In this document: piece after piece, positions 1 through 51,153 of the stretch
How positions within the stretch are numbered: position 1 is the first letter of the stretch
Layout: the number at the start of each line of letters is the position of its first letter
IMG/VR virus record: IMGVR_UViG_3300033151_000623
Span: 1 to 51,153 of that record
Direction: 5' to 3' (one strand)
Source: a virus
DNA: 51,153 nt
Translations under genes and position numbers: made by a program
Notes under the pieces: generated by a model
The model's database searches: none
The model's input: only the letters and a program-made list of their open reading frames with translations
What the model was told of the DNA's origin: nothing

Positions 1-39
1 GGTTGCCCACTCAATGAACTCATTTAAATTAAATTTATA
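1..39. repeat. Left copy of 39-bp terminal direct repeat (circle closure)
   Basis: Bases 1-39 are identical to bases 51115-51153. A 39-bp exact overlap at both ends of a contig is what an assembler leaves on a circular molecule or a circularly permuted phage genome. The gene that crosses the junction stays in frame, which supports real continuity. Duplicated bases should be counted only once. Confidence 0.95.
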
Positions 40-174
40 AAATGGTTCTTTTATATATCCTAATCCAATCATCCCTTTAGCGTAAAATATCCCAAACCGT
101 AAATCTTGTTCGTCAAACCCTTCATATATTAAATTATCTTGATATGCCAAAACCATAATTTTACAAAGACTCAT
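1..174 (-). CDS. Hypothetical 64-aa protein, 5' part (crosses the circle junction)
   Basis: Starts with ATG at 174 (MSLCKIMVLAYQDN) directly after the stop of the preceding gene. It runs off the left edge at base 1 after 58 codons. Joined across the 39-bp overlap it continues for six codons (NLRGNR) and stops with TGA at 51094-51096, overlapping the next ATG at 51097. The full product is 64 aa, acidic and aromatic (YEGFDEQDLRFGIFYAKG). No known family recognised and no membrane segment. The partial look comes only from where the circle was cut. Confidence 0.7.
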   Translation of the reverse strand, partial: MSLCKIMVLAYQDNLIYEGFDEQDLRFGIFYAKGMIGLGYIKEPFYKFNLNEFIEWAT

Positions 175-486
175 TTATTCTTGCACTCCCTCAAATTGGT
201 CGAAATACTCTAATGGATTCTTGTTATCTAAAATTAAATCCAGTATCTTATGGGCGTGGTAGTTGTGGGCAGAGGTGGTGATTGATGGATACATCTTGCA
301 AGAGTAACAAAAACCATCATGACCCTGATAAGGTGATAGCTCTTCACCACAACTACCACAAACATCTTCCTTCCCAAAATATGCTTTTAGAAAACCAAGG
401 TGGAAAATCAATTGAATGTCCGATTCAAAAATATAATTCTTACGGTTATCAAATATATATGTGGTGAAGATACCCATCACTATCAC
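175..486 (-). CDS. Small protein with a zinc-binding CxxC pair
   Basis: About 100 aa. Two CxxC pairs (VCGSCGEE and FCYSCKM) separated by about 15 residues form a likely zinc ribbon in the middle of the protein. The C-terminus (ILDLILDNKNPLEYFDQF) is helical and acidic. The 5' end overlaps the end of the 42-aa gene at 449-577. The outermost start is GTG at 486 and an ATG lies at 477; neither has a clear Shine-Dalgarno site, so translation may be coupled to the upstream gene. Function unknown; a nucleic-acid or protein-binding adaptor would be typical for such phage zinc proteins. Confidence 0.6.
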   Translation of the reverse strand: MIVMGIFTTYIFDNRKNYIFESDIQLIFHLGFLKAYFGKEDVCGSCGEELSPYQGHDGFCYSCKMYPSITTSAHNYHAHKILDLILDNKNPLEYFDQFEGVQE

Positions 487-577
487 TCATAGAAATACAA
501 ACATCTTTATTTAAGCCAAGCCATCCATTATTGACAGCTTTTTTAATGGCGTTTCTTAATCTTGTTTCGTTATCCAT
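449..577 (-). CDS. Hypothetical 42-aa protein
   Basis: Short reading frame beginning MDNETRLRNAIKKAV and ending HHIYI. It is supported mainly by an excellent ribosome binding site (AGAGGAGGG, 4 bases before the ATG at 577) and by its place in a tightly packed minus-strand series. It overlaps the following gene by up to 38 bases. The N-terminal half looks like one amphipathic helix. No family recognised. Confidence 0.6.
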   Translation of the reverse strand: MDNETRLRNAIKKAVNNGWLGLNKDVCISMSDSDGYLHHIYI

Positions 578-602
578 TATCCCTCCTCTGGCGGTTCAAT
601 TT

Positions 603-824
603 TCATCCAATGGGTGGATATATTTTAAGTAACCATTTTGGAAGTTTTCCCATTATGTCTTCAAAATCGTTGCAGTCATTGAATTCGTTTATGCTGCAAG
701 GCTTTAAAATAAGTTGTTCTACTGGTCCTCGGTAGGTATCTTTTAAAATTATATTGGAAGGACTGAGACAGTCATCATGAGAATGAGAATAATGTCTACA
801 GTCCTTGCAATAAACCTTTTTCAT
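603..824 (-). CDS. Zinc-ribbon-like small phage protein
   Basis: 73 aa starting MKKVYCKDCRHYSHSHDDCL. A CxxC followed by CL and PSN resembles short phage zinc proteins of the type CKDCxHY...C.HPSN, known by sequence but not function. The start at 824 is chosen because AAGGAG lies 8 bases upstream and the ATG overlaps the stop of the preceding gene (ATGA). The frame is open further upstream, but that part has no ribosome binding site. A further Cys (LKPCS) and an acidic stretch (NDCNDFED) follow. Confidence 0.65.
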   Translation of the reverse strand: MKKVYCKDCRHYSHSHDDCLSPSNIILKDTYRGPVEQLILKPCSINEFNDCNDFEDIMGKLPKWLLKIYPPIG

Positions 825-1285
825 TTTATCCACTCCTTGTATGCCCGAACCAATGCAATTGAGAACCCAACCACAAGTTGGAACCTGTCGCTCGAGTTGC
901 ATTTTGCCACCCCGACATGGCCCTCTATCGTAACAACCGTGTAAACCTTGTTGCGTGCCACTTCAATCCTGGTAGGCCTGCCAACTTTTCTTTCAAACCC
1001 CCACAAATCGTTTACAATTTGAGTTATCAATGAAGTTCTTGTCTTGTTTGCTCTCAGAATGGCGATTACATCAAAAATTGATACCATGCGAAATTTAAAA
1101 ATTTCTCTTGACCTTTGACCTTTTCTGAATAATTCTCGCTGAAAATCTTGGTCAACCGGAATAAAATTAGAACATGTACTCACCTTGTACCCACCTCCTT
1201 TCAGGGGGACCCATGTTTTCCCCGCATGTAAGATGCAATCCGACTTACCCACCTTAATCGGGACAAAGACAAAATCTTTTTTCAT
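821..1285 (-). CDS. Phage protein of the GxVGVAKCNxxDxF family
   Basis: 154 aa. The C-terminal block, roughly residues 100-150, reads GHVGVAKCNSSDRF then VVGFSIALVRAYKEW. This resembles a small domain common in phages and Gram-positive mobile elements (GVAKC.PeD.FdfevG..LALaRA), with no assigned function as far as I know. The N-terminal half (residues 1-60) is basic and may be a separate region. The ATG at 1285 has GGGAGG upstream, and in-frame GTG and TTG codons just before it are less likely starts. The stop overlaps the next ATG by 4 bases, indicating translational coupling. Confidence 0.6.
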   Translation of the reverse strand: MKKDFVFVPIKVGKSDCILHAGKTWVPLKGGGYKVSTCSNFIPVDQDFQRELFRKGQRSREIFKFRMVSIFDVIAILRANKTRTSLITQIVNDLWGFERKVGRPTRIEVARNKVYTVVTIEGHVGVAKCNSSDRFQLVVGFSIALVRAYKEWIK

Positions 1286-1298
1286 CACCAAACCTCCC

Positions 1299-1598
1299 TT
1301 AATCTACTGGTTCAATTTTAGGCTCTTGATTGTCTTCTTCTTCCAACATCTTCTCCAATTCGGTAACCATCTTTCTCTGGGAGCTGATATTGGCTGACAG
1401 TTGGGTAATGCTCTCCTTGATGTGAATTAGCCCCTTTTTCTTCAAGTGCCATTGAATCTCCATGTGAGCCAGTGCGTTTTTGCCCCGTTCTATTACATCT
1501 TTTAGGGCCTTAATTTTCTCTTCCTTGATTTCAACGGCAGGAGCGGTTATAATCAATCCATCCAGGTCTTTCGCCATCCCCATATTTTGTTTATTCAT
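1299..1598 (-). CDS. Hypothetical coiled-coil protein
   Basis: 99 aa, preceded by GAGGTG 7 bases before the ATG at 1598. Most of the chain is charged heptad-like helix (EIKEEKIKALKDVIERGK, later MVTELEKMLEEEDN), so a coiled coil is likely. No signal peptide, metal site or catalytic motif. It overlaps the stop of the upstream gene by 8 bases. Function unknown. Confidence 0.6.
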   Translation of the reverse strand: MNKQNMGMAKDLDGLIITAPAVEIKEEKIKALKDVIERGKNALAHMEIQWHLKKKGLIHIKESITQLSANISSQRKMVTELEKMLEEEDNQEPKIEPVD

Positions 1599-1941
1599 TG
1601 TTTTTCACCTCCTCTCCATATAGCCAGATAAGAGCTTGAGCGAGTGCTTCTTTGAGAGATTTTTCTGGTTTCTGATATTCAATAAAGGGCTGGTGATAAA
1701 ACCATACAAACCATTTTTTATCTTCTATTCGTTGTTCTATTACCAATTCATCATCGTTCTCTTTATCTATTGCATCAATTAGCTCATCGGTTGAAGGGTT
1801 GGGAAGGTAGTGCTCACAATCAGGGCAATCTTTAGTTATGGGTGGGTAAGGGCACGTCCACCCCCCAGAATAGTAACACCAATCTTTTTCCCAAGAAATA
1901 TCTAATTCCTTCAATTTCTTCAATGTTTCTAAGCCAATCAT
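1591..1941 (-). CDS. Paralogue A of a duplicated small phage protein family
   Basis: 116 aa. It is clearly related to the product of 4413-4763. Both begin with a conserved MIxLETxKKLKELxx segment, then CPDCEHYLPNPSTDELIDAI (CEDCEHYLPDPTLDELIDAI in the other copy), and end with LKxALAxALIWLYxxxE. A Cys-rich insert in the first half may bind zinc. The C-terminal half (W...F...S..L..ALA.AL) resembles the phage ABA-sandwich type of small domain, but that is a tentative fold guess. Function unknown; the duplication suggests dosage or target diversification. Confidence 0.6.
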   Translation of the reverse strand: MIGLETLKKLKELDISWEKDWCYYSGGWTCPYPPITKDCPDCEHYLPNPSTDELIDAIDKENDDELVIEQRIEDKKWFVWFYHQPFIEYQKPEKSLKEALAQALIWLYGEEVKNNE

Positions 1942-1944
1942 TGT

Positions 1945-2259
1945 CTACCACCATTTCTTTTTAAATTGTAAACTGACCTTTTTAGGTATTCCTTCAATAG
2001 ACATTTTCTCCTTTTTATCTATTGTGCATGATCGTAATTCAAAATCTTCGATAACGACAACTAATACATACCTCGTCATCAACGGTAAAATACCATTTAT
2101 GACGCCAAGCAAACTGAGGGTGTAAGAATCTTCATTGGCACCCCATTGAAAAATACTCTTTTCTGCTCTTGTATTATCAAGTGTTCCCCATCTTGGTTTT
2201 TTAAGCCATCGGACAATTTTAAATAACCACAACTTCTTTCTTATCTCTAAATCAATCAT
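1945..2259 (-). CDS. Hypothetical protein sharing its N-terminus with the duplicated family
   Basis: 104 aa. The first ten residues, MIDLEIRKKL, and the ribosome binding region (AGGAGGCTTAG before ATG) match those of the genes at 1591-1941 and 4413-4763. The remainder (WLKKPRW, then FQWGANEDSYTLSLLGV and TRYVLVVVIEDFEL) is unrelated to them. It looks like a new body attached to a duplicated gene start. The second half is beta-rich and ends in basic and tryptophan residues (KKKWW). No function assignable. Confidence 0.5.
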   Translation of the reverse strand: MIDLEIRKKLWLFKIVRWLKKPRWGTLDNTRAEKSIFQWGANEDSYTLSLLGVINGILPLMTRYVLVVVIEDFELRSCTIDKKEKMSIEGIPKKVSLQFKKKWW

Positions 2260-2354
2260 CTAAGCCTCCTAATAAAATAAGACCTCAAATTCTTCCAACA
2301 ACCCCTTTAGGCAAACTTACAGTGCCTGCACTTTATGCAGCTTTTAACTTTCAT

Positions 2355-2723
2355 TTATCCCCTCAACGCCAAGTCGATTTTTAGCTGTGTTGATTTGTAA
2401 TTCCCCATGTCAACTAAGTAAAACTTGTCGTATTCTTTTATAATTTTGGCTCGTTTGGTTGTTTGAACAAAGGAATTTGTCTTGTCTTTGCCCCAAAAAA
2501 TATCAACGTCTATTTCATCGCCGTGCTTGAAGCTCAGGCCATTTATCTTTCTGTGTATTTCTTGCCCAGTGGCCAGCTTTGTCTCCGTGAAACTGCTTCC
2601 CTTTGTGTGTTTTGCGTTGTGGCCGCAAATGTATTTTCTCGGCTGTCCTTTTAGCCCATATTTATTATTGTGTTTGTAAATCTCCACCTCTTGACCGCAT
2701 CCGCATTGGCAGTAATGTTTCAT
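2355..2723 (-). CDS. Zinc-binding protein with CxCGCG...GH motif
   Basis: 122 aa, with AAGGAGGGCTG before the ATG at 2723. The N-terminus MKHYCQCGCGQEVE, followed by KYICGHNAKH, is a compact metal-binding module of the C-x-CGCG...CGH type. A related motif (CRCGCG...FAQGHDARL) is in the protein at 17496-17831. The C-terminal 60 residues form a beta-rich region (FKHGDEIDVDIFWGK). A DNA- or RNA-contacting role is plausible, but no function is established. Confidence 0.6.
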   Translation of the reverse strand: MKHYCQCGCGQEVEIYKHNNKYGLKGQPRKYICGHNAKHTKGSSFTETKLATGQEIHRKINGLSFKHGDEIDVDIFWGKDKTNSFVQTTKRAKIIKEYDKFYLVDMGNYKSTQLKIDLALRG

Positions 2724-2738
2724 CAGCCCTCCTTCAGA

Positions 2739-2843
2739 TTAACCTATTATCAGCCACCTCAAAATCCATCCGAACCCAACCAGTCCACATGTGAACAAAA
2801 TGATTATGAGCCCCACAATAAAATCCAATATTTTAGTATTCAT
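2739..2843 (-). CDS. 34-aa single-span membrane protein
   Basis: Very short gene starting MNTKILDFIVGLIIILF. Nearly the whole chain is one hydrophobic membrane segment (residues 7-27), followed by WILRWLIIG. The ATG at 2843 overlaps the TGA of the upstream gene (ATGA), so it should be translated by coupling. Position near a cell-wall lytic enzyme gene makes a small holin, spanin-like or membrane regulatory role possible, but that is inference. Confidence 0.55.
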   Translation of the reverse strand: MNTKILDFIVGLIIILFTCGLVGFGWILRWLIIG

Positions 2844-3034
2844 TTAATGTCTTCTCCCTTTTCTTCAAACCTAAGAACCATAGTTACTGTCATAAGTAAC
2901 CCCGGTTTAAATTTAACAAAAAAACCATCTGACGGAACTCTTCTTGGCGGACGCTCTGCTTCAATTTCACAAATTTCTTTAGAATCGTCAATCAGTTTAT
3001 TCAATGTTTTCTTAATTTTATTCTTGTCTATCAT
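2840..3034 (-). CDS. Hypothetical 64-aa protein
   Basis: Begins MIDKNKIKKTLNKLIDDS. A charged helical N-terminal third is followed by a beta-like C-terminal part (GFFVKFKPGLLMTVTMVLRF). It overlaps the preceding stop by 4 bases and the following 34-aa membrane gene by 4 bases, so three genes in a row are translationally coupled. No family recognised. Confidence 0.55.
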   Translation of the reverse strand: MIDKNKIKKTLNKLIDDSKEICEIEAERPPRRVPSDGFFVKFKPGLLMTVTMVLRFEEKGEDIK

Positions 3035-3234
3035 TTCACAACCTCCTTAATCGATTTTTGTAAAATTTCATCAACAACCTTAAGTTTAGATTTAAGCTCT
3101 GAATTTATCTTATTTCTTCGAGCTATTCGCTTCCTTAGCATTGAGCGATACAGCAACACTTTTTTCTCAACCTTCCGCGTTATTTCTTCGTGCCTGTTGA
3201 TTTTTTTAAGCTGAAGAAAAGTCACTTGCTTCAC
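3031..3234 (-). CDS. Hypothetical highly basic 67-aa protein
   Basis: Starts MKQVTFLQLKKINRHEE with AAGGAGGTG upstream. Lys and Arg make up much of the chain (RSMLRKRIARRNKINSE), and the sequence is predicted almost entirely helical. A small DNA- or RNA-binding protein is possible. It sits directly downstream of the lytic enzyme gene and overlaps the next gene by 4 bases. Confidence 0.55.
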   Translation of the reverse strand: MKQVTFLQLKKINRHEEITRKVEKKVLLYRSMLRKRIARRNKINSELKSKLKVVDEILQKSIKEVVK

Positions 3235-3240
3235 CTCCTT

Positions 3241-3969
3241 TTAAATTTTATTCATATGTCCTTGAACTTTCCCTTCCCATGCTGGGTCGGTTGCGTATGA
3301 CGACATCCTGTCATAGGGCGATTGTGGCCTGTTGTAGCGTCTTGCCAGATATTCAGCATGACAAAAAATAGCAGTTGTAAAATCTGGGAACGCTTGATAT
3401 ACACCTTTATTATCAACTGGCTGACCAGGGCAGCATCCTTTCTTCATCCCCCAACAGTTATTGGAACGTCTTGCCAAAGATGAGTTTCCACAACCACTCT
3501 CACACATTCCTATCGTCGCCGAGAGTTTCCAGTTGATTCCGTATTTTTCGGCTGCTGAAACAAATACCGAGCCGTAGCCAGCCAAAGAAGTCTTGAGAAG
3601 AAACCTATCAAGGCGTTTTGTCTTCTCTTCCTCCGCAATTTCTTCCGCAACGCGATTGGCAGCCCTGTCGACAGCCCTGCTGGGTAGGGCTGTTCCAGAC
3701 TTTGCAAATACTCTTTGAGCCTCCTCTCCAACTCTTTTCTCTCTGAGCGTGTCAATTTTTTCACCTCTTTCCTGAGCAATCTTCATAGACCTAAAAGCCA
3801 AATTTCTCCATTCGTCCAATCGTTCTTGCGATACCTCGCCAACTGGGTTATAGTTGTGATATTCTTTTTCTTTGGGTTGAGCTTCTCTGTATTCAGCTAT
3901 TGCCAGCCCCGTTGTGGCTAAGATAATCAAGAATATCAACCCTGCAATTGACGCCTTATGTTTCTCCAT
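3241..3969 (-). CDS. Membrane-anchored glucosaminidase/lytic transglycosylase-like enzyme
   Basis: 242 aa. Residues 9-26 form an N-terminal hydrophobic segment (signal anchor). A helical, charged linker rich in Arg and Glu follows (residues 30-130). The catalytic region starts near GYGSVFVSAAEKYGINW and continues with a candidate acid in ATIGMCESGCGN, then NNCWGMKKG and FPDFTTAIFCHAEYL. This pattern fits the FlgJ/glucosaminidase and lysozyme-like superfamily that cleaves peptidoglycan glycan strands. Several cysteines (CESGC, NNCWG, KGCC) suggest disulfides outside the cytoplasm. It lies far from the main lysis cassette, so a role in entry or auxiliary lysis is possible. Confidence 0.75.
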   Translation of the reverse strand: MEKHKASIAGLIFLIILATTGLAIAEYREAQPKEKEYHNYNPVGEVSQERLDEWRNLAFRSMKIAQERGEKIDTLREKRVGEEAQRVFAKSGTALPSRAVDRAANRVAEEIAEEEKTKRLDRFLLKTSLAGYGSVFVSAAEKYGINWKLSATIGMCESGCGNSSLARRSNNCWGMKKGCCPGQPVDNKGVYQAFPDFTTAIFCHAEYLARRYNRPQSPYDRMSSYATDPAWEGKVQGHMNKI

Positions 3970-3984
3970 TATTCTCCTTTCCTT

Positions 3985-4206
3985 CTATCCAAGGTCTATT
4001 TCAAAAATTTCTATTTTTCTAATTCGGTCATCAATTTGGTCTGGAAAATCAGCTATACTTTTTAATTTTTTAATATATTCTCTATGTCGCACGATTGCTA
4101 CTAAGAAAACCTCATCAAACTCCGCTCCAAAACCAGTATATTCTGTTCCTTTAATCAAAATCGTTTCTTTCCCGTTTATTATCACAACCAAATCTGGATT
4201 ACCCAT
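3985..4206 (-). CDS. Hypothetical 73-aa protein
   Basis: Starts MGNPDLVVIINGKETILI with a GGAGGGATAA ribosome binding region. The first half is beta-rich (INGKETILIKGTEYTGFGAEF), the second helical and ends EIFEIDLG. No recognised domain. It lies between a zinc-finger gene and the lytic enzyme gene in the same orientation. Confidence 0.5.
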   Translation of the reverse strand: MGNPDLVVIINGKETILIKGTEYTGFGAEFDEVFLVAIVRHREYIKKLKSIADFPDQIDDRIRKIEIFEIDLG

Positions 4207-4215
4207 TATCCCTCC

Positions 4216-4413
4216 TTATGCCCCTTCTTGGCGTGCAAGACATGAAACACAAACACATTCCCAATCTTCGCCACCGAGACTTTTTGTTTCCCAACCATCT
4301 TTTCTTGCTGATTCGATTGCACTTTCAATATCAACTTGCCCATATTCATCTTCATAATCACACTCATCACATATAATTGTAATTGTTCCAAAAATACAGT
4401 CTGTTTCAATCAT
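4216..4413 (-). CDS. Zinc-finger protein with paired CxxC motifs
   Basis: 65 aa. IICDECDYEDEYG near the N-terminus and ECVCVSCLARQEG at the C-terminus supply two CxxC pairs about 40 residues apart, separated by SAIESARKDGW. This layout (C..C, helix, GW, C..C) is typical of short phage zinc-ribbon proteins of unknown function. Of the two overlapping frames here, this one has the metal motif. The ATG overlaps the stop of the upstream gene (TAATG). Confidence 0.65.
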   Translation of the reverse strand: MIETDCIFGTITIICDECDYEDEYGQVDIESAIESARKDGWETKSLGGEDWECVCVSCLARQEGA

Positions 4414-4763
4414 TATTCTCCCTTCTCATATAGCCAGATGAGAGCTTTAGCAAGTGCTTGTTTGAGGTTTCTGCTCCCAAAAACAGGAAATTCGTTTGCA
4501 AAAAATACTTTCCAATTATCATTTGTTCTCTGTCTAACCAGACTATATCCAACAGGCATTTTCTCTTCTATCGCATCAATTAATTCATCAAGCGTGGGGT
4601 CAGGGAGGTAGTGTTCGCAATCCTCGCAAACCAATTCTTTATTTGGGCATTTACCTGAGGTAAAATAATTTCCGCCTTCACCAACCTCCCGATACTCACA
4701 ATCATTTGACTTTTTAAATAATTCTAATTCCTTCAACTTCTTTCTTGTTTCTAAGTTAATCAT
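4413..4763 (-). CDS. Paralogue B of a duplicated small phage protein family
   Basis: 116 aa, the same length as the product of 1591-1941 and clearly homologous: MINLETRKKLKELEL, CEDCEHYLPDPTLDELIDAI and LKQALAKALIWLYEKGE all have counterparts there. The first half has several cysteines (CEYRE, KCPNKELVCEDC). The AGGAGGCTTAG ribosome binding site lies in the end of the RuvC-like gene, so expression follows the resolvase. Function unknown. Confidence 0.6.
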   Translation of the reverse strand: MINLETRKKLKELELFKKSNDCEYREVGEGGNYFTSGKCPNKELVCEDCEHYLPDPTLDELIDAIEEKMPVGYSLVRQRTNDNWKVFFANEFPVFGSRNLKQALAKALIWLYEKGE

Positions 4764-5177
4764 CTAAGCCTCCTTACTCTTCAGGTAATAAACCAGGTGC
4801 ATATAAGCATCTCTTTCGTGCTGGGTTTTGAATTTCTTTCCCTTCAATTCCTTTTTTACGAACGGGAGCCTCTTGATGCTGGCCTTCTGAAATACAACCT
4901 TAATGCCGTTCTTTTCGCAGATGTACTCAATCTTCCCGATCAACTTACAAACAGGCATATCGCTCCAAATCAGTGATTTAGCCGTCCAGGGGTAGAGCCT
5001 AAATTCTTCAATTATAATTGCATCATAATTTGTTACGCAGCCTGAATCTGACAAATAATCAAGCAAGTTCTTCGGAGTCCAAGTATATTCCCCGCACATC
5101 ATCTCATTTTCTTTGAATCCTATGGCTTCTGCCATTCCACAATGCTTTTCTCCCGGGTCAATCGCCAAATAATTCAT
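4764..5177 (-). CDS. RuvC-like Holliday junction resolvase
   Basis: 137 aa with the RNase H-like fold of phage RuvC-type resolvases. Motifs in order: an N-terminal first strand with the catalytic Asp (LAIDPGEKHCGMA), a second acidic site (DAIIIEEFRLY) and a C-terminal acidic motif (HERDAYMHLVYYL). The enzyme would cut four-way junctions or branched DNA before packaging. It is followed directly by paralogue B and preceded by the nucleotide-metabolism genes. Length fits compact phage RuvC-like proteins. Confidence 0.75.
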   Translation of the reverse strand: MNYLAIDPGEKHCGMAEAIGFKENEMMCGEYTWTPKNLLDYLSDSGCVTNYDAIIIEEFRLYPWTAKSLIWSDMPVCKLIGKIEYICEKNGIKVVFQKASIKRLPFVKKELKGKKFKTQHERDAYMHLVYYLKSKEA

Positions 5178-6011
5178 TTATTCACCTGTACTCCCAAAAC
5201 CCTTGGCGCCTCTATTGCTTTCAGACAACTTTGTGACTAAATTTATGGGAAAATTAATCAATGGAAATAAAATCATTTGACTGAGTCTTTCTCCTTGTTT
5301 TACTTTAATTAAAGTGTTAGTTAAATTAAACACTCCACAGTACATTCCCCCTCTCCAACCGTTGTCTATCACTGATGGTGGAATCCATAATTTTCTTTTT
5401 ACAAGAGTTGAAGATCTGCCTAAAATAAGCGCCCAGTATCCTTCTGGAATTTCCATATAAATGTTAGTGGGAATATTCTTAAATTCTCTTGGTGGGATAT
5501 CTGTATCTTCAGAAACAAACAAATCGTATCCAGCATCATTGGGATAATGTTTTATCGGGGCCTTGCTACCGTTTTTACATTTAATATTTATGTAAGACTG
5601 ATCATTTATTTTTTGCGGTATTTGTTTAATATACGTTAAACAAGTGTCCAAACTTTGAAATTGTTTGATATTTTTTCTTGATAAAAAGACTGAAGAAAAA
5701 CTATTAGAAGACCATACTACTATTGGTTTGTTTAAAGTACACGCACGTTGAATTTCCATAATAGTACCGATATGGTTTACTGGAAATTCCATTTCCGCTA
5801 AAATTACGTCGCATTTTTCCAATGCTAATTCATTTATTTTTATAATAGCATTTTTATCAAGAGAAGTTGCTTCTCTACCCACTTTAAATGCATGGGCAGG
5901 AGAAAACGTTTGTATACCAACTTTTTTTAAAGTTTCCATAGATTTTTTTCTCCAACTTTCAGCATCGCGTAATCTTGGGTCATCAATTGCCCCAGCCAAA
6001 TATACTATCAT
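5178..6011 (-). CDS. Fusion of nucleoside 2-deoxyribosyltransferase-like domain and dUTPase
   Basis: 277 aa. Residues 1-110 resemble the nucleoside 2-deoxyribosyltransferase fold: MIVYLAGAIDDPRLRDAESW, then CDVILAEMEFP and GTIMEIQRA with a candidate catalytic Glu. Residues 140-277 are a complete dUTPase with its five motifs: DAGYDL, GRSSTL, PSVIDNGWRGG, GERLSQMILFP and a C-terminal RGAKGFGSTGE. The dUTPase half should remove dUTP and give dUMP. The first half may remodel or sense deoxynucleosides or deoxynucleotides. In motif 3 a Trp occupies the place of the usual Tyr. Next to PurZ and a MazG-like gene, the fusion probably shapes the dNTP pool. Confidence 0.8.
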   Translation of the reverse strand: MIVYLAGAIDDPRLRDAESWRKKSMETLKKVGIQTFSPAHAFKVGREATSLDKNAIIKINELALEKCDVILAEMEFPVNHIGTIMEIQRACTLNKPIVVWSSNSFSSVFLSRKNIKQFQSLDTCLTYIKQIPQKINDQSYINIKCKNGSKAPIKHYPNDAGYDLFVSEDTDIPPREFKNIPTNIYMEIPEGYWALILGRSSTLVKRKLWIPPSVIDNGWRGGMYCGVFNLTNTLIKVKQGERLSQMILFPLINFPINLVTKLSESNRGAKGFGSTGE

Positions 6012-6013
6012 TT

Positions 6014-6223
6014 TTACCCACTACCTTTCTTTTCTGTCAATTTTATTATCTGGAGGCAACAGTAATTAATGAGATCTAAAAGCTCTGAAATCATCTCATC
6101 AATTATATTGATTTGTTTCCATGTACCTAAACCGTGTTCTATTTGTCCTTCACGATGTTTTTGTTGGGCCATTTTTATTATTTTCTCAATTTCAGTCAAT
6201 TCCTTTTTACCCTCTTCTACCAA
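6014..6223 (-). CDS. Short MazG-like nucleotide pyrophosphohydrolase (possible MazZ analogue)
   Basis: 69 aa, overlapping the end of the PurZ-like gene by 17 bases. The core IIDEMISELLDLINYCCLQ has the E..xE..D pattern of all-alpha NTP pyrophosphohydrolases of the MazG superfamily, and HGLGTWKQ upstream fits their first helix. It is shorter than classical MazG domains and probably works as an oligomer. In known Z-genome phages a MazG-family enzyme supplies dGMP for PurZ, so the position suits that role; the activity here is inference. The outermost start is TTG at 6223; later starts are possible. Confidence 0.55.
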   Translation of the reverse strand: MVEEGKKELTEIEKIIKMAQQKHREGQIEHGLGTWKQINIIDEMISELLDLINYCCLQIIKLTEKKGSG

Positions 6224-7211
6224 GATCTATCACCCTTTCAAAACCAGTTGCTACGTACCTTATCGGTACTTTCAATTCTTTGCCCATACTTTCTATACAA
6301 TGTAATGCTTTCTTATCTAAAGTTAATTTTCCAGCTAAATCTGGTCGTAAATAATCAAAGAAAGTTAAAACAATTGATGTTGGGTTATTTATTTTAATAG
6401 CACGTTCAGCCAATTCAGAGTCCCATAGACCTATTCTACGTATTTTCTTTGTTACGGTAGTTATTTCTGGTTTTATTTGTAGATCTTCCCATTTTATTTC
6501 ATTTTTTAACGGCCCAGAATTTCCGGCAACTCTAATCGGGAATGTTCTTAATAACAGTAAAGTTTCTACTTCATATTTATTTGGGGGAATACCACAATCA
6601 GCCAATAATGCACTGGCTGAAATTTCTCTGGAAGTACAAAATGGGTAAAATTTAGAGGAATATAAAGACAACCCCCAACCTTGTGTAGCTTCAATAAATA
6701 CTTCAAGACCATCGTCTAATTCGTGATGAATAGCACTGGTAGTATCATCTACGAGGTAATCTTTAAATATAGGATAATCCTTTATTAATTTTGCTTTACG
6801 CATAATTCTATCAGCTAAAGCTGCACCAACTCCTTCTCCCGTACTGCCTATTTTCTTTTTCAGATCCTTTTCAATTTGTTTATGTTTTTCCTCAATGATA
6901 GTAGCGTGTTTATCAATAAGAAGCCGACCCTTTAATTGATAACCTAAGCTCTCCACCATCGCTATTTCTTCTTGCAATACTTTGGGGTCTATTATTGCCG
7001 TTGGTGGAATAATCAGTAATGTGAAAGCTCTGTCCCAAGCACATGGAATTTGACGCATCTTATACACTTTACCTTTATGTATCATCGAATGTCCAGCTTG
7101 ACTACCACCAGTTCTTATTACTGCTGCTGGATTTCTCTCATTATTCAACCAATGAGTAAAAGCCCCTTTTCCACAAGATCCGAACTGCCCATCCATAATA
7201 ATCGTAATCAT
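6207..7211 (-). CDS. purZ: PurZ-like 2-amino-deoxyadenylosuccinate synthetase
   Basis: 334 aa, adenylosuccinate synthetase family. The N-terminal P-loop reads DGQFGSCGKG where PurA has GTQWGDEGKGK, so the catalytic Asp of PurA is replaced by Ser12. This Asp-to-Ser change is a hallmark of PurZ, which joins dGMP and aspartate toward 2-aminoadenine deoxynucleotides. Other family motifs are kept: GGSQAGHS (PurA GGHNAGH), GSTGEGVGAALADR, SREISASALLADCGIPP and KKIRRIGLWD. Length matches short archaeal-type PurA and PurZ proteins rather than the roughly 430-aa bacterial enzyme. The gene has AAAGGAGG upstream and follows the polymerase gene, as in known Z-genome loci. Confidence 0.85.
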   Translation of the reverse strand: MITIIMDGQFGSCGKGAFTHWLNNERNPAAVIRTGGSQAGHSMIHKGKVYKMRQIPCAWDRAFTLLIIPPTAIIDPKVLQEEIAMVESLGYQLKGRLLIDKHATIIEEKHKQIEKDLKKKIGSTGEGVGAALADRIMRKAKLIKDYPIFKDYLVDDTTSAIHHELDDGLEVFIEATQGWGLSLYSSKFYPFCTSREISASALLADCGIPPNKYEVETLLLLRTFPIRVAGNSGPLKNEIKWEDLQIKPEITTVTKKIRRIGLWDSELAERAIKINNPTSIVLTFFDYLRPDLAGKLTLDKKALHCIESMGKELKVPIRYVATGFERVIDLGRRG

Positions 7212-7214
7212 GTC

Positions 7215-8954
7215 TTAAACCTCCTTTAAATTTGATAAATCTGGCCCAATATGTGATTCCACTACCATAGGAACTTTACACGGGAATGGTGATGTTTCTA
7301 AACATTGCACGATTGATGGTATTAAAAACATTTCCTCCTTTCTAATTTCAAATATAAGAGAATCGTGTATTTGGTGCATAATTCTGGTGTCGTGTTTATT
7401 TAGTTTATTATATAATTCTATCATTTTAATCTTCATTATTTCAGCTACTGTACCTTGAATTAATGAATTCATTGCTTTGTGTGGATCTTCAACATTTCTT
7501 CTTCTCCTGCCAGTAAAGTATCTAATATATCCTCTTCTCCTCTGTACTTCTTCAGCTCTCTTTTGTAAACGTCTGAAAGATGGAAAACTTCTATGAAAAC
7601 TCTGTAAAACTTCATACGCTTCTTCAAACGGTAGTTCTAAGTATTCAGCAAGTCCTTTTGCACCTACGCCATAAATCATAGCGAAATTTATTCTTTTGGC
7701 CATTTGTCTACTTTCTTTATCTCGTTTACCTAAAACACGCTCCGCCGTAAGCATGTGAATATCTTCTTTATTAATGAATTGTTCTATCATAGCTTCCTCT
7801 CCAGCAAAATGAGCAGCTATTCTTAATTCAGCTTGGGAATAATCGCAACAAAGGAAAAGGAAGTTAGGCCTGGATTGGATTAATTTTTTAATGTTTATTT
7901 CTCCTTCTTTACCAACATTAAAAACGGGCAAATTTTGCATGTTTGGATTACTGCTTCTTAATCTGCCTGTTTTAGTAAAGCTGGATAAATTTGTTCCAAA
8001 GCTGGTATGCACAGTAGAATCTTTTGTTAAAAATCTTTCGTAAACCTCTAAAAAGTCAGTCCGCCTATTTCTAATAGCTCTGTACTTCATCAACGATTTA
8101 CAAAATGGATTTCGTTGTTGTTCTAAGAAAACTTTATTAGTTGTTTTAGTGTTAATTCCAAACTTCTTACTTAAGATATCCAGCACCTGTATTGTTGATG
8201 CTGGGTTGAAGTCTTTACCTGCCAAATCAACCAATTTTTCGTAAATTTGTTTCTCTGCTTTTTTTGTTTTAATTAATTGTTCTTTCAATTCCTTTTTATT
8301 TATAAAAAATCCAATTTTTTCTATCTCCTTCAATACTGAACAAAAAGACATATCAAACTTTAATAAGTCATTAAATTCTGAGAAGTCTTTTGATTCTTTA
8401 TTGAATTTTTTAAATAGCAGATCTGTTAAGTCTAAATCTTTTAAAGCGTAATCATGCATTTCTTCAGGAGAAATTTCTGCGTATGATTTTAACCTTCTTT
8501 TTCTTATTATATTTTTTATGCGCATTTTCTCAGAACTATCACCAGCCAATTTTTCTAATTGGAAAGAAGAAGCATTTTCATCAATTAAATGGGCCATATA
8601 CATTGTGTCTATTATTTTATTTTTAATTACAATTCCTTCTTTTTCCATAAAAAGAATGTCAAATTTAATATTGTGCCCGACAATAGTCTTTTTACTATCT
8701 GAAAAGAAATCGGATAAAAGAACAATTAAAGACGTCTTTAATTGTTTATGATCACAAAATAAATTTAGTTGAGAAATTACGTGTCTAAATGGCATATAAA
8801 ATCCTTGTCCATCAATCTTCATACCGACTCCACAAAGCATATCACCAGAAAAAGGAAAAAGACCGGTTGTCTCCAAATCAAATATGACTGGAGAATTCGT
8901 TTTCTCTAATTTTCTCAAAATAACAAGAAAATCGTCTTTTTTATTTATTAACAT
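7215..8954 (-). CDS. Family A DNA polymerase with 3'-5' exonuclease (candidate DpoZ)
   Basis: 579 aa. The exonuclease domain has VIFDLETTGLFPF (Exo I), IVGHNIKFDILF (Exo II) and YALKDLDLTDLLF (Exo III). The polymerase domain has motif A DYSQAELRIAAHF, motif B RQMAKRINFAMIYG and motif C MHQIHDSLIFEI. There is no N-terminal 5'-3' exonuclease domain. Motif C has HDS where bacterial Pol I has HDE. Proofreading-competent PolA enzymes next to purZ (DpoZ) are reported to favour aminoadenine incorporation, so this is probably the replicase of a Z genome. The start overlaps the upstream gene by 14 bases. Confidence 0.9.
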   Translation of the reverse strand: MLINKKDDFLVILRKLEKTNSPVIFDLETTGLFPFSGDMLCGVGMKIDGQGFYMPFRHVISQLNLFCDHKQLKTSLIVLLSDFFSDSKKTIVGHNIKFDILFMEKEGIVIKNKIIDTMYMAHLIDENASSFQLEKLAGDSSEKMRIKNIIRKRRLKSYAEISPEEMHDYALKDLDLTDLLFKKFNKESKDFSEFNDLLKFDMSFCSVLKEIEKIGFFINKKELKEQLIKTKKAEKQIYEKLVDLAGKDFNPASTIQVLDILSKKFGINTKTTNKVFLEQQRNPFCKSLMKYRAIRNRRTDFLEVYERFLTKDSTVHTSFGTNLSSFTKTGRLRSSNPNMQNLPVFNVGKEGEINIKKLIQSRPNFLFLCCDYSQAELRIAAHFAGEEAMIEQFINKEDIHMLTAERVLGKRDKESRQMAKRINFAMIYGVGAKGLAEYLELPFEEAYEVLQSFHRSFPSFRRLQKRAEEVQRRRGYIRYFTGRRRRNVEDPHKAMNSLIQGTVAEIMKIKMIELYNKLNKHDTRIMHQIHDSLIFEIRKEEMFLIPSIVQCLETSPFPCKVPMVVESHIGPDLSNLKEV

Positions 8955-9189
8955 TTTTTGCCCTTCTCTTTGATGTTATATTTTCTTTGTGTTTTTTATA
9001 TTTATCCCCATTTTCTTTCCAATATTTTCTCATATAAATAGCCCTGTTTCTTCTTTTTTCCCAATCAGATAACTTGGAGCGTCTGTCATCTTGCCAGTTG
9101 GAGCAATCATTTTTTCTACAATGCTTGGCTTCTAAGTTTATTTTGTCACATGGGATATTGAACAATTTTTCAGAAAATTTACAACCCAT
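8941..9189 (-). CDS. Small Cys- and Lys-rich hypothetical protein
   Basis: 82 aa. The N-terminal half has four cysteines (GCKFSEK, NIPCDK, HCRKNDCSNW) that could bind zinc. The C-terminal half is very basic and tyrosine-rich (YMRKYWKENGDKYKKHKEN), resembling basic tails next to HNH-type nucleic-acid modules. No HNH catalytic residues are visible. GGAGAGG precedes the ATG. Its location between primase-helicase and polymerase suggests a replication accessory role, but this is not established. Confidence 0.5.
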   Translation of the reverse strand: MGCKFSEKLFNIPCDKINLEAKHCRKNDCSNWQDDRRSKLSDWEKRRNRAIYMRKYWKENGDKYKKHKENITSKRRAKNVNK

Positions 9190-9214
9190 TTTAAACCTCT
9201 CCTTCTATATATTA

Positions 9215-11998
9215 TTAGTGGGGCAACGCATTTAAAAATTTGATAAACTCAGGAAATTTTCTATATTCCCCACGTGAAGTTTTTCTAATCAATTTATTTC
9301 TAATTAAGAAAAAAAGTATTGCCCGCCTTTCTTCTACATCTACATTTAATGCATTTTCTAAATCATTTGCATAAAAGAAATCTATATCCCTTAAAAATTC
9401 AGCCAAATTCTTGTATTCGTCCAAAAAAGCTTTTATTGCACTACCTTGCTTTTCAATTATCTTTTGTGTTCTCATTGTTTTTTCGCTATATTGAGCGTAT
9501 TTAAAACTGCTTTTTGAGTAGAGATAATTAATAAATTCATAAACGAAATCAACAAATTCTCCTCTTACTATAACATTTTCACCATCATCCGTTGAAAACA
9601 ACCTACAAGCTAAAGCTGTAGAAAATCGACATAGTTTTATTCTTATATCAGCAGCGTCAATTAAAGGAATATTCTTAGCATATTTTTTGCCCAATTCAAT
9701 TGAATATTTAATTATCTTTTCTTCTGCATCTTGGGGAAAATGTATATGTTCCGTTTTTCTCGACCACGCCCACAAAATAAGTTTTTTACAAAGTTCTGAT
9801 TCGTATTTATGTTTAACTTTAATTCTTTTTAGATTATTTATTGTTTCAGTTGGAATTTCCCCGCTTGCACAACTAACCACAAAATCAAATCTGGCTATAT
9901 CTTCAGGTTTACCTATGAGATAAAATAAAAATTCTACTGGAAACATTCTCATATTTAAAGTATCAGCAGATCTCGGATTAGATAACCAAATTAGCCTGGT
10001 CCGAGCATTCGTTCTCTCGGTTTGAATTTTAGTAAGTTCTGCAATTCCAGAACTTCTTATCCCACTCATATTGCCAATTTCGTCTGTGTTTAACCCACTG
10101 GCCTCATCAATAATAACCATTCTTCTGTCATTGAGCGGTATTTTTCCCCACGTTATATTCCATCTTTTTTGATTTTGCTGTAGACCTCCAACTAATCCCG
10201 CATAACTGGCACTCTCACCTGTCACAAATTCCCCCAACTGGTAATAATCTATTAATCTTTGGATAGTTCTTGATTTGCCCGTGCGGGTATCCCCCAATAT
10301 TAATAATTCTAAATACCCCTTTCTTATAAAATCATTTTGAAAATTAAAAGAAAGCACTGAATGATAAACTAAATCAATTGCCATGTGAAGATCTTCTCTT
10401 CCGTATATTTTAGTTACGTTATAACTTAAATCAGTCGAGATCTCTTTCATTTTCTTTTTTATATTGATTAAAGACCAAGAAACTGGTTGAAAGATCTTTA
10501 AATCGTCTTTTCTATCTGGATTAATAATATCACCCTCAGCTTTTTTACTATCATAAATAATGTGCGTAGCGTATTGAGTTTTTGGATCTGGAACAGTAAT
10601 ACTCTTAAAAATATAACGACAATTAGGTTTCAACCCGTGCCCCATATAATAAGCTCGCCTGGATACATATTCTTGTTCTTTAGCTGACCAATCAAGCTCT
10701 GGAATTAAAAGTAGTTCTTCTATATTTATAACTTCTAAAATTTCAGAGTAATAAGCTCGGCAACCCTTTTTAATTCCACAAATATCCTTTAAGTAAAAAT
10801 TAAGCCTTTCATCAGATACATTTATTAAATTCAAGACTTTAGGGTCAGTATTATTAAAAGTAAGAATTTTCTCCCCGCCAGCTGCACCCAATTCGCAAAA
10901 ATCACAACTCTTCCCGTTCATATTACATTGAAACTTTATTTTAGAAGGAACAATATACGGGGCTAAGTCTTTGCCGGCCACCAGTACCTTTAGTTTTATC
11001 TTCTTATGAAAATAATCACTTTTACTGGCTTGTGAAAGGTGAACCTCATAAATAGTATTATCTTTTTCAATTGCTTCTGCCAAATCGTATGGTTTTGTTT
11101 TTGAAACTAAAGAGTCAAAGTCCTTTTTGGAATAACCACTGTTAATAATATAATTGGAAAAGTCGGCGTTGGCTGGTTCTGTAATTGGTAAATGAATTAT
11201 TTTAATTCTTTTTGCTTCGCTATAAAGTTTTCTGGCAATATTTTCCGCCCCAGTTTGCCCCGCCTTATCAATGTCGTAGCAGATATTCACAATTTTACCT
11301 TTAAAAAGTTCATTCCACTCTTCTTTCCAGGTCCCTGCTCCACCAGTTACAGTAAATGCTGCATATCCCAACTGAAATGCTAATGCCCTATCCATCTCAC
11401 CTTCAAATAAATAAACTTCATCTGCTTCCAGATTTTCAATTCCCAGAATTCTGGCTTTCCCATAGCCAGTCTTCCATGAAATCACCTTCTTGCTACCCTT
11501 TTCTTTCCTTGAATACATACGGATATTTCTCCAAAATCCTTCTACATCTGGTACTGGGAATGTGATCCTTCCTTTATTATATCCAATTCTAAGCTTTTTA
11601 ATTGTTTTATCAGATAACCCCCGTTCTTCCTTCAAAAACTTCAAAACCACCTTATTTTTCTCTAAATTGTCCTGATATTCCCCCACTATATTATCTTTTA
11701 TAGCTGGAAGATCGTGTGTAACTTCTTCTGCTTCTTCCCCGTTACACACGATCTCCTTACATATTTTGTCTATTTTATCCTTCGCAATAGGAAAAGGATC
11801 CCCTGTCATCTTCATCCAGAAAGTGTAAACATCGCCAGCCTCAGGACATGCAAAACATCGCCAAAGACCAGTCTTCAAGTTTATTGACATAGAAGGATTA
11901 TGATCATCATGGAAAGGACAGCAGACTGGCGCCTCGCCTGATTCATTTGGTTTAAGTTTTTCATTGAAAAATCTGGAAAATACTTTTATGTATTTCAT
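9215..11998 (-). CDS. Primase-helicase: CHC2 zinc finger, Toprim and MCM-like AAA+ helicase
   Basis: 927 aa in one chain. Residues 25-60 form a DnaG-type zinc finger (CPFHDDHNPS then WRCFAC). Toprim follows at about 190-270 with EVYLFEGEMDRA and CYDIDKAGQTG. A cysteine cluster near 360-420 (CNMNGKSCDFC, CGIKKGCRAY) resembles the zinc-bearing N-terminal domain of MCM helicases. The AAA+ core has Walker A GDTRTGKS, Walker B RMVIIDEASG and sensor LIWLSNPR. The C-terminus looks like a winged helix (RRAILFFLIRNKLIR). It should synthesise primers and unwind DNA. Most bacterial phages use DnaB- or SF4-type helicases here, so the MCM-like core is unusual. Confidence 0.85.
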   Translation of the reverse strand: MKYIKVFSRFFNEKLKPNESGEAPVCCPFHDDHNPSMSINLKTGLWRCFACPEAGDVYTFWMKMTGDPFPIAKDKIDKICKEIVCNGEEAEEVTHDLPAIKDNIVGEYQDNLEKNKVVLKFLKEERGLSDKTIKKLRIGYNKGRITFPVPDVEGFWRNIRMYSRKEKGSKKVISWKTGYGKARILGIENLEADEVYLFEGEMDRALAFQLGYAAFTVTGGAGTWKEEWNELFKGKIVNICYDIDKAGQTGAENIARKLYSEAKRIKIIHLPITEPANADFSNYIINSGYSKKDFDSLVSKTKPYDLAEAIEKDNTIYEVHLSQASKSDYFHKKIKLKVLVAGKDLAPYIVPSKIKFQCNMNGKSCDFCELGAAGGEKILTFNNTDPKVLNLINVSDERLNFYLKDICGIKKGCRAYYSEILEVINIEELLLIPELDWSAKEQEYVSRRAYYMGHGLKPNCRYIFKSITVPDPKTQYATHIIYDSKKAEGDIINPDRKDDLKIFQPVSWSLINIKKKMKEISTDLSYNVTKIYGREDLHMAIDLVYHSVLSFNFQNDFIRKGYLELLILGDTRTGKSRTIQRLIDYYQLGEFVTGESASYAGLVGGLQQNQKRWNITWGKIPLNDRRMVIIDEASGLNTDEIGNMSGIRSSGIAELTKIQTERTNARTRLIWLSNPRSADTLNMRMFPVEFLFYLIGKPEDIARFDFVVSCASGEIPTETINNLKRIKVKHKYESELCKKLILWAWSRKTEHIHFPQDAEEKIIKYSIELGKKYAKNIPLIDAADIRIKLCRFSTALACRLFSTDDGENVIVRGEFVDFVYEFINYLYSKSSFKYAQYSEKTMRTQKIIEKQGSAIKAFLDEYKNLAEFLRDIDFFYANDLENALNVDVEERRAILFFLIRNKLIRKTSRGEYRKFPEFIKFLNALPH

Positions 11999-12012
11999 AT
12001 GTTTATGCCTAC

Positions 12013-12456
12013 TTAAAAAGGCAATCCTGGCCCTTCTACATCAATATATGTATCTTTTTCTTCTTCTGGTTTAAAGACTTCCTTTCCAGGAGTTGCCGAT
12101 GCAAATACGTCAGTAACTACATTTCTTTCTTCGGAAATTACCACAATAACTCTACATTTAACGCCAATAATATCCTTTGGGTTGAAATCGAAAACGGATT
12201 TTGGAATTTTTACTCCCCTCAATCTTTCAAGAATTTGCTTTAACCTCCATAAAGCTTGATTCTGAAGAGAAGTATTAAGCCATAATAATCTACCTTTACA
12301 TTCTCCTTCTTCCATTACTTTGAAAGTCCATTTTAAATAAGGTTTACCTGATCCTGATTCTTTCCCCGATACTTTCTTAATTTCAAACACCGCGCATTCG
12401 TATGTACTTTCAGGTATTGCTATGACATCATTCGTATCCGTAAAATCTACTTTCAT
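12013..12456 (-). CDS. DUF669-type single-stranded DNA-binding protein
   Basis: 147 aa. The pattern IPESTYECAVFEIKKVSGKE, then KPYLKWTFKV, GRLLWLNTSL and IIGVKCRVIV matches phage DUF669 proteins, which are OB-fold SSB-like and often sit beside a RecA-like ATPase. The acidic C-terminus ends in GPGLPF, similar in style to SSB tails that recruit partners. GAGGAG precedes the start. It lies between the ATPase and the primase-helicase, as expected for a recombination and replication cassette. Confidence 0.75.
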   Translation of the reverse strand: MKVDFTDTNDVIAIPESTYECAVFEIKKVSGKESGSGKPYLKWTFKVMEEGECKGRLLWLNTSLQNQALWRLKQILERLRGVKIPKSVFDFNPKDIIGVKCRVIVVISEERNVVTDVFASATPGKEVFKPEEEKDTYIDVEGPGLPF

Positions 12457-12462
12457 TTTTCA

Positions 12463-13230
12463 TCACTCCTCTTTAGTCTTTTGTTTTTTACCTTTAATAA
12501 CCAAATCAAGAATCTTTGGAAAAGTTGGTTCGTCAATCACATCCCCCAGTGTCCCACTACGATCTTTAGCAAGAAATTTACCGAACGGTTGTACTAATAA
12601 TCGCCTGACAACTTTTTTTTCTGTTTCACTTCCTTTCTCTGTACTTCCCTTGCTCACGGATTGAACGAAGAGATACCCAATAATATCAACGCTGGATTCA
12701 AGATCATCACCTAATCGTGGAGTTACAGCAGGTGATACACTTTCTATAATATCATTCTCATCCTTTTCTACTCTTTCCAAACACGTAAAAATAACATGCA
12801 TTGGTAGATCTCTAAATGCGCGAACGACTTTTCTAAGTTGTTCAGTATTTTTTCCCCAGTCATTTTTCGACGGAATATCGGGGTCTCTGCTCGGTTTTGC
12901 CTTAACAACATTTCTTAAAATTGTATCCATACTTTTTTTCTGGATCTCCCCGAATCCATCCAACACTACTGTTTTGTAAGGGTGTTTTCCTGATTGTAAA
13001 TACCAAAAAATTTCATTCATTCCTAAAAAATTGTTTAAATCAATAGCGTCAACTTTTTTATCCGCCACCGAAAGTAAACTACGATCTGCATTAATAAATA
13101 ACGGTTTCGGGGCAGTAGAAGAAAACACTGTTTTTCCAACACCACTTTTTCCGTAAACTAAAATTTTCAGAAATGCTGCGTCTACCCCTACTCTCTTTAT
13201 CTTACTTTGGATAGGATTTCTTTCTTCCAC
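12463..13230 (-). CDS. RecA-like AAA ATPase, Sak4-type recombinase candidate
   Basis: 255 aa. Walker A is LVYGKSGVGKTVFS at residues 26-39, Walker B is KTVVLDGFGEI near residue 85, and a third motif is MHVIFTCLERVEKDE. The layout fits the phage nucleotide-binding ATPase family (AAA_24, Sak4-like), single-strand annealing or RecA-core proteins usually paired with a DUF669 SSB as here. The start is GTG at 13230 with GGGGGTG upstream. A C-terminal Lys-rich tail (KGKKQKTKEE) may contact DNA. Confidence 0.8.
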   Translation of the reverse strand: MEERNPIQSKIKRVGVDAAFLKILVYGKSGVGKTVFSSTAPKPLFINADRSLLSVADKKVDAIDLNNFLGMNEIFWYLQSGKHPYKTVVLDGFGEIQKKSMDTILRNVVKAKPSRDPDIPSKNDWGKNTEQLRKVVRAFRDLPMHVIFTCLERVEKDENDIIESVSPAVTPRLGDDLESSVDIIGYLFVQSVSKGSTEKGSETEKKVVRRLLVQPFGKFLAKDRSGTLGDVIDEPTFPKILDLVIKGKKQKTKEE

Positions 13231-13249
13231 TATTTATACACCCCCTTTC

Positions 13250-13558
13250 TTACATTTCTCTCAATACATATTCCTTAGTTTTGGCGTTATATATGAGCAA
13301 TGGAATTTTATCCACTTTTTTACTTAAAATATGAACAGTCAAGGAACATAAAGTCGTGTTTCCGCAAAGAAGTAAAAAATCCTGTTCATCGAAATTTTTT
13401 AATTTAAGTTCTAATTCTCTTTTCAATCTATCAAGATTAAAAATATTTACTTTACCATCAGTTAAATGGATCAAGTTTTTATTACTTGAATGTGGTATAT
13501 ATTTTAAAGCTGGCGTAAAGTCGTGACCTGCAGAATTTACACAATAGATTTTGTGCAT
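13250..13558 (-). CDS. Conserved phage protein of unknown function
   Basis: 102 aa. The pattern AGHDFTPALKY, then HLTDGKVNIFNLDRL, DFLLLCGNTTL and IPLLIYNAKTKEYVL recalls a small phage family beginning with an AGHDFS motif. I know no function for it. AAAGGAGG precedes the ATG at 13558. It is the last protein gene upstream of the recombination genes and lies just downstream of a tRNA-like gene. Confidence 0.6.
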   Translation of the reverse strand: MHKIYCVNSAGHDFTPALKYIPHSSNKNLIHLTDGKVNIFNLDRLKRELELKLKNFDEQDFLLLCGNTTLCSLTVHILSKKVDKIPLLIYNAKTKEYVLREM

Positions 13559-13588
13559 ATTTCAATCCTCCTTTCCTTTAAATTAATT

Positions 13589-13711
13589 AGGGGCTGGCAG
13601 AGATTTGAACCCTGCATAACCGGTCTTTCTTATCGCTTATTGATAGGGAGTTTAGGCCTTTTACCACGTCTTGCAATAAGTCAATGCGTCTACCCATTCC
13701 GCCACAGCCCC
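13589..13711 (-). tRNA. tRNA-like gene 1 (Leu/Ser-type body, enlarged anticodon arm)
   Basis: The acceptor stem is GGGGCTG with CAGCCCC and discriminator T. TG follows at positions 8-9, then a D arm with GCG/CGC and a GGG-containing loop. The T arm has loop TTCAAAT but a 6-bp stem. In the anticodon position ATTGA pairs with TCAAT, but 37 bases lie between them instead of 7, so no normal anticodon can be read. About 20 bases follow before the T stem. The 3' flank is identical over roughly 25-30 bp to that of tRNA-like gene 3. An intron, a degenerate tRNA or a dedicated tRNA mimic are all possible. Confidence 0.6.
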
Positions 13712-13734
13712 CAAACTATTTAATTTTCAAATTA

Positions 13735-13791
13735 TCGGGGGCAGTCGCTACAAACCACCCCCTTATCTCACGGAGGAACTTAGTGAGAAAC
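13735..13791 (-). other. Non-coding stretch with two hairpins upstream of tRNA-like gene 1
   Basis: On the minus strand CTCAC pairs with GTGAG around an 11-base loop. After ATAA, a GGGGG/CCCCC hairpin with a 16-base loop follows. The GTGAG-ATAA-GGGGG order resembles the repeated motif of 14209-14261 but lacks its 3' partner helix. It may be a diverged copy. No gene here. Confidence 0.35.
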
Positions 13792-14061
13792 TTATCCTCT
13801 ATAAACCTCGCTCGGCGTATTGTTCATAACTCCACCTGGTTCTTTTCTTGGTTGTCTTATGTTGATTCCTTCCCCTTTTATGACTTCAAGTTGCCCTTCG
13901 TCCATGTAGTGATAATCAGCTTTCTTCCCATCCTTATCTATCCTTGGACTTACGCAATACTGGATACACCCATTCAAGTATTCGCACCTCGCCGTCGTTA
14001 TTCCCTCAAATCCAGTAACCTTGTCTCTTACTTTTTGACCCAATTGAATCAATTTGTTCAC
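13792..14061 (-). CDS. Conserved phage protein (VTGFEGIxTARCEYLNGC family)
   Basis: 89 aa. KVRDKVTGFEGITTARCEYLN and CIQYCVSPRIDKDGKKAD match a small, widespread phage family that I recognise by pattern but whose function is unknown. It is beta-rich, perhaps an SH3-like or DNA-modification accessory fold. GGAGGTGAAC precedes the start. A 24-bp piece of its 5' end (14021-14044) is duplicated at 16953-16976 next to a promoter, so this gene and the neighbouring RNA cassette have been copied together in the past. Confidence 0.6.
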   Translation of the reverse strand: MNKLIQLGQKVRDKVTGFEGITTARCEYLNGCIQYCVSPRIDKDGKKADYHYMDEGQLEVIKGEGINIRQPRKEPGGVMNNTPSEVYRG

Positions 14062-14082
14062 CTCCTTAAATTAATAAATCTG

Positions 14083-14196
14083 TGGGGGAGAAGGCAGGAT
14101 TCGAACCTGCGGCATCCGGTTCCGATTTTTTAGGAACCTCATATGCTATAAGCGAAAGGTAAAAATACCGGCGCTCTACCACTGAGCTACTCCTCC
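14083..14196 (-). tRNA. tRNA gene 2: canonical body with 39-nt anticodon-loop insertion
   Basis: This is the clearest of the series. Acceptor GGAGGAG/CTTCTCC, TA at 8-9, D arm GCTC/GAGC with loop AGTGGTA, and anticodon stem CCGGT/ACCGG (14116-14120 and 14167-14171). A 5-base variable loop, T arm GCAGG TTCGAAT CCTGC and an encoded CCA complete it. The anticodon loop is 46 bases instead of 7. Inside it lies a hairpin (14133-14160) carrying the repeated RNA motif found at 14209, 16186 and 16253. G-1 faces C73, as in tRNA-His. If 39 bases were removed a UUU anticodon is one option, but splice points cannot be fixed from sequence. Confidence 0.75.
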
Positions 14197-14208
14197 CTCA
14201 AACTGTCA

Positions 14209-14261
14209 GGGGCGAGGGGTAAATGTTTGCCGATAAACGGAATAGGAACCCCTTGTGCCCC
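14209..14261 (-). ncRNA. Structured RNA motif copy A
   Basis: On the minus strand: outer helix GGGGC/GCCCC, asymmetric internal loop ACAA opposite TC, inner helix GGGGT/ACCCC, then TCC and an apical region with a GTTT/AAAC hairpin. The same design with different helix sequences recurs in copies B and C. It begins 4 bases after the stop of the 628-aa gene, so it could be a 3' processed RNA, a binding site for that protein, or a transcript-end structure. It has no U tract and is not a standard terminator. Confidence 0.65.
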
Positions 14262-14265
14262 CACA

Positions 14266-20689: not shown

Positions 20690-21106
20690 TTATTTCACCT
20701 CCTTAGTATGTAAAATCCCTTCAAGTGTTTTCCTTAACTTTTCACTTGCTTTTCTGTTTGCTTTTGATACCTCAGGCAAGCGGTCTAAATTTTCAATGCA
20801 AACTGCTTTTGCTTGCTCAAAAATGATTTTCAACTCTGCCCGAACATCCTTTTTGCAGACATACTCAAAAGCGTCTACAACCTCCTCATATATTTGTTGG
20901 AGATAATTGGCCATCCCAAAAGGGAGGATTGCCCGCTCACACTCATCAAATTCTTTGGCAAAGTGAGATAACTCGCAATCATCAGGAATAGAATTTTCTT
21001 TTGCAAACTCAATCCAATTTTTTATGCTATATTGGGTTATTTTTTTGTCTGCTTTCCCTTGACAACCGATACAATCATCCATTCCCCAATATTTTGTATC
21101 TCTCAT
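20690..21106 (-). CDS. Hypothetical helical protein downstream of the ribozyme candidate
   Basis: 138 aa. DDCIGCQGKADKK near the N-terminus has a CxxC; the rest is long helices (LQQIYEEVVDAFEYVCKK, IIFEQAKAVCIENL). AAAGGAGAGG precedes the ATG at 21106 and overlaps the 3' edge of the hammerhead-like element. If that RNA cleaves, this gene starts on a new 5'-OH transcript end only about 50 bases before its start codon. Confidence 0.55.
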   Translation of the reverse strand: MRDTKYWGMDDCIGCQGKADKKITQYSIKNWIEFAKENSIPDDCELSHFAKEFDECERAILPFGMANYLQQIYEEVVDAFEYVCKKDVRAELKIIFEQAKAVCIENLDRLPEVSKANRKASEKLRKTLEGILHTKEVK

Positions 21107-21127
21107 CTTATTCCTCTCCTTTCGCCT

Positions 21128-21183
21128 GCCTCATCAGCACCAGTTCGGCTCTCCGGTGGACGCCCCCGAAGGAGCGTTCCGGC
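21128..21183 (-). ncRNA. Candidate type II hammerhead ribozyme
   Basis: Minus strand order: stem II 5' part GCC, core GGAA, stem III CGCTCC-TTCG-GGGGCG with the closing A-T pair, then TC completing the GTC triplet. Stem I follows as CACCGG (9-base loop) CTGGTG, core CTGATGA, and stem II 3' part GGC. All three stems and the GUC cleavage triplet are in the type II hammerhead order; cleavage would fall between 21159 and 21158. One core base deviates (GGAA instead of GAAA), so activity may be reduced. It sits 5 bases after a stop codon, between two genes. Confidence 0.6.
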
Positions 21184-21188
21184 TATAT

Positions 21189-21362
21189 TTATATTGTTAA
21201 GTCCCCTCCTTGTAGCCAAATTAATATTTTTTGCAGGTCTTCTTTATTTCTGTTTTTGTAGCTGCTGAAGAAATTGAGTGGGTTGGTCTTGAACTTTTTT
21301 CCAACTTGCTTTTCAGCTTCCTCTTCGATGGTTTTTATTAACTCTTTTTTTGTCATCTTCAT
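21189..21362 (-). CDS. Hypothetical 57-aa protein, first gene after promoter P3
   Basis: Starts MKMTKKELIKTIEEEAEKQ; ATG codons at 21362 and 21356 both lie near AGGAG. The frame continues upstream but runs into promoter P3, so a longer form is unlikely. One long charged helix is followed by YKNRNKEDLQKILIWLQ. No family recognised. Confidence 0.55.
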   Translation of the reverse strand: MKMTKKELIKTIEEEAEKQVGKKFKTNPLNFFSSYKNRNKEDLQKILIWLQGGDLTI

Positions 21363-21388
21363 CCTCTCCTTTTTAATTTCTAATTTTA

Positions 21389-21417
21389 TTATAACACACA
21401 CATACCTATTTTGTCAA
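21389..21417 (-). promoter_or_regulatory. Promoter P3, best consensus copy
   Basis: Minus strand TTGACA at 21417-21412, 17-bp spacer ending in TATGTGTGTG, TTATAAT as -10. It lies 45 bases downstream of the lysis-operon terminator and about 27 bases before the first gene of the early-type block. The TGTG just before the -10 could act as an extended -10. Confidence 0.8.
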
Positions 21418-21433
21418 TATTTGTTTTTAATAC

Positions 21434-21467
21434 AAAAAGAGGACCAACTCTCGCCAGCCCTCTTTTT
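21434..21467 (-). terminator. Intrinsic terminator after the lysis cassette
   Basis: AAAAAGAGG (minus strand, 5' arm) pairs with CCTCTTTTT across a 16-base loop and runs into a U tract. It lies 12 bases after the stop of the holin-like gene and just before promoter P3, separating the late and early-type transcription units. Confidence 0.85.
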
Positions 21468-21479
21468 ACCACTTTAACT

Positions 21480-21797
21480 TTATAATTTTATTCCAAACAC
21501 ACTTAAATCCGACATAACTTTTTTATGAGCATCTTTTGCTTTTTGAACCGCTATGAACGAAACAACCAGAATTACAAAAATATCTGCTGGTGTCTGCCAA
21601 GGGAAGAAATTAACGATAATTCCAGCAGTAGTAAGAAAAGCCCCAACCCAAAAAGCGATGTTCTCTCCTTTCACTTTCATTTTCTTGAGCCACTTTCCCA
21701 AGAACGGGCAGGCCCTGATTAATTCAACCAGCACCCAGGTGGCAACAACAACAAGGGCATACTGTTCCGCGAGTGAGATTAAATATCCCTCAATCAT
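21480..21797 (-). CDS. Holin-like membrane protein
   Basis: 105 aa with three hydrophobic stretches: ALVVVATWVLVELI (residues about 14-27), IAFWVGAFLTTAGIIVNF (about 47-64) and ADIFVILVVSFIAVQ (about 70-84). AGGAGG lies 8 bases before the ATG at 21797. Size, number of spans and place next to an M15 peptidase gene suggest a holin that releases endolysin. It overlaps the 32-aa gene upstream by 8 bases. No family-specific motif identified. Confidence 0.65.
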   Translation of the reverse strand: MIEGYLISLAEQYALVVVATWVLVELIRACPFLGKWLKKMKVKGENIAFWVGAFLTTAGIIVNFFPWQTPADIFVILVVSFIAVQKAKDAHKKVMSDLSVFGIKL

Positions 21798-21888
21798 CTT
21801 TATCACCTCCTTTTCTCAATCGATTCAGTATTATTATCAATGCAAAGAACAAAATAACAGGCAAGTGCGAAATGAAGTCTTCCAACAT
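21790..21888 (-). CDS. 32-aa single-span membrane protein in the lysis cassette
   Basis: MLEDFISHLPVILFFALIII then a basic, Gly-rich end (RLRKGGDKDD). One membrane segment, AGGGG upstream of the ATG at 21888. Its end contains the ribosome binding site of the holin-like gene, so the two are co-translated. It could be an antiholin-type modulator, but only size and context support that. Confidence 0.6.
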   Translation of the reverse strand: MLEDFISHLPVILFFALIIILNRLRKGGDKDD

Positions 21889-21900
21889 TATACCCCTCTG

Positions 21901-22260
21901 TCAAATAGTCATAAAAGGACTTTTCACTTTCCCTTCTTGCTTTACGATTGCGTACTTATTTCCCGTCGCAAGATAGAGAAGCCACAAAACGCAGTGAGCC
22001 ATTGTTTTTGCCTCTTCGAAGATTTCCGCTTTGGTGATCCTTGCCTGTTCTTCCCTTTTTCTGATTTCACACTTCGGCCCTTCGCACGGCTGGCTTCTGT
22101 TGTCCTCGTGGTCGCAGGTTTCGGCTATGTGGTCAAAATATCGGCAGTTCATTTCTCCCCCTCGCAGTATGTAGAGAAAAAAGTCTATACACCCCATCCC
22201 TTCGCAACCCTCGTTGGTCTTCAGGCAGTTGAAGGGAACTTGAAAAAACGGGCAGGTCAC
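21901..22260 (-). CDS. Cys-rich protein with C-terminal hydrophobic segment, lysis region
   Basis: Likely start GTG at 22260, overlapping the TGA of the XhlA-like gene (119 aa). An ATG at 22152 with a good GGGGGAG site would give 83 aa. Ten or more cysteines occur (VTCPFF, FNCLKTNEGCEGMGC, MNCRYFDH, TCDHED, PCEGPKC), followed by a helical region and HCVLWLLYLATG. Metal binding seems likely. Function unknown; it may be a lysis regulator or an internal regulatory protein. Confidence 0.5.
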   Translation of the reverse strand: MTCPFFQVPFNCLKTNEGCEGMGCIDFFLYILRGGEMNCRYFDHIAETCDHEDNRSQPCEGPKCEIRKREEQARITKAEIFEEAKTMAHCVLWLLYLATGNKYAIVKQEGKVKSPFMTI

Positions 22261-22502
22261 TTCGCAACCATCAGAATGTAGGTTGCCATCGCCGTGCACA
22301 TGCTCAGAAGCCCGCCAATCAAGACAGCGATTGACCACGACGGCTTCTTGTCCGATTCAACCTTATAGTCAACAAGATTATCTCTCAGCGAACCAATTAC
22401 TTTCCAAATCTTGTCAAGCGAACCGTTTAGTTTTTTGTGATATTCCTCGTTTGTGTCTGCTCTCTCCTCCAGTTTGGCAATCTTTACATCTATTTCTGAC
22501 AT
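22257..22502 (-). CDS. XhlA/hemolysin-like phage membrane protein
   Basis: 81 aa: a coiled-coil N-terminal part (VKIAKLEERADTNEEYHKK), a helical linker and one C-terminal membrane segment (WSIAVLIGGLLSMCTAMA). This order is typical of XhlA-type proteins beside holins and endolysins in Gram-positive phages, where they help membrane lesion formation. It overlaps the endolysin gene by 13 bases at its start and the Cys-rich gene by 4 at its end. Confidence 0.6.
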   Translation of the reverse strand: MSEIDVKIAKLEERADTNEEYHKKLNGSLDKIWKVIGSLRDNLVDYKVESDKKPSWSIAVLIGGLLSMCTAMATYILMVAK

Positions 22503-23161
22503 CTTTTCAGCCTCTCTTGATAGTCTTTGATTCGCTTATCGATTTCATTGTGCTTTACTGCTACAAGAATTTCGATGGCAACAGTAAATATCAGCTTCTT
22601 CAAATTCTTCCTCCCCAGATTAAAAACTTTTGCGAACGCTGCCCATATAACAGATGATTCCGGGTCTTTGCTTGACGTAATGTACCCGTTCGTTTTCAAT
22701 TCCTCTAAGTCCTTATCCCCCCAGTGCGGCTTCTTCACTTCTGCCTCCTTAATGATTTTCACTATTTCAAAGTGCATCGGGTCTTTGACTGTCCGCCAAT
22801 TCTGCCCACACTCAAATCCCCACTTTTCAAAGATTGCAACCAATCTTTGGTCTTGCTTTCTGAGAGATTTAAAAGGGCAAGATTGATGGTTGAGGTCAAT
22901 GGCAATTCCCCAGCTGTGATGGGAAAGATTGTTGCTGCCCCGCATCTTGCGATACACGTAGCAGCCTCCACCAGCCTTCCATTGAGCAATTGATATCAGT
23001 TTGGACAATCTTTTGTCTTCCAGTTCCTGCAAGGCGGACCTGAGCTGGTATTCTGCCTTCCTGTGCACCCAAACCTTGCCCAGAATCGGCATGTCTGACT
23101 TGATGATGTTCTTGCCAGCCCTGCCGTAATGCAGTTGTATCCAAGTTCTTGAGTGTGCCAT
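22490..23161 (-). CDS. M15-family peptidase endolysin
   Basis: 223 aa. The zinc-peptidase motifs are SHHSWGIAIDLNHQ (His and Asp ligands) and TVKDPMHFEIV (second His), the pattern of L-alanyl-D-glutamate or D-Ala-D-Ala peptidases of the M15 family. These cut the peptide part of peptidoglycan. After the catalytic domain, residues 150-223 contain a hydrophobic stretch (LIFTVAIEILVAV) and a charged coil (DKRIKDYQERL), possibly a membrane or wall-binding region. No signal peptide, so release through a holin is expected. Good GGAGCGAGG upstream. Confidence 0.85.
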   Translation of the reverse strand: MAHSRTWIQLHYGRAGKNIIKSDMPILGKVWVHRKAEYQLRSALQELEDKRLSKLISIAQWKAGGGCYVYRKMRGSNNLSHHSWGIAIDLNHQSCPFKSLRKQDQRLVAIFEKWGFECGQNWRTVKDPMHFEIVKIIKEAEVKKPHWGDKDLEELKTNGYITSSKDPESSVIWAAFAKVFNLGRKNLKKLIFTVAIEILVAVKHNEIDKRIKDYQERLKRCQK

Positions 23162-25996
23162 TTAAACCTCGCTCCCTTCTTGCGGGTATTTCACCCTGGA
23201 ATCCAGTCTTTTTTCTGTATCGTCATCGAGAAAAGAAATTACATTATCCGAAATCTCCAAAGAAATACTGCCTTCTGTTCTTTGGAGATAATCATTCAGC
23301 CAAATTTGTCTATTGTTGCCATCTAAGACAAAAACCGAACATGTTTTATCTATCGGGGCCGATTTTCCAATTACCCTTAATCGAATCGGGTTTACCTTTT
23401 TCCCTGCTATTATTTCCTCATTATCCGTATCTTCCAGCCCAATGTCGGGGTTGTGGAACAAACAGGTATCGCCAATTTGTAAATCCTCTTCATCCTTGTA
23501 TTTGTTGTAATCGTTTACCGAAATTCTATATGCCTTTTTCATTTCGGCGTTTTTAGATAGATATGATTCGGCAAGTTGGTCTGCTGTTGCCTTATCCGGG
23601 ATAGCTGAATCCTCTATAACCTTTTCAAGTTTTAAGGTTCTCCCAAACAATGTTGAATATCCAAGAGTCTGGGTCTTTTTGGCGGCTACTTTTTTCGTTC
23701 CTTCGCCTGAACCGAGAACCAGAACCCCCGTAACAATTTCGTCTGACGATTTGTTGTTTTTCTCGTCCACCAAAGTCTTTCTTTTTTTAGAGTAAACCCT
23801 ATCCCTGTCAGAGAAAAGTTCGGCCAGTGAGCCAAAGTCAAAATGACCCGTTCTTCTGAATCTGTAATACTTGCTCAAACTATCACAGATTCTTCTGATA
23901 ACCGTTCTCGGTGTTTCTTTTTCGATAGCAACTGAAGTATCTGGGGCTATGTTTATCGTCCCCATCGGCACGGCTGATTGCATTTGGTCTATGGAAAAAT
24001 TGTCAACCCTTAACTCGCCCCATACGCTTTCGGGTGTTCCCGTGTGAGCCTGGTTCATTATGTTCTCAATTTTCACATATCCGGATGGCCGGTTTGTCAT
24101 TGTAAGGGTTTCAAAAAAGATTTTGGTCCTGTTTAACCGTATATCAAACAAGTAGCTTCCATTTGGTAGTTGGTCAATGTGGATTTGAAGATTTTTTACT
24201 CCTGGTTCATCATCAGAAGTCGCACTTGAAATATCAAAGATTGCCTGATATTCGTTGATAACCAGATTGCCATCATCATAGGCAATCAAATTTAATTGGG
24301 CAGTAAGCCTGTCTCCATAAAGCCGGTCGTATAAAAACTCGACATAACAATAGTTACTCGCGTTATTATAATATGGATAGAACCTGGGGTTTTCTCGGAT
24401 AAAATCCCCCACGCCATCACCGGTGAAAGCTGATAGAATAACCTGGAAATCACAAACAACCTTCATGCTTTTAGTTTGTTGAGCGGTATATGACAAATCA
24501 CGCCTGACCCTTGTCGTAGTCGTTCCGTTGGCCGCTGTTGTGGTTTTCTGGTATAGCTCGTTGTCTTTTATTTCCCAGTCAGCGGCCTCCTCCACCCAAT
24601 CGCTCCCAATATCGGTATCATCTGTGCGGTTGAAATCATCCTCAAATAATGAATAGTAACCGCCCAAAAGCCACATTATGAGATAATTAGCATCAACATC
24701 CTTGAAGGACTTTGATTCGATAATGTTCCCTCTGTCGGATTCCCCTAAATAAAAGTCGAGCCCTTTCCCTTGAAGTGTTAAAATATCATTCTTTAGAGAA
24801 ATATCGGTTATCGGGCCGATAAATTCGACATTGGTTTTATCGCAGCCCTTCCAGGATAAACTTGTCGGCCTGTATGCCTCGGTGGTGGTTGTTTCGTAAT
24901 TGAAAACAAGTTTTTGAAGTTCTGCGGTATAATCGGCACTATCGCTTGTGAATGTCGCCTTGACCTCAAAGTATCTTTGAACGGTAACATCGCCTAAGGT
25001 CGCTGTCCAGCCAGTCCAAGAAGAGGCATCAGCAGAGCTTCTATACTGGTATGAAATAGAAGCCCCAGAATGATTATTTTCTGTGGGAACAACCGAAACA
25101 TAAGAGCTGACATCAGCTCCACAATCATGCTGCATGGTGATATAGGCGGACGTCTGGTAAATTCGATACTTATAATAGATTCTAAAGGCCTGGTCCCAAC
25201 CCGTTAAATGCCAGTCATCATCAAAATTTTGTTGGAACCACATTTCTCCATCAGCATAACCAGCGGCCGTGTTGTAATACCAGGCGAAATAAGCGTATAG
25301 TCCGCCTGTTGAGCAATACAATGGGAGAAAATATTGATTGTCCAAATCGATTGCTACTGGGGTAAACGATTTTTTGTACCAATCAGCCCCGCCGACCTCA
25401 CTTGCCAGCCAGTATCCTGTTGCCAGGCGGTTGATCGTATCTTCGTTAACCCCATCTTCTTCTGAATTATATATGTCCCACCACATCGTAGTATCTGCCG
25501 GAAGGCCAGACTCAAACATATATAATTCGATGGCTGATATTAGATACTCCCGATTAACAGAATAGGTTGTGGATGGAAACTCGAAGGTTTGCCCGCCACT
25601 TTCTCTATAAGATGCCCCCACCTTTCTAATTACTTGAGAAGCGTCTTGGGTTTCCTGATTTTCCCCTTTGGCTTCAGCCGAAAGAGCATGTGAGGCCACA
25701 ACCGAGCCATCACGAAAAGCAGTGTCTATATTGGAGGAATCTACCTTCGTGTCCCATTCGGTCTTAATATCCCAGGTCTTCGACTTTGAACTTATATAGC
25801 CGAGAGAGTTTCCTTCTTCTTCCTGGTCGGCTAAAGGGCACCCTTTTTTTGCCTGTCCTCTTGGGCAATCCTTGCAAATCCAAATGGTGTCAAATTCGTC
25901 AATCAAATCCTTTAATTTGCCATCTTTTGTTACGGCATTTTTTATACCCACATCAAAAGAACCCATTTTCATTAGCCCCTGATAGAAATTAGACAT
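23162..25996 (-). CDS. Tail hub/baseplate protein with lectin-like insert
   Basis: 944 aa from the ATG at 25996. The C-terminal 300 residues (PRTVIRRICDSLSKYYRF, TADQLAESYLSKNAEM, LQIGDTCLFHNPD) resemble the base of phage tail hub or Tal-like proteins. The middle (DDFNRTDDTDIGSDWVEEA and following) looks like a concanavalin/LamG-type sugar-binding insert. N-terminal residues include CKDCPRGQAKKGC, a possible metal site. It follows the Dit-like gene, as tail hubs do, and precedes the endolysin. Probably links the tail tip to receptor binding. Confidence 0.65.
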   Translation of the reverse strand: MSNFYQGLMKMGSFDVGIKNAVTKDGKLKDLIDEFDTIWICKDCPRGQAKKGCPLADQEEEGNSLGYISSKSKTWDIKTEWDTKVDSSNIDTAFRDGSVVASHALSAEAKGENQETQDASQVIRKVGASYRESGGQTFEFPSTTYSVNREYLISAIELYMFESGLPADTTMWWDIYNSEEDGVNEDTINRLATGYWLASEVGGADWYKKSFTPVAIDLDNQYFLPLYCSTGGLYAYFAWYYNTAAGYADGEMWFQQNFDDDWHLTGWDQAFRIYYKYRIYQTSAYITMQHDCGADVSSYVSVVPTENNHSGASISYQYRSSADASSWTGWTATLGDVTVQRYFEVKATFTSDSADYTAELQKLVFNYETTTTEAYRPTSLSWKGCDKTNVEFIGPITDISLKNDILTLQGKGLDFYLGESDRGNIIESKSFKDVDANYLIMWLLGGYYSLFEDDFNRTDDTDIGSDWVEEAADWEIKDNELYQKTTTAANGTTTTRVRRDLSYTAQQTKSMKVVCDFQVILSAFTGDGVGDFIRENPRFYPYYNNASNYCYVEFLYDRLYGDRLTAQLNLIAYDDGNLVINEYQAIFDISSATSDDEPGVKNLQIHIDQLPNGSYLFDIRLNRTKIFFETLTMTNRPSGYVKIENIMNQAHTGTPESVWGELRVDNFSIDQMQSAVPMGTINIAPDTSVAIEKETPRTVIRRICDSLSKYYRFRRTGHFDFGSLAELFSDRDRVYSKKRKTLVDEKNNKSSDEIVTGVLVLGSGEGTKKVAAKKTQTLGYSTLFGRTLKLEKVIEDSAIPDKATADQLAESYLSKNAEMKKAYRISVNDYNKYKDEEDLQIGDTCLFHNPDIGLEDTDNEEIIAGKKVNPIRLRVIGKSAPIDKTCSVFVLDGNNRQIWLNDYLQRTEGSISLEISDNVISFLDDDTEKRLDSRVKYPQEGSEV

Positions 25997-27638
25997 CGAC
26001 AACCACCACTTCACCGGTAACGTCAATTAAGGATTGAAGCCCGATTTGTTCAGCCGAGGAATCACCCGTGTATTGTGATTCGGCAGCTCCAAGAAAGGAT
26101 TGAAATTCGTAATCAGTCGAACTGGTCCTGGAAGTCCGAAGCTCTTTTTCTATCGCATACCAATCGTCGAAGGTTGCGTTTAGCGTTCCGGCAGCAGAGG
26201 CAGTTGCCTCGACTTCTTGAGTGGCTATGGTCGCCCAGGTAGGCGTTCCTGTGGCCGCGAAAGCTGATTTTAACAAATGAAGATGATTTATCCCTGTTGC
26301 CAACGAAGCGGCTGCAACAACTTCCTCATAATAGTTACCGGCATCCACTTTAAAACGCAAAGCAATTTGAGAGCAATTTGTAATGTTGTCAATATAAACG
26401 TATATATCAATATAATCCGTGTCAGCATAGCCAGATAAATCTAACGCCTGGGTAAGAACCGATGTTACCGTGTTGGTGGCGGTAGGGGATAGCTTAAGCC
26501 CTTGCGCCCCTTCGCGGTAATTCGTGGTATCAGCTGCCCCAGCCGACCAAGACTCATCCGTTTCCATATCCGCTATCTTGGTGTCAGCATAATCGTCTTT
26601 TGTCTTAGCGATGAAATCATAGAGCCCATTTCCATCAGCAGCCGAGGCGAACATGACATTCGTTCTTGTCGAACCCCGCTTTTCCGCGGTAGCATTTGAG
26701 CCGATTCTGGTTTCAATAGATGTTGTGCATTTCACATCAATATCGACGTTATATCCAAGCCATCCACGCTTTAGAGTTATCGTCTTCTTAAACTTCGTGG
26801 TATGGCTATTGTTTTCAAATTCAACTATGGCTTCCTCTTGAGTAATCCTTAAGATTGATACTCGGTCGTATTCTGCTGTGGGATATGAGCCGATATAGGT
26901 ATTGTCGTCGAAACACTCCTGCCAAGCAGTAGACTTGTAGAAATATAATCTATGGTCGCCCTTTTGAGTAGCGGCAGGATATTTTATCCGAACTAAAGAG
27001 TTCTCAATAACGCAGTGCTCGGGGTCGTCAAATTTATGATGGCCCCCGAAAACCTCTTCCCAGTCGTCCTCTGAGGCCTCGCCCTTTGTATCCCAGACGT
27101 GAACTTGGCCCTTAAACATATTGGCCTCAGTAAGCTCAAAAGCAGGGTATTCTTTCGTGTAAGATTTGTAAAGATTCAATTGGCCGTCTGTGCCAGTTCT
27201 CTGAATATTCGTCCCATCTCCTGAGTAACCAGTCGCCCCATAGGGCAAGCAAAGAACGGGAAGCCCTGTGAGTTCGGAAAAGTCATTTGCAAGGGTTACC
27301 TGATCCGTTGCAAGGATTAATTGTTTATCCTGAAAGTGGGAGCCAGTTCTTGTCAGTGAAAGTGAACCGAACAGATACGCATTGGTATTGCCGATTGAGG
27401 CGAGTCGGTACTCCACTGATGCGTCGCTTATCTTATACCAACCCGAAAGCGAGGTGTCGTGAGTAAAAGAAAGATAAATTATTTTAATATCTTCATTTTT
27501 AGCTGTTTCTTCAAGTTGTTTTTTGAGCTTTTTAACTTCAGCCACAGCGCCGTGAAGAACAAAATCTACCGAAAAAGTCTCTCCAGAGATACTGGAATCT
27601 ACACTTCGAGATTTAATTACAATCGAATTTATGTTCAT
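25989..27638 (-). CDS. Distal tail (Dit-like) protein with large C-terminal extension
   Basis: 549 aa directly downstream of the tape measure gene. The N-terminal third (MNINSIVIKSRSVDSSISGE, later FTHDTSLSGWYKISDASVEY and RLASIGNTNAYLFGSLSL) has the beta-rich pattern of distal tail proteins. The remainder contains jelly-roll-like sequence (LDLSGYADTDYIDIYVYID) that may be a carbohydrate-binding module, as in evolved Dit proteins. It overlaps the tape measure stop by 4 bases and the hub gene by 8. Confidence 0.6.
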   Translation of the reverse strand: MNINSIVIKSRSVDSSISGETFSVDFVLHGAVAEVKKLKKQLEETAKNEDIKIIYLSFTHDTSLSGWYKISDASVEYRLASIGNTNAYLFGSLSLTRTGSHFQDKQLILATDQVTLANDFSELTGLPVLCLPYGATGYSGDGTNIQRTGTDGQLNLYKSYTKEYPAFELTEANMFKGQVHVWDTKGEASEDDWEEVFGGHHKFDDPEHCVIENSLVRIKYPAATQKGDHRLYFYKSTAWQECFDDNTYIGSYPTAEYDRVSILRITQEEAIVEFENNSHTTKFKKTITLKRGWLGYNVDIDVKCTTSIETRIGSNATAEKRGSTRTNVMFASAADGNGLYDFIAKTKDDYADTKIADMETDESWSAGAADTTNYREGAQGLKLSPTATNTVTSVLTQALDLSGYADTDYIDIYVYIDNITNCSQIALRFKVDAGNYYEEVVAAASLATGINHLHLLKSAFAATGTPTWATIATQEVEATASAAGTLNATFDDWYAIEKELRTSRTSSTDYEFQSFLGAAESQYTGDSSAEQIGLQSLIDVTGEVVVVDV

Positions 27639-30600
27639 GCCCTCGCCTCTCTCATAATAGTTAACCTGCGAGCAACTTTTTCAATGTCTGCCTCTTCTCT
27701 GATATAAAAATTATTTCCAGTGATAAGGGTATCTTTGTGCATTTCGCTTAAGGGGGCAACCACCTCTGGCCCCTTTTCCCCCACCATCGCCAAGGTCGGG
27801 GAAGTTACGACCCCCCCGTTCGCCAACCCGACCACCTCTAACCCGCCCGTGGCGTATGCTATTCTCTCTATTTCCGATTTTAGCTTGTCTACCATCAATG
27901 GGACTGTTTCCCCAGCGAGCCTGCCCAGCAGGCTTTCGACATAGGGGACAACCCCGCCATATTCTTTGAATCCGGTTGGTTCAACAAGTTCTCCGGCCTG
28001 TCGCAAGTAAGGAGCAATTTCAGCCGGAGGCGGTGCTACCTCAAGGTCAACCAGCTCCCCGATCAACCCCCCCAGTTGTTCGATTGCGGCAGTGCTTCCG
28101 GCGGTAATCCCACCGGCAACCGCTTCTATTATGCCCGCTTCTTCCATCCCCAGGCCTTCAAGGTAATTAGCCAACTCGGAACCCATTGTTCGCTGGATTG
28201 TGGCAAGGTTCCTGTTCCATTGAGCGATGGCTGCAAGTTTGTTTTCCAGCATGACGATTAAGTCATCAAGAGAAGTTTCAACTTTTTCAGGAAGTTCGGC
28301 AAAAATATTGCCGATGTTGTTTCCAAACTCAGCTGCTTTTGAAAACAAGGTGTCAAGTATGGTTACAAACTTGGGAGTCTTTTTCTTGACGCCCAACGCA
28401 AGGCCATCAACCATAAACCCGCCCATTTTTAGAAACCATTTTGACGGTGATGAAATGCCAAACAGTTTCTTAAAATGTCCTTTTACGGAATCAACGAAAT
28501 CTCCGATTTTACCTTTTATCCATTCGACCTTATCGTTTATGCCATTGTAAAGTCCGATAACTATGTCCCGCCCTGCCTGCTTCATGTCTTCTTTCATTTT
28601 GTCTATTCCTTCAAGAATTCTTCGAATGATGTCTTTGCCGACAGCGACCAATGCGATTAATGCCATTCCTAAGGCGGCAAGAGCCACATCTACAATTAGT
28701 TTTCCCAGTCTGTCAATAAAGTCTTTCTTTTCATCTTCCGTGCCCCCAGCTATTTCTTTGACTACGTCCTCGCCGGATTTTCTTATTTCGGACATTTTGC
28801 TAAGATTCACAAACCATGCTTTAATTGATTTTTTCCATTCATCCAGTTTTTTAATAATGGCTGCCCTTGTTTCTATATACCAAGTTATCAATGTGCTTCT
28901 CCAATTTACCAGCCATGCCTTAATCTTAGCAGGGGCATTTTCAAACCATTTTTTTATCTTAGCTTCCCATTCGGCGTATTTATTTTCAATATCCTTTTTT
29001 GTCTCTTCATACCAAGTTGTTATCGCCTTTTTCCATTCATCTAATTGAGTGGTAATTATCCCAGGAATGCTTTCAAACCATTCGACTATTGCAATTCTCC
29101 ACTCTTCGAACTTTTCGGCATTTCTTTCTTTTTGTGCCGTAGCCCATCCCTCTATCGCGGTCATCCATCCATCAAGAGCTGTGGTAATTTGGCTGGGAAT
29201 GCTTTCAAACCACTCAATTATTGCAATTCTCCACTCTTCGAACTTTTCGGGTATGACGACATCTTTCATATTTGTAAACCATTCGATTATTGCAGTCTTC
29301 CATTCTTCAAGTTTTTCAGGGATGACTACATCTTTCATATTTACAAACCACTCAATTATTGCTATCTTCCATTCTTCAAGTTTAGTTACAATCGCCAACT
29401 TGATAGCATCTAATGCGGTTGAAATCGCTATTTTGATTGTGTTCCAAGTGGTCGTTGCAATATTTGCAATTATATCCCAAGCTTCTCGCCAGTCTCCGCG
29501 GATTAGAGCCAAGGCAACAAGGATTACATTCTTTATTGCGCTAACCGCCAACATGATGTTAGTGCCAATTTGATTCCAGTATAATTTAGCAACAGTCATT
29601 ATGTGCTTTCCCCATTTATCCCAGGCCTTAGCCAGGCTACCCCAAATTTTCAAAAAAGTATCTTTAAGGGAGTGCCAAATTTCAACCCCCGCACTTTTAA
29701 TATGATTCCAAACTTTCAAAACCTTATTTCTAAATTCTTCATTTTTCTTGTATAATTTTACAAAGATTGCAATAAATACTGTAACCGCTGCCACAATCAA
29801 CGCAATTTTTCCAACTATGAGAAGAATGGGAATGGTTAAAAATTTAAGAGCGCCCGCTATTGCCCCTATTGCCGAAATAAGTTTGCCCAAAATCATCAAG
29901 ACTGGTCCAAGCGCCGCCGCAAAAACAAGTCCGGCAAGAATTGCTTTCTGCCATTTTGGATCAAGAGCGCTGAATTTCTTAGCTATTTTACTTAGTCCGT
30001 TAGCAAATCTTTCGATAACCGGGACTACACGACTTTCGACAATTGGAATTAAAACCTCAGACAAACCAATGGCTACATCAATCAACTTGTCCTTAATCAA
30101 CCCGAGCTGGTCAATCAGGTTTTTCATCTGCTTCTTTGCGACGCTGTCCATCGTCCCGGCAGCATTTCTCAATCCGCCGTCATACTCACGTAGTGCTTTA
30201 GAATTTCCGACCAACAGTAAAAGTGAGGATATTGACCTGTCCTGAAACCCCATTTCCATTAAAATTGAACGTTTCATCGCATCGCTTTTGCCATCAAGGG
30301 CTTTTTCGAGGTCGCCTACAATGTCTGCCGTGTGTTTCATTTTGCCGGCAGAATCAAAAACTTCAACATTGTATTTTTTAAATGCCTCTTTATTTTTAAT
30401 CGCCCTTGTTTGTAAATCTCTTAAAACAATATCTAATCTTGTTCCCGCTTCGGCCCCTTTAACGCCTTGGTCGGCAAATACCGCTAAAATGGCAACGCCT
30501 TCTTCAGTATCTTTGTTAACCATTTTTAAAGCAGCGGCCGCACGATTTGTAAGAGATTCAGAAAATTGCTGAACTGAGGCATTGGCCAAAGTATTGGCTT

Positions 30601-31129
30601 TAACCAAAATATCTCCGAGCTTAGTCATCTCTTCCATGTTTTTAATCGGGTCATCAAAAGATTTTCCCAAAGCAGACTGAGCATCTGTCAATAAATCGGT
30701 AGCCAGGGCCATGTCAAAATTACCGGCCTGAGCAAATTTCGCAACAACAGGTAGAGCTTTCATTGAAGCCGCGGCGTCCAAACCGGCAGAAGCCAAATAA
30801 AAGTAGGATTCGGCAGCTTCTTTGGCGGAAGCGCGGGTTGTCTTGGCAACGTCCCTTGCGGTCTTCTCCATTTCTTTTCTAACTTTCGGAGTAACCCCAT
30901 CAACAATGGCGAGAGACTCAGTCATCGCCTTTTGGAAGTCCGCCCCGAATTTTAAGACAGCCCCGCCAGCGGCAACAATCGGGAGAGTGAGCCCCATCGT
31001 CATGCCCTTGCCGATTTTATTCAATTTTGTCCCGATTCCCTTTAGCTGGGTATGAGCCTTCCCAAATCCCTTGGCCAGATTGCTTCTAAGATTTAGGTCA
31101 ACCCAGGCCTCGCCCGCCTTCATTGGCAT
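27635..31129 (-). CDS. Tail tape measure protein
   Basis: 1164 aa. The N-terminal 330 residues match the TP901-type tape measure core (MTMGLTLPIVAAGGAVLKFGAD, ESYFYLASAGLDAA, AGTRLDIVLRDL). Hydrophobic segments follow (PIVAAGG; AILAGLVFAAALGPVLMIL; IALIVAAVTVFIAIF). Residues about 580-775 hold Trp-rich repeats. The C-terminus ends with a short loop region (VVTSPTLAMVGEKGPEVV) common in these proteins. It sets tail length; by the usual relation a protein of this size fits a tail of medium length. GGGAG lies before the ATG. Confidence 0.9.
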   Translation of the reverse strand: MPMKAGEAWVDLNLRSNLAKGFGKAHTQLKGIGTKLNKIGKGMTMGLTLPIVAAGGAVLKFGADFQKAMTESLAIVDGVTPKVRKEMEKTARDVAKTTRASAKEAAESYFYLASAGLDAAASMKALPVVAKFAQAGNFDMALATDLLTDAQSALGKSFDDPIKNMEEMTKLGDILVKANTLANASVQQFSESLTNRAAAALKMVNKDTEEGVAILAVFADQGVKGAEAGTRLDIVLRDLQTRAIKNKEAFKKYNVEVFDSAGKMKHTADIVGDLEKALDGKSDAMKRSILMEMGFQDRSISSLLLLVGNSKALREYDGGLRNAAGTMDSVAKKQMKNLIDQLGLIKDKLIDVAIGLSEVLIPIVESRVVPVIERFANGLSKIAKKFSALDPKWQKAILAGLVFAAALGPVLMILGKLISAIGAIAGALKFLTIPILLIVGKIALIVAAVTVFIAIFVKLYKKNEEFRNKVLKVWNHIKSAGVEIWHSLKDTFLKIWGSLAKAWDKWGKHIMTVAKLYWNQIGTNIMLAVSAIKNVILVALALIRGDWREAWDIIANIATTTWNTIKIAISTALDAIKLAIVTKLEEWKIAIIEWFVNMKDVVIPEKLEEWKTAIIEWFTNMKDVVIPEKFEEWRIAIIEWFESIPSQITTALDGWMTAIEGWATAQKERNAEKFEEWRIAIVEWFESIPGIITTQLDEWKKAITTWYEETKKDIENKYAEWEAKIKKWFENAPAKIKAWLVNWRSTLITWYIETRAAIIKKLDEWKKSIKAWFVNLSKMSEIRKSGEDVVKEIAGGTEDEKKDFIDRLGKLIVDVALAALGMALIALVAVGKDIIRRILEGIDKMKEDMKQAGRDIVIGLYNGINDKVEWIKGKIGDFVDSVKGHFKKLFGISSPSKWFLKMGGFMVDGLALGVKKKTPKFVTILDTLFSKAAEFGNNIGNIFAELPEKVETSLDDLIVMLENKLAAIAQWNRNLATIQRTMGSELANYLEGLGMEEAGIIEAVAGGITAGSTAAIEQLGGLIGELVDLEVAPPPAEIAPYLRQAGELVEPTGFKEYGGVVPYVESLLGRLAGETVPLMVDKLKSEIERIAYATGGLEVVGLANGGVVTSPTLAMVGEKGPEVVAPLSEMHKDTLITGNNFYIREEADIEKVARRLTIMREARA
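28800..29390 (-). repeat. Trp-rich tandem repeats inside the tape measure gene
   Basis: About eight repeats with core EEWxxAIxxWF, spaced 23-31 residues apart, for example LEEWKTAIIEWFTNM, FEEWRIAIIEWFESI and LDEWKKAITTWYEET. Adjacent copies are nearly identical at DNA level in the first half, which indicates recent expansion. Limits are approximate. Confidence 0.75.
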
Positions 31130-31364
31130 TCTCTTTCTCCCTTTCCTTCAAAGCCGCTTCGTGAACTGTCATCAAATTTGACACCATCTCTATCGCCGAC
31201 ATGGCTTTCTTTTTCCCCTTCAAGAGCTGCTTGATGGATTTCAGCTTCTTCCCCCTTGTTTGAACGGCCGTCCACGTGGCAAGTATGGCAAGTTTTGGCA
31301 ACTCGATTTCTTCTTGCCACCTGGAAGCCGCTTCCAGCTCAATCTCAAGCTCTTTCGGTGTCAA
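31098..31364 (-). CDS. Tail assembly chaperone, downstream frame (GT-like part)
   Basis: The frame carries MTPKELEIELEAASRWQEE and, just before it, ISISEEEFWKL, typical of the downstream partner of tail chaperone pairs. No ATG with a ribosome binding site exists at its start. The only candidate is TTG at 31364 without a clear site, so it is most likely made as a -1 frameshift extension of 31391-31768. It overlaps the tape measure start by 32 bases, which is also typical. Confidence 0.65.
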   Translation of the reverse strand: MTPKELEIELEAASRWQEEIELPKLAILATWTAVQTRGKKLKSIKQLLKGKKKAMSAIEMVSNLMTVHEAALKEREKENANEGGRGLG

Positions 31365-31390
31365 TTTCCAAAATTCCTCTTCGGAAATGC

Positions 31391-31768
31391 TTATTTTTCT
31401 GGCACAGAGTCTTGTGTAGCCCCAGTCGACGGGGCTATTTCGTTTTTTGGGTCACCTTTTTTTGGCTTGGACAAGCTGGTATCAAGAGCTGCGTTCATTT
31501 TTTCAGCAATTTCATTCACGTTTGAAGAATCAATTAAGCTCCCAACATCCAATTCGGTCAAGTCTGGATGACTTGCCTGCAACCCCGCCCAAAACATGTG
31601 ACGAATGACAAGGATGGAACCTTCTTTTGCCCGTTCCATCGCTTTTGCTAAATCGCCGTATTTTTCTTCTACCAAGGCGAGAGCATTCAAGTCAAAACGA
31701 AAATAATAGGTTTCTCCGTCAAGTTCAATTTGGATTGACTTTTTTTTCAAATCTTTTAGTTTTGTCAT
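31391..31768 (-). CDS. Tail assembly chaperone, upstream frame (G-like part)
   Basis: 125 aa: MTKLKDLKKKSIQIELDGE, then YYFRFDLNALALVEEKYGDL and MFWAGLQASHPDLTELDVG, a pattern seen in G-type tail chaperones located between the major tail protein and tape measure. It ends SVPEK at GAA AAA TAA; the run of five A (31394-31398) can serve as a -1 slippage site into the next frame. It would keep the tape measure unfolded during tail assembly. Confidence 0.75.
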   Translation of the reverse strand: MTKLKDLKKKSIQIELDGETYYFRFDLNALALVEEKYGDLAKAMERAKEGSILVIRHMFWAGLQASHPDLTELDVGSLIDSSNVNEIAEKMNAALDTSLSKPKKGDPKNEIAPSTGATQDSVPEK

Positions 31769-32166
31769 TAGCTACCTGGTGTCACCTCGCTTATCTCTCC
31801 AGTTGTCCTTATTGTCATTGTAATTTCGCTCTTGTCCCCGTGCGGCCCCGTTGGTTCAAAGGCTGTTACGAACCCCTCGCCAGACCAGCCATAACTATTC
31901 GGGTAAGTAATTGCCCAAGCTGCCACGGTCTGCCCTTTCAGTCCGGCAAGAATTGCGGCTTGCCCGTCGTCTGAGGGAACATAATTTCCAGAAAGTGAAA
32001 TCTCTCCACCATCAATCAGACCCGGCAAAAATTCCTTCCACCAGTTCGAATCGTGAGAAGTAACTTCAACCTCTTCCCCGCTCATTCCAGGACCATCCAC
32101 GTCTGTTAGTTCGGCTACCACCTCTTCGTTGAACGTAAAAGTAGTGCCATGTGGAACCATCGCCAT
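31768..32166 (-). CDS. Major tail (tube) protein
   Basis: 132 aa: MAMVPHGTTFTFNEEVVAEL, GPGMSGEEVEVTSHDSNWW, GLIDGGEISLSGNY, GEGFVTAFEPTGPHGDK. These match the tail tube family (beta-sandwich, hexameric rings). The run of beta strands with GE(I/V)SL is characteristic. AAGGGGG precedes the ATG. Upstream lies a 25-bp element shared only with the start of the portal operon, so it may have its own late promoter or control site. Confidence 0.85.
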   Translation of the reverse strand: MAMVPHGTTFTFNEEVVAELTDVDGPGMSGEEVEVTSHDSNWWKEFLPGLIDGGEISLSGNYVPSDDGQAAILAGLKGQTVAAWAITYPNSYGWSGEGFVTAFEPTGPHGDKSEITMTIRTTGEISEVTPGS

Positions 32167-32218
32167 TAGAAATCACCCCCTTTCAAATTCTTCTAAACCT
32201 GTCAAAAACGGCCTCCTG

Positions 32219-32243
32219 ATTCGCGATTTAAGCCATTTTATTT
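32219..32243 (-). promoter_or_regulatory. 25-bp repeat upstream of the major tail protein gene
   Basis: Identical over 25 bp to 45790-45814, upstream of the portal gene. Both copies are followed on the minus strand by a GGAG-type sequence. The core GGCTTAAATCGCG has no typical -35/-10 pair. A late promoter or operator for highly expressed structural genes is my guess. Confidence 0.5.
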
Positions 32244-32270
32244 CAACTTCAATGCTATTGTATCCCCAGT

Positions 32271-32690
32271 TTAACCCAAAATTTGGGCCAAAACCTCGTA
32301 GTCGGCGCTTACGTGACTGACCTCTTCTTTGGGCTCGAAAACACACCTCGGGCCAGCGGTTCTCTTCACGTTCAAGCAGCTGTAGCTTCCCGGTGAAGTC
32401 TTTTCAAAGTGCAAGGCATCGTTCGCCGCACTAAGAATATCCTTTGCTTCATAACTTCCTCTTGCAAATACTGAAACTTGATAAAGAGCCCTCTCCCCTT
32501 TCCGATCATGAGTGTCAAAAGGAACATCGACAATCAGAAATACCAAGACATAAGGCAGAACGGCCCCAACTGGGACTGTCCCAACGAATACTGCAGGCTG
32601 GCCGTCAAATTCGCTGACCAATGCTTGGACCGCGGAATTATCAGCTATCTTGGCTTGCAATGATTTCAGCAAATCTGAAAAATCACTCAT
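32271..32690 (-). CDS. Tail terminator/completion protein (DUF3168-like)
   Basis: 139 aa: an N-terminal helix (DLLKSLQAKIADNSAVQALV), GTVPVGAVLPYVLVFLI, GERALYQVSVFARGSYE and a C-terminal EVSHVSADYEVLAQILG. This is the layout of DUF3168 tail completion proteins, which cap the tail tube for joining to the head. It sits between the HK97 gp10-like gene and the major tail protein, the expected place. Confidence 0.75.
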   Translation of the reverse strand: MSDFSDLLKSLQAKIADNSAVQALVSEFDGQPAVFVGTVPVGAVLPYVLVFLIVDVPFDTHDRKGERALYQVSVFARGSYEAKDILSAANDALHFEKTSPGSYSCLNVKRTAGPRCVFEPKEEVSHVSADYEVLAQILG

Positions 32691-32998
32691 AACAGTTTCT
32701 CCCCGATTATCTTTTCTATTTCCTTCGCTTTGTTAATTATTGCCGGTCGAAGGTATGGATGCGCCCTCATCTTGTAGGTCCCAAATTCCTGAGGGGCGGC
32801 GTAACCGACCCTTGAACCTATTTGCCCTTTCATCCCTTTTACTTTATGGGTTATAGAGCTTTTTAATCTGCCTGAACGAACAGGGCAGAGCTTTTTTGCC
32901 TCCGTTTCGGCAACAATCAGTGCCTTTACCAAGTTCCTCTTAGCGTTTGATTCCACCGTTTTTATCACCGCTGCCTGATACCAGTATATTTTAGCCAT
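32687..32998 (-). CDS. HK97 gp10-like head-tail/tail completion protein
   Basis: 103 aa: AKKLCPVRSGRLKSSITHKV, RVGYAAPQEFGTYKMRAHPYLRPAI. The motif P(V)xTGxLxxSI...Y...E.GT....A.P.LRPA is diagnostic of the gp10 family. Overlaps the dehydrogenase gene by 8 bases and the DUF3168-like gene by 4. Confidence 0.8.
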   Translation of the reverse strand: MAKIYWYQAAVIKTVESNAKRNLVKALIVAETEAKKLCPVRSGRLKSSITHKVKGMKGQIGSRVGYAAPQEFGTYKMRAHPYLRPAIINKAKEIEKIIGEKLL

Positions 32999-33764
32999 CA
33001 GATCCCCTTGATTCGAGCAATTCGTTGTTTATTTTCCTTGCCAGCTTCAATAACTTTGAGTTTACCTTTTTGGTCTTGGCTGTTTCTATCAAAAACCCGA
33101 CATCTTTGGGTAGGCATTTTCCCGAAGCCCCCCTGTATCCGTCGTGGGTTGGGTTGAGATGCCTTTCGCAGATGTTCTGGTCAGTTTCAAATACTTTATA
33201 TAGCTGCTTGTAGTCAACCCCACAAGTGTTGGCAATCTCGTATAGTTCATTCGCAAAAATGACTTTTACAACCCCCAGCGAGTTCAAAGCAATCTTGGCA
33301 AGTTCTGCCTCAATTGGTTTCATGACAAGTATCTCTACGCCAGAATAAAAGCTGAACAGCAATACCAGGAGCTCGGCACTGGACCTCTCGTGGGTTCCAA
33401 TTACCAGTTTATCAGGGTCGACCGTGTCCTCCCATGCAGTTTTTTCTCTTAGAAACTCTGGCATGAAAACAAACTTGCGATTATATTTTGAAATAAAATT
33501 GTCCGTCGTGCCGGGGATGACGGTTGTTCTGATAACGATTAAGCCATTTTTGTTTTCATTGCAGACATAATCAGCTACTGACTTGAGCTTTGCAAAGTTG
33601 TAATCCTCATCGTTGATGCAGATGAAAACAATGTCCGCGTCGGAAATGTCACCGACAAACCCCTTGTCCGGGTCATATCTTATTATCTTGTAGTTGGTCT
33701 TTTCTTCAAATACCGCCGCCAAGTTTCCACCAACTACCCCACAACCAACTATTGCTATTCTCAT
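32991..33764 (-). CDS. Truncated UDP-glucose/GDP-mannose dehydrogenase-like enzyme
   Basis: 257 aa. An N-terminal Rossmann fold (IAIVGCGVVGGNLA, then VFICINDED), VFMPEFLREKTAW (usual NPEFLREG), IEAELAKIALNSLGV (usual EAELAKYxxN) and GASGKCLPKDVGFL with the catalytic Cys. The family reduces NAD while oxidising sugar nucleotides. The usual C-terminal UDP-binding domain is missing, since full enzymes have about 430 residues. It lies between two structural genes with overlaps on both sides, so it is a cargo gene in the head-tail operon. It may feed the glycosyltransferases at 38-40 kb, or have lost its original reaction. Confidence 0.8.
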   Translation of the reverse strand: MRIAIVGCGVVGGNLAAVFEEKTNYKIIRYDPDKGFVGDISDADIVFICINDEDYNFAKLKSVADYVCNENKNGLIVIRTTVIPGTTDNFISKYNRKFVFMPEFLREKTAWEDTVDPDKLVIGTHERSSAELLVLLFSFYSGVEILVMKPIEAELAKIALNSLGVVKVIFANELYEIANTCGVDYKQLYKVFETDQNICERHLNPTHDGYRGASGKCLPKDVGFLIETAKTKKVNSKLLKLARKINNELLESRGSDG

Positions 33765-34099
33765 AATGCCTCAATCTCTACTTTTGCTTGAGGGTCTGTT
33801 ATGCAGTCAATTTCCACATTATCACCAATGCCCTTTCTCGGAACATCTGTCTGAACCCTGAAGGTAGTCGTCCCATCGTCAATCAAGTCCCTGAATGCAA
33901 TATCGGCATAGGGCGAGCAGTAAAATCTGGAATCTGAAAACTCTTCCGGCTTGCTGCCGGTTACCCTCTGCTCACTCGCCCTTAGCGATCTTATCTTGCC
34001 CCATATTTCTGCAACCTTGCTCAGGGTCGTCACTTCTTCGCCGTCTACCAATTCCTGGGTTCTCCTATAAATTGTAAATCTCTGTCTATGTAAATACAT
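33761..34099 (-). CDS. Head closure/head-tail joining protein
   Basis: 112 aa: RFTIYRRTQELVDGEEVTTL, IWGKIRSLRASEQ, FYCSPYADIAFRDLI and VETDxP-like QTDVPRKGIGDNVEID. This resembles the SPP1 gp16-like head completion family. Placed between the connector (34086-34916) and tail completion genes. ACAGGAGC precedes the ATG. Confidence 0.7.
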   Translation of the reverse strand: MYLHRQRFTIYRRTQELVDGEEVTTLSKVAEIWGKIRSLRASEQRVTGSKPEEFSDSRFYCSPYADIAFRDLIDDGTTTFRVQTDVPRKGIGDNVEIDCITDPQAKVEIEAL

Positions 34100-34916
34100 T
34101 TTTGCTCCTGTAAAAATTGATTATGCTGGCTACTTGCCTTGGAACCGCTATCCCGTCTAAGTGGGTTGTTTCGTCCCCGAGCTTTTCGGAAGTGACCCTC
34201 GGCGAACGGTGGTAATAAGTATCCGACGCCCAAAGCTTTATAGCTCTCTTTATGCTCGGCAAAATCTCGGTTGAGTATCTCGAACTAACCGACAACCCAC
34301 CCGTATATGTGACAGTGTAATAAGTTCCGCTGAAATCTCCGACCACCGTCCCGAGAACGGGGTCCAGTTCGTAATTGTCTTCGTCGACTTCTTCGTCGTC
34401 CGAGTCAAGAACCACAAAATCCTCGGCGTCGTTGACGGGAAAATTCTTAAGGAAGAGAGTCGTCTCTTTCCCTCCCGGCCTGACAACCTCGTCTACCGTC
34501 TCGACCTCGATTGCCCTCCTGACCAGCTGCCGAAATATTGCTTCCACTTCCCTTAGTATGTCATTGAGCAACACGTCTTCTTCTCGATGTTCGATTTTCA
34601 GATAGGAACGAAGTTCTGATATTGTTACAAGCGATGTTGTCCCGGGCTGTTCCACAATCTCCCAGATAACATTGGCCTTGCAAACGTTTGCGTCGCTGGT
34701 CGTGATTGCCACGTGGTATATCTTTCTTTCTCCTGCCACCCCGCCTGAAACCCTGAAGGTGACTTCTTTTCCGTCAATGGTTCCTGGTATTCCCGACTCG
34801 CTCCCGTCGTCAATCACAACAGATGAAATTGCTTCTTCCCCGTTCATGTCGTCCGAGAAATTCACGCTGTAAATAAAAGACTCTTCCGGTTCCTTTGTTT
34901 CAAAAATCGTTCTCAT
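34086..34916 (-). CDS. Head-tail connector protein with N-terminal Ig-like domain
   Basis: 276 aa. Residues 1-95 form a beta-rich domain (FIYSVNFSDDMNGEEAISS, EVTFRVSGGVAGERKIYHV) like the small Ig-type modules of phage virions. From VTISELRSYLKIEHREEDVL on, the sequence fits the gp6/gp15-type connector family (LLNDILREVEAIF, then IKLWASDTYYHRSP). The connector ring sits under the portal. The fused N-terminal domain may be exposed and surface-binding. Confidence 0.7.
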   Translation of the reverse strand: MRTIFETKEPEESFIYSVNFSDDMNGEEAISSVVIDDGSESGIPGTIDGKEVTFRVSGGVAGERKIYHVAITTSDANVCKANVIWEIVEQPGTTSLVTISELRSYLKIEHREEDVLLNDILREVEAIFRQLVRRAIEVETVDEVVRPGGKETTLFLKNFPVNDAEDFVVLDSDDEEVDEDNYELDPVLGTVVGDFSGTYYTVTYTGGLSVSSRYSTEILPSIKRAIKLWASDTYYHRSPRVTSEKLGDETTHLDGIAVPRQVASIINFYRSKNVFT

Positions 34917-35140
34917 CGTCTCACCTTCCCGACGCTAAACGTTTTGTGATGCGCGCTTACGGATAATTCCTTATCGTGTCCATCAACTTCCAGTGATTTA
35001 TTATGCGCATTGACTTCAAGCGTCTGGTAAATTGGCAGTGAAACCATCAATCCAAAAAGCATACTGCCGGAATCGACAACCAACCCGCCCAGCAAATTCA
35101 TATACACGTTTTTAGCTCGCCTGAAGTTAATTATTCTCAT
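34913..35140 (-). CDS. Small protein with 9-residue His-containing repeats
   Basis: 75 aa. The C-terminal half consists of repeated units: LEVNAHNKS, LEVDGHDKE, LSVSAHHKT, then a diverged FSVGKVRR. Each has a hydrophobic-x-Val core and HxK, like rungs of a small beta-helix or a metal-binding stack. The N-terminus (FRRAKNVYMNLLGG) is helical. It is coupled by a 4-base overlap to the connector gene. Function unknown; a minor virion protein is likely. Confidence 0.6.
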   Translation of the reverse strand: MRIINFRRAKNVYMNLLGGLVVDSGSMLFGLMVSLPIYQTLEVNAHNKSLEVDGHDKELSVSAHHKTFSVGKVRR

Positions 35141-35141
35141 T

Positions 35142-37406
35142 TTAGTCCGCCGTCGCCATAGGTATCATTCCCTTGTGCGTAACTTCGTTCAATATTATCT
35201 CAATTTTCGCGTAATAAACCTCATCCGCCAAAACTGTAGTCAATTCCTGAGTGAATTTGAATACCCCATGGGAATCAGGCGAAGCATCGCTCATCTGGGA
35301 GCCGACGATTAAGCCGTCCGCATCATATATGCTACAAGTCGCCGATGTCGGTGCAGTCTGAAGTTCCCCGTCTTTCTCCACATAGGCATTTATAATCAAG
35401 CTTCGGTTCGTCGAGTTGTAGACTATCGCCCCGCCTACAAGGTGCTGGGAAGATGCTGGGTCGGCGGGTATGTTCTTCGTCTTTTCCTTGATGTCGTCCA
35501 CTATCCCGTTCACCGTAGCAAGCGCATCGGCCTTCGCCACCGTAGAATCCAGGGCAACTGCCCCAGTTACTCTATCATAGAATAGTTTAAATAATGAGCC
35601 TGCTGTTTCTGTCCCTGCTATTGCCGCATCTGCTAATTTGGTTAGAGCGGTTGCAACCGAAGCTGATAGACGGGTCAAGAGAGTATCCAGCTTGACTTCG
35701 TTTGCATCTATCTCTGTGATTATTGCTTCTTTGTCTTCTGTGGCCTCTATTCTGGAAATTCTTGAAGATATTGCCGCATCTAAATAATCTTTAATCAACC
35801 TACCTATCGACCCAGCAGTTTCAATGTTGGCAAGTAATTGATGCCAGATTGCCAATATCCCAACAGTAGACAACGAGAACCCTGCCTTATCGGTTAGAGC
35901 TCCGTCTGTTCCCCTCATATCTGCATTTGTGTTCGTGGTTCCAATAGTTACCCCAGACTGGTCTGGATTAAGGTCAACCGAGCCAGCGGGTTGTCTTGAG
36001 TCTATCGTAGCGTTCAAGTAATCTTTAATCAGCTTACCGATTGAACTTGCGGTTGTAATATTCTCAAGCAGATGATGCCACATATCAGTTATCAATGTTC
36101 CGAAGCTCGACAATGTCCTCGTGGCATTTGTCCAGACATCCGCCGCTGAATGGGTCGAATATCCCGTAGCCTTGTAGTCGGCCAACACCAATGAAGGAAG
36201 TTTGATATACATATTTAAAATTCTTACTTCATCATCAACGTCAGGGGTAAAAGATAATGGCTCATCCAAAGTCACAACCCTACCACTTGTATATCCTGTA
36301 ATCCACCTGGTTTCAATATTGCCATCAGTCAAATCGGTAACACGAACCAGCATATATTTATAGGCATCATCGCTTGCTTTCCCTGCTGCAATTGTAAAAG
36401 AGGAAGCAGTATCAGAAGCTGAAACTTCCGTTGTTACCGCCACCAATCTTTTTACTCTATTCAAAAAGGTTGCAGGGTCTAATGATGCAGTAACATCCCT
36501 TAAGCAAACTGCATCGCTTATTTCTGAAAGCGATAGACAACAAGAACCAGCCGTTGTGGCAAATTCTAAATAATCAAGATATAGAGCATAAAGTGTATTT
36601 ACATCAGCCCCAACAAATCTGATTATTGCATTTCCCGTTGCTGGGTCAAAGTGATGTTCATTTAAAACGTATGAATAATTTTGGTCAGAAGTGCTATGTT
36701 CCATCCTATTATCGACCGTCGAAATCTTATCCCAGCCGGCAGTTAAATAATTATAAGCATAAGTTTCTACATAATGATTTGCTGCTGGAGATGCCGCTTC
36801 ATACCTACCGATAATATTAATTTTTTGCGGTCTGGTATTTGTCCCGATTGTGAAAGTATATTGAATATCTAATCCGTTTACAGCCACACAATTAATTTGA
36901 TGATGAGTGGAATTTGCAGTTTGAGTATCTGTATATGCGTTTGTTTCTGTTCCATAAGTTAAAGTTCTCCCGCTTGCTACGTGAGCCACCGGAGTTAACG
37001 CAGTAATCGCATCTCTGATATGTTCCAGGGTATCTGTTGCACTATTCCAAGTTGCACCTTTCATTTCATCAAGAGTTACTTCGGAAGAATTCTTTGCAAG
37101 ATATTTTTCAACTTTTGCAGTAGTAACTCCGTCAACGGTCATTTCCCAAAGAGCAATATAACACTTGCCTGCCGTGAAAACCGATTTTGCAACCAATACA
37201 CCCCATAGACCTGTCTTAGAGTTCACCTGTGCGGGGTCGAATGGCGAGCCAGTTACCTGAGTTGAATCAAAAGTTGCGTCTGCTCCACCTTCCTCATAAA
37301 TTATTAAATTATCAACGGTGGGGTCAACCTTGTCCCCCGCTGCTTTCGTGCATTGAACAAGAAACGGAATATAAGTTGGCGAAAGGTCTAAAATCAGTTG
37401 TTTCAT
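35142..37406 (-). CDS. Large fibre-like or head-decoration protein
   Basis: 754 aa. The N-terminal 100 residues (LDLSPTYIPFLVQCTKAAGD, GLWGVLVAKSVFTAGKCYI) are beta-rich. A central beta-sandwich has HHQINCVAVNGLDIQYTFTIG and later LYLDYLEF, resembling carbohydrate-binding folds. The last third is long helices (LITDMWHHLLENITTASSIG, repeated as LAIWHQLLANIETAGSIG), then an Ig-like end (AYVEKDGELQTAPTSATCSIYD). The two IxxWHxLLxNIxTAxSIGxLIKDYLxA segments are an internal repeat. Gene position between connector and lectin-like genes suggests a virion fibre. Confidence 0.6.
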   Translation of the reverse strand: MKQLILDLSPTYIPFLVQCTKAAGDKVDPTVDNLIIYEEGGADATFDSTQVTGSPFDPAQVNSKTGLWGVLVAKSVFTAGKCYIALWEMTVDGVTTAKVEKYLAKNSSEVTLDEMKGATWNSATDTLEHIRDAITALTPVAHVASGRTLTYGTETNAYTDTQTANSTHHQINCVAVNGLDIQYTFTIGTNTRPQKINIIGRYEAASPAANHYVETYAYNYLTAGWDKISTVDNRMEHSTSDQNYSYVLNEHHFDPATGNAIIRFVGADVNTLYALYLDYLEFATTAGSCCLSLSEISDAVCLRDVTASLDPATFLNRVKRLVAVTTEVSASDTASSFTIAAGKASDDAYKYMLVRVTDLTDGNIETRWITGYTSGRVVTLDEPLSFTPDVDDEVRILNMYIKLPSLVLADYKATGYSTHSAADVWTNATRTLSSFGTLITDMWHHLLENITTASSIGKLIKDYLNATIDSRQPAGSVDLNPDQSGVTIGTTNTNADMRGTDGALTDKAGFSLSTVGILAIWHQLLANIETAGSIGRLIKDYLDAAISSRISRIEATEDKEAIITEIDANEVKLDTLLTRLSASVATALTKLADAAIAGTETAGSLFKLFYDRVTGAVALDSTVAKADALATVNGIVDDIKEKTKNIPADPASSQHLVGGAIVYNSTNRSLIINAYVEKDGELQTAPTSATCSIYDADGLIVGSQMSDASPDSHGVFKFTQELTTVLADEVYYAKIEIILNEVTHKGMIPMATAD

Positions 37407-38401
37407 AGCATAACTCCTTTTAACATTCCCGTATCAAAACCATCAAGCATTTTTTTAGTCCCTGCAATTGCTTCTTGGATATCTAAATTTTGGCAATAGC
37501 CTGTTGATGTCTGGACTGTGGCTTCATTTTCCGAAGCGCAAGGATACAAATATCTGTAAGTGGTTGTTGCGGTAGTTGTTGTTAATGTGTCTAAAAGAGT
37601 TGTTCTCCCTGAATCCGAATATATTTTACAAGTTCCGGTAGTCCCGCTTCGCTCAATCGTAAAATAATAAAGCGTACTCAAAGAAAGAGATATTGAACCG
37701 TCTTGAGAGGCTTGTGTTTGGAGATAAAATAAAGGAGTCCCCCCATAAAAAAACGCATCCATATTTTTGTCTGTTGAATCCCTTTGAGCCCTTGTCTCAT
37801 CTATGATATTTGCCATTGCCCAAACCATCCCAAACCCAGAGGCGGTTTGGGCAGAAACAAGCCCTTCTGTAAAATGCTCAAAATCTCCAAAATGCCCTAT
37901 CCCATAATCTTTGTAAAGCCAAGCATCCTCATTTCTGCTTATGCCTGTCCAGCTAACCTTCGTGGCACTGTCGACCGAAATATGATTATTCAAATCGTAT
38001 TCAGTAAAAGTTGTAAAATCTTCATACGGGTCAACAAAGACCAAATCCAAATCAGGGATAACCAAAGAGTTAATTTCATCTTTAATTAAGTTCTCAAACA
38101 AAGTATTTTCTTTAAAAGGAGTTTTCCAGCCGACAATATCAAAATCCACAGGTGCAATTTTTTGAGCTATCGCAAGGCCTGTAATTAACGGGTCTTTGAT
38201 TGCGTTTAATTCTTTGCAAAGTTCCCTATTTAAAGGTTTAAATATGTGTAGGAAATTGAGCCATTTTCGCTCATCTATTTTCCCTGCTCTAAACAAAGCC
38301 CCAATCTCATTGTGCCAAAGACGCAGTTTTTCCTGCTTGCGGTAAAGATAAGCTAATTTTGAATTATCTGTTGTTGCGTCTATCGGTAGAATAATTGCCA
38401 T
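37403..38401 (-). CDS. Lectin-like virion protein
   Basis: 332 aa. The first 130 residues are helical (LAYLYRKQEKLRLWHNE). From GIGHFGDFEHFTEG on, the sequence looks like a concanavalin A/LamG-type jelly roll (SASGFGMVWAMAN-like, LYYFTIERSGTTGTCKIYSD, then TTTTATTTYRYLYP). It overlaps the fibre-like gene by 4 bases. A sugar-binding accessory of head or tail is plausible. Alternatively it may contact the glycans added by the adjacent glycosyltransferases. Confidence 0.55.
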   Translation of the reverse strand: MAIILPIDATTDNSKLAYLYRKQEKLRLWHNEIGALFRAGKIDERKWLNFLHIFKPLNRELCKELNAIKDPLITGLAIAQKIAPVDFDIVGWKTPFKENTLFENLIKDEINSLVIPDLDLVFVDPYEDFTTFTEYDLNNHISVDSATKVSWTGISRNEDAWLYKDYGIGHFGDFEHFTEGLVSAQTASGFGMVWAMANIIDETRAQRDSTDKNMDAFFYGGTPLFYLQTQASQDGSISLSLSTLYYFTIERSGTTGTCKIYSDSGRTTLLDTLTTTTATTTYRYLYPCASENEATVQTSTGYCQNLDIQEAIAGTKKMLDGFDTGMLKGVML

Positions 38402-38412
38402 TTAAAACCTCT

Positions 38413-39882
38413 CTATTTATCAGCAAGCCTGCTTTCGCCCTCCCGGACAAAGCCCATGTCGTGCCTCTTGCATTTATCGCCTTTGTTCTTAACCCTTATT
38501 CTGCAGGGCTTGCCCGCTTGGGTCAAACTCCCGCAGTAGTAGATCTCTTTCTTTAATTGAGCGCCTATCTCCAAATGTTCCATTTTAGCGGGGTCCACCT
38601 GAACATTTGGCAATTCTTCCTCTTTTTTTTCATCTTTTTTAGGGATGATAACCTCTTTAGGAACAACAGCCTTATTCTCGGTCGGAACAATCACTTTGTT
38701 TTCTGTTGGTGCGGGCTTCTTTACCTTTACTTTCTCGACAAGCCCGAGCCTCACCGCTTCTTTGTATGGGATTCTTCTGTTTCGGCCGTATAGAAGCCTG
38801 CCTGTTTTCGGATCAATCACTCTGTCTTTGGTAATGAACCACTTATCACTGTTGTTAATCACAATTTTTCCTCCTTTTACCTTTTCGATTATTTCTATTC
38901 TTTCATTGCTTCGCTTCTTCGTTAACCCTATCATAATTATCTCGTCAAACTTCTTCTTGCTCAAATCCATGACTTGGGAGAAGCGCATCTTGTCGGTTAT
39001 CTCAGGCAACCTCTTGTGGATGTTCTTGAGCCCGCCATTCCCGAGGTCTGCCCTTATTCCCCACCCGCCTTTTACCGCTTCGTTCGCGGCGTTCCCGGCG
39101 TTAACCGCTATCGTGGGTATCCCGGCCGCAAGGTAGTCCCAGTTCTTGTTCGGCCTGCACTTCTGGGTGTAATCAAAAGCCTGGGAAGGGACGCCGTTTT
39201 TGGCGTACCCGAGAAGTCCGGCGGTATATATCCCTATTTCTCTCAAAAGTTCATTATATGGCAATGGATGATGGAGTTCACAGCCCAAATCTTTATAGTC
39301 GAATCTTGCCGTCTTATTCCTGTTGTTCGGGTATAGATGGACAGTCCAGCCGACATCTATAAAAGACTTGAACACTTCATGGTAACTCCTGTATCCATAC
39401 CGGGCGTGTCTGCTCTTTTCTAGCTGGATTCCCCCCGCATAAACCAAGTGCTTGCCCCTCAATTTCTTGTCATTGCGTTTAAAGTTAACATCTTTCAGCA
39501 ACGGCTTCAGGTGAATCACCCGATGTTCGGGGCAATTGACATACTTGCTCGTAACGTAATCGGCGTGGTCTTCGGACGTGAATATCACCGCCCTTGCGCA
39601 AGTAATCATTCTTTCTTCGTTTGCTAATTCGACATTCGAAAGTTTCGTCCTCAGGCTCATCACGTCATGCTCAACCAAGACGTAAGGAATGCCCAAATTC
39701 AAAGGGACCTTGTAAGTTTGCATCCAGTCGCCCTGGACAAAAACCAAATCGGGTCTTATCACTTTAAGGTCTTGCTTCAAATTGCCCAGTAATAGTTCTA
39801 CCCCTCCGTATTCCTGCCTTAAAAAAGAGAAATATTTATATCCGCTCCCACTATATCGTGATGGGACATAAACAAATTTCAT
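38413..39882 (-). CDS. GT-B type glycosyltransferase with Lys-rich tail and C-terminal zinc motif
   Basis: 489 aa from the ATG at 39882 (GGAGATGATGGG upstream). Residues 1-340 show a GT-B pattern: MKFVYVPSRYSGSGYKYF, LVFVQGDWMQTYKVPLNLG, KHLVYAGGIQLEKSR, NWDYLAAGIPTIAVNAGNA. Then come a KGGKIVINNSDKWFITKD module, a Pro/Lys linker with repeated PTENK or PKEV units, and a C-terminal CGSLTQAGKPC...CKRH metal motif. The tail probably anchors the enzyme to a partner. It may glycosylate virion proteins or host wall sugars. Confidence 0.7.
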   Translation of the reverse strand: MKFVYVPSRYSGSGYKYFSFLRQEYGGVELLLGNLKQDLKVIRPDLVFVQGDWMQTYKVPLNLGIPYVLVEHDVMSLRTKLSNVELANEERMITCARAVIFTSEDHADYVTSKYVNCPEHRVIHLKPLLKDVNFKRNDKKLRGKHLVYAGGIQLEKSRHARYGYRSYHEVFKSFIDVGWTVHLYPNNRNKTARFDYKDLGCELHHPLPYNELLREIGIYTAGLLGYAKNGVPSQAFDYTQKCRPNKNWDYLAAGIPTIAVNAGNAANEAVKGGWGIRADLGNGGLKNIHKRLPEITDKMRFSQVMDLSKKKFDEIIMIGLTKKRSNERIEIIEKVKGGKIVINNSDKWFITKDRVIDPKTGRLLYGRNRRIPYKEAVRLGLVEKVKVKKPAPTENKVIVPTENKAVVPKEVIIPKKDEKKEEELPNVQVDPAKMEHLEIGAQLKKEIYYCGSLTQAGKPCRIRVKNKGDKCKRHDMGFVREGESRLADK

Positions 39883-40559
39883 TCCCCCATCATCTCCTTT
39901 ATTAATGCAGGAATTTCTATTTTTTGCCCTATTTTTCTTATGCAAACGGGAGAAGGTCTGTTTAGCACCCAATTATGAGCATGTATAACCTGGACCCAGT
40001 TCCTCTTTTCGGATATTTTCAAGTCAAAGTGCTGCCACATCTTCGAATGATTGTGCGAATAGACTGACTTCAGGTTTTCCGGCCTCTGCGCCAATGTCAA
40101 AAATGGAGACGTCAATTCCTCGTGGTGCAGGTGGTCGATGTAAAACTCGTTGGTTCTCAAGTCCAACCGGTAGCCCTTGAACTCCAAGAGCCCCGGTTCG
40201 GTAAGAATTCTCTGTGCGTTCTCGACATAATTCGGGAGCAAAATATCATCATTATCAACTCTGGTCATCAAAACCAAATCCTCTCCCTTGGATTCTTTAA
40301 CCATGTAGTCAATATGTCTTTGGTAGAGTTCTTTGGCGTTCACCCAACAGGCCGGGGCTTTTCCTTCTCCTTCGCCCGATATAAATTTATGCTTTATCGG
40401 TATATCCACATCTGGATTGCCGAGTATAATCCACTCAAAGTCCTTGCAGGTCTGGTTGCAAATAGAAGGCTTGGTGAACTTGTTGAAAAGCTCTATCCTT
40501 TCCTCCATAAACTTGTATTCTTTTGGGTACTGGAATCTCGTAATGACAAAATGCTTCAC
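39879..40559 (-). CDS. GT-A type glycosyltransferase (rhamnosyltransferase-like)
   Basis: 226 aa: MKHFVITRFQYPKEYKFMEE, ICNQTCKDFEWIILGNPDV, then DLVLMTRVDNDDILLPNYV with the acidic nucleotide-sugar site, and a His-rich end (HHEELTSP, VIHAHNWVLNRPSP). This fits the family of putative rhamnosyl transferases. It overlaps the GT-B gene and the methyltransferase by 4 bases each, so the three are one functional unit placed inside the structural operon. Confidence 0.7.
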   Translation of the reverse strand: MKHFVITRFQYPKEYKFMEERIELFNKFTKPSICNQTCKDFEWIILGNPDVDIPIKHKFISGEGEGKAPACWVNAKELYQRHIDYMVKESKGEDLVLMTRVDNDDILLPNYVENAQRILTEPGLLEFKGYRLDLRTNEFYIDHLHHEELTSPFLTLAQRPENLKSVYSHNHSKMWQHFDLKISEKRNWVQVIHAHNWVLNRPSPVCIRKIGQKIEIPALIKEMMGE

Positions 40560-41125
40560 TTAATCAATCCTCCGAAACCTGGCCCCGCGTGCAATATGCC
40601 CAGGTCGACTTTGTCTCCTTTTAATTCAGACCAAAATCTATCCATCCCTGACTTAGGGTGTGACTTGTAAAACCTGTCAAAAGAAATATCGTCAAATAAT
40701 ATAATTCCGCCCTTTTTCACTTTTGGTAAATATGCTTCAAAGTCGTTTTTCACGCTTTTATAGGTATGGTTTGCATCTATAAACAAGACGTCGATATTGC
40801 TGGGCACTTTGCATGCCGCTTCAACCGAGTCTGATTCAATCAAAATAATGTTATTCTCTTTCAGATTCTTTTTTACTTTCGGGCTTGTCTTTATGTCAAT
40901 CGTTATAACCTGGCATGATGTATGGCCCGCCTTGAAATGCAGGGCTGATATCCCCTGGTTGGTCCCAAGTTCTACCATCAGCTCTGGTTTAGTCTCTCTT
41001 GCGAGGTTAAACAAAAACTCATAGTATCTGATGTATGGCCTTCTTACCATGGATGCAAGTTTTCCTGGGCTTTCGTTGCTTACAACGCATTCTTCGGCTA
41101 ATTTCAGTAATGCTTCAGTATCCAT
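40556..41125 (-). CDS. Class I SAM-dependent methyltransferase
   Basis: 189 aa: MVELGTNQGISALHFKAGH (motif I), VITIDIKTSPKVKKN, ILIESDSVEAACKV, DVLFIDANHTYKSVKND and KKGGIILFDDISFDRF. This pattern belongs to Methyltransf_24-like enzymes that often act on sugars or small molecules. With two glycosyltransferases immediately downstream, O-methylation of a glycan is the likely job. Separated from the capsid gene by a strong hairpin. Confidence 0.75.
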   Translation of the reverse strand: MDTEALLKLAEECVVSNESPGKLASMVRRPYIRYYEFLFNLARETKPELMVELGTNQGISALHFKAGHTSCQVITIDIKTSPKVKKNLKENNIILIESDSVEAACKVPSNIDVLFIDANHTYKSVKNDFEAYLPKVKKGGIILFDDISFDRFYKSHPKSGMDRFWSELKGDKVDLGILHAGPGFGGLIK

Positions 41126-41142
41126 TTATCACTCCTTATAGT

Positions 41143-41170
41143 GAGGGCAGGCACAAAATAACCTGCCCTC
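41143..41170 (-). other. Stable hairpin after the major capsid gene
   Basis: GAGGGCAGG pairs perfectly with CCTGCCCTC around a 10-base loop, located 15 bases after the capsid stop. There is no U tract, so it is more likely an RNA-stability or attenuation element that lets the capsid message outlast downstream genes. Confidence 0.7.
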
Positions 41171-41184
41171 CTCGCTCCTCTCCG

Positions 41185-42561
41185 CTAACTCGCTGCCTCT
41201 TCTGTCTTGATGTCGATGAACGCCGCCGGGTAGTAAACCGGGAAAATTACTTCTTTCTCGGCTCGGATTCGTTTCATATTTTGTATGAAGTCGTCTCCGG
41301 CATACCCAATTTCAACCGTCGCTCCCTGAACATCAAACAAAGTAGCTCCTAACTTCCAACTTCCGATAACGGCATGACGCTCTCCGCTCCCGTCGGGGTC
41401 GATACAAGACACACTCTCAACAACAGGTATTCTCCAAACTCTCGGCTCTCCGCCCGTTGCAACAACAATCCAGATGTACTTGTTGTCGGTCCCCTTCAAA
41501 AGTTCGCAAACTTCCCAGTCAATCGGGTGCATGACGACCCCGTCAGCTGGCAAATATTGAAGAGCTACATTAGTTATCGAACGCCTAATTTTGTCCAAGA
41601 GAGTATCCCCAACAGCTCCTCTCGCAGCATGGATCGCGGTTGCATAATCCTGAATCCCAACGGTGTTGAGAATACCAGTCAGATTAGCGCCGACACCATC
41701 TCCCCAGAGCAATTGATAGTCTTCACGCAAGTCAAGACCATAAACCAACTCCGTGTCGATTTTGCTTTGAAGTTGCCCGATATCTCTTAGAGTCTGATTC
41801 GAGATTCGAATGTAATGTGCAATCATTGAAGCAGTAACCGTCTTAAGTTCGGCTTCCATATCGGATTTGGGCTTGGTGGCCCCCCTTGCCGTTTCCGCAG
41901 CCTCGTGAGTAAAGTCAGTTTCGACATACTGTACCCTCGAAGAGGTGGTTGGTGCAACGGTCAAGAGATTCCTAATCCTCAACGGTCTTTGCAGATCGCC
42001 AATCGTTTCCGTAAGCCTCACAGGAACAATCATGTCGCCAATTGTGGAATCAGTCATATCCTTTGTTTCTCGGATAGCGTCTGAAATTCCCTTAACTTCG
42101 CTTTTGTGGATAGCAACATGACGGCCATCTTTAGTCACTCTCAGTTTGGCTGGAAAATCGGAAACTCCAGCAAAACTCTTCCTGTGACCGTTCTGGTAAG
42201 TCTTCGAAAGAACGAATGCCTCGCCCAAGGTTAGATAACCAGCCACTGGATCAAGAAGGTCCTCGTTGGCCTGCCCTCTGCTCTTTACCGGCTCGGTATC
42301 ATGGGGAACCATCGGGGATGGTTTGCTCAACCAGTCGCTAATTCCTTTGATAGCTTTGCTCGAATCTTGCTTAAATTCCTCGTCTTTGACAATGGCATCA
42401 AGTTTATCTTGATTCGATTTTGCCTCGGTGAGCAATTCGTCAATCTTCTTCGCGTCCGCCTCAGAAGTAGCTTTCCCCTTGTTGGTATCCATAATGCCCT
42501 GAGCCTCTTTTGCAGCCTTTTGAATATCGTCTCTAAGTTTAGCAATTTCTTTATTAGTCAT
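41185..42561 (-). CDS. HK97-fold major capsid protein
   Basis: 458 aa. Residues 1-75 are a charged coiled-coil delta domain (MTNKEIAKLRDDIQKAAKE, GKATSEADAKKIDELLTEA), probably removed by the protease. The HK97 core follows: TIGDMIVPVRLTETIGDL, VQYVETDFTHEAAETARG, RISNQTLRDIGQLQSKI, GDGVGANLTGILNTVGI, LPADGVVMHPIDWE. AAGGAGG precedes the ATG. It forms the icosahedral shell. Neighbours (protease upstream, portal before it) are in the classical HK97 order. Confidence 0.92.
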   Translation of the reverse strand: MTNKEIAKLRDDIQKAAKEAQGIMDTNKGKATSEADAKKIDELLTEAKSNQDKLDAIVKDEEFKQDSSKAIKGISDWLSKPSPMVPHDTEPVKSRGQANEDLLDPVAGYLTLGEAFVLSKTYQNGHRKSFAGVSDFPAKLRVTKDGRHVAIHKSEVKGISDAIRETKDMTDSTIGDMIVPVRLTETIGDLQRPLRIRNLLTVAPTTSSRVQYVETDFTHEAAETARGATKPKSDMEAELKTVTASMIAHYIRISNQTLRDIGQLQSKIDTELVYGLDLREDYQLLWGDGVGANLTGILNTVGIQDYATAIHAARGAVGDTLLDKIRRSITNVALQYLPADGVVMHPIDWEVCELLKGTDNKYIWIVVATGGEPRVWRIPVVESVSCIDPDGSGERHAVIGSWKLGATLFDVQGATVEIGYAGDDFIQNMKRIRAEKEVIFPVYYPAAFIDIKTEEAAS

Positions 42562-42578
42562 TTTGTTAACCTCCTTTC

Positions 42579-43715
42579 CTAAAGACCGATGCTATTAGTA
42601 GCGGTCAGCCTGATATTAAGAGCTGATAATTCTTTTTCCAAGAATTTTATCTCTTCCTTGCTTGCGAGCCCCTGGGCTTTCAGAAGTGCCTTTTCAGGCG
42701 ATTCCGAAGCGTCAAGAAGTGCGTTTAAAACCTCTATGGATTGCACTACCAACTTTCTGCTTGAAGCTGACAGCACTCTACCTTCTTTAATTTCATCAAC
42801 CATCCCCATGGCTTTTGTTGCAGCTGATAACAAAATTAATCCTTTCCACGGGGCAGTCCTGTCCATCTTCTTGTACCAGCTTTCAACTTGCCCCTTTATC
42901 TTTGTCTTGTCTGCATCAGGAATGTCCACCCCACCTCTTGCGCCTTGGAGAACTGCGGCTACCGCAAAGATTCCTCTGGGGATGGCTTTGGGTTTCCCGT
43001 CAATGACCTCGACGTAACACAATTTATATCCGCCGAAGCTCTCATCGTCTGCGGGGTCGTAGTAGAAGAAACACTTCTTGTATTTCTTCCAGTCGATTGT
43101 ATCCTTGTCTCCGGATCCATCAGTTGAAGCCCATTTTCTGCAGCTTCGGACAGCCTTGGTGCTATCCCATGCTCTATCTTCTGCGGCTAATGGCCATGTT
43201 TGCATTGAGGGAACCGATTTTACCGACTCGGAATTAATTAGAGCGAGCGGATTCATCCCGAAAATAACGGCAGACACCTCCCACATCCGAATCTCTTTCA
43301 GCCGCCTGACCACCATTCCGTTTCTCTCCTCCAGGGAAAAGTCCAGAGTGTCGTAACCAAAGGAGAGAGCATCCAAAACCTTTTCCTTAATCTTTGTCAG
43401 GACTTCGTCTCCTGCCTTCACCGCAGAGACATATATTTTGACCAGGGGGCCATAGTCGTCTTCAACTCCCTCTATTACTTTTCCAAGAAGTCTTTCGGTC
43501 CCCCCATAACTGTGCTGGTCAATGAATTTGATATGCCCGGCGGGAATCCGCTGTGCAAAAGTTCGGGCACAGGACCCCTTCTCGAGAATGTCGTTCCCTT
43601 CGTCGATGTTGCCAAACGCCCCGGCGTAGCCAGAGAAGGTACGCTCTTCGACATTGATTTCCTTCAGCTCGAATGGCCTTATGAGTTGCTTAATCTCAAT
43701 TCCTTTTTTTCTCAC
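42579..43715 (-). CDS. HK97-family prohead protease with C-terminal extension
   Basis: 378 aa, GTG start at 43715 with GGGAGG 8 bases away. Residues 10-170 carry the protease: RTFSGYAGAFGNIDEGND, IKFIDQHSYGGTERLLGKV (catalytic His), VLDALSFGYDTLDFSLEE (catalytic Ser) and MWEVSAVIFGMNPLAL. The following 200 residues (AEDRAWDSTKAVRSCRKWA, KKCFFYYDPADDESFGGYK, PRGIFAVAAVLQGARGG) are an added domain seen in some phage proteases, perhaps scaffolding or a removable tag. It matures the capsid by cleaving N-termini. Confidence 0.88.
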   Translation of the reverse strand: MRKKGIEIKQLIRPFELKEINVEERTFSGYAGAFGNIDEGNDILEKGSCARTFAQRIPAGHIKFIDQHSYGGTERLLGKVIEGVEDDYGPLVKIYVSAVKAGDEVLTKIKEKVLDALSFGYDTLDFSLEERNGMVVRRLKEIRMWEVSAVIFGMNPLALINSESVKSVPSMQTWPLAAEDRAWDSTKAVRSCRKWASTDGSGDKDTIDWKKYKKCFFYYDPADDESFGGYKLCYVEVIDGKPKAIPRGIFAVAAVLQGARGGVDIPDADKTKIKGQVESWYKKMDRTAPWKGLILLSAATKAMGMVDEIKEGRVLSASSRKLVVQSIEVLNALLDASESPEKALLKAQGLASKEEIKFLEKELSALNIRLTATNSIGL

Positions 43716-43733
43716 TTTCTTTGCCTCCCTTAT

Positions 43734-45773
43734 TTAAAAAATTGCGCCTATTGAACACCTGCAGTTTGGATGGAGAGGAGGATTTTCAACATCCTCGTAG
43801 TCAAGCTTCATTGTCTTTTCTGTTTCTCCAGAACCTACAGTAAAGTCTTCTCCGAGTTTGAAGAAATCCTCTTCGATTCCCACTTCCTTCCCATCCAATT
43901 CGTGGCACCATTCACATGTCCTATCATCAAACTGAGTTATCCAAACCAGCTTTTTCGCCCCTGCTTGCCAGTAGCTCGCCCTCGCTCCCGAGTTTGTGCT
44001 TCGGATAATTTCGGTTCTTGCTACCCTCATCGCTCTTGCCTCAGACCAGTCGGCGAACTCGCCTTTCAAATTCTTGGCGATAGTCGGGACATCCAACCCC
44101 TCCAAGTCCGCCGTCTTGATTATTCCCTTTATCTTTTCAAGGTTCGTCTTTCCGAGCTCTTCCGCAAACTTCATTGAATATTGGTCCAAGAATTTCTGTG
44201 TCCAAGGGTTGGTTATGTCAAAGTCAATCCCCAGCGCCGGGCCAAACTCGCTTCCCACGGCCTTGATTACGGTTTCGTTGAGCCCCCTCAATTCATTGGC
44301 AATATTGTCATTTAGTCCTTCGTTCGCCTTTTTAATCCTATCATATAATTGTTCTTTTTTTGCACCACTTAGCTTGGCCTTGATATTCAAGGAATTCAAG
44401 ACCTTTGTATATTCCTTGTCATACATCTTGAATATCTTCTCCATCGACTTCAGCGCCAACGGATAGTATACGTCCTGGGCTTGATGAAGAATCCTGACTA
44501 CAACTTCATCATTCAGTTTTTTTTTAATTTCCTTTGTCTCTTTAATCCCTTTTTCACTGGTCTTTCCTCCAGAAATGACAGGGAGCATGTTCATCGGCAA
44601 ATAGATTACGTTCCCGCCCTCGATTGGTTCCTGCCCAATCAGCGCCCTTCTCTCATTTATCAGCGATATGTCTTTCGCCTTGTCTTGGCGGTCATACTTC
44701 TTGTCAACATCTTCCATGAGAGCGGTAACCCCGGAAGTGTCGAATTTCAGGTTGTGCTCTCCTATGTTCAAATTAAAATCCTCAAATAAGGCGTGTTCCA
44801 AAACGCCGGCTATCATTTCCCAAAGCGGCTCGATTGTTTCATCATAGAAGGATTTCTTTGCTTCCCTGTAGTTGGCGTAAGAGGAATGCTCCAGCCCGAA
44901 CTTGGCCCCGATAACAATTGCCGGTACTTGGAAAGCCGACATAATCCTTGTCGCAACCTCGGGCCACAAAGTCCCGAAGTCGAGCTCTTTTAGCCCCATG
45001 CCTATCTTCTTGTAAGTGACCCCGCCTTCGACGTAAAAGGCCGCGCCGGCATTCACCGCCCCGGAATAGATTTCCATCAGCTCTTTCCGGTTTCGTTCAT
45101 AGACTTCGGGACTTGAAGTCTCCTCAGTCGTAAAGATTCCGGTCGCCACTGCCATGTTTGCAAGAATGTGCTTGATATATTTTGAAAGCTCATTGTCTAT
45201 ATCAACTCTCAGCGCAGCGGCGGCAAGAGGAGGAAACCCGAAGAAGTCGTTCTCAGGATCGCTGTAACTGAACCAAATTATATCCTCTGGCGGAACTCTG
45301 TACCAAGTGTTTCCGACCTTGATGTCCCAGCCCTTAATAAACTCCCACTCGTCAGGAACTGGTCTTACTTTGTCTGGATTCCTGTTCCAAAGCTGAACGG
45401 GCAATCCCGCTCTCGACCTGACTTTGTGCACATAAGCGTTCCCAGCCGAGTCAAGATGATACTGAATCTTCTCAAGTATTTGTTCTTCGGTCTTAAACGG
45501 GTTGGGCCTCGAAAGCAAGTCCCGAAGCGGGTTTTCAATTTCAACCCCATCCTTGTCGTAGAGCTTCAAAGGAGCACGTTTGATCGCCTCAGCCTTTTCT
45601 TTCATGCAGGCATAGACAAGATCGTTCCCCTTGAAGCCATCCGTCATATATGTTGAAAATTCATAAGGTAAACTTTGAGGCCTCCCGGTTAGAGAAGGAG
45701 CAACGATGCTTATCTTCTTATCTGGTTCCGGCAAGTCCTTCTTCTTTGTAAAGAAATTTCTAAGTTTGCCCAT
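43734..45773 (-). CDS. Portal protein fused to MuF-type minor head domain
   Basis: 679 aa. Residues 1-410 are an HK97-type portal: SLPYEFSTYMTDGFKGNDLV, RNPDKVRPVPDEW, WFSYSDPENDFFGFPPLAAA, MSAFQVPAIVIGAKFGLEH. Residues 450-679 are the MuF domain: ARAMRVARTEIIRSTNSGARA, ITQFDDRTCEWCHELDGKE and the C-terminal HPNCRCSIGAIF. Portals and MuF proteins are usually separate genes; the fusion is complete here with no stop between. AAGGAGC lies upstream. The dodecamer forms the DNA channel. Confidence 0.9.
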   Translation of the reverse strand: MGKLRNFFTKKKDLPEPDKKISIVAPSLTGRPQSLPYEFSTYMTDGFKGNDLVYACMKEKAEAIKRAPLKLYDKDGVEIENPLRDLLSRPNPFKTEEQILEKIQYHLDSAGNAYVHKVRSRAGLPVQLWNRNPDKVRPVPDEWEFIKGWDIKVGNTWYRVPPEDIIWFSYSDPENDFFGFPPLAAAALRVDIDNELSKYIKHILANMAVATGIFTTEETSSPEVYERNRKELMEIYSGAVNAGAAFYVEGGVTYKKIGMGLKELDFGTLWPEVATRIMSAFQVPAIVIGAKFGLEHSSYANYREAKKSFYDETIEPLWEMIAGVLEHALFEDFNLNIGEHNLKFDTSGVTALMEDVDKKYDRQDKAKDISLINERRALIGQEPIEGGNVIYLPMNMLPVISGGKTSEKGIKETKEIKKKLNDEVVVRILHQAQDVYYPLALKSMEKIFKMYDKEYTKVLNSLNIKAKLSGAKKEQLYDRIKKANEGLNDNIANELRGLNETVIKAVGSEFGPALGIDFDITNPWTQKFLDQYSMKFAEELGKTNLEKIKGIIKTADLEGLDVPTIAKNLKGEFADWSEARAMRVARTEIIRSTNSGARASYWQAGAKKLVWITQFDDRTCEWCHELDGKEVGIEEDFFKLGEDFTVGSGETEKTMKLDYEDVENPPLHPNCRCSIGAIF

Positions 45774-46004
45774 TTAAACATGCTCCTTAATTCGCGATTT
45801 AAGCCATTTTATTTTAATTAATTATACCTTATATTAATTAAAATATCAAAGCCTTTAAACGTTAAATAAATATATATGTTTACCTGGGGTTTTATTAAAA
45901 TAGCTCTTTTTACCCCTTTTAACAACTTAAAACTTGTAAAGCCCCAGGTGAATAGCTATGTAAAGACTATAAAAAGTAAATACTTTTTTAAAGTTCTTGT
46001 AACT
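45774..46004. other. AT-rich non-coding stretch with inverted repeat between portal and the 58-aa gene
   Basis: 231 bases without a gene. At 45882-45893 and 45938-45949 a 12-bp inverted repeat (ACCTGGGG...CCCCAGGT, one G-T pair on plus) encloses 44 bases. The 25-bp repeat sits at 45790-45814. It probably holds late transcription signals for the head operon. Confidence 0.5.
45790..45814 (-). promoter_or_regulatory. 25-bp repeat upstream of the portal gene
   Basis: Exact match to 32219-32243. On the minus strand it is followed by AAGGAGC and the portal ATG 17-18 bases later. Only two copies were seen, both before major structural genes. Confidence 0.5.
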
Positions 46005-46181
46005 TTACACCATAAACCTTATCGCTTTCTTTCTTATCTTGTTGCTCAAGTAGCACGCCTTGCTCCGAGGCATTTCCATGAGCCTGCCAATTTTCCTGCA
46101 TCCAAGCCCCATCTCTCTAAAAATCAAAACCATCAGCTCCTCGTCAGTCAGGCAGTTAATCAGTCTTTGCGCATCTATCAC
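46005..46181 (-). CDS. 58-aa helix-turn-helix-like protein, GTG start
   Basis: Begins with GTG at 46181, two bases after the TerL stop, with GGGAG 8 bases upstream inside the TerL end. The sequence VIDAQRLINCLTDEELMV, then FREMGLGCRKIGRLMEM and RSKACYLSNKIRKKAI has helices around GLGCRKIGRLM that resemble a short helix-turn-helix. The basic end may contact DNA. It could regulate late genes or assist the terminase. Easily missed because of its size and start codon. Confidence 0.6.
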   Translation of the reverse strand: MIDAQRLINCLTDEELMVLIFREMGLGCRKIGRLMEMPRSKACYLSNKIRKKAIRFMV

Positions 46182-46183
46182 AC

Positions 46184-47611
46184 CTAATCTCCCACGATTC
46201 TCCTGAACCGGACCTTGTTCATTCTCGCCAGCCCCTCGACCGCGTCAAGCGCCCAGACAAAGGCGTCTACGTCGTCAAAGTCATCTCCTGTTGCAAACTC
46301 GCAAAGATTATCAACCAGTTGAACCACCTTGGGATTGTTGCGGTTAAACAAGACAGTCCCGTTCTCAATCAGCGGGGTGAATGGCATAAGCCTCGCCGTC
46401 TTGTCTGTTGTAGCAACAACTCCCACAATTGGGGGATAAATCTTTGGCGTGGTCTCTTTCCCTTTTTCAAGTATTCTCTGCTTGATTGCTTCTCCCGCAT
46501 TATTAAGTTCCATATGAATCAGTGAAAATGGTCTGACAACCTGCCTCCCGAGAATGACATCTGAGAAAGCACTTACGCTAAACTGTCCTTTTTCGACATT
46601 ATCAATATAAATAAACCCGTCTTTGGATTGCATCGCTTCCACAAGGGCTGAATCGTGCCCTGAAGTTTTTTGGCTGGTTGCTGTATCTATTCCTCCAAAA
46701 GGCAGACATCGTGGAGGAAGTTCCGAATACCATCTTATCCAATCTCTTTGAATCAGCTTCTTACCCGAACCCTTTTCTGGGTTGCCTTGATAAAGAGACC
46801 ACCAAACCCTGGAGCCTACCGATTCCCTGATTTCTTTCAGCGCCTTCAAGTCGTACCGCTCTTTGAACAAGGGCTCTCCGACCTTCCTACCGAGCGTATC
46901 GTTTTCTTCCGCTATCGCCGGCAAGTTAATTAATTTGAAGTTTTCGTTCCCTTTCAGCAATCTGCCTACTAAGTCGTCCGGGTGCCACCTGGTCATAATA
47001 ATTATAATTGCCGCGCCAGGTTCAAGCCTCGTTCTTGCCACGCCTTCATAAAATTCCCAAACCTTGTCTCTCATCGTCAAAGAAAGTGCTTCCGTCATAT
47101 TCTTATGCGGATCGTCAACGATAAACAAATTGGCTCCGTGCCCCGTAATCGAGCCGCCAATGCCGGCAGCCATCAATCCGCCACGATGTTTGTCAAGTTC
47201 CCAAAAATCAACCGCTCTCGAATCTGGCGCCAAATTGATGTCAAACGGGTAAATTTCCTTGTCGCTAATCAGGTTCCTAATCTGCCTTGAATTTCTTGTG
47301 CTTAGGCTGGAAGAATAAGAAGACAGAATTATCCTGTCATCCGGCTTCTTCCCCAGCCAAAACGCGGGCAGCCTAACTGAAGTCAACTCCGTCTTGCCAT
47401 CTCGTGGCGGCATCGTGACAATGAGCCTTTTCGTCTCACCGCTCAAGACCTGCTCAAGTTCGTCGGCAAGAAATCGTATGACCTTGGCTGTAATATACCC
47501 CGGGAAAGTGTGTAAACAAAAATCAAGGAGATGACGAGTTGCCATCTCCTTGCTAATTAAGTCTAATTCGGTTTTAATTTTTACTAACTTTTGTTTATCC
47601 TTTGTTTTCAA
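46184..47611 (-). CDS. terL: Large terminase subunit (TerL)
   Basis: 475 aa, TTG start at 47611 with GGAGAG upstream. The ATPase domain has IVTMPPRDGKTELTSVR (Walker A), LFIVDDPHKNMTEAL (Walker B) and IIIIMTRWHPDDLVG (coupling motif). The C-terminal nuclease has PFGGIDTATSQKTSGHDSAL and FDDVDAFVWALDAVE with the metal-binding acidic residues. It packages DNA into the prohead. The start overlaps the TerS end by 17 bases. Confidence 0.92.
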   Translation of the reverse strand: MKTKDKQKLVKIKTELDLISKEMATRHLLDFCLHTFPGYITAKVIRFLADELEQVLSGETKRLIVTMPPRDGKTELTSVRLPAFWLGKKPDDRIILSSYSSSLSTRNSRQIRNLISDKEIYPFDINLAPDSRAVDFWELDKHRGGLMAAGIGGSITGHGANLFIVDDPHKNMTEALSLTMRDKVWEFYEGVARTRLEPGAAIIIIMTRWHPDDLVGRLLKGNENFKLINLPAIAEENDTLGRKVGEPLFKERYDLKALKEIRESVGSRVWWSLYQGNPEKGSGKKLIQRDWIRWYSELPPRCLPFGGIDTATSQKTSGHDSALVEAMQSKDGFIYIDNVEKGQFSVSAFSDVILGRQVVRPFSLIHMELNNAGEAIKQRILEKGKETTPKIYPPIVGVVATTDKTARLMPFTPLIENGTVLFNRNNPKVVQLVDNLCEFATGDDFDDVDAFVWALDAVEGLARMNKVRFRRIVGD

Positions 47612-48089
47612 TCAAGCACTCTCCGTTACTTACCAAGATTGCCTCCAATTCCTTTTTCATTTGATTTGCTTCATTTACTAATTCTTCATCCGTCATCTTT
47701 TTAATTTTTTCTTCTAATTTTAAAAGATGTTCGTGAGTATGAGTAACTTCTCCATCAATGGAAAGATTAATTTGAGTTTGATATTCTTTAAGTCTCATTT
47801 TTAAAAAGAAAATCACTGCCGTCATATGACTTGCACTCTTGGGATCTGTAGCCGCTTCAAATAGACGATGCTCAACCTTTTTAATAGCACCTCCTTCTGC
47901 TTTTTTTATAGCTCTAAAAAACTTAAAGTACTTACCACTTTTAGCTTCCCGGCCCTTTCGCATCCAAGCGCACATCGTTTGAACAGTAATTCCACAACAA
48001 AGACCGGCGCCTGTGCGTGAATGACCCTTCTCAACTAAATCAATTATTTCACCAGTTAATTCTTCATTAAATTTCCATGATGTAGCCAT
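47595..48089 (-). CDS. terS: Small terminase subunit (TerS)
   Basis: 164 aa. The N-terminal part is a helix-turn-helix (IIDLVEKGHSRTGAGLCCGI, TVQTMCAWMRKGREAKSG), followed by FFRAIKKAEGGAIKKVEHRL, a helical oligomerisation region and a charged tail (LKLEEKIKKMTDEELVNEA). It recognises the packaging site and feeds DNA to TerL. GGGAG precedes the ATG, and promoter P4 lies 20 bases upstream of the start codon. Confidence 0.85.
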   Translation of the reverse strand: MATSWKFNEELTGEIIDLVEKGHSRTGAGLCCGITVQTMCAWMRKGREAKSGKYFKFFRAIKKAEGGAIKKVEHRLFEAATDPKSASHMTAVIFFLKMRLKEYQTQINLSIDGEVTHTHEHLLKLEEKIKKMTDEELVNEANQMKKELEAILVSNGECLIENKG

Positions 48090-48108
48090 ATATACGCTCC
48101 CAATAAGA

Positions 48109-48137
48109 TTTTAACACATAAAAATTTCATTTGTCAA
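48109..48137 (-). promoter_or_regulatory. Promoter P4, upstream of terminase genes
   Basis: Minus strand TTGACA at 48137-48132, 17-bp spacer ending in TATGTG, then TTAAAAT. It shares -35, spacing and the TATGTG element with P1-P3 but has a different spacer sequence otherwise. It should start the packaging and head transcript. Confidence 0.65.
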
Positions 48138-48177
48138 TAGATCACACACACATATTATTAAAAAAGAAATATATATA

Positions 48178-48222
48178 TTTTATTTATTTATTTATTTATT
48201 TATTATTTATTTATTTGTTTGT
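48178..48222. repeat. TTTA tetranucleotide tract
   Basis: About eleven units of TTTA with small interruptions, covering the end of the 77-aa gene (ENKQINK then stop) and its 3' flank. Such tracts are prone to slippage; length variants could change the gene's C-terminus. Confidence 0.8.
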
Positions 48223-48436
48223 TTTCTATCCAAATTTCTTTCCCATTTTTTATTTTTCTACGTAAAATATTTTCCCTCGTTTGATAAAACCCAAGATCTT
48301 TTGAAATTAAGCAAATAGTTCTAAAAGGAATAATAATTGGTTTAGATCCATCTTTAAATTGTATTTCAACTTCAACTGTTTTCTTTTTATATTGGGAAAA
48401 TTGTATTTTCCCTACTATTGGTCTAATAAATATCAC
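48203..48436 (-). CDS. Hypothetical 77-aa protein with uncertain start
   Basis: MIFIRPIVGKIQFSQYKKKT, later KPIIIPFRTICLISKDL and RRKIKNGKEIWIE: beta-rich and basic, perhaps a small SH3- or OB-like fold. The only canonical start, GTG at 48436, overlaps its own Shine-Dalgarno-like GAGAGG. An ATT four codons later has ideal spacing. It lies just downstream of the repeat-rich non-coding region, so it may be a regulator. Confidence 0.45.
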   Translation of the reverse strand: MIFIRPIVGKIQFSQYKKKTVEVEIQFKDGSKPIIIPFRTICLISKDLGFYQTRENILRRKIKNGKEIWIENKQINK

Positions 48437-48894
48437 CTCTCACATTTATTGTTATAACTAACATCTGTAATAAGGTTATTTCAAGATTCAAATAAATACT
48501 ATATAAAAGTTAAACTTTGTTATTTACAATATTGTTTTGTTACAGGTACGTGTTATAAACAGTATTGTTTGCAAATTTCTTTTCATGTGTTCTGACTTGG
48601 GAATCTTTAAATTCAACATACATATATTCCTCTCTCTCACCCCACAGTGCTGTTGATATTGTGACATTTTGAAAGCATTATATATAAAATCCAACTTTCT
48701 GTTTCGGCGCGCGTGGGGAGAAAAACACACATATATTAATGACGAAAAGATTCCCAAGTCAGAACACATGAAATATATTTTATTTGTAGATTGTTTATAA
48801 CACGTATTTGTAATAATTCTTTACACCTCCTTTATGTGTTCTGACCTGGGAATTTTTAAATTAAATAAACTTTTGGACTTTTGTTTATAACAAT
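48437..48894. other. Repeat-rich non-coding region, candidate replication origin or control region
   Basis: 458 bases without a convincing gene. A 15-bp sequence at 48547-48561 (TACGTGTTATAAACA) recurs inverted at 48792-48806. A 28-bp sequence at 48581-48608 recurs perfectly inverted at 48746-48773, and a diverged direct copy stands at 48831-48862. A further TGTTTATAACA is at 48882-48892. The centre of the palindrome (about 48650-48720) holds TCGGCGCGCGTGGGG. Iterons in both orientations around a GC-rich centre, in AT-rich DNA, are typical of origins and of multi-site operators. Confidence 0.6.
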
Positions 48895-49449
48895 TTACTT
48901 CGTTATTTTTATTTCAAATTTATCAGGCTTTTCTTCAGACACAACACCGGGCACGATTTCACCAGTTCCTTTAATGATAACCGTCGTATTATTAACTACA
49001 ACTGTTTGTCTTTTTAACATTGCCCAATTTGGGGATTCTTTAACTTTTATAAACTCCTGTCTATCCGACGATCTCAAAAAAGAAAGTAATTCTTCATCAT
49101 TACGAGTATAATTAGTGGGTTGTTTACGTAATTGTATTTCCCCGTCTGGCAACTTTATTGTCTTTATTTTGCCTTTAGATTCCTGATTAAGCTTTCTAAA
49201 CCACGGTTCAATCAACGAAGAAAACCAATCAATCTCCGCTTGTAATTTCGAATTTTCAGATTCTAACCAATTATTTAATTTTTGAATTTCATCTTTGACA
49301 ATATTAATATTTTCTTCCATCTGTTTATCAATATGGGCAATTTTACGAACTCCCCAATTGGCTTTTTCTTTAGTATCAACCACAAATGTTTCTCTTTTTT
49401 CAACTTCTTCATCTTGAAAATCCTGTAACTTTCTCAATTCCTCTTTCAT
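48895..49449 (-). CDS. Mu Gam-like host nuclease inhibitor
   Basis: 184 aa. Long N-terminal helices (DTKEKANWGVRKIAHIDKQ, EEINIVKDEIQKLNNWLE), then WFSSLIEPWFRKLNQES, the signature TIKLPDGEIQLRKQPTNYT and DEELLSFLRSSDRQEFIKV, ending VSEEKPDKFEIKI. This order matches Mu Gam-type proteins, which bind DNA ends and block exonucleases such as RecBCD. AGAGGAGG precedes the start. It would protect linear or replicating phage DNA soon after entry. Confidence 0.75.
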   Translation of the reverse strand: MKEELRKLQDFQDEEVEKRETFVVDTKEKANWGVRKIAHIDKQMEENINIVKDEIQKLNNWLESENSKLQAEIDWFSSLIEPWFRKLNQESKGKIKTIKLPDGEIQLRKQPTNYTRNDEELLSFLRSSDRQEFIKVKESPNWAMLKRQTVVVNNTTVIIKGTGEIVPGVVSEEKPDKFEIKITK

Positions 49450-49506
49450 TTTAATCCTCCTCTTTATATTTGCTTTTACAATTATTAATTAGTTATCCTT
49501 AAAATT

Positions 49507-49746
49507 TCAACACAAGTCATTTCTACTATTTCCGTATTTATTCCATCCAACATTTTTAGAAGCTTTGACTGCTTCATCTGGATCTTCCTCGCGCAATTCT
49601 TCCATTCTTTTACTCCAATAATCACCCGTTTCTCCTTCAAACCAAAGATCACCTGCTGGTGAAAATCTCCATCGTTGGAGTAATTGTTCAAATGTCAAAT
49701 TATCAATATGTTTTTTATTACCTTTAGTCAGTTTTATTTTTAACAC
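49507..49746 (-). CDS. Conserved phage protein (LTFEQLLQRWRFSPAGDxxF family)
   Basis: 79 aa. LTFEQLLQRWRFSPAGDLWF, then GETGDYWSKRMEELRE and ASKNVGWNKYG fit a small phage family with the pattern LLxRWRFxPxGDxxFxGE; its function is unknown. The only canonical start, GTG at 49746, overlaps the GGGGG Shine-Dalgarno region. An ATA start three codons later would have normal spacing. A shorter frame in this place is a shadow. Confidence 0.6.
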   Translation of the reverse strand: MLKIKLTKGNKKHIDNLTFEQLLQRWRFSPAGDLWFEGETGDYWSKRMEELREEDPDEAVKASKNVGWNKYGNSRNDLC

Positions 49747-49754
49747 CCCCTTTC

Positions 49755-50420
49755 TTATTTATTGGCTTTATAAAACGCATTAGCAAACCCTTTTGGAGTT
49801 ATAGCTCTTCTTGTTTGTCTGTCATACTTTCCAAATGTTTCTGGATGTATATCTTTGCTTTTCATATAATCAAATTTAGGAAGTTTTTGGGAATTAGTTT
49901 TGTGTTTTTTTATCTGCTTGGGAGTTAAAACTTCCAAGATATTTTGGTGTGTCTTAAATGGTTCTTTAAAATGCCCCCAAAGGCTTGTTCTTTTTTTATA
50001 AGCATCTCCAAATTCCCACGGGTCAAAAACAAACACTGGTTTACCTAAAAACCATCGCAACATCCCAAAATAAGGATTTTCTAATGCCCAAAATTTCAAT
50101 GGAGAATATTTCTGTTGGTCGCTATCGATTCTTTTTTGACATTCCCAAATAATATTTAGACAAGCCAATATTATTTCCATCCCACCATCTAAGTCTCTCG
50201 GTTTTTTAGCATTAGTCCTTACAAAACTAAACATCGTACAAGGTGGGGCTGCCAATATTCCGTAAACATTTTCTGGTGGGATGTAGGTTCTGACATCACG
50301 ATGAGGCAAAGTTATATTTCTAACATTATAACCAGCTTCTTCGTAAGGTCTCGACCAAGAACCAGTGCCACCACAAAGGTCAAGAATAATTTTATCTTCA
50401 TTTGACTTCCTTATTTCCAT
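49755..50420 (-). CDS. Cytosine-C5 DNA methyltransferase-like protein
   Basis: 221 aa. IILDLCGGTGSWSRPYEEAGY (motif I), GILAAPPCTMFSFV (motif IV with the catalytic Cys), FWALENPYFGMLR (motif VI, ENP), KKRTSLWGHFKEPF (motif VIII) and a C-terminal AITPKGFANAFYKA (motif X-like). No target recognition domain of normal size separates VIII and IX, so it is a compact phage-type enzyme. It may methylate or otherwise modify cytosine in phage DNA against restriction. No cognate nuclease is nearby. Confidence 0.75.
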   Translation of the reverse strand: MEIRKSNEDKIILDLCGGTGSWSRPYEEAGYNVRNITLPHRDVRTYIPPENVYGILAAPPCTMFSFVRTNAKKPRDLDGGMEIILACLNIIWECQKRIDSDQQKYSPLKFWALENPYFGMLRWFLGKPVFVFDPWEFGDAYKKRTSLWGHFKEPFKTHQNILEVLTPKQIKKHKTNSQKLPKFDYMKSKDIHPETFGKYDRQTRRAITPKGFANAFYKANK

Positions 50421-50438
50421 TTTTTAATTCCCTTCTTT

Positions 50439-50675
50439 TTATGCCCTACTTACCCCATCACCTCTGGTTTTTTTACGACTGGTTAAACGAAATTTTTGAA
50501 TATAGCGAACATGTCCAACCTCATCTTCTCTTTTCCAATACATATCACCAAACACTCGCACCTTCGCGCGTCCATCACCCATGTCTTTTAAAAAAATACA
50601 AGGCATGGTATAATACCGCCTGCTCCGACCGATTGCATGAACACAATCTAAATTATGAGTAAATTTCTCTTTCAT
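50439..50675 (-). CDS. Hypothetical 78-aa protein
   Basis: The ATG at 50675 overlaps the TGA of the upstream gene. M KEKFTHNLDCVHAIGRSRRY, IFLKDMGDGRAKVRVFGD, VRYIQKFRLTSRKKTRGD. The middle is beta-rich, probably a small barrel (SH3-like). The frame is open upstream, but that part overlaps the previous gene and has no separate ribosome binding site. No family recognised. Confidence 0.5.
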   Translation of the reverse strand: MKEKFTHNLDCVHAIGRSRRYYTMPCIFLKDMGDGRAKVRVFGDMYWKREDEVGHVRYIQKFRLTSRKKTRGDGVSRA

Positions 50676-51097
50676 TTCATCACTGCATTTAATCCACAAG
50701 CAAATAACCAGAGAAAAGCCAAAAATATCAAAGCCCCAAGAAATGATAAAATCAGCTGTCCTCTGGTTACACCGTAGATTTCTTTTTGGAATAAATTTTT
50801 GTGATGAATAGCCCGATGCCTTTTAATCACTTGCCGGGTAACATCTTTTTTCTTTCCACCATCGATAATATGGGCTGATTCGATTATCGCATTTTCGGGA
50901 ATATGATCTAAATCACAATAACCAGAAGGGTCAAGAGTAAAGGTATCTAATAAATTTGTGTGTTCTTTATCTTCATAAACTTGAATAGAGCTAACCCCGT
51001 CCCAACAACCACACAACTTAATATGGGCATCGTGGCCGTATTTATCTAATATTTCTTTACAAGTATCGTATGCGATTACAAAATGTTTTGTTTTCAT
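50672..51097 (-). CDS. Hypothetical protein with C-terminal membrane segment
   Basis: 141 aa. MKTKHFVIAYDTCKEILDK and AHIKLCGCWDGVSSIQVYED form a soluble domain of about 90 residues. The C-terminus has one strong membrane segment (LILSFLGALIFLAFLWLFAC, residues about 115-134). The orientation would place the domain in the cytoplasm. The ATG overlaps the stop of the junction-spanning gene, so coupling crosses the contig ends. Possibly a membrane-linked accessory or superinfection-type protein. Confidence 0.55.
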   Translation of the reverse strand: MKTKHFVIAYDTCKEILDKYGHDAHIKLCGCWDGVSSIQVYEDKEHTNLLDTFTLDPSGYCDLDHIPENAIIESAHIIDGGKKKDVTRQVIKRHRAIHHKNLFQKEIYGVTRGQLILSFLGALIFLAFLWLFACGLNAVMK

Positions 51098-51153
51098 CTA
51101 TTCCCCCTCAAATTGGTTGCCCACTCAATGAACTCATTTAAATTAAATTTATA
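51094..51153 (-). CDS. 3' end of the junction-spanning 64-aa gene
   Basis: The frame of the gene at 1-174 continues here through the duplicated 39 bases and six further codons to TGA at 51094-51096. The coding sequence in this part repeats codons already counted at 1-39. It overlaps the next ATG by 4 bases. Confidence 0.7.
   Translation of the reverse strand, partial: YKFNLNEFIEWATNLRGNR
51115..51153. repeat. Right copy of 39-bp terminal direct repeat (circle closure)
   Basis: Identical to bases 1-39. Removing one copy gives a 51,114-bp circle. Confidence 0.95.

Follow-up and report, generated by a model that had tools for sequence, protein, structure and literature searches.

Background

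Type II hammerhead ribozymes are represented in Rfam by the family RF02276 Hammerhead_II (Perreault et al. 2011, PMC3088659). The element described here shares with this family the order of its parts, the stem lengths, the GUC cleavage site, and an intergenic position in phage. The same study reported that loop I of type II hammerheads pairs with the 3′ tail; this pseudoknot is typical of the family without being obligatory, and a short form of it could arise in the present element. The element differs from the family members in an A13G change within an otherwise fixed GAAA, in a potential pseudoknot of 3 bp, and in a fold that is less favourable than that of most relatives. Membership was judged in that study by a strict criterion of an unchanged core, yet core variants were accepted given measured activity (PMC3088659).

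Tandem hammerheads of this type were described in prophages of Agrobacterium, Azorhizobium, and Clostridium scindens (PMC3088659), where they lie in phage operons, as the present copy probably does, and flank single genes, and the cutting of long transcripts into gene-length messages was proposed as their role. These loci carry several copies each and their activity was demonstrated by cleavage in vitro and by expression in E. coli, where the tandem phage-type hammerheads cut, whereas the present locus holds one copy that is known from its sequence. Theta ribozymes of gut phages, which process phage transcripts (PMC10879173), are likewise a small self-cleaving ribozyme type in phage genomes; they differ in having an HDV-like fold, an unrelated structure, and a location beside tRNAs.

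With regard to core position 13, PMC4075628, citing earlier biochemistry, states that A13 mutations inhibit cleavage 10–100 fold without killing the ribozyme, and that they are milder than mutations of G5, G8, G12, or A14. In the part of the deep mutagenesis study of hammerheads that was available (PMC9901934), no A13G figure was found.

Results

Genomic surroundings of the element

The window, i.e., the whole 51,153-base virus record analysed here, is probably a bacteriophage genome, and its main open reading frames (ORFs) lie on the minus strand, as does the hammerhead. The features around the element, in minus-strand order, are:

21433–21468, minus strand: terminator-like hairpin of 16 bp with an A-tract/U-tract in the stem (−20.1 kcal/mol, z −6.3)
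21388–21417, minus strand: sigma-70 promoter TTGACA-18-TATAAT with TG before the −10 box (12 of 12 consensus bases)
21189–21362, minus strand: upstream gene of 57 aa (55 aa if started at 21356), no family match
21120–21184, minus strand: the complete ribozyme, a type II hammerhead with an A13G core (RF02276 match)
21113–21119, minus strand: GGAGAGG, the ribosome-binding site that serves the 138-aa gene, immediately behind the ribozyme (direct reading)
20690–21106, minus strand: downstream gene of 138 aa, without relatives found

Phage late genes, among them those of an M15 peptidase (22490–23161) and a small protein (21480–21806), precede this set on the minus strand and are followed by the terminator-like hairpin, the promoter, the 57-aa ORF, the ribozyme, and the 138-aa ORF; further small ORFs and a SNF2-type helicase lie downstream of the latter. 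The hairpin resembles a terminator that ends the upstream transcription unit, and the simplest reading of this order is a new transcription unit that begins at the promoter, with the ribozyme placed after the first of its genes and before the second. This unit is probably early; the description of both neighbouring genes as early-type in the first-pass annotation thus finds indirect support in the 12-of-12 promoter and in the small ORFs ahead of the SNF2-type helicase. The element is tightly enclosed, with the stop codon of the 57-aa gene (21189–21191) 5 nt ahead of stem II and GGAGAGG beginning 4 nt beyond the last pairing base of the tail.

Searches of the 57-aa and 138-aa proteins against Pfam and PHROGs returned no relatives, nor did searches of the 138-aa protein against GenBank phages (tblastn) and viral contigs, and the DNA of the locus had no match in GenBank phages. 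When the 138-aa protein, the terminase, the primase, and a 628-aa protein were searched against viral contigs, nothing was found except one terminase with 33% identity.

Several features elsewhere in the window were recorded in passing. Directly downstream of the 628-aa protein (14266–16152), which is without clear relatives, lies a tRNA-like gene (14086–14196, minus strand; Rfam tRNA, 58 bits) with an encoded CCA and an insertion of about 43 nt in the anticodon loop; it was not detected by ARAGORN and may represent either an intron-bearing tRNA or a tRNA mimic. The region 6014–8954 (minus strand) encodes a PurZ-like adenylosuccinate synthetase, in which GSCGKG takes the place of the common GDEGKG, together with a family A DNA polymerase and a small ORF (6014–6223) that is MazG-like by eye. 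The polymerase also has sub-threshold matches to DpoZ models, and the gene set possibly belongs to a phage with 2-aminoadenine (Z) DNA. The ORF at 5178–6011 (minus strand) fuses a nucleoside 2-deoxyribosyltransferase-like domain to a dUTPase. A long near-perfect hairpin at 17418–17487 (AAAAAGAAGCCACTC ... GAGTGGCTTCTTTTT) is likely a bidirectional terminator.

Identity and structure of the element

A type II hammerhead candidate had been proposed for this intergenic gap by the first-pass annotation, together with a check by the Rfam model score. RF02276 matches 21120–21184 on the minus strand over its full length (model positions 1–66 of 66) with 42.3 bits against a gathering cut-off of 37, the E-value being 2.2e-5 when the whole window was searched with all Rfam (4227 families) and 5.3e-9 when it was searched with the Hammerhead_II family alone; a chance match of this strength is not to be expected. 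The motif initially placed at 21128–21183 lies within this match, which is slightly wider because the 3′ tail is included. No second hammerhead was found within the 51,153-base window, also at a relaxed threshold. From 5′ to 3′, the parts are:

21181–21183, minus strand: 5′ strand of stem II, GCC, forming 3 bp with GGC at 21128–21130 (direct reading)
21177–21180, minus strand: core G12-G13-A14-A15.1, GGAA where the consensus is GAAA, the deviant base being 21179
21160–21177, minus strand: stem III hairpin, 7 bp with A15.1-U16.1 counted in, UUCG loop at 21167–21170 (pair probabilities 0.90–0.99)
21158–21159, minus strand: predicted cut behind C17 (21159), with 21158 as the first base of the downstream RNA (hammerhead homology, GUC triplet)
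21138–21158, minus strand: stem I hairpin, 6 bp with a 9-nt loop (AGAGCCGAA) containing GCC at 21147–21149
21131–21137, minus strand: core CUGAUGA (C3–A9), consensus-perfect (direct reading)
21124–21126, minus strand: 3′ tail GGC, which can pair with the GCC of loop I in a 3-bp pseudoknot

Stems III and I are closed by loops and stem II is open, which is the type II order, and every part named in the first reading (stem III with its TTCG loop, GTC, the 6-bp stem I, CTGATGA, and the 3-bp stem II) is present on the minus strand. The predicted cut at 21159/21158 likewise agrees with that reading, leaving 52 nt to the ATG at 21106 where about 50 had been given. Compared with the strict core (C3 U4 G5 A6 N7 G8 A9 G12 A13 A14 A15.1 U16.1 H17), the element departs at A13: 12 of the 13 positions are consensus, the three stems are intact, and the sole deviation is A13G at 21179, the G for A noted earlier. 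The descent and fold of the element are thus almost certainly those of a type II hammerhead; judged by the rule of an unchanged core, it counts as a variant with putative catalytic membership.

Two other readings of these bases were rejected. An alternative register with the second G as G12 was discarded because the A15.1-U16.1 pair is then lost and stem I is broken, and stem III was not taken as a terminator because no U-run follows the stem.

Type II hammerheads in other viral contigs

A canonical-core pattern in the same stem II context was scanned over 2.9 million viral contigs, and the matches listed were taken as relatives; these are therefore selected by a fixed core, and their surroundings were described with simple ORF calls that include ribosome-binding sites. 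Stems I and III were present in 92 of the 104 matches listed (79 loci). When 50 records were searched whole with Rfam, 45 contained a hammerhead match and 27 had one over the cut-off; the largest array comprised 11 copies. Type II hammerheads are hence abundant in viral contigs. One contig (L064, IMGVR_UViG_3300038412_000035) carries an array of about ten of them, with a copy behind many of its small genes and some with a U4C core.

Among the matches listed, an upstream stop codon lay at most 5 nt away in 64 of the 92 structured copies, and a start codon with a ribosome-binding site followed 10–40 nt downstream in 62. Both gene-boundary features were combined in 46 of the 92, compared with 0 of 44 controls, which were companion matches to a G13 pattern, nearly all unstructured and half of them inside long ORFs. 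The element of the window fits this intercistronic arrangement, with the stop codon at its 5′ edge and the ribosome-binding site and start codon just 3′; its offsets are +3 (stop) and +21 (start), compared with medians of 0 and 26 among the relatives listed. The window copy therefore has the typical placement of phage type II hammerheads. A poor model score together with missing conservation had been named at the outset as speaking against a hammerhead; instead, the curated cut-off is passed, and type II hammerheads with this placement recur in many other phage contigs.

The pseudoknot between loop I and the tail stands out clearly among the matches listed: 40 of 85 relatives had 4 or more Watson–Crick pairs (shuffled tails, 12 ± 3), and 55 of the 85 had 3 or more; the window can form 3 (GCC/GGC).

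Predicted folding

In a prediction of secondary structure without tertiary contacts, the hammerhead of the window lies 5.8 kcal/mol above the minimum-energy fold. The median gap in the 92 relatives among the matches listed was 1.0 kcal/mol, and 10 of the 92 were as bad or worse. The hammerhead is not predicted as the minimum-energy fold because a CCGG that exists only through G13 pairs with the CCGG of stem I. This modelled gap is a warning about activity, and the predicted CCGG pairing is the only hint that the element might have two states.

Distribution of the A13G change

A descriptor scan that allowed one core change yielded 157 elements, of which 150 were fully canonical; the others comprised four with U4C, one with C3T, one with A13T, and the window element with A13G. 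U4C is known from a viroid. The C3T element looks spurious, and the A13T match (in L050) looks like a misaligned canonical element. Since the set was mostly pre-selected for A13, directed scans of position 13 were made. With G13 in the CCG/GG context, the 2.9 million viral contigs held no structured element beyond that of the window, while in the GCG/GC context the viral contigs yielded a single clear element (L279: IMGVR_UViG_3300009379_000006, 4620–4682, minus strand). The G13 scan of genome contigs gave no clear element, and directed scans for C13 or U13 gave no structured form. Most G13 pattern matches were unstructured chance matches, half of the first set lying inside long ORFs; a further one (L028) was a canonical A13 element picked up by a shifted match, and five (L287, L313, L219, L226, and L250) looked partly structured but were rejected for want of an Rfam hammerhead match.

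The L279 element (64.2 bits) resembles that of the window in carrying A13G in an otherwise consensus core and in occupying the gap between a stop codon, here of a 181-aa ORF, and a ribosome-binding site. It differs in sequence, in a stem II of only 2 bp, and in the presence of a canonical A13 copy (6207–6272, 76.6 bits) on the same contig at a distance of 1.6 kb. Because the directed scans gave this one further clear case, G13 is regarded as very rare but natural, occurring in two independent sequences at proper sites. A13G is expected to make the window element cut more slowly than its canonical relatives, and fast natural hammerheads could absorb a 10–100 fold loss of rate.

Discussion

On balance, we favour the reading that an A13G type II hammerhead between the first and second genes of a probable early operon cuts its own transcript, more slowly than its canonical relatives do. 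For an active hammerhead we counted the intact stems with 12 of 13 core positions, the Rfam score, the abundance and tight placement of such elements in viral contigs, the loop I–tail pairing of relatives, the recurrence of G13 in L279 where C13 and U13 gave no structured form, the slowed but living A13 mutants, and the cutting by tandem phage-type hammerheads in E. coli; against it we counted the near-absence of G13 in nature, the poor predicted fold, the mere 3 bp of the pseudoknot, and the failure of the searches to find a relative of the locus itself. Sequence, structure-model score, intergenic position, and the recurrence of the arrangement in other phages are direct observations, and from them we infer cleavage, the nature of the RNA ends, and an effect on expression. 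Cleavage in the cell seems somewhat better supported than its opposite; it would probably be slow and split the early phage message.

The same evidence can be read as that of a relic, left by a once canonical type II hammerhead that A13G and the shortening of its pseudoknot deprived of useful activity, and that now stands between the two genes as no more than a passive hairpin. Such a history would agree with the near-constancy of A13 (150 of 157 descriptor matches canonical, the other A13 call being an apparent misalignment), with the more stable CCGG–CCGG pairing that competes with the hammerhead fold, and with a pseudoknot shorter than in about half of the relatives among the matches listed. 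However, all stems and the other core positions are intact, which is unusual in a decaying element of 65 nt, it fits exactly into the gap from stop codon to ribosome-binding site, and G13 recurs in the otherwise very high-scoring L279 element, so that we consider a relic unlikely, though deserving of some weight. Far less probable is an error of sequencing or assembly at 21179 in a real hammerhead with a canonical core. The origin of the sequence from one virus record and the extreme rarity of G13 would speak for it; against it stand the intact flanking ORFs, the absence of any mark of low quality nearby, and the G13 of L279.

It is also rather improbable that the element is a conditional ribozyme, in which G13 slows the chemistry and creates a competing fold, and cutting depends on ribosomes that terminate on gene 1 or initiate on gene 2. 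Two nearly exclusive folds are predicted, and with the stop codon 5 nt ahead of stem II and the ribosome-binding site 4 nt after the tail pairing, a ribosome at work on one or the other gene would cover part of the element; equally close spacing is, however, common in canonical copies, and a regulatory explanation is therefore not needed. A broader proposal, for which we see only a slim chance, is that A13G is a selected, repeatedly arising slow core of phage hammerheads that delays cutting and allows the competing fold, flanking translation or the stage of infection setting the fraction of early message that is split.

For a slowly self-cutting hammerhead, the following course may be envisaged. 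The promoter at 21417–21388 would drive the early operon, with the ribozyme between the 57-aa first and the 138-aa second gene, and stems III, I, and II would fold co-transcriptionally into a three-way junction in which pairing of loop I with the tail draws stems I and II together. The transcript would then cut itself between 21159 and 21158, the chemistry following from the hammerhead class. The 3′ end of the gene 1 RNA would be formed by stem III with its UUCG cap and would carry a 2′,3′-cyclic phosphate. The RNA of the remaining operon would bear a 5′-OH, open immediately with the stem I hairpin, and reach the start codon of the 138-aa gene after 52 nt. UUCG-capped hairpins are very stable, and a 5′-phosphate favours RNA decay. 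Since both new ends would be structured and free of such a decay-favouring 5′-phosphate, the two messages could have separate lifetimes and be translated separately. Given the terminator-like hairpin upstream and the perfect sigma-70 promoter, the ribozyme would thus probably act between gene 1 and the rest of the early operon; that the separation of gene 1 is its actual role is put forward tentatively, as a proposition with nearly even chances.

Since message processing by hammerheads was published in 2011 (PMC3088659), these results sharpen a known hypothesis and do not open a new one. New here are the tight placement at gene boundaries, measured on viral contigs, and one more natural occurrence of G13 besides that of the window. 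The arrangement of stop codon, ribozyme, and ribosome-binding site (92 structured copies among the matches listed) amounts to a simple testable rule, namely that phage hammerheads cut cleanly between two genes of one message, and the window copy together with that of L279 offers a natural test of how far phages tolerate core damage at position 13.
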